Of a stretch of DNA of 22,145 nt, positions 1 to 22,145 are shown piece after piece (the stretch's first letter is position 1; the number at the start of each line of letters is the position of its first letter). The notes beneath the pieces were generated by a model that searched no databases, was not told the origin of the DNA, and saw only the letters and a list, made by a program, of their open reading frames with translations. Origin of the DNA: a virus; IMG/VR virus record IMGVR_UViG_3300031669_000257, positions 1 through 22,145 of that record, one strand, 5' to 3'. The position numbers and the translations under genes are program-made.

Positions 1-32
1 CGCGCCTCGGCGATGATCTGCGCCCGCGTCAC
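1..32 (-). CDS. NlpC/P60-type tail peptidase, N-terminal fragment
   Basis: Only about ten codons lie inside the window. They start at a GTG that overlaps the TGA of the DUF2163 gene (GTGA) and read M-TRAQIIAEA. This resembles the opening of phage cell-wall peptidases of the NlpC/P60 family, which in many siphophages follow DUF2460 and DUF2163 genes directly. These enzymes are thought to sit at the tail tip and cut peptidoglycan during DNA entry. The catalytic Cys and His lie beyond the window, so the call rests on the short N-terminus plus gene order. Confidence 0.55.
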   Translation of the reverse strand, partial: MTRAQIIAEA

Positions 33-1201
33 ATCCACTGACGTTCCGGCGTCAGATCAGGGAAGCCGCCGTAGTTCACGACGTTGTTGAACTTGTAGTT
101 ACAGGTGCCGACTGACTTGCTGCACCCAGGCGTGATCGTGAAGGTGTCGCCCGGAGCCACCTCGCGGCCCAGCGGCAGCAGTAGGTACAGCGCCTGGCCG
201 AGCATCGTCTTGACGTCGGTCGACAGGCCCGTGGCCGCGCCCGAGGTCATGGTGAGGATGCCCATGGCGAAGAAGTCGCCGAACAGGGGTGGCGATCCGC
301 CGCTGGCCGCACTGCCGTTGTCCGTCCAGCTTGTGCTGGTCGTGTTCATCAGCAGTTCTTGCGCGGTGTTGCCGTAGATGTTGTAGCTGACCGCACCGGC
401 GACCGCTGGCCAGCTGACCGTGATTTCACCACCGCCCGTGGGCGGCGAGTTGGGCTGGATCACGCCCGAACTGATCGGACTGGCCGCGCTTTCCTGCCCG
501 TTCGCGTCGATCGAGCTGACGCTGTAGTGATAGGTGCCAGGCGGCAGGAACTGCCCCGCGATATTGCCCTGCCCGACCAGCGTGGGCGCGTTCGGCGTGC
601 CTGGCGTGGCGGCGACGGTGTAGCCGGGAATCGTGACATCCCACACCATCGGGTTGATCAGGCTGCTGACGGTGCCGGTGTAGGTGTAGGGCGTCATGTT
701 CAGCAGGCAGCCGCCGACGCCCTGCGGGTCGACCGTCGAGCCGAGAACGTGCCTGCAGGTCGGGTTGATGTAGATGCCAAGCTGCCGCTGCAGCTTCCAC
801 ATCGCGGACTGCGCCTGCGCCTGGAAGCCGTCCGGCGTGGCCTTGATGGTCGCCAGCAGCCCGGAAAACACCCAGAGCACGCCATAGACTGGGTTGATGT
901 TGCTCATGAAGCCGAAGCTGACCGTGGCGTTGTCGTACACACCACTGATCACGTCCGCCTCTTGCAGCACCGGCAGCCAGGCGGCGCGCGTCTGTACGTC
1001 ACTGACGGACGCCGAATTGGTCAGGGTGAGCTTGATGCCGGTCAGGCCGGCGGCCGGGGCATAGACCGTGCTGCCGACCGCCAGCGGGGCATCGAAGTCG
1101 CAGAAGGACTGCATGACGCCGTCGGTGCGGATGACTTGCGCGACCGTGCTGATATGGCCATTGGCGAAATCCGCCGCCAGCAGGGGATTGATCGCCCTCA
1201 C
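29..1201 (-). CDS. Tail-tip protein, DUF2163 (BR0599-like) with embedded fibronectin-like domain
   Basis: The protein has 390 residues. The start is a GTG overlapping the TGA of the upstream DUF2460 gene (GTGA); a longer stop-free frame extends upstream but is a shadow of that gene. The N-terminal part (about 1-200) has the DUF2163 character, including C149 in PTCRHVLGS and C165. The C-terminus carries the family's short signature around C360 and C367, followed by FNNVVNYGGF. Residues about 201-304 are an inserted fibronectin-III-like domain (AGAVSYNIYG followed by a TSWTDNG strand). DUF2163 proteins belong to the tail-tip module of gene-transfer agents and siphophages, between the tape measure and the host-specificity protein. 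A baseplate hub role is inferred from that context. Confidence 0.8.
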   Translation of the reverse strand: MRAINPLLAADFANGHISTVAQVIRTDGVMQSFCDFDAPLAVGSTVYAPAAGLTGIKLTLTNSASVSDVQTRAAWLPVLQEADVISGVYDNATVSFGFMSNINPVYGVLWVFSGLLATIKATPDGFQAQAQSAMWKLQRQLGIYINPTCRHVLGSTVDPQGVGGCLLNMTPYTYTGTVSSLINPMVWDVTIPGYTVAATPGTPNAPTLVGQGNIAGQFLPPGTYHYSVSSIDANGQESAASPISSGVIQPNSPPTGGGEITVSWPAVAGAVSYNIYGNTAQELLMNTTSTSWTDNGSAASGGSPPLFGDFFAMGILTMTSGAATGLSTDVKTMLGQALYLLLPLGREVAPGDTFTITPGCSKSVGTCNYKFNNVVNYGGFPDLTPERQWM

Positions 1202-2097
1202 TCGAACACCTCGATCAGCTTGATCGCGTCCATCGCCACGGCGGATTGCGAGGGGTTGGCGGCATTGGCGATCGCGTAGCCGGCCGAGCTGTCGAAGCGG
1301 GCGCACAGGGCATACGAGCCGGACGCGAGGACGCTGCTGCCGAGTACTGGCGCGGAGCCGGCGGCGTAGACCAGCGTCGGTTGCCCGTTGATCACCTGCA
1401 GCGTGTAGCCGCTCGGCGTGATCGTCAGCCCGTCGATATGGAACAGCGGATGATTCACGCCAGCGATCGTGATCACGCACGGATACTGCAGCGTGCCGGT
1501 GCCGTTGACGGAGGGCGACGCAACGCCGGGGGTGACGCTGCCGGAATCGGTGAAGGTCAGGCCAGTCACGTCGGCGATCTTGCCGCGCGTCCCGGTGCGA
1601 CCATAAACGCGATAGCCGACCGCGCCGGCCACCGCCGTCCATGTCACCGTGACGCCACCGGTCGATGCCAGCGCCAGCGACGTCGTGGTGCTTGCCAGCG
1701 TCTCGCCCTGCGCGTTGTAGGCCGTCACCGCATAGGTGTAGGTGGCCGCCGTCAGCGTGCCCGTGGTGGCCGCCAGCGTGGGCGCAGCGGGGGCGTTTAT
1801 CTGCGTCCCGGCGCCGAAGTTGAATGCGGTCAGCGTGTTGTATTCCGGATGCGTGTAGCGAAAGGACAGCAGCGTGCCGCCCATCTGATTCCAAAATGCC
1901 ATCAGCGTTTCTTTATCCGCCCACGTCAGGTTCCGCGCCGGAATCATGAATGGGTACCGAACATAGCCGGATCGAAGCGTCCGGTATTCGAAAGCCGAGT
2001 TGGCGGCGATGGCAACAGGCCACGGACTGCTGACCTTCGTTTGGTTGAACCGGTTGCCGTACTGCAGCGCCGGGAAAGCCTGTCCGCTGTATGCCAT
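1198..2097 (-). CDS. Tail-tip protein, DUF2460-like, with embedded fibronectin-like domain
   Basis: The protein has 299 residues. It starts three bases after the tape-measure stop and ends in a GTGA overlap with the DUF2163 gene. The N-terminal 95 residues are DUF2460-like: an aromatic-rich start, then YVRYPFMIPARNLTWADKE, then a FW...LLSFRYTHPEY segment. DUF2460 (TIGR02217) proteins form the distal tail module with DUF2163 and NlpC/P60 proteins. Residues about 101-195 are an inserted fibronectin-III-like domain (TYTYAVTAYNAQGE, AGAVGYRVYG, LTFTDSG). The C-terminal 100 residues are a beta-rich region I cannot assign. It is longer than typical DUF2460 members because of the insertion. The role in tail-tip assembly is inferred from family and position. 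Confidence 0.7.
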   Translation of the reverse strand: MAYSGQAFPALQYGNRFNQTKVSSPWPVAIAANSAFEYRTLRSGYVRYPFMIPARNLTWADKETLMAFWNQMGGTLLSFRYTHPEYNTLTAFNFGAGTQINAPAAPTLAATTGTLTAATYTYAVTAYNAQGETLASTTTSLALASTGGVTVTWTAVAGAVGYRVYGRTGTRGKIADVTGLTFTDSGSVTPGVASPSVNGTGTLQYPCVITIAGVNHPLFHIDGLTITPSGYTLQVINGQPTLVYAAGSAPVLGSSVLASGSYALCARFDSSAGYAIANAANPSQSAVAMDAIKLIEVFE

Positions 2098-2100
2098 CGG

Positions 2101-5100
2101 TCAGGCCGCCAGGTTGAGGTTGGAGGAAGCGCCGCCGAGCATCATCGCCAGCTCGCGTTTCACGCTGTCCAGCGAGCCGAGCACGCTCTGGCTGTCCATC
2201 GCCTGGATGTTCATGTTGATCGTGTGGCCACCCATGCCGCCGCTGCTCAGTGCGTTCGTCAGCAGCTTGTTCGTGGAGGTGTCCACCACGCGCTCGCCGG
2301 CGTGGATCTGCGCCACCATGTCGTGCGGCACGGTGTCGATGCCGGTGGCGAAGCTGCCGCCAAGCATGGAAAAGATCGAGCTGCCGATGCTGCTCCAGAA
2401 TCCACCGCCTGCAGACGATGATCCGAGCGATGATGCTCCCGATCCGGCGCCCGATAGCATGGAGCCGAACAGCCCCAGAATCCCCTGCCCCGCTGAGGAA
2501 TTGCTGGCCGAGCCGGTGATGCTCTGCGCCAGCGACTTGGAGATGGTCTGATTCATGCCCGACAGCAGCGAATTGCTGAACTGCGCGAGCATGTTTTTCC
2601 ACGTCATGTTGCCGCGCATCATGTTGCTGATCAGGCCCTGCATACCTCCTTGAAGGGTGTCCTGCATGCTTTTCTGCACGTCATTGAGCTGCGTGCCCAT
2701 CGCCTTGATCTTCTCGATCTGGGCTTGCATGGCGGCGATCAGCGTCGGGTCTTTCAGGGCTTCGGCGTACTTGAGCGCTGCTTCGGCGGCTCGCTCCATG
2801 GCCGGCGCGATGTCCTTCTGTGCCGCGATGTCCTGCTGCGCCGACTGCTGGCCGGTGATCGAGCCGGATTCCTTGCGCGCGGCGATCAGCTGTTCCTCGG
2901 CCTGCAGCTGTTCCTTGAGCTTTCTCAGACTCTCGACAGAGTCGGCATACCCGGCGAGATTCACTGCATGGCCACCCGTGGAGGACATCGTTTTGATGTT
3001 CTCAAGGTGCGCCTGCATGGACGCCACCAGCGCAGGTTCTTTCATGGCCTTGGCGTACTTGATCGCCGCCTGAGCGGCGCGTTCCATCAGTGGAGCCAGT
3101 TCTTTCTGTGTCGCTACCTGCTGTTCAGTAGCTTGGGTCTTCGTGAGTGAGCCGCCCTTCTGCTCGGCCTCAATGAGTTGCTTGCGCGCATCCAGTTCCT
3201 GCTGCAGCTTGGAAAGATCGCCCACCGACTTGGTATATCCAGCCTTGTCAGCCATCGAGCGACCCAAAGCGGTCGCCTTGTTGGCATCCTTGATGTCGCC
3301 GCCTTTTCGCAGGATTTGTGCATAGCCAGCATATTTATCAAGCAGCGCCTGAACGGGGTCAGCCATCTTGGCGGACTGTTCCTCGATCATTTTTTTTATG
3401 CGGTCAAAAAGATGCTCTGCGCGCTTATTCCCCGTGGCAACCAATCCGCCGGGATGAAATTTCTTTGATGCGTCAAGAAGTGCCTGACGCTGCGCGTCCT
3501 CGGCGTTCGGGACGCTGGTGGGTGCGCGCAGGCCGGTCGACTTCGGCAGCAGCCCCATGCGCTGCAGGGCTTCGCGCATGTAGTCGCTGGCGTTCGCCTG
3601 CTGCGTGCCCTCGAAAGCAAACATGGATGCGCGGGTCGCGTCGCGCGCACTGGCTGCGGCCGCCTGCGATGTCTTGGAGGACTCGACCTGTTGCGACGCG
3701 CTATCGACACGGCTGGCCAGCGAATCCAAACCGACCGCGCGCAGCATGGAGGCTTCTTTCTGCCCCAGCTTGGCGACAAACCCCATGGTGCCCTGGTAGA
3801 GCTTCGTCCACAGCGCGTCGAAGCCGGCCATGATCGAGAGAATCACGCGTTCCATGAAATGCTGAATGGCCATGCCGGCGACCTGCACATTGCGCACGGC
3901 ATAGCCCAGACCGAACACCGCGGCGAACGTGCCAGCCAGCCGTAGCAGCACGCCTCCGATCGCTGCCGCGCGCGCCGCCCAGGTCGTAGCGATCGCGCCG
4001 GATGCTGCTTCACTCTCTGCCGCGGCTGCTGCCGATGCCGGACCGATCTTGTTCGTCCAGCCGACCAGGCTGCTGATGCCGCCGATCATGCGACTGAAGC
4101 CCTTGACGGTCAGGAACGCACCGAACGCCGCCGCTGCCGCCGACAACACGCCGGTCATCTTCGGGAACTGCATGGCCAGCCCATTGATCAGCTGCAGGAA
4201 GCCGTTCAAGGCCTCGATGACCTTCGTCACCGCAGGCAGGAACGTCTGGCCGATCGAGGTCTCCAGCGAGGACAGCGCTGCATGAAAGGCTTGCACCTGA
4301 CCGGCTTGCGTCTGCGAGAAGAGCTGCGCGGCGTTGTCGCCGGTCGCCGACGAGTTGATGCGTGCGCGCTGTGCGTTGATGCGCGAGGCGGTGCCGGGGT
4401 TGGCCGCCACATACGCGAGGTTGCCGACGTTGACGCCACCGGTCGGCCCGAACAGCTGGATCGCCAGACGGTCGAGCGCCTTCTGCAGCCCTTCGCCGGT
4501 GTCGGAGTTGCCGCCGGGGAAATACATACCGGGGTGCTTGTTGACGTAGGCGACCATGGACGGCGCCAGCGTCTTCATCATCCAGCCGATCGGGTCGGAC
4601 GAGCCTTCGGCGGTGCCCTTGATCTTGGTCAGCGTGTTCATGCTGGTCGTCTTGCTGCTACCGACCGCGCCGCCGGACTCGATCATCCCCATCTGCTGCA
4701 GCAGCTGATAGGTGACCTTGTTCATCTTGCCGCCGAGCATGGTCTTCAGGACCATGGATGCGGCCGTGCCGGCTTGCGACACACCACGCCCACCACCGCC
4801 CCCGCCCCCGCTATGGCCGGCCGTGATGAACTGCTCGGCGAACGCCATCAGGTTGGCGATGCCGGAATCATTGGCCAGCGCGCCCAGACCGTACTTCGAC
4901 TGGCGCAGCACCCGCTCCTGGTTCTGCAGGTTCATGCGCCCTTGCGAGGCTTCGGTGATCTGCGTGGCGAGGTTGGACGCCTTGACGATGCCGGTCGAGG
5001 ACATGGACAGGCCGCGGCTTTCCGCGATGCCCAGCATGTTCTGGATGATGCTTTTCAGGTCGCCGCCGGAGACTTGCTGTACCGCGAAGGCGTTTTTCAG

Positions 5101-6171
5101 CACCTGCGGGAGCGCCTCGTTGATCAGCTTCTCGTTGTTCTGGCCGGTGGCCAGGATGAACGCACGGCGCCCTTCCATGACCTGATTGGCCGAGGCATAA
5201 GCCGGCGTGTTGCGCTCGGACCAGTTGCGGGCGTAGTTTGCCGCATCCCCCGAAAAGCCAGCCGCGCGCATCGCCGCCATCTGCGTCTGCATGTCGGCAG
5301 CGGACTTGACCGAGGCCATCAGGCCCTTCTCGATCTTGAAGCCGGCCCACAGTTCGATCAGGCCTTTCATGGTGCCACCGAGACTACCCAGCTTTCCGTC
5401 GAGCGCGACGGCTGCATCACCAGCCCCAGCGATCTCGGCAGACGCGGCATTCGCAGCCACGCCCGTTTTCTCGAAGGTGAAGATGGACTTCAGCATGGCG
5501 CTGTCCATCACGTAGGTGGCTTCACCCAGTGCCACCGTTTCGGCGGCCACTTTGTTGATGGTCCCCATCAGGCCCGTGGCGGCGATACCCATGCCTTCCA
5601 TGGATGCGGCGGCTTCAGCAGACGATGCACTGATCTTGGCGGCAGCTTCGCGCCACTTCATGATCATGGCGCTGGATGCCATGGAAAACTGGCTCGATGC
5701 CGCTTCGGCAGCGACCCCGACCTCTTCCGTTGCGGCCGACGCCTCAGCCGATGCACTCACGATGCCTTGTGCGGCGCGCCGCCACTTCATGATCATGGCG
5801 CTGGTGGCAAAAGACACTTTTTCTGAGGCTGCGGTCGTCATGGAACCGACTTCTTCGGCCGCTACCTGTGCTTTTTTTGATGCGTCCGCAATCGATCGCG
5901 CGGCTTGATTCCACTTCATCAGCATCGACGACGTGGCAAACTTGACCTTTTCTTCGGCGCGCGCCGATGCATCACCCACAAGGCTGATGGCATCGGACGC
6001 CGATTTGCTGGACGCACCGACAGCGCCAAAGCTTTTCGACATCGCATTGAAACGCTGCGTGATCTGCGACGCCATCGCCGGCAGCTTTTCCAGCTTTGCC
6101 ACGAACTCGGCCAGCGGACCACTGGCAAAGTCGGCCATGGTCAGCCGCATTGCTACCTGCATGTCTGCCAT
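2101..6171 (-). CDS. Tail tape measure protein
   Basis: At 1356 residues it is the longest gene here, and it lies between the tail chaperone frames and the tail-tip genes. The start follows an AAAGGA ribosome site eight bases upstream. Residues 73-201 are three tandem 43-residue repeats. Residues about 260-420 resemble the conserved part of phage tape measures. A glycine run lies near 455-463. Two hydrophobic stretches (about 672-700 and 735-760) are candidate membrane-insertion segments. Residues about 978-1160 are two 96-residue coiled-coil repeats rich in Lys/Glu/Gln. The C-terminus has the usual ending, an N/Q/S-rich helix region, a Gly/Ser linker and a VPHDMVAQIHAGERVV motif. The protein sets tail length and is released on DNA ejection. 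Confidence 0.95.
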   Translation of the reverse strand: MADMQVAMRLTMADFASGPLAEFVAKLEKLPAMASQITQRFNAMSKSFGAVGASSKSASDAISLVGDASARAEEKVKFATSSMLMKWNQAARSIADASKKAQVAAEEVGSMTTAASEKVSFATSAMIMKWRRAAQGIVSASAEASAATEEVGVAAEAASSQFSMASSAMIMKWREAAAKISASSAEAAASMEGMGIAATGLMGTINKVAAETVALGEATYVMDSAMLKSIFTFEKTGVAANAASAEIAGAGDAAVALDGKLGSLGGTMKGLIELWAGFKIEKGLMASVKSAADMQTQMAAMRAAGFSGDAANYARNWSERNTPAYASANQVMEGRRAFILATGQNNEKLINEALPQVLKNAFAVQQVSGGDLKSIIQNMLGIAESRGLSMSSTGIVKASNLATQITEASQGRMNLQNQERVLRQSKYGLGALANDSGIANLMAFAEQFITAGHSGGGGGGGRGVSQAGTAASMVLKTMLGGKMNKVTYQLLQQMGMIESGGAVGSSKTTSMNTLTKIKGTAEGSSDPIGWMMKTLAPSMVAYVNKHPGMYFPGGNSDTGEGLQKALDRLAIQLFGPTGGVNVGNLAYVAANPGTASRINAQRARINSSATGDNAAQLFSQTQAGQVQAFHAALSSLETSIGQTFLPAVTKVIEALNGFLQLINGLAMQFPKMTGVLSAAAAAFGAFLTVKGFSRMIGGISSLVGWTNKIGPASAAAAAESEAASGAIATTWAARAAAIGGVLLRLAGTFAAVFGLGYAVRNVQVAGMAIQHFMERVILSIMAGFDALWTKLYQGTMGFVAKLGQKEASMLRAVGLDSLASRVDSASQQVESSKTSQAAAASARDATRASMFAFEGTQQANASDYMREALQRMGLLPKSTGLRAPTSVPNAEDAQRQALLDASKKFHPGGLVATGNKRAEHLFDRIKKMIEEQSAKMADPVQALLDKYAGYAQILRKGGDIKDANKATALGRSMADKAGYTKSVGDLSKLQQELDARKQLIEAEQKGGSLTKTQATEQQVATQKELAPLMERAAQAAIKYAKAMKEPALVASMQAHLENIKTMSSTGGHAVNLAGYADSVESLRKLKEQLQAEEQLIAARKESGSITGQQSAQQDIAAQKDIAPAMERAAEAALKYAEALKDPTLIAAMQAQIEKIKAMGTQLNDVQKSMQDTLQGGMQGLISNMMRGNMTWKNMLAQFSNSLLSGMNQTISKSLAQSITGSASNSSAGQGILGLFGSMLSGAGSGASSLGSSSAGGGFWSSIGSSIFSMLGGSFATGIDTVPHDMVAQIHAGERVVDTSTNKLLTNALSSGGMGGHTINMNIQAMDSQSVLGSLDSVKRELAMMLGGASSNLNLAA
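2690..3240 (-). repeat. Two tandem 96-residue repeats inside the tape measure gene
   Basis: Copy 1 starts at 3240 with GYTKSVGDLSKL and copy 2 at 2952 with GYADSVESLRKL, exactly 288 bases apart. Both contain E-Q-IEA/IAAR, TQ/QQ-rich, AP-MERAA-AA-KYA and MQA-IE-IK segments in the same order. The second copy is trimmed at its end. The pattern looks like an old in-frame duplication of a coiled-coil module. Confidence 0.85.
5569..5955 (-). repeat. Three tandem 129-bp (43-residue) repeats in the tape measure gene
   Basis: The three copies cover residues 73-115, 116-158 and 159-201. Each has F/M-A-S/T-S-x-M-x-MKW, then a run of Ala-rich helix, then A/S-x-EE/EG-V/M-G. A stretch of about 20 identical plus-strand bases starts at 5651 and again at 5780, 129 bases apart. 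The first-encoded copy is the most diverged. The period equals 43 codons, so gain or loss of a unit keeps the frame. Confidence 0.9.
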
Positions 6172-6236
6172 GGGTTATCCTTTGATCGTTATGGTTGTGT
6201 CACGGAATGCACGCCCCATTGCGGGGAGTGACCTGC

Positions 6237-6473
6237 TCAGTCCTTGAGCAGGCTTTCAATGGCCTTCTTGGCTTCGTCTCCGCCACCCAGCGCCAAGCCC
6301 GCGCCAAGCGCAATGGCCTGAGCTTGTGACGCCATCAGGCGGCGGCGGCTTCGCTCGGTGCTTCGGACGTAGAGCTGGATTTGTCCGAGGGTGTATCCGT
6401 CGATGTCGGCTCGGCGATGACCGGCTCCGATGAGGATGCCGACGAGCTCGCCCCATCCGATGTCGCCGCCTTT
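6237..6473 (-). CDS. Tail assembly chaperone T-like extension, read by -1 frameshift
   Basis: This frame is -1 relative to the upstream chaperone gene. It runs stop-free through that gene's 3' end and on to a TGA at 6237. It encodes about 79 residues containing GWGELVGILIGAGHRRADID, GYTLGQIQLYVRS, an Arg cluster and an Ala/Gly helix ending KKAIESLLKD. That order resembles the T part of lambda-type G/GT chaperones. The overlapped frame is low-complexity Ser/Ala/Thr here, as expected if this frame carries the selected information. A fusion would be about 210 residues. It could also be started separately at the ATG at 6335 (TGATG overlap), giving only 32 residues. I favour frameshifting because the recognisable part lies upstream of that ATG. 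Confidence 0.7.
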   Translation of the reverse strand, partial: KGGDIGWGELVGILIGAGHRRADIDGYTLGQIQLYVRSTERSRRRLMASQAQAIALGAGLALGGGDEAKKAIESLLKD

Positions 6474-6868
6474 TGCACCATCCCGAACATCGGGAGCACG
6501 CGCTGGACGAAAAAATCGGCGTTCACCTCCAGCAACGCCTTCGTCAGCGCCACGCCGTCATCGGAGCCCAGACCGTCGACCCACTCGCGAGGCTTGTTGG
6601 CGGCGAAGGCGATGAAGTCCAGCAGGCCATCCCCGCCGGCCGCCAGCAGATCGACGATCCGCATGGGCCAGTCGCTGGCGAGGCCGAACTGCACCTCGCC
6701 GTCGACCTTGCCGACCGAAAACACCCCGGTACTGCCGAGGCTGACGCTGATGGGTTGGAGCAGCTTGGCTGCCTTCGGGAGCTGCCCGAAGGTGAACGGC
6801 TGCAGGGTGAGTGCTTCCTTGCCGACCGTGATCTCACGGCCGGGGAACAGGGTTTCCAGGTCAGTCAT
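6335..6868 (-). CDS. Tail assembly chaperone, lambda G-like
   Basis: The protein has 177 residues and sits between the tail tube and tape measure genes, where siphophages encode the chaperone pair. The start lies two bases after the tail tube stop. The N-terminus (ETLFPGREITVGKEALTLQP, then FTFGQLPKAAKLL) matches the pattern of phage tail chaperones that open with a short beta region and an F-x-F-x-QLPKA segment. Residues about 140-177 are low-complexity Ser/Ala/Thr/Glu with no clear fold; that stretch coincides with the alternative -1 frame. Known proteins of this type bind the tape measure protein and recruit tail tube subunits. Confidence 0.8.
   Translation of the reverse strand: MTDLETLFPGREITVGKEALTLQPFTFGQLPKAAKLLQPISVSLGSTGVFSVGKVDGEVQFGLASDWPMRIVDLLAAGGDGLLDFIAFAANKPREWVDGLGSDDGVALTKALLEVNADFFVQRVLPMFGMVQKAATSDGASSSASSSEPVIAEPTSTDTPSDKSSSTSEAPSEAAAA
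6470..6515 (-). promoter_or_regulatory. Candidate -1 frameshift sites in the tail chaperone gene
   Basis: Two in-frame slip candidates exist. T TTT TTC (6509-6515, codons GAT TTT TTC) fits the canonical X XXY YYZ heptamer. CAA AAG (6470-6475) allows AAG to slip to AAA but fits poorly in the P site. The main frame between the two still looks conserved (QRVLPMFGMV), which favours the second, while the heptamer rule favours the first. I cannot decide from sequence alone. Confidence 0.45.
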
Positions 6869-6870
6869 GA

Positions 6871-7902
6871 TCAGGCCTTCGCGAACGTGCCGTAGTAGAT
6901 GCCATCGGTCGCGGTCGAATCGAACAGGATCGCGCCGTCGAGCTCCAGGATGCCCTCCTTCTTGCTGATCAGGTCGAGCATCTTGGTGAAGTCGAGCTTG
7001 GCGCGCTTGATCAGCACCGGAATCCCCTGGAAGCCGTTGCCATTGGGCGACGCGACGTTCAGGCCGTTGAAGCGCAGCGAGATCTCTGGCGACGGCACCG
7101 ACAGGATGTTCGTCGAACCGTTGTTGGCGCCGTAGGTATAGCCAGCGGTCAGCGGTACCGGTGTGGTCGGCGGGTAGATGCTGGCAAAGAAGCTGCCGGC
7201 GGTGGTCAGGGTGGTGAACTGACCGAACTGCGCGCTGTAGGTGAAGTCGGTACCGGCGACCAGCGTTTTCGACGTGATCGACGCTGTGGCTGCTGCGCCC
7301 GTGCCGCCGCCACCCGTGAAGCTGATGGTCGGTGCCGAGGCATAGCCGCTGCCCGGGTTGGTGATCAGGATGCCGGTGACAGCGCCGCCCGACACGACAG
7401 CGGTGCCGGTGGCCGTGACGCCCGAGGTCGGGGCCGTGAAGGCTACTGTCGGCGGCGTGGCGTAGCCGGTGCCTGGCGTGCCAACGGTGATACCGGTGAC
7501 GATACCGGTCACGGTCGCCAGCGTCGGCGCCGCCGTCAGGCCGAAGTTCGCCAGCGGAGACATCAGGCCGGCATAAGCGGTGACAGCCTCGCCCGATACC
7601 GTGCCGCCCGCATTGGCGGTGCCGACTGCGCTGTACAGCGCCAGCGCCAGATTCTGCATGCTCCAGATCGGCAGCTGCAGCTTGAAGTCCAGCGGGATCG
7701 ACACCGGCACATGCAGCGCCACGCCACCGAAGCCGGTCACGTTTTCCTCAACCTCGACGGTCTTCTGCTTGCTGTTGACCTGCAGTGACTGAGTATCGCC
7801 GAAGTAGTTGTAGCCGCCGATGATGGGGCCGTTGGACTGCCGCGGCGCCCAGAAGCACTGGCCCTGGCCGATGTAGTAGGTGGTGTCGGAAAGTGCAGGC
7901 AT
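6871..7902 (-). CDS. Major tail tube protein
   Basis: The protein has 343 residues. I chose the ATG at 7902 (MPALSDTTYYIGQGQCFWAP) because GGAG lies eight bases upstream; the longer open frame runs back into a terminator hairpin. The gene lies between the tail terminator-like gene and the chaperones, the usual place for the tail tube subunit. The ends look like one tube fold, with PLDFKLQLPIWSMQNLALAL in the first third and KRAKLDFTKMLDL...EGILELDGAILFD at the end. Residues 135-213 hold two Gly-rich repeats (GTGYATPPTVAFTAP and GSGYASAPTISFTGG), probably a decoration domain on the tail surface. Such subunits stack as hexamers around the tape measure. Confidence 0.75.
   Translation of the reverse strand: MPALSDTTYYIGQGQCFWAPRQSNGPIIGGYNYFGDTQSLQVNSKQKTVEVEENVTGFGGVALHVPVSIPLDFKLQLPIWSMQNLALALYSAVGTANAGGTVSGEAVTAYAGLMSPLANFGLTAAPTLATVTGIVTGITVGTPGTGYATPPTVAFTAPTSGVTATGTAVVSGGAVTGILITNPGSGYASAPTISFTGGGGTGAAATASITSKTLVAGTDFTYSAQFGQFTTLTTAGSFFASIYPPTTPVPLTAGYTYGANNGSTNILSVPSPEISLRFNGLNVASPNGNGFQGIPVLIKRAKLDFTKMLDLISKKEGILELDGAILFDSTATDGIYYGTFAKA
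7264..7500 (-). repeat. Two Gly-rich GxGY repeats inside the tail tube gene
   Basis: Residues 135-174 and 175-213 of the tail tube protein are about 40-residue units, each starting VTGI and containing P-G-x-GY-A-x-PT-x-FT followed by a G/T/A-rich run. Repeats of this style occur in many phage structural proteins as surface beta domains. Confidence 0.7.
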
Positions 7903-7918
7903 GATGCGATCTCCAGGT

Positions 7919-7966
7919 GAGCCGCGCGAAAGGCGGAAACGAAAAAAACCGCCCAAAAGGCGGCTC
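7919..7966 (-). promoter_or_regulatory. Competing hairpin (anti-terminator-like) before the tail tube gene
   Basis: On the minus strand GAGCCGC (7966-7960) can pair with GCGGCTC (7925-7919), and inside it GGCGG (7953-7949) can pair with CCGCC (7936-7932). This nested fold uses both arms of the terminator hairpin at 7942-7963, so the two structures exclude each other. The outer stem ends five bases before the GGAG ribosome site of the tail tube gene. Function is inferred from geometry only. Confidence 0.45.
7942..7963 (-). terminator. Intrinsic terminator before the tail tube gene
   Basis: On the minus strand CCGCC-TTTTG-GGCGG is followed at once by seven T residues. It lies in the gap between the tail terminator-like gene and the tail tube gene. 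The stem is short (5 bp) but all G-C. Readthrough by an antiterminated polymerase is expected, since essential genes lie downstream and no promoter is evident in the gap. Confidence 0.7.
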
Positions 7967-7990
7967 GTAGGGATGAAGCGGTGAGGCGGT

Positions 7991-8413
7991 TTACAGTGAG
8001 CCGGCGTCCACCAGGAACGTCAGGCGATAGCCCATGCGGTCGGGATTGACCAGCACCAGCTTGGTGGTGGTGAAGCGCCAGCGCTGGCCGGTGGGCGCCT
8101 CGGTGCCGTGCACGGTCTTGGCGACCAGCTCGATCAGCGGCAGCTGGTTGGTGATCAGATCCTGCTGCCCGATGTAGGGCACGTAAAGCATCACGGCATA
8201 GCTCAGCAGCGCTGGCAGGTTGGTGCTGGGCAGACGGCTATTGGCGTCGACCGTGCTCTGAGCAGCTTCGAACAGGATCCACGCGGCCGGCAAGGTCATC
8301 TTGGTCAGGCCGGGATCGGGGGATTTGCCACCGACCGCCAGACCGGTGGCCGTCGCAATCGCCGGGATGGCCTGAACCTTCGCGTACAGGTCACTGGCGC
8401 ACAGATCAATCAC
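7991..8413 (-). CDS. Probable tail terminator / tail completion protein
   Basis: The protein has 140 residues. The start is a GTG overlapping the TGA of the 65-residue gene (GTGA). It is the last small gene before the tail tube, the normal position of a lambda U-like tail terminator. It has an alpha/beta pattern with an N-terminal helix (IDLCASDLYAKVQAIPAI), a central strand (PAAWILFEA) and a C-terminal strand pair (RWRFTTTKLVLV, YRLTFLVDAGSL), compatible with that fold. No motif is decisive, so the name rests mainly on size and gene order. Such proteins cap the tail tube and join it to the head. Confidence 0.5.
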   Translation of the reverse strand: MIDLCASDLYAKVQAIPAIATATGLAVGGKSPDPGLTKMTLPAAWILFEAAQSTVDANSRLPSTNLPALLSYAVMLYVPYIGQQDLITNQLPLIELVAKTVHGTEAPTGQRWRFTTTKLVLVNPDRMGYRLTFLVDAGSL

Positions 8414-8607
8414 GCGCGAGCCTCGACGGCGTCGCGCAGCTCATTGAGCACCTTGCCGAACTTGGTGGCTTCGATGACTTCCTTTTCGCGCAGCTCCGCG
8501 CCAACCTCGATCAGCCAGCGAGCGACATCTTCCGGCAGGTCGACCTCGCTGCCGGCGGGATAGGTCACGCCTTCGTGCGTGTGCTGCTGGGCGAGCTTGA
8601 TTCTCAT
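8410..8607 (-). CDS. Small phage protein, DUF7210-like
   Basis: The protein has 65 residues. The start ATG forms an ATGA overlap with the upstream morphogenesis gene; a longer open frame upstream is rejected because it lies wholly in that gene. The sequence opens MRIKLAQQHTHEGVTYPAGS, then EVDLPEDVARWLIEVG. This resembles a widespread family of 50-70 residue phage proteins found among head-tail completion genes, in which a short beta-hairpin precedes a helix. Its function is unknown. Translational coupling on both sides suggests it is made in step with the completion proteins. Confidence 0.75.
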   Translation of the reverse strand: MRIKLAQQHTHEGVTYPAGSEVDLPEDVARWLIEVGAELREKEVIEATKFGKVLNELRDAVEARA

Positions 8608-9053
8608 GGCGTTCCCGTTTCGATGTAGTTGAGCCAGAGTCCTTCGTAGAACGGCAGCGCGGCATCGTTCCATCCGAGGAATTCGCGCGCCGGCATGTCT
8701 TCGGTGCCGTCTTGCAGGTAGGCCGCATAGTCCAGATCGGACCCGATGTCGACCCAGCCGACGTGCTCCATCGCGTCGACGGAAAAGCGGATGCTTTCGA
8801 GCAGATCGCCGTCATCCCAGAGCAGACCCTGGCCGGCGTTTCCTTTGTGCGTGCGATAGTCCGCGGTCGATGCCGCCCACGGTGCCCAGTCGCCGCCCCA
8901 TGGATTGATCTTGCTTTGCTGGATCCGTGCGCGGACGTTTTTGACTTCCGACTTGCCGATGATTTCCAGCACCGGGCCGGGGAACTGCGCCCGCGCCACC
9001 ATCGCGCCAAGCTCGGACAGTGCCTGCTCGACGTTGACCTCGACGCCGATCAT
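8604..9053 (-). CDS. Phage virion morphogenesis protein (Mu gpG-like)
   Basis: The protein has 149 residues, with ATGA overlaps at both ends. The middle contains INPWGGDWAPWAASTADYR, then GLLWDDGDLLESIRF, and later YAAYLQDGTEDMPAREFLG. This series (a short linker with W/P residues, L-x-x-x-G-x-L-x-x-S, and a xx-YA-x-x-x-x-GT...PAR-x-FLG ending) is characteristic of the phage virion morphogenesis family (Phage_tail_S, PF05069). Members act in head completion or head-tail joining. It sits four genes after the capsid gene, in keeping with that. Confidence 0.8.
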   Translation of the reverse strand: MIGVEVNVEQALSELGAMVARAQFPGPVLEIIGKSEVKNVRARIQQSKINPWGGDWAPWAASTADYRTHKGNAGQGLLWDDGDLLESIRFSVDAMEHVGWVDIGSDLDYAAYLQDGTEDMPAREFLGWNDAALPFYEGLWLNYIETGTP

Positions 9054-9688
9054 GCGTTGGGCTGGTACGGCGTGGTCGCGATGACGGCGCCGAGGAAGCC
9101 GTAGCTCACCGCGTCCATCTTGTAGGCGTTGCCGTCGTCGTCGGTGAACATATCGCCGGCCTGCACCTTGTCATCCGTGAGCAGCGGCAGGTACATCGTC
9201 CATTCGGGCATCGGCGCGCTGCTGTTGCTCGGCCCCGGAAAGCCCACCGGCTCGCTGAATCCTTTATCGCGCTTAAGCTGCATGTTGCAGGGCCAGCCAG
9301 TCAGAATCGGCGTCGTGGTTTGCACCGCACCGCCGCCCGTGGTGAATGACTGCACCGCGCGCGTGACGGTGATCGTGTCCGTGCACAGCATCGCCATCGG
9401 CGGACGCAAACCGCCATCGACCATCACCCAGATATCCGATCCGACCAGGATGTCGCCGACCTGCACTTGCGAGGTGTCGACGAACGCGCGCCACAGGATC
9501 GTGGCTTGCTTGGCGATCGTCTTGAACTGGGCATCGGGTGAAAACACGGCCGGCAGCGTGCCAAGCAGGTTGGCCGGTTGAATCGGCGTAATCGCGCCGC
9601 CGCGATACCAGCTGTGCGGCGTGCCAATGCGTGAGGCGGCTTTGCCGTAGCCCTTGGCGACCAGTGCCTGCAGCGTCACGCCGTCCAT
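9050..9688 (-). CDS. Phage structural protein of unknown function, completion module
   Basis: The protein has 212 residues, coupled to its neighbours by TGATG upstream and ATGA downstream. It has no motif I recognise. The N-terminus (MDGVTLQALVAKGYGKAASR) is helical. The rest is beta-rich with two similar halves around segments of the type QVQVGDILVGSDIWVMVDG and KVQAGDMFTDDDGNAYKMD, both describing a V-Q-V/A-GD turn followed by a strand. Head closure or stopper proteins have this size and position, but that assignment is inference from order only. Confidence 0.65.
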   Translation of the reverse strand: MDGVTLQALVAKGYGKAASRIGTPHSWYRGGAITPIQPANLLGTLPAVFSPDAQFKTIAKQATILWRAFVDTSQVQVGDILVGSDIWVMVDGGLRPPMAMLCTDTITVTRAVQSFTTGGGAVQTTTPILTGWPCNMQLKRDKGFSEPVGFPGPSNSSAPMPEWTMYLPLLTDDKVQAGDMFTDDDGNAYKMDAVSYGFLGAVIATTPYQPNA

Positions 9689-9918
9689 CAGTATTCCTCG
9701 CCCATACGCTTCTGCACGACGTACTGCATGCGCGCCAGGTGACCGGCGACCTTGAGCAGATCGTCTGACCCTGACCAGTTCGTGCGCATGGAGAAGTCGC
9801 CCGCTTCTTCGAGCAGCGTGATTTCCATGGTCTCGCCGCTTTCCGCACGCGCCAGTGCTTCTTTCAGCATCGTGACCACGCGCTCGTTCGCTCGACGCTT
9901 GAGCTCAACGACGGCCAT
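9688..9918 (-). CDS. Small conserved-type phage protein, function unknown
   Basis: The protein has 76 residues and overlaps both neighbours by TGATG. It has an N-terminal amphipathic helix (MAVVELKRRANERVVTMLKE), a short beta segment and a C-terminal helix (DDLLKVAGHLARMQYVVQKR). No known catalytic or binding motif is visible. The layout resembles small phage proteins that pair a basic N-terminus with an LxxLAxxLxxMQ-type helix. A role in head-tail completion is suggested by position only. Confidence 0.65.
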   Translation of the reverse strand: MAVVELKRRANERVVTMLKEALARAESGETMEITLLEEAGDFSMRTNWSGSDDLLKVAGHLARMQYVVQKRMGEEY

Positions 9919-10319
9919 CAGACGACCATCTGCAGGGTGTTGCTCGGCCCTTCAAACTGGGGCCCAGCCGGGATACCCAGAAACGCGCACAGCTTGCGCC
10001 GCCAGTTGGCGAAGAGTGCATCACGGTCCCGAACCTCGTTTTTATTGTGCGTCCACGGCCCGGCCTGATCGGTGTCCAGATTGCCGCCTGCGGTCGGGAT
10101 CGCTGTCTCCAGCGTGTAGAGGTTGGTGAGGTAGGTGGTGACCACCACAGCACCCTCGCTCTGGCTGACGTGCTGCAGCCGATATTCCAGCGCCAGGTAC
10201 TGCTTCAAGATCCACGGGTACGGAAACACGACATTGCCGTCACCAAGCGCGGGATAGCCGCAGAATCGCCGGATATCCACCAGCTGCGCATCCGTGAAGG
10301 CGTAGGGCGTGAAGGCCAT
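9918..10319 (-). CDS. Probable head-tail connector-like protein
   Basis: The protein has 133 residues. AGGA lies eight bases before the ATG, and the stop overlaps the next start (TGATG). It opens with a DAQLVDIRRFCGYPALGDG segment and continues with aromatic-rich helices (PYPWILKQYLALEYRLQHV, YLTNLYTLETAIP) and a C-terminal FANWRRKLCAFLGIPAGPQ helix. Its place shortly after the major capsid gene and its helical nature fit a connector adaptor that extends the portal, but no signature is certain. Confidence 0.55.
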   Translation of the reverse strand: MAFTPYAFTDAQLVDIRRFCGYPALGDGNVVFPYPWILKQYLALEYRLQHVSQSEGAVVVTTYLTNLYTLETAIPTAGGNLDTDQAGPWTHNKNEVRDRDALFANWRRKLCAFLGIPAGPQFEGPSNTLQMVV

Positions 10320-10322
10320 CGG

Positions 10323-10541
10323 TCAGTCCTCGCGGAACGGCGCGCCGGCACGGTGCAAGCGCTCGATCAGCGCCACGTCACTCTCCGGATCAAAGGCATG
10401 CCCAGCCGGCCACCAGCGCGAGCGCCCGTGATCGACCAGGCCGAAATTGCGGGCCAGCACGAAGCCCGAAGGCTCCGGCTGGCGCGCGCACGTCTCTTGG
10501 CCGGCAACATCAGGCTGCCGGCGGTTGTAGGGACGTGCCAT
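10323..10541 (-). CDS. Hypothetical protein after the capsid gene
   Basis: The protein has 72 residues and starts three bases after the major capsid stop. It is rich in Arg, Pro and Trp (MARPYNRRQPDVAGQE near the start, GRSRWWPAGHAFDPESD in the middle). No domain is recognised. The ribosome site is weak, so coupling to capsid translation is likely. Coding is supported by the tight fit between two well-supported genes. Confidence 0.6.
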   Translation of the reverse strand: MARPYNRRQPDVAGQETCARQPEPSGFVLARNFGLVDHGRSRWWPAGHAFDPESDVALIERLHRAGAPFRED

Positions 10542-10544
10542 GGC

Positions 10545-11906
10545 TTACAGCGATTCCAGAATCACGCCGCGCTTGTAGGCCGAGTTGCTGGCCGTCGGGA
10601 TCGTGTTCGGGTTGGTGGTGATGTCGCTCGGCACGGTGAATCCGCCGATGTAGCTCCACGACTGGGTAACGACCTGCTTGAGCGCGTCCAGCGGCTCGCG
10701 GGTGATGTGGGCGATGTCGTCCTCCATCACCATCATGTCGTCGTCGTCCGCCTCGGTGGCGCCGGCGTAGCCCTCGCGGGTGAACACACCCTCGACCAGC
10801 GCACCCTCGCCGCACAGCGCGCCATAGTTGACGGTACCGACGCCCGAATACGCCGCGTTCGGGTTCAGATTGGTCTCGATGAGCTGGATGCCAAGAAGTT
10901 CGGCCACGACACCAAGGCGGAATTCCTCGGACTTCGGCTGCCCGCGGAAAAGCAGCTTGAAGTCTGGATCGGAAAAGAGGCCGACAGACTGCTTCGGGCT
11001 AGCATAGAAATTATACATACCAGATCCCGGCACAGGCATCACGCCGCTGGCCGACAGCTGGGCCTTGGCGTTCAGCAGCATCTGCATCGTCAGCCTGCCG
11101 CCGTTCTGGCTGGTTGAGCTACTGATGCCCCAGGCGGTCGCGGCCATGATGGAGCCGGTGGCCGAGTCATACGGACGCTGCACCAGCGGCGCCACGGCCG
11201 ACTGCACGGCGTTCTTGGCGGTGGCATCCGCGACGGTGACCGAGCTGGCGAAGGTCAGCGTGCCGGAAATGCCTCCGGGGCTGATCGACACGTTGGAGCC
11301 GTCCACGGCCACACCGGTCAGCGAGTAGACATCGGAGCCGACGGTCACGTTGACCGGGTTGCTGACGGAAACCGGCACATACTGGCCCTCGCTGTTCCAG
11401 GTGTTCTGGAAGCCCGATACGTCGTCGACGCTGATCGTCACGCCCGCAGCGCCCAGCGTGACGCGGACGAAGGTGTTGCCGCCCAGATACGAGGCATACA
11501 GCGCGCGCTGTGCCAGCGTGTCGACCGAGCGCGCGGCCTGCTCGCCGAGTGCCTTGGCGTTCTGCAGGAACAGGCTGGCGATGGCGACACGGGAGGTCAC
11601 GACGTTCAGCATCTGGTTGGCGGCGTACTGGTTGACGCCCAGCGTGTACTGCTCGACGCCGTAGTTCTGCGGAGTGAGTCCGGATGTGAAGTCGGCGTTG
11701 GCCGCCGGAGACATCGCGGTAGTGATCGCCGGCAGCAGGCCGCGGCGGGTCTTGGTGATGGTTTCGCCGATGCCGGCCGCGAACGGCTCGCGCGCCGCGA
11801 TGGCACGAAAGCCGAGCTTGGCGCGCAGGGAATCTTGGAAATCACGCTCAAGAAAGCCCAGCTGGATGACGGACTGCAGTGACGCGGGGAGATTGTTGAT
11901 GCTCAT
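10545..11906 (-). CDS. Major capsid protein
   Basis: The protein has 453 residues. AAAGGT lies eight bases before the ATG. It follows the scaffold-like gene and precedes the connector genes. The N-terminal 120 residues are helical with GFLERDFQDSLRAKLGFRAI and a glutamine/asparagine-rich loop. The middle (about 145-240) is a beta-rich block (VRVTLGAAGVTISVDDVSGF and following) that reads as an insertion domain. The C-terminal half has MYNFYASPKQSVGLFSDPDF, then KSEEFRLGVVAELLGIQLIE, which match the capsid P-loop and A-domain style of HK97-fold proteins. An HK97 fold is inferred. No protease gene is seen, and no maturation cleavage site is evident. Confidence 0.8.
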   Translation of the reverse strand: MSINNLPASLQSVIQLGFLERDFQDSLRAKLGFRAIAAREPFAAGIGETITKTRRGLLPAITTAMSPAANADFTSGLTPQNYGVEQYTLGVNQYAANQMLNVVTSRVAIASLFLQNAKALGEQAARSVDTLAQRALYASYLGGNTFVRVTLGAAGVTISVDDVSGFQNTWNSEGQYVPVSVSNPVNVTVGSDVYSLTGVAVDGSNVSISPGGISGTLTFASSVTVADATAKNAVQSAVAPLVQRPYDSATGSIMAATAWGISSSTSQNGGRLTMQMLLNAKAQLSASGVMPVPGSGMYNFYASPKQSVGLFSDPDFKLLFRGQPKSEEFRLGVVAELLGIQLIETNLNPNAAYSGVGTVNYGALCGEGALVEGVFTREGYAGATEADDDDMMVMEDDIAHITREPLDALKQVVTQSWSYIGGFTVPSDITTNPNTIPTASNSAYKRGVILESL

Positions 11907-11967
11907 GGTCGTTTACCTTTGAGAGAGGTTTACGTGCCATGGGCGCCTGGCCCCGATGCACTGCTTT

Positions 11968-11982
11968 GCCGGCCTATCCGGC
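11968..11982 (-). repeat. Short inverted repeat between scaffold and capsid genes
   Basis: GCCGG-ATAGG-CCGGC forms a perfect 5-bp stem in the 90-base gap before the capsid gene. No T run follows, so it is not an intrinsic terminator. It may protect or process the capsid mRNA. Confidence 0.35.
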
Positions 11983-11996
11983 GTTAGAGAACGGTG

Positions 11997-12545
11997 TTAC
12001 GCGTAGCCGAGTCGGCGCTTTTCCGCCTTGTATTCCTCGGGGGTCATCTCGCTCGCTTTCTTCGCCGCTGGCGTCTTGCTTTCCGGCGTTTTCTGCGTGC
12101 TGGATGTGGTCTTGGTGAACAGGTAGGGCTTGGCCTTGCGCAGCGCGTCAATCGCGTCGTCGGCGCCCTCGATCTCGCCGCTTTCGGCCAGCTTGACCTT
12201 GCTCATATCGACGAAAGCGAGCCCGTCCAGGTCGACGATGCCGGCCTTGACCGCAAAGGCCTTGAGTTCGGCCTTGATGATGCGGAGCTGGGCCGACTTG
12301 CTTACCTCTTCGATCTTGCCGGTGGCTTCCTCAGCCGCCTTTTTCGCCACGTCAGCAGCTTCGGCGGCCTTTTTCTCGGCCTCCTGGGCGCGGAGCCGGT
12401 AGCCGGCGCTTTCCTGCCGCAGCTCCTTGACGTAGGTGGCGCTGAAGGTTTCGGCGGGAGCGGGGGCCGGAGCCGGAGCGGGTGGACCACCACCGCCGAC
12501 CTCTCCACCTTCGGGACTCATCAGGACGTATCGCTTGCGCAGCAT
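11997..12545 (-). CDS. Phage scaffold-like protein
   Basis: The protein has 182 residues and lies between portal and capsid genes, the normal site of the scaffold gene. GGAGA stands about seven bases before the ATG. It has an acidic start, a Pro/Ala run (PAPAPAPAPAE), and a long charged coiled coil (about 45-100) made mostly of Ala, Glu and Lys. A helical region (AELKAFAVKAGIVDLDG, DDAIDALRKAKPYLF) matches the common phage scaffold pattern. The C-terminus is basic (PEEYKAEKRRLGYA), as needed to touch the capsid protein. Scaffolds are temporary and leave before packaging. Confidence 0.75.
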   Translation of the reverse strand: MLRKRYVLMSPEGGEVGGGGPPAPAPAPAPAETFSATYVKELRQESAGYRLRAQEAEKKAAEAADVAKKAAEEATGKIEEVSKSAQLRIIKAELKAFAVKAGIVDLDGLAFVDMSKVKLAESGEIEGADDAIDALRKAKPYLFTKTTSSTQKTPESKTPAAKKASEMTPEEYKAEKRRLGYA

Positions 12546-12559
12546 CTGGCTGTCTCCAT

Positions 12560-12583
12560 AAAAAAAGGCGCCATCAAGGCGCC
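12560..12583 (-). terminator. Intrinsic terminator between portal and scaffold genes
   Basis: On the minus strand GGCGCC-TTGAT-GGCGCC is followed directly by seven T residues. The last T run touches the ribosome site of the scaffold gene, leaving no room for a promoter. Readthrough, presumably by antiterminated polymerase, is needed for head and tail genes downstream. Confidence 0.8.
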
Positions 12584-12607
12584 CGGGTGACCCGATCCAT
12601 CAGAGGA

Positions 12608-14062
12608 TCAGGCGGTGATCTTTTCCTGAATCTGCGGCGCCTGCGCAGCGAGCTTGGCCTGCTCAGCCTTGATCAGCGCCAGCTCGGCCACCGGGTCAGG
12701 AACGTCATACTGCTGCGCCACAATGCCCACGGCCGTTTCCTGCGACATATGCCCCGCATCGGTATGCGTGCGCAGCGTGCTGGCACTCCTGGACAGGTCA
12801 GCGAAGGTTGGCGCGTACCATGGCGGCCACTTGAGGCTGACTTTGGCCGCGGTGAGCTTCGGATAGGCGGTGCCATCCCGCGCGATCAGCTGCGAGGACG
12901 CGCCCACCGTGACGATCATTTGCAACAGCGACTGCAAGCCGCCGCCATAGGTGATGCGCAGCTGGTCGGCCAGCCAGATCAGCGGCTGGTTCAGCATTTC
13001 CATCGCGCGGCCGGATTGCGCCGCCGCCAGCTTGTCGGGGTTGACGCGTGAGGCGTGCAGCTGTTCCAGCGCCAGTTCGCGCATGAACTTGACGTAGTTG
13101 ATGACCGCCTCGGATGCGGCGCCGTCGATCTCGACCAGCTTCGCGTCGCCATCCTTTCCGACGATCATGGCGTTGGCGGCCGAGCGCACCATCTTGCCGC
13201 CGGCATCGCTCGCCGGTTCCTTGATCAGCAGCAGCGGGTCGCCCGCATAGCGCAAGGCGCGTGCGCCCTGGCTCAGCTGGTACTCGCATTCGATCTGGGT
13301 GTTGATCGCCTCATCGTTGAACGTGGGCGCGCCGTCGATGCCGTTGCCGCCGGCCAGATTCTTTATCCACACCACCGGCACGAAGCCGAGTTCGTGCGGC
13401 ACCGTGCGCTTGCGATCAAGCTGCGGCGGCTTGTTGGTCTTTTCCTTGTCGATCTTCTGCGGCAGATACCATTCTTCCGCGGCATCCGTCCACACGCGCT
13501 GCCACCAGAAAACAGCCGGCAAATCCTTGTCGGGGATGTCGTAGCCCATGGCTGCCAGATCATCGCCCTTGACCTTGAACCGCTCCATGACGCTCAGCAG
13601 CATGTCGGGGCGCTTCGGATTCCATGCCGGCGTCAGATAGGTGGTGTCCATCACGTCGACGTAGATCCGGCCCTCCAGCACGCGCAGCCACAGCGCGATG
13701 CTGCCTACGCTGCCACGCATCGCGGCATCGACCATCGTCAGATTGAGACTGGTCTCGCTGATGATCGCCTTGAGCGTTTCGGCCGAATCCTCATCCTCGT
13801 GGCTGATTTCCGGGAAGTGGCCTTCGGAGAACAGCATCGCGACGGACTGGCTGACGGCCAGCGCGCAGAGGTTATAACGCACACACGGGCGCCGCTCGCG
13901 CAGCTTGATGTACTCGTTCGCGCCGTTCTGCTCTTCGTCGAAGCTGTACTTGAGCACGTCGTACATTGTGCCGTCGAGCACACGCTTCCACGCCTGCATC
14001 TGCGCCACGCGCGGCGGCAAATCCTTGTCGGCCGGGTATTGCTGCTGCAGGCGGCGCCACAT
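12608..14062 (-). CDS. Portal protein
   Basis: The protein has 484 residues. Its ATG overlaps the TAA of the preceding gene (TAATG). It begins with the helical stem typical of portals (QQQYPADKDLPPRVAQMQAW), then YIKLRERRPCVRYNLCALAV, and ends with a helical crown region (DPVAELALIKAEQAKLAAQA). The middle holds AGDPLLLIKEP, SAANAMIVG and AVINYVKFMRELALEQLHAS, as in the SPP1 gp6-like portal family (PF05133). Portals form the dodecameric vertex ring through which DNA enters and leaves. It follows the large terminase, its working partner. Confidence 0.85.
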   Translation of the reverse strand: MWRRLQQQYPADKDLPPRVAQMQAWKRVLDGTMYDVLKYSFDEEQNGANEYIKLRERRPCVRYNLCALAVSQSVAMLFSEGHFPEISHEDEDSAETLKAIISETSLNLTMVDAAMRGSVGSIALWLRVLEGRIYVDVMDTTYLTPAWNPKRPDMLLSVMERFKVKGDDLAAMGYDIPDKDLPAVFWWQRVWTDAAEEWYLPQKIDKEKTNKPPQLDRKRTVPHELGFVPVVWIKNLAGGNGIDGAPTFNDEAINTQIECEYQLSQGARALRYAGDPLLLIKEPASDAGGKMVRSAANAMIVGKDGDAKLVEIDGAASEAVINYVKFMRELALEQLHASRVNPDKLAAAQSGRAMEMLNQPLIWLADQLRITYGGGLQSLLQMIVTVGASSQLIARDGTAYPKLTAAKVSLKWPPWYAPTFADLSRSASTLRTHTDAGHMSQETAVGIVAQQYDVPDPVAELALIKAEQAKLAAQAPQIQEKITA

Positions 14063-14259
14063 TACTTGTTCAGCTCCCGCTTGGCGGCAGCCTTCACCAC
14101 GGCAGCCTCATGCGCCGAGATGTTGCCGACGTGCAGCGCATGGCTGGCACCGCTCAGCGCGGCGCGTGCGTGCGACTTGTCGGGGATCGGAAAGCTGCGA
14201 TTCGGCCCGGCAAACTTCGCCGCCGGGATCGCGTTGCGTGCGCTGGTGGTCAGTTTCAC
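14062..14259 (-). CDS. Small protein between terminase and portal, function unknown
   Basis: The protein has 65 residues. I chose the GTG at 14259 because GAGGTGA, which overlaps the terminase stop, lies five bases upstream. The sequence has KLTTSARNAIPAAKFAGPNR, then SFPIPDKSHARAALSGASHA, then a basic helix (VVKAAAKRELNK). The F-AGP-x-RSFPI-DK-HARAAL pattern is common among small phage and bacterial proteins without known function, sometimes found near head genes or fused to other phage proteins. It could bind DNA or the portal, but that is a guess. Confidence 0.75.
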   Translation of the reverse strand: MKLTTSARNAIPAAKFAGPNRSFPIPDKSHARAALSGASHALHVGNISAHEAAVVKAAAKRELNK

Positions 14260-14263
14260 GTTG

Positions 14264-15535
14264 TCACCTCTGCATGTGGATGGATTGGGTGAAGTGCGCC
14301 TGCACCGGCTTGATGATTGGCCAGTTGAAATGCACCAGGTAGCCCAGCGCGTCCGGGGCGTGATCCTTGCCTTCGGTCTTGTCCGGCTCGCCGTTCTTGT
14401 CGTAAATCTGCTGCTCCAGGCAGGCCGTCGTGACCGGCGCCAGTGCGGCATTGATCTTGAGCCGCCTGTCTCCAAGCGAATTGCAGATCACGCCACCCAT
14501 CGCCATCACGCGTTCTTTCACGAACGGGTTGCGGCTGGGTACGTGAACCGTGAACCCCGCGCGTTGCAGCAGCAGGATGTCGGACTCGGTGGCGTTCACC
14601 GTCTTGTTGCTCTGCCCGCTCGCATCCGGGTAGATGTGAATCTGGCGGTTCGGGAACTTCTCTTTGATCGTCGTGATGACGTGCGGCGTATCTCGTAGCT
14701 CCGTCAGTTCGCCGACGATGTGCGGGTTGCCCTGGCGGATTACCGTGATGACGCTGGTGCAGTTGTAGACGTTGAAGTCCTGCCCGATGTGCAGCTCGTC
14801 GCCAGGCTGTACCGTGTCGGTCGTGCCGTTCTTGATGCGGTCGAAATCGGGATAGACAGCGCCCGATGTCAAGTTGACGAAGCGCCCTTCGATGTACGCG
14901 TCGATCAACTGCGCCGGGTACGATCGCTTCAGCGAGTCGATGTAGCCCGCTGGCAGATTGCGCTCGTTGCTGTAGGTGCTGGCCCGGATCAGCCGGTAGC
15001 CTTCTGTCGGCTCCTTTTCCCATCGCTCATAGACGAACCTGAAGCCTTCCGGCGTCGTCGCCACACCCACCGTGTTGATGGACTTATCCGGCTTCTTCTG
15101 CCGGTTCCGCGCGATGATCTGATTCCATGCATGCGCGGCATCGGCCGGCTTGAGCGTGTCCAGCTCGTCAACGATCGAATCGGCGACCTCGTAGCCGACG
15201 ATCCGTTCGGGGTTGTCCAGCGTGCGGAAGATGATCTGGCCGCAGCCGGCAATCGAAATGACGTGCTCAGCCTTGTTGAGGCTGAACTTGACGCCTGCCG
15301 CCCGGAGCGTGGCACTGAACCGCGGATAGCCGATCATCCGCACCAGGTCGTATGTCGGCAGGTAGTAGGCCACATCCTGCAGCGGATACGCCCATTTCAG
15401 CCGCAGCGCGCGCTTAAGGCCTGCATCTGTCTTGCCGGATCCGAAGCCACCCACGAAAGCCGGAAAGGCGTCAGCCGCGGTGACGAAGTCGTGCTGTGGT
15501 GCGCTGGCCTGAGACACCAGCACGCGCTTGCTCAT
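14264..15535 (-). CDS. terL: Terminase large subunit
   Basis: The protein has 423 residues. It starts in an ATGA overlap with the small terminase gene. ATPase: Walker A GGFGSGKT at 29-36, Walker B SIVDELD at 120-126 with D123/E124, and a coupling motif around VGVATTPEGF (156-165). RNase H-like nuclease: D253 (GQDFN), D304 (YPDASG) and D391/D395 (DHAPDALGY). All acidic residues expected are present, so an active enzyme is likely. It cuts concatemeric DNA and pumps it into the procapsid through the portal. At 423 residues it is at the short end for the family, with little N-terminal extension. Confidence 0.95.
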   Translation of the reverse strand: MSKRVLVSQASAPQHDFVTAADAFPAFVGGFGSGKTDAGLKRALRLKWAYPLQDVAYYLPTYDLVRMIGYPRFSATLRAAGVKFSLNKAEHVISIAGCGQIIFRTLDNPERIVGYEVADSIVDELDTLKPADAAHAWNQIIARNRQKKPDKSINTVGVATTPEGFRFVYERWEKEPTEGYRLIRASTYSNERNLPAGYIDSLKRSYPAQLIDAYIEGRFVNLTSGAVYPDFDRIKNGTTDTVQPGDELHIGQDFNVYNCTSVITVIRQGNPHIVGELTELRDTPHVITTIKEKFPNRQIHIYPDASGQSNKTVNATESDILLLQRAGFTVHVPSRNPFVKERVMAMGGVICNSLGDRRLKINAALAPVTTACLEQQIYDKNGEPDKTEGKDHAPDALGYLVHFNWPIIKPVQAHFTQSIHMQR

Positions 15536-16023
15536 TCCGCGTAAGGCCGCGTTTCGAAGCCCATGATGTCGGCGTTTTCGCCGTCGCCGGCGTCCAGCAT
15601 TTTGCGTGTGCGCTCCAGGCTCTCAATCCGCAGCATGCAACGGTCGATGATGTACGTGTAGTCCTTGACCTTCTTTTTCACCGAACGCACGGCGATGGTC
15701 ATGCCGCCGCCTTCGTTTTCGATGACTTCGTCGATTTCCGGCTCAGCCTTTGCAGCTTTCTCAGCATCCAGCGCGCGCGCCAGTCGAATGCGCGCCAGGC
15801 GCAGTTCGTGGTCGACGCTGCCAAGCTCAAGGGCTTGGTAATCCGCCTGCTCAGCCTCGGTCAGGCGCTTCATGTAGATGCCGTGCTTGACCGCGTTGGT
15901 GTTGCCTCGCTGGTCTTTCGGCCCGGTGCTGGGGCCGCCATGCATACGGCATCGGCCGTTCGGCATGCTGTTTTGCTTACACGGTAGCCCGTTACGCGTT
16001 TTTGCCCCGCATTTGCCGGCCAT
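15532..16023 (-). CDS. Terminase small subunit candidate, HGG-motif protein
   Basis: The protein has 163 residues. I start at the ATG at 16023 because GGAGG lies six bases upstream; an in-frame GTG at 16035 overlaps that site. The N-terminus has CGAKTRNGLPCKQNSMPNGR, then CRMHGGPSTGP, with C5, C15, C25 and H28 as possible zinc ligands. Residues 40-60 include NAVKHGIY. The rest is a charged helical region (RLARALDAEKAAKAEPEIDE, RCMLRIESLERTRKML). HGGxSTGP proteins often stand directly upstream of terL and are annotated as small terminase subunits, the part that recognises packaging DNA. Coupling to terL by ATGA supports this. Confidence 0.7.
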   Translation of the reverse strand: MAGKCGAKTRNGLPCKQNSMPNGRCRMHGGPSTGPKDQRGNTNAVKHGIYMKRLTEAEQADYQALELGSVDHELRLARIRLARALDAEKAAKAEPEIDEVIENEGGGMTIAVRSVKKKVKDYTYIIDRCMLRIESLERTRKMLDAGDGENADIMGFETRPYAE

Positions 16024-16058
16024 CAGGGCCTCCACTCACGGAACGATTGCACATCCGG

Positions 16059-16289
16059 TCAAAACAACGCTTTCAGCGCTGCCAGCTCCGACTTGACCCA
16101 GGACACCAGCGTGCGCGGCTGGGTGGCCAGCTCGTCAATACGCGATTCGATGTTGGCGACAGCGGCTGCAGCCGGGTGCACATCGGCGGGAGATGGCGCA
16201 GCAGGCGCCGGGGTTTCCGGCACTGCCGGCGCTTCGGTAGCCGCGGGCTCTGCAGGCGCTTCCGGCAGGATTTCGGTATCTTCGATCAT
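16059..16289 (-). CDS. Pro/Ala-rich small protein, function unknown
   Basis: The protein has 76 residues. GAGGGAC lies eight bases before the ATG. The first 45 residues are acidic and rich in Pro and Ala (PEAPAEPAATEAPAVPETPA), while the last 30 are a helix (ANIESRIDELATQ, then SWVKSELAALKALF). There is no known domain. It could be a tethering or protein-protein contact module. The clear ribosome site and close spacing on both sides support translation. Confidence 0.6.
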   Translation of the reverse strand: MIEDTEILPEAPAEPAATEAPAVPETPAPAAPSPADVHPAAAAVANIESRIDELATQPRTLVSWVKSELAALKALF

Positions 16290-16291
16290 GT

Positions 16292-16498
16292 TCAGTCCCT
16301 CAGCTTGATATTCGGTTTCGTGCGATCCGCATGCGCGTCGGCTGCGGTGTAGAGCATCAGCGCGACAGCTTCCTCGCAGCCGTGCATCGAGAGCGATTTA
16401 ACATGCCCGTCCTCGCGCCAGACCACTGCGCAGACGTTGCCGAGCATCCCGTGTGCCGTGATGACGTTGCGGGCGTCGTTGTCGATCCGGTCGGGCAT
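16292..16498 (-). CDS. Small phage protein, function unknown
   Basis: The protein has 68 residues. The ATG at 16498 lies two bases after the stop of the 48-residue gene. It contains DNDARNVITAHGMLGNVCAV, VWREDGHVKSLSMHGCEEAV and an Ala-rich helix, then KPNIKLRD. The H-G-x-x-x-x-C and H-G-C-EE pairs are noticeable but do not make a known motif. The longer upstream frame is a shadow of the neighbouring genes. Confidence 0.6.
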   Translation of the reverse strand: MPDRIDNDARNVITAHGMLGNVCAVVWREDGHVKSLSMHGCEEAVALMLYTAADAHADRTKPNIKLRD

Positions 16499-16500
16499 GG

Positions 16501-16647
16501 TCACAGCGGCGGCAGCCTGTCGCGGTTGCGGCGTTCCACTGGTGGAGCCCAGCGCTTGCGGTAGGCCACATCCGCGCGCCACTCCCACGCCAGCCACACG
16601 ATCAGTGCGATCAGCAGGGCGGCGTAGCAGAAGGCGAGGATTCGCAT
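16501..16647 (-). CDS. 48-residue membrane protein at the end of the lysis cassette
   Basis: The start ATG lies two bases after the Rz1 stop, and its own stop lies two bases before the next ATG, with TGACCATG at both junctions. The protein has an N-terminal hydrophobic helix (residues 2-21, ILAFCYAALLIALIVWLAW), then a basic tail (YRKRWAPPVERRNRDR). It could be a holin-like, pinholin-like or chaperone-type membrane peptide. The ribosome site is weak, so translation probably depends on coupling. Confidence 0.5.
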   Translation of the reverse strand: MRILAFCYAALLIALIVWLAWEWRADVAYRKRWAPPVERRNRDRLPPL

Positions 16648-16649
16648 GG

Positions 16650-16940
16650 TCAGTGGCCTGGCGGTTGGATCGCTTGGATCTTCGTGAGCTTGTCAATGTC
16701 GATCTTGATCGCGGTCTGCAGGTCGAGTGTGTACTGCGCCCATGCGGCGTTTGTGAATTTGAGTGGGAATACCGGCATTGGCGCTGCTGTCGTCAGGCTC
16801 GCTGGTAGGGCGATATATACCGGCACAGCAACACGGACTGTCTCAATGCGCACTGCCGGAGTTGGCGTGCAGCTGATCAACAACAGCAGCGGGAGTGCTG
16901 CTAGCAATCGACCATGCCTCGACACTCGGAAACTGCGCAT
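16650..16940 (-). CDS. Outer membrane spanin subunit, Rz1-like lipoprotein
   Basis: The protein has 96 residues. Its first 98 bases overlap the 3' end of the Rz-like gene in a different frame, the classical nested spanin arrangement. The N-terminus is basic (MRSFRVSRHGR), then hydrophobic, and ends in lipobox LLIS-C24, so it should be a lipoprotein with mature Cys at 24. The mature part starts TPTPAVRIETVRVAVPVYIA and has a helical C-terminal region. At 96 residues it is longer than lambda Rz1 (60). Spanins link inner and outer membranes and disrupt the latter at lysis. Confidence 0.8.
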   Translation of the reverse strand: MRSFRVSRHGRLLAALPLLLLISCTPTPAVRIETVRVAVPVYIALPASLTTAAPMPVFPLKFTNAAWAQYTLDLQTAIKIDIDKLTKIQAIQPPGH

Positions 16941-17268
16941 AGATCACCGTGAGTTTGTGCGTTGCAGTATTACGCTGCGTCTGCATCTGCTGCGCGTACT
17001 GTTCGGCGGCATCGGCGTAGGTTTTGCTCAGCGCAAGGTCGGCAGCGTCTTTGTGCGCCCAGTCCCGGTTTGCCTGCTGCAATGTGGCGATAGTGGCAAG
17101 CTGCGTTTTCTGCGCCGCAACATACGCGGCAGACTGTGCCTGTACGGCGGCAACCTTGCTGCGGTAGTGGCTGATCTCGACGTGCTGCCAGCCGATCACG
17201 CCAGCGGCGGCCAAGGCCAGCCACGCCCAGACCGGCACCTTGCGCAGCAGGCCGAGGACGGCGATCAC
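16843..17268 (-). CDS. Inner membrane spanin subunit, Rz-like
   Basis: The protein has 141 residues. I chose the GTG at 17268, which overlaps the stop of the 36-residue gene (GTGA) and has AAGGA upstream; a TTG at 17301 in frame would add 11 residues. Residues about 12-28 (PVWAWLALAAAGVIGW) are the single membrane anchor. The rest is a periplasmic helical region rich in Ala and Gln (QSAAYVAAQKTQLATIATLQ) with a heptad-like pattern. The nested Rz1-like gene confirms the identity. Confidence 0.8.
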   Translation of the reverse strand: MIAVLGLLRKVPVWAWLALAAAGVIGWQHVEISHYRSKVAAVQAQSAAYVAAQKTQLATIATLQQANRDWAHKDAADLALSKTYADAAEQYAQQMQTQRNTATHKLTVIYAQFPSVEAWSIASSTPAAVVDQLHANSGSAH

Positions 17269-17375
17269 AGCATCCCGTCCTTGCCACTCATCAGCCACCA
17301 AACGAAGAGGATCGCGGCGCCAACGATGACCGCTCCGATCACAACCACCGTGGCGACGATTTCTAGGACATGCAT
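17265..17375 (-). CDS. 36-residue membrane protein of the lysis cassette
   Basis: The ATG overlaps the stop of the upstream gene (TGATG), and the stop overlaps the Rz start (GTGA). The sequence is MHVLEIVATVVVIGAVIVGA, then AILFVWWLMSG, then KDGML. Residues 5-29 are one strong hydrophobic helix with almost no soluble part. It could be a holin, a pinholin-like peptide or a small regulator. The exact coupling at both ends argues that it is translated. Confidence 0.6.
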   Translation of the reverse strand: MHVLEIVATVVVIGAVIVGAAILFVWWLMSGKDGML

Positions 17376-17389
17376 CACGCGTGCTCCGA
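17372..17389. repeat. 18-bp direct repeat, copy 1
   Basis: The 18 bases GCATCACGCGTGCTCCGA occur here and again at 17758-17775. This copy spans the stop of the peptidase-like gene and the start of the 36-residue gene. The next base differs (T here, A at the other copy). Confidence 0.95.
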
Positions 17390-17761
17390 TTGGCTGATTT
17401 TCACCAAGTGATATGTGTTCAGTACGCTCTCAATCCCAGAACCGCTGAAGTGCGGATCATGGGCGAGTTCGCCATTTCGATAGATCACTGCATGCCTCAC
17501 GCCGCGGGCCGATTTACCCGATGCGATGTAGAACTCAGGGAGCTTGTCGGTCTGATGCCCTTCCAGCCAGAATCGCTCATAACCGAGTCGTTCCAGCCAT
17601 TCGTCAATTCGATGATCCCAATCGCCGCGCCCGAACATCTGGTCAAAGGGAGGGACCATCCAGAGCGGCATGTCGAGCAGGGATGCGTAGCAGGCGGCGA
17701 GGCAGTTGCCATTTCCGATACCTTCATCGGAATACAGCCTGTCCTGTTTAACTGGCCGCAT
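17375..17761 (-). CDS. Papain-like cysteine peptidase-type protein in the lysis cassette
   Basis: The protein has 128 residues. The ATG overlaps the holin-like gene's stop (TGATG). The N-terminus has GIGNGNCLAACYASLLDMPL with C20 followed by a helix. A second part has GVRHAVIYRNGELAHDPHFS, giving H90 and D102. This C...H...D order is that of small NlpC/C39-like peptidase folds seen in phage and bacterial proteins, some of which may act on other substrates or be inactive. It is soluble, without a signal peptide. An 18-bp direct repeat brackets the gene exactly, suggesting an added cassette. Its role is unknown; peptidoglycan or protein cleavage, or regulation of lysis, are possible. Confidence 0.6.
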   Translation of the reverse strand: MRPVKQDRLYSDEGIGNGNCLAACYASLLDMPLWMVPPFDQMFGRGDWDHRIDEWLERLGYERFWLEGHQTDKLPEFYIASGKSARGVRHAVIYRNGELAHDPHFSGSGIESVLNTYHLVKISQSEHA

Positions 17762-17775
17762 CACGCGTGCTCCGA
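17758..17775. repeat. 18-bp direct repeat, copy 2
   Basis: Identical to 17372-17389, 386 bases further on. It spans the stop of the holin-like gene and the start of the peptidase-like gene, so both proteins end SEHA followed by TGATG. Confidence 0.95.
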
Positions 17776-18003
17776 ATTATCGTTTGCGACCTTGCCGATC
17801 GGCTTGCGCGTCACGTTGCGCAGCCAGACCACGATCACGCCGAGGGTGAAGCTGATCGCCGCGTCCGCCTTGCCGACGTAGGCATGCAGCATCGTGCTGT
17901 TGTCGCGGGCGTATTCGAGCACCGGCGCGGCGGCGATCAGGTGCGTGCCGAGCCACACGGTTTTGCTCTGCCACCAGCGTTTTGCATCGGCGTAGATCGT
18001 CAT
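17761..18003 (-). CDS. Holin-like membrane protein
   Basis: The protein has 80 residues and is coupled to the lysozyme gene by ATGA. It opens ADAKRWWQSKTVWLGTHLIA with a hydrophobic helix (about 15-33), has a polar middle, then a second helix (about 49-62, AISFTLGVIVVWL) and a basic/polar tail (RKPIGKVANDNSEHA). Two membrane spans and position beside the lysozyme fit a class II-like holin. The W-x-SKTVW start resembles other phage holins. It would form the pore that lets the lysozyme through. Confidence 0.65.
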   Translation of the reverse strand: MTIYADAKRWWQSKTVWLGTHLIAAAPVLEYARDNSTMLHAYVGKADAAISFTLGVIVVWLRNVTRKPIGKVANDNSEHA

Positions 18004-18440
18004 GACGTGCCCTCGAACATGGCGCGCTCAGCGGCGCGGCGAGTCACCAGCCCCGGCAGTGGATGACCGCCAGCCATGACCCAGAATCGGAATTGAGCAG
18101 CGGCCTCGGAATAACGACCCTCATTGAGCAGCCGCAGCAGCGTGGAATCTCGCAGCCGGCCTTCGCCCAGGTTGAACACGAAGTCGCACAGGGCGTCGAA
18201 CTGGCCCTGTGTGAGCGGAACGGTCACCAGCGAGCGAACCCCATCAGCCGCTGCATCGAGGTCATCGACCAGCATGTCCTCGGCCTGCTGCTGCGTGATC
18301 GTCTGGCCTTCGGTGATGCCGCCCGTCGAGCCATAACCTACCGTTAACACGCCCACCGAGTCACGGTAGGCGGTCAGCCGGCAGCCTTCGCTGGCCTTGA
18401 CCAGGTCAATGCAGGCTTGGCTGGGGTGGTAGTCGGTCAC
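18000..18440 (-). CDS. Phage lysozyme (endolysin), glycoside hydrolase family 24
   Basis: The protein has 146 residues. The start is a GTG overlapping the preceding TGA (GTGA); a longer frame upstream is a shadow. The catalytic triad of T4-type lysozyme is present in its usual spacing: E18 (KASEG), D27 (AYRDSVG) and T33 (LTVGYG), with the 9- and 6-residue distances of T4 E11-D20-T26. Further landmarks are QGQFDALCDFVFNLGEGRL and a C-terminal LVTRRAAERAMF. No signal or SAR anchor is visible, so export should depend on a holin. It cleaves the glycan strands of peptidoglycan. Confidence 0.92.
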   Translation of the reverse strand: MTDYHPSQACIDLVKASEGCRLTAYRDSVGVLTVGYGSTGGITEGQTITQQQAEDMLVDDLDAAADGVRSLVTVPLTQGQFDALCDFVFNLGEGRLRDSTLLRLLNEGRYSEAAAQFRFWVMAGGHPLPGLVTRRAAERAMFEGTS

Positions 18441-18655
18441 TTCGACGATCTCGCCATGCTCACCAGCGCCCAGATCGCGGCGCCAGCTGTCGCCATGGTG
18501 CCGAGGAATTTCATGAACCGGACGATTCCTTGCGCCGTCTCCCATGCCTCGACCAGCCCACGAACCTGCTGATTGAGGTCACGAACCTCGATGCGCAGCG
18601 CATGCATCTCACGCTGCCATTCCGGGGAATCGGGGCTGATTGGGTTAGGTGTCAT
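18437..18655 (-). CDS. Small membrane protein, first gene of the late operon (holin candidate)
   Basis: The protein has 72 residues. GGAGGAAAGC, ending at the ATG, is the best ribosome site in the lysis region. An in-frame open stretch continues about 109 codons upstream, but I reject it because its only early ATG lies within the promoter. The protein has a charged N-terminal helix (REMHALRIEVRDLNQQVRGL) and a C-terminal hydrophobic helix (about 47-68, MKFLGTMATAGAAIWALVSM). It could be a holin with one span or an accessory lysis protein. Confidence 0.7.
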   Translation of the reverse strand: MTPNPISPDSPEWQREMHALRIEVRDLNQQVRGLVEAWETAQGIVRFMKFLGTMATAGAAIWALVSMARSSK

Positions 18656-18881
18656 GCTTTCCTCCGCGTGCAAGTTGCCCCGCACGCGGCGGGTGTTGAT
18701 AGGTTCCAGCCCGGTCAGCGAGCGGTCTTGGGTGTCGACCACGGCGTTGGGGCTTGTAGACCGCAGCGCAGCGAGCCTCGCGGCTGGCGGGAGTGCGCAT
18801 GTAGCGGCCGGGCTGGGATTTGCCGCGCTGGATCGCCGGCCGAAGCCCTTTGTCCAGATTGTCCCAACGAGGCGAAGCGGC
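18656..18881 (-). other. Late leader region after the terminator, no convincing gene
   Basis: The gene-free interval between the Q-like gene and the first lysis gene runs from 18656 to 18982. Its 5' part holds a promoter and a terminator. In these remaining 226 bases I see no gene with its own start and ribosome site. The frame that continues into the 72-residue gene is stop-free throughout and reads Ser/Pro/Ala/Arg-rich. Confidence 0.55.
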
Positions 18882-18913
18882 AAAAAGAAAGCCCCGCTGG
18901 TTAGGCGAGGCTT
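18882..18913 (-). terminator. Intrinsic terminator in the late leader (tR'-like)
   Basis: On the minus strand AAGCCTCGC-CTAACCA-GCGGGGCTT gives a 9-bp stem with one G-T pair, followed by TCTTTTT. It lies about 35-65 bases after the predicted start of the late transcript. In lambdoid phages a terminator here blocks late genes until Q is present. Confidence 0.75.
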
Positions 18914-18953
18914 CAGTGGTGCATTTGCTCCGGTGGTAGCGAGCGTCAAGGTC

Positions 18954-18982
18954 ATTGTAGAAATTATTTGGTAGGCTAACAA
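18954..18982 (-). promoter_or_regulatory. Late promoter candidate (pR'-like)
   Basis: TTGTTA at 18982-18977 (four of six bases of the -35 consensus) and TACAAT at 18959-18954 (five of six of the -10) are separated by exactly 17 bases. The first base follows the stop codon of the Q-like gene directly. The start of transcription would lie near 18947. No other spot in the late region shows such a match. Confidence 0.7.
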
Positions 18983-19636
18983 CTACGCAGTAGACGCGGC
19001 GGCCAACATTTGCCGGATCGCATCCGCCAGCGCGTCATTGCACCGGCCGAACATCCATTCGTAAGGCTGTTCCCACAACTGACGGTAGCTCTGATGCTTC
19101 ATCCGCAGTTGTGCTGCCCGCCAGACCACGCCGCGTATGGTGTGCCCGGTTCCGGCGCAGCGCATGCACGAACTGACCAGTTCGCCCTTGATGCCGTTTC
19201 CGCGTCCTTTACAGTCCGGGCATATCCGTGGGTCAATCAGTTCGTTCACGACCGCTTTCCGGATCAGGCTGTACGTCTCGTCGATGCGCGGCCACATGCG
19301 AGCCTTGGCGCGGTACATTTCGTGGCTGGCAAGCTGTCGCTGGCGTGCCGTGTCGGCGGTCTGTTCGTGGATCTGAGCTGTGACCAGCGCGTCCATCCGC
19401 TCCCGCCACTCGCCGAACTGTAGGTCGACCAGGCGCTTGTCGAGATCGGCGGCCGTCAACTTGGCGCCATCAGGCCACCACACCCGGCAGAGCAATTCTC
19501 GACCGATGCCGAACGGAACAAAAGCGATCGACGCCGCAATGTCCTGCTGCGTCAATTCCTGAATTCCACCGGAGCCGATATCGAACCGGGCATTTTTGGC
19601 GTTCAGGCGCGCCATCAGGTAGGCGGGATGCGTCAT
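18983..19636 (-). CDS. Putative Q-like late antitermination protein
   Basis: The protein has 217 residues. The ATG overlaps the preceding stop (ATGA). The N-terminal 130 residues are mostly helical. Residues 139-163 form a zinc-binding pattern, C139-x2-C142-KGRG, then C157-x2-C160-AGTG. The remaining part is basic and aromatic (RAAQLRMKHQSYRQLWEQPY, then EWMFGRCNDALADAIRQML), resembling the DNA-contact and C-terminal helix of Q proteins. Lambda Q has a comparable Cys4 zinc element. Position between a nin-like block and the lysis genes, with promoter and terminator directly downstream, supports the call. A DnaJ-type zinc protein is the main alternative. Q binds promoter DNA, joins paused polymerase and makes it ignore terminators. 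Confidence 0.65.
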   Translation of the reverse strand: MTHPAYLMARLNAKNARFDIGSGGIQELTQQDIAASIAFVPFGIGRELLCRVWWPDGAKLTAADLDKRLVDLQFGEWRERMDALVTAQIHEQTADTARQRQLASHEMYRAKARMWPRIDETYSLIRKAVVNELIDPRICPDCKGRGNGIKGELVSSCMRCAGTGHTIRGVVWRAAQLRMKHQSYRQLWEQPYEWMFGRCNDALADAIRQMLAAASTA

Positions 19637-19830
19637 AGAAAAGCCCTCAAGGTTTGAAGAATGGTTCGGATTCGGATGTCGTCAGCCCATTTCAGCCCCG
19701 TGGCGGGCTTCGGCGGGGTGGTGGCTGCCACACGTAGCGGCACGCGGTCGGCGGCGCGCTCGGTCGGGGTCAGGATGTCGCTGGACGTGCAGCAGCTGTC
19801 CGGGCGTGGCTGGCGGCCGGGGCGGATCAT
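19633..19830 (-). CDS. Small Pro/Thr/Arg-rich protein, function unknown
   Basis: The protein has 65 residues, with ATGA overlaps at both ends, the only strong argument for coding. The sequence is MIRPGRQPRPDSCCTSSDIL, then TPTERAADRVPLRVAATTPP, then a short helix (DDIRIRTILQTLRAFL). There is no recognised domain. It may only help couple translation into the Q-like gene. Confidence 0.5.
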   Translation of the reverse strand: MIRPGRQPRPDSCCTSSDILTPTERAADRVPLRVAATTPPKPATGLKWADDIRIRTILQTLRAFL

Positions 19831-20006
19831 GCCGCCCTCGCCTTGCGCTTGGCGCGCTTCTGTTCCCGCTTCATCTCAGCCACAAGCCCTTGCAGCTTGC
19901 GCACATACGGATCAGCGACAGCAAGCGGCATCATTTTGTAGTCGGCGCCCATGAATACGGCCAGCTTGTTTTCGATGATGCGGGCTTCAAGCTTGATCGG
20001 CGGCAT
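19827..20006 (-). CDS. Small basic protein, function unknown
   Basis: The protein has 59 residues and was found by reading the minus strand between two annotated neighbours. It begins MPPIKLEARIIENKLAVFMG and ends in a strongly basic helix (EMKREQKRAKRKARAA). The start lies inside the 3' end of the 52-residue gene in another frame; GAGGAG is about 11 bases upstream. Its stop overlaps the next start (ATGA). A nucleic-acid-binding role is possible because of the charge. Confidence 0.6.
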   Translation of the reverse strand: MPPIKLEARIIENKLAVFMGADYKMMPLAVADPYVRKLQGLVAEMKREQKRAKRKARAA

Positions 20007-20145
20007 TTGATCCGTGCTCCTCGATCAGGCCAGACCAGTCAATAAACGCCTCGCGCCATGTGTCATACCCCATCACGTACCAGCCACATCCGTAACAGTT
20101 CCACTTCCCGAGCGACATCCTCAGCTTAGGTTTCGTCTGCATCAT
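19987..20145 (-). CDS. Small phage protein with CxxC, function unknown
   Basis: The protein has 52 residues from the first ATG (51 from the second at 20142). GGGGGAAG, placed in the 3' end of the preceding gene, serves as ribosome site. The sequence has KPKLRMSLGKWNCYGCGWYV followed by MGYDTWREAFIDWSGLIEEH. The C17-x2-C20 pair and the K-P-K-L-R...W...C...G-Y/F...EA-x-x-x-W order are familiar from small phage proteins of unknown function. It overlaps its neighbours at both ends in different frames. Confidence 0.7.
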   Translation of the reverse strand: MMQTKPKLRMSLGKWNCYGCGWYVMGYDTWREAFIDWSGLIEEHGSNAADQA

Positions 20146-20299
20146 CTTCCCCCGTCGATTCGTGATCCCTGCACCAGTGCAGCGCCTCGTGGTGGTAGTA
20201 GCCGTGGCGGGACTCGTGCATGCATCGACCCGCCTGGGCCGATGGGGTGTCTGCGGGCTGGAACCATGCGCAGTCGGAGCACTTGATGGGGGTGGTCAT
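20126..20299 (-). CDS. Small zinc-ribbon-like protein
   Basis: The protein has 57 residues. I start at the ATG at 20299 (ATGA overlap); a longer frame upstream is a shadow. Cysteines at C7, C10, C26 and C43 plus several His (HGYYHHEALHWC) suggest one zinc site. It starts MTTPIKCSDCAWFQPAD and ends in an acidic tail (STGEDDADET). Such proteins are common in phage early regions; some may bind nucleic acid or host enzymes. Its function is unknown. Confidence 0.7.
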   Translation of the reverse strand: MTTPIKCSDCAWFQPADTPSAQAGRCMHESRHGYYHHEALHWCRDHESTGEDDADET

Positions 20300-20463
20300 G
20301 GCAGCACCACCCGCTTGCCGCAGCGGCGGCACTTGCAGGCGACTTGCACAGGACGGCCCGGTGTCCAATTCTTGACGTTGCCGCCAAGGCTTCCGGGCGG
20401 CCACCACGTAGCGGCCATAACCGGCTTCCACGAATGCAGGCCGATGCGGCAGAGGATGTTCAT
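20296..20463 (-). CDS. Small zinc-binding-type protein
   Basis: The protein has 55 residues. It begins MNILCRIGLHSWKPVMAATW and ends with CKCRRCGKRVVLP. The C5...H10 pair near the start and the C43-x-C45-x2-C48 group near the end look like one split zinc site, as in the small phage CR-x-G-x-H-x-W...CxxCG proteins. ATGA overlaps link it to both neighbours. No function is known. Confidence 0.7.
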   Translation of the reverse strand: MNILCRIGLHSWKPVMAATWWPPGSLGGNVKNWTPGRPVQVACKCRRCGKRVVLP

Positions 20464-20612
20464 CGGCGTGCCCTCAGCGACATGGCGAACAGGATCATGG
20501 TGATTCCGTCGCAGACAAGTTCCGACTCACTTTTTGGAAACATGTTCCATCCAAAATAGGCGGTTTCGATCAGGCCGAATAGCGACGCGAGGATGAAAAT
20601 GCGGATGTTCAT
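20460..20612 (-). CDS. 50-residue membrane protein, function unknown
   Basis: GGGAGG stands about five bases before the ATG, a strong ribosome site. The sequence has a hydrophobic N-terminal helix (IRIFILASLFGLIETAYFG, residues 3-21) and a second weaker one near the end (ITMILFAMSL) before a basic RARR tail. It could be a small inner-membrane protein of the early region. The stop overlaps the next start. Confidence 0.6.
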   Translation of the reverse strand: MNIRIFILASLFGLIETAYFGWNMFPKSESELVCDGITMILFAMSLRARR

Positions 20613-20968
20613 GCAACCTCCCTCGTAAACGCCTCAAACTTCCATCCGACCACCTTGTCCTTTTGCACGCCGATGAAACGGAACGGGTACTGAGCTGCAG
20701 CAACCTTGATCTTCACGCGCGCGTCGTCCTCCCAAAATCCCTTGACCTCGTGCACCTCAAGCTCACCGCAGGCCAGCATCACGGCGAAGTCGGGCGTGTA
20801 GAACGTGTTGTCAGCTAGTCGCAGCTTCAGCCCCTCGAATACAAACCACGCGATCTGGCCGCGACGCTCGCGCAGCTTCAGATGCTCGGCATACGCTGCC
20901 TCCGTCTTGTTCATGCCGCCGACGACTTTCGGCACGCCGCGCGCCCTTGTTGCTCTCCATTTGTTCAT
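20609..20968 (-). CDS. DUF1064-like protein, PD-(D/E)XK nuclease candidate
   Basis: The protein has 119 residues. GAGGAAAGC precedes the ATG, which overlaps the HNH gene's stop (ATGA). It begins MNKWRATRARGVPKVVGGMN with K21, E23 and an AYAEHL helix, then FYTPDFAV (D60), GELEVHEVKGFWEDD (E74, K76) and ends KDKVVGWKFEAFTREV. The E...PD...E-x-K arrangement is that of PD-(D/E)XK nucleases, and the order matches DUF1064 phage proteins. A role in processing recombination or replication DNA is likely given the NinB and HNH neighbours. Confidence 0.8.
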   Translation of the reverse strand: MNKWRATRARGVPKVVGGMNKTEAAYAEHLKLRERRGQIAWFVFEGLKLRLADNTFYTPDFAVMLACGELEVHEVKGFWEDDARVKIKVAAAQYPFRFIGVQKDKVVGWKFEAFTREVA

Positions 20969-21237
20969 GCTTTCCTCGCCATCTGAGCTATCGTCGCGTC
21001 CAGTACGTCCATTTCGGAAAGCTTGCGCAGCTTCCACGCCATACGGTCGCCGTGAATCCCATGCTTGCCTTGGTGGCACTCTTTGCACAGCGGAACGGTG
21101 CAGTAGTTCCCTGCTCGCTGGCTCATGCCCTGACCGGCGCGGACGTGGTGGGCGTCGCTGGGTCCGGCTTGCTCGCACACGCCGCACGGCAATTCCTTGA
21201 CTCGGCGCATGTAGTCGGATTCGGCGGCGCGGGTCAT
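20965..21237 (-). CDS. HNH-type protein resembling RecA-dependent nuclease Ref
   Basis: The protein has 90 residues. The ATG at 21237 has GGAGG a few bases upstream and overlaps the NinB stop (ATGA). It contains C18-x2-C21, then AHHVRAGQGMSQRAGNY with H30/H31, C46, and LCKECHQGKHGIHG with C51, C54 and H55. The HH...C-x2-C-H order is the HNH/zinc pattern of Ref (P1) and similar phage proteins. Ref cuts DNA at RecA-bound displacement loops. Here the protein is short and lacks the longer N-terminal part, so it may be a minimal form. Confidence 0.75.
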   Translation of the reverse strand: MTRAAESDYMRRVKELPCGVCEQAGPSDAHHVRAGQGMSQRAGNYCTVPLCKECHQGKHGIHGDRMAWKLRKLSEMDVLDATIAQMARKA

Positions 21238-21668
21238 GCGGCCTCCGGAAACATCAGCATCACGCCGCGCTGGCGGAAGTCTCGCTGCACCGACTCTGCG
21301 TACTCGCTCAGCTGCGCCTTGGTCATCAGCGACGTGACCGGCCATACCTTCATGGCTTCGAGTTTGTTTTCGTAGCTCAGCGGCTTGATCACGCGGTCAT
21401 ACGTGCTGCGAAACTCATCATCGGCCAGTCGAAGAATCGGCACGCCGTGATGTAGCTTGCAGTAGCACTTCCAGCCCATCTCGCTGTCCTCGCGCAGCTC
21501 GCGGGCGATCTGTGCATACCATGCATGCGTGATGCTGTTTTGCGGGATGCTGCGATCCTTGCCGGTCTTGATCGACACGCGCAGGTACTTGTGACGATTC
21601 CACGCCTCGCGGATATCGCCCAGCAAAGCGCTCAGCGTGTCGGCGCTGTTGACGATGACGGCGGTCAT
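21234..21668 (-). CDS. ninB: NinB-like recombination protein
   Basis: The protein has 144 residues, the usual size for this family. GGAGG lies six bases before the ATG. It has the RSIPQNSITHAWYAQIAREL segment, then CYCKLHHGVPILRLADDEFR, and ends with LMTKAQLSEYAESVQRDF. Lambda NinB (Orf) is a recombination mediator that binds single-stranded DNA and helps phage recombination independent of host RecFOR. It is the first of three probable recombination or repair proteins in a row, as in the nin region of lambdoid phages. Confidence 0.85.
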   Translation of the reverse strand: MTAVIVNSADTLSALLGDIREAWNRHKYLRVSIKTGKDRSIPQNSITHAWYAQIARELREDSEMGWKCYCKLHHGVPILRLADDEFRSTYDRVIKPLSYENKLEAMKVWPVTSLMTKAQLSEYAESVQRDFRQRGVMLMFPEAA

Positions 21669-21952
21669 ACCTTCCTCCGCCACTTCGCCGACTGAATCCC
21701 CTGGCCGTCGCGCGACTTGATCTTGACGATCTCGCCGTGCAGGTGCATCGCCCGGAGCGCAGACGCGACGCCGAGCCACGAGTCGTGGCGGATCAGGTTG
21801 GTGATCTGGTTCGTGGTCAGCGTCTGGTCGCCCAGTACGTCGAGAATCTTGCGGTGCGTGTCGTTGCGCGGCTTGGACTTCGACGCCGATACGCGGCGAG
21901 GGCTTGGTTTTGCCGTTTCCGGGTCGCGCGCGGGTGCGATCTGGGCATTCAT
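21665..21952 (-). CDS. Winged-helix-type DNA-binding protein
   Basis: The protein has 95 residues, with ATGA overlaps at both ends. A basic, Pro/Ser-rich N-terminus (about 1-33) precedes a winged-helix-like region: THRKILDVLGDQTLTTNQIT, then NLIRHDSWLGVASALRAMHL, then a wing (HGEIVKIKSRDG). The I-x-x-x-L...T-x-x-Q-I...V-x-x-A-L-x-x-M-x-x-x-G-x-I pattern is typical. It could be a replication initiator accessory or a transcription factor. Confidence 0.65.
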   Translation of the reverse strand: MNAQIAPARDPETAKPSPRRVSASKSKPRNDTHRKILDVLGDQTLTTNQITNLIRHDSWLGVASALRAMHLHGEIVKIKSRDGQGIQSAKWRRKV

Positions 21953-22145
21953 GCGACAAGCTCGAACAGCATCGCGGTTTTGTGTCCATCCTTGTGCCAG
22001 CCATGCCGGCGAAGCCTTCCCTGCTCGCACATTTCGCTCAGGGCCTTGCGGGCGACGTTGGGTGTGGTCTTGACCCATGCGGCAGCCTGTACCGCGGTCA
22101 TCGGCTGGATGCGCAGTGCATCGACCAAGTCATCACGCAGCGGAG
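21949..22145 (-). CDS. Winged-helix-type protein, C-terminal part
   Basis: The frame enters from the window edge and ends at 21949 in an ATGA overlap. About 65 residues are visible: LRDDLVDALRIQPMTAVQAA, then AWVKTTPNVARKALSEMCEQ, then a wing-like end (RLRRHGWHKDG, TAMLFELVA). The helix-turn-helix with A-W-V-K-T...V-x-x-A-L-x-x-M-x-x-x-G looks like a distant relative of the next gene's domain. The start lies outside the window, so size and start are unknown. Confidence 0.6.
   Translation of the reverse strand, partial: PLRDDLVDALRIQPMTAVQAAAWVKTTPNVARKALSEMCEQGRLRRHGWHKDGHKTAMLFELVA

Follow-up and report, generated by a model that had tools for sequence, protein, structure and literature searches.

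Adjacent phage genes with a common 3' end have been described in Cluster I mycobacteriophages, in which gp67 and gp68 of Island3 share 18 C-terminal residues and ~60 bp, whereas Brujita features one copy of this shared end and no gp68 (PMC3029335). Both states are accounted for by recombination, either between the copies or with another phage (PMC3029335). The same paper also brings up conserved sequences at the boundaries of phage modules, at which mosaic exchange might take place (PMC3029335). In Cluster K mycobacteriophages, repeated start-associated sequences (SAS) with the GGAG-containing core GGGATAGGAGCCC are located immediately upstream of the start codons of unrelated genes (PMC3203893). 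Furthermore, homology-facilitated illegitimate recombination is documented in bacteria and is rare in E. coli conjugation (PMC3240628).

The locus described here lies in a stretch of viral DNA of 22,145 nucleotides (IMG/VR record IMGVR_UViG_3300031669_000257), referred to as the window. It resembles the Island3/Brujita pair in that a short sequence is common to the 3' ends of adjacent genes, with SEHA and a stop occurring in frame twice, and in that relatives without the inserted gene hold one copy at the joint (loci L008, L018 and L048, as well as L007 with another gene). Nevertheless, the mycobacteriophage pair is nearly isogenic and has the longer shared stretch, whereas the sequence here measures 17 bp and the gene-free phages are more distant. 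Moreover, the element in the window contains the following gene's ribosome-binding site and recurs at the holin ends of many cassettes. With the conserved boundary sequences, as cited in that paper, it shares a short conserved stretch where two genes meet, beyond which the genes differ, here at ten holin junctions. Unlike them, it sits within the end of a coding region and was seen solely at the 3' ends of holin genes in a limited set of phages and prophages. Like the SAS, it is a repeated short start-site sequence with GGAG; however, SAS occur at many genes per genome and this element in two copies in the window. Owing to the first two precedents, the finding falls within a known kind of phage gene shuffling, and the first-pass annotation, which knew of no description of such an arrangement for this gene, has to be corrected in this regard, since Island3 and Brujita provide a published parallel as a kind. 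It gains in instructive value because its boundary is a holin end recurring across a set of phages and prophages.

The repeat is part of a lysis cassette encoding, all on the minus strand, a lysozyme, a putative holin, a peptidase-like protein, a 36-residue membrane protein, Rz and Rz1 (Table 1). The lysis setting had already been proposed in the first-pass annotation and is confirmed by the lysozyme and Rz1-like profile matches. The 80-aa protein is regarded as a putative holin according to its position, its hydrophobic stretches and weak profile matches. For the 36-aa membrane protein, profile searches gave no match, and a search for a relative of its exact start sequence in the window (TM36) gave none either. 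At the other end of the cassette, a conserved ORF of 60 aa (18437-18619), with 95-98% identity in L004, L006 and L007, runs in a different frame across the 5' portion of the full-length endolysin ORF, and the true endolysin start is therefore probably near 18437-18419. As the DNA between this ORF and the holin in L004-L007 is unlike that of the window, the endolysin itself is exchanged.

Table 1. Features of the lysis cassette and positions of the two repeat copies in the window.
Feature	Position	Strand	Evidence
Endolysin (phage lysozyme)	18000..18545	-	PF00959 E 1.4e-45; phrog_7 E 2.7e-61
Putative holin, 80 aa, ends NDNSEHA-stop	17761..18003	-	Relatives L004-L007, L043
Repeat copy A: SEHA codons, GGAG, TGATG start of peptidase-like gene	17758..17775	-	Same element at holin 3' ends, ten junctions
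Inserted peptidase-like gene, 128 aa, ATG start (GTG at 17764 possible)	17375..17761	-	phrog_5845 E 2.4e-30
Repeat copy B: same element, peptidase/TM junction	17372..17389	-	Directly before TM gene in L008, L018, L048
36-aa single-pass membrane protein (TM34/36 type, ...W-MSGKD-L)	17265..17375	-	Resembles small ORFs likewise placed in L008, L018, L048, L005
Rz-like spanin, probable GTG start overlapping TM gene stop	16843..17268	-	Homologous ORF in L004-L007; weak phrog_89/phrog_13 matches
Rz1-like spanin, overlaps Rz	16650..16940	-	phrog_456 E 2.6e-6; PF23793 LysC E 1e-5, just below cutoff

As reported by the first-pass annotation, an exact direct repeat of 18 bp (GCATCACGCGTGCTCCGA, 18/18 identical, copies 386 bp apart) brackets a single gene of the cassette. 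In the minus-strand reading (TCGGAGCACGCGTGATGC, i.e., the codons TCG, GAG, CAC and GCG followed by TGA/TG and C), it comprises the last four codons of the upstream gene (SEHA) with the stop, the Shine-Dalgarno sequence GGAG and the overlapping TGATG, with a spacer of 8 nt from the GGAG core to the next ATG. The junction anatomy had been recognized correctly as well: both the holin and the peptidase-like gene end in frame with SEHA and a stop that overlaps the next ATG by one base, and the spacing of the copies equals the 387-bp peptidase ORF minus this base. Since the downstream genes start with ATGCGG and ATGCAT, the 18th base, the C after ATG, is a chance match, and the informative repeat thus amounts to 17 bp. 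As a side aspect, the CAC variant at 17373-17389 turns the spacer between Shine-Dalgarno sequence and start into a perfect 8-bp palindrome (CACGCGTG), whereas the CAT form of the relatives is non-palindromic.

A direct repeat of at least 18 bp occurred in 1% of simulated windows (n=200, first-order Markov model with the base and neighbour composition of the window), a figure that does not yet require both copies to lie in frame on consecutive gene junctions. With both copies on stop/start junctions besides this figure, a chance origin of the repeat is unlikely. Within the window, no third copy was found with up to 3 mismatches allowed, and the other junctions of the lysis cassette showed no resemblance to the repeat. 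As an alternative, selection might have shaped one and the same ribosome-binding site and stop/start overlap separately at the two neighbouring junctions, with no common origin. This would explain GGAG and TGATG, which are needed at both junctions and make up 9 of the 17 bases, and it agrees with an ordinary predicted RNA structure at the two repeat-borne starts (z -0.7 and +1.0). Nevertheless, eight further bases match beyond the needs of a generic ribosome-binding site, and the dissimilarity of the other junctions together with the lack of a further near match in the window makes this explanation very improbable. The longest direct repeat of the window is a different one of 25 bp (5651-5675 and 5780-5804), situated in a 1356-aa tape-measure-like ORF (2101-6171, minus strand), in which it forms part of a protein-internal repeat of ~43 residues (ATSAMIMKWR...). 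As such, it was rejected as kin of the lysis repeat.

Besides the window, the element was detected as a single copy at the holin 3' end in at least nine lysis cassettes (L007, L008/L017, L018, L021, L028, L033, L041, L048 and L055), with DDN(S/A)EHA or a close variant as the upstream residues. It is followed by a DUF6527 gene in L007, a small TM gene in L008, L018 and L048, an endolysin gene in L021, L028 and L033 and Rz in L041 and L055, which adds up to five kinds of downstream gene at ten holin junctions, window included. The element-bearing holins represent at least two families, the type of the window (L007) and the phrog_1356/DUF7940 type, with profile matches for the holins of L018, L021 and L041. 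Aligned on the start codon, the ten junctions are nearly invariant in the last 16-17 bases and diverge on both sides beyond; the perfect conservation over 16 bases is partly given by construction, because most of the single-copy loci were retrieved by searching for the element itself, and L007 (holin search), L008 (peptidase search) and L048 (TM-gene search) are the loci reached without it. A scan for DNxEHA plus TGATG with every synonymous codon allowed revealed only the GGAGCATGCG spelling in lysis cassettes. One codon varies, being CAC in both window copies and, among the nine other junctions, CAT in eight and CAG in one (L048). In IMG/VR, no other contig featured the exact CAC element, and no contig with two element copies was found outside the record of the window.

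Among 398 genomes from the order to which Dyella mobilis belongs, the tail motif with one mismatch allowed was found in two (L041 and L042), of which L041 is a lysis cassette; the L042 match lies within a long chromosomal ORF and was rejected as a lysis junction. In 233 genomes of the Dyella mobilis family, two matches were obtained, both of them holin ends. Loci with the 16-mer which lack the DN(S/A)EHA holin tail (L019, L020, L022-L027 and L029-L032, likewise L044 and L045) were set aside as chance matches. Judging from the sequences compared, the element occurs at the 3' end of the holin gene in a restricted group of phages and prophages, some of which reside in genomes of the Dyella mobilis family. 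As the relatives carry it at holin 3' ends before differing genes, the element belongs to the holin end, and copy A is therefore regarded as the native copy. A further-reaching idea would be a dedicated swap joint of the lysis cassette in this phage group (several being prophages of Dyella relatives), kept at the nucleotide level across holin families both for the start of the next gene and for the guidance of recombination, with peptidase, DUF6527, TM, Rz and endolysin genes plugged in and out and with a reversible loss of the peptidase gene, but we consider this unlikely.

The holins of L004-L007 are 88-90% identical to that of the window, with values of 80-89% also obtained for L007. In these nearest relatives, the slot behind the holin is occupied by a DUF6527 gene (PF20137), which is unrelated to the peptidase, and in L007 this gene stands in the slot together with one copy of the element (17/18). 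The small TM gene and the endolysin also vary among L004-L007 and the window. In L008, L018 and L048, the holin tail is immediately followed by the start of a membrane protein of 33-34 residues that resembles the 36-residue protein of the window, and in L043, a relative of the window's holin with a different tail is located directly before a TM gene. Thus, a gene-free holin/TM joint exists in nature. Because copy B is found in the same context, i.e., before the TM gene, as the element in L008, L018 and L048, it is most simply the original holin/TM joint, and it is best read as the holin tail and ribosome-binding site that would originally have preceded the TM gene and is now parted from the holin by the peptidase gene. 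The proposal that related phages lacking the gene carry one repeat copy is hence borne out by the joints of L008/L017, L018 and L048 and by the single copy of L007, but none of these is isogenic to the window and a deletion form of the same phage was not seen. A near-isogenic phage lacking the peptidase gene was not found, and the gene-free relatives carry different holins or small genes, from which the order of events has to be deduced. An order-level genome search with the holin alignment yielded one relative (L043), a search with this alignment of the contigs of GTDB species genomes no match, and tblastn of the holin against phage records no match either.

An assembly artefact, i.e., a chimeric contig joined at the shared 18-mer, would be conceivable for an IMG/VR virus contig in which the repeat is the sole sequence common to both junctions. 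Still, both sides have kept intact reading frames and overlaps, the flanks of the window are collinear with L007 and metagenome assemblers normally use k-mers longer than 18 bp, which leaves this explanation barely credible. A transposon or site-specific element with target-site duplication was rejected, as neither a recombinase nor an inverted repeat at the ends of the insert was present and the insert consists of one ORF of 387 bp that takes up the whole interval.

The product of the inserted gene is a member of phrog_5845 and matched no Pfam or NCBIfam family, hence no C39 sequence profile. Its structural model (pLDDT 88.6, with only residues 126-129, SEHA, below 50 and predicted to be disordered) resembles the C39 peptidase domains of PCAT1/ComA with a Z of about 10 over ~110 residues (VIA Z 10.2, rmsd 2.7 over 111 residues), and Cys21, His91 and Asp103 (counted from the GTG start) do not vary among the 14 sequences of the alignment. 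According to the model match and the conserved Cys, His and Asp, the phrog_5845 protein is thus a C39-like papain-fold protein and probably a cysteine peptidase. In contrast to the domains of the peptide exporters PCAT1/ComA, to which its identity is ~15-18%, the protein of the window is free-standing with 128 aa and has neither a transporter nor a Pfam C39 match; no transporter gene is adjacent to it in the window. A literature search for C39 peptidases in phage lysis cassettes found none. The SEHA ending occurs in 0 of 13 homologues of the peptidase, and the protein of the window extends three residues past the end of the L008 homologue. Its last four residues are most likely borrowed from the duplicated holin tail. 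With a GC content of 55.7%, the gene belongs to the lowest 1.2% of window stretches of equal length (window 63%, holin 63.7%), and its relatives in L008, L009 and L034 (Dyella mobilis) are likewise AT-rich compared to their surroundings. Members of the family are placed between TM gene and Rz (L008), between holin and TM gene without the repeat (L009), between Rz1 and a membrane gene (Dyella mobilis L034) or behind a DUF6527-like gene (L010). Across these placements, the phrog_5845 gene behaves as a movable passenger of lysis cassettes.

From the repeat, the junction anatomy, the single-copy relatives, the foreign tail and the base composition we infer that the repeat is probably the scar of a protease-like gene that entered a holin/TM joint, with the duplicated holin tail becoming its end. 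The 3' end of the holin gene, doubling as ribosome-binding site for the next gene (GGAG, 8-nt spacer, TGATG), would have been followed directly by the small TM gene in the ancestral lineage, with one element copy in between. The peptidase-like gene would then have been joined in such that its start followed the element and its 3' end was fused a few codons upstream of the one that precedes the TM gene, resulting in the order element, peptidase gene, element, TM gene. Thereby, the peptidase would have lost its own stop and would now end with the SEHA of the holin, and the peptidase and TM genes, which keep an identical start region, would appear to be translationally coupled. The likeliest route would combine homology at the element at one border with an illegitimate join at the other border, where the gene has its 3' end, with both element copies derived from the recipient. 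The first-pass annotation had likewise suggested an arrival of the gene at translation-coupled junctions or a duplication of the junction on insertion, and the single-copy relatives support this. Its further claim that recombination between the copies would restore a clean junction between holin and 36-residue protein agrees with the flanks joined by script from the window, in which the holin ending NDNSEHA-stop and the 36-residue ORF are both intact. A precise loss of the peptidase gene by this route is possible on paper.

Alternatively, a single unequal exchange might have joined a parent with holin, element and peptidase to another with holin, element, TM gene and Rz by one illegitimate crossover, so that the copies would stem from two parents. 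Two such parents are plausible, since many cassettes carry the element ahead of differing genes, and one novel join suffices. Nevertheless, both copies have CAC, as opposed to CAT or CAG at the nine other junctions, and thus share a recent source, which favours one recipient over two parents; otherwise, CAC would be needed in both parents or a later conversion would have to be assumed. In addition, a phage with holin, element and peptidase alone was searched for and not found. Taken together, the two-parent exchange seems rather unlikely. The order holin, peptidase, TM gene and Rz without the repeat in L009 indicates that this gene order can arise otherwise, which counts against the insertion reading. 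It would allow for a peptidase gene that was already in place between holin and TM gene, with the element copied to its 3' end later by gene conversion or template slippage. However, the holin and the small gene of L009 show no similarity to those of the window, and copy B is accounted for by the usual place of the element before the TM gene (L008, L018 and L048), with no copying step needed, so that a later copying is quite improbable.

Provided that the gene entered the holin/TM joint as proposed, the locus represents an unusually legible record of one gene entering a phage operon without breaking it. Since the joint is a coding end with a built-in ribosome-binding site for the following gene, whatever gene is inserted after it would become translatable, and any gene end joined before it would gain a stop and couple the next start. 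The locus thus offers a concrete testable case in the long-standing debate on mosaicism at short conserved boundary sequences versus random joins filtered by selection, and the joint of the window looks homologous on one side and illegitimate on the other. Moreover, the 36-residue membrane gene, DUF6527 and the phrog_5845 proteins gain a shared address in the lysis cassette.

Two further observations concern the neighbouring genes. L004 (887-1300) and L005 (3248-3700) have the holin and the DUF6527 gene in common and differ in the small TM gene that directly follows the stop of DUF6527, which represents a further swap at a stop/start junction. Likewise, DUF6527 and phrog_5845 genes turn up repeatedly as passengers, in place of or next to one another, near holin, TM gene and Rz (L010 2998-3381, L043 1843-2196 and L007 3270-3572), and a common function in controlling lysis or interacting with the host may merit testing.
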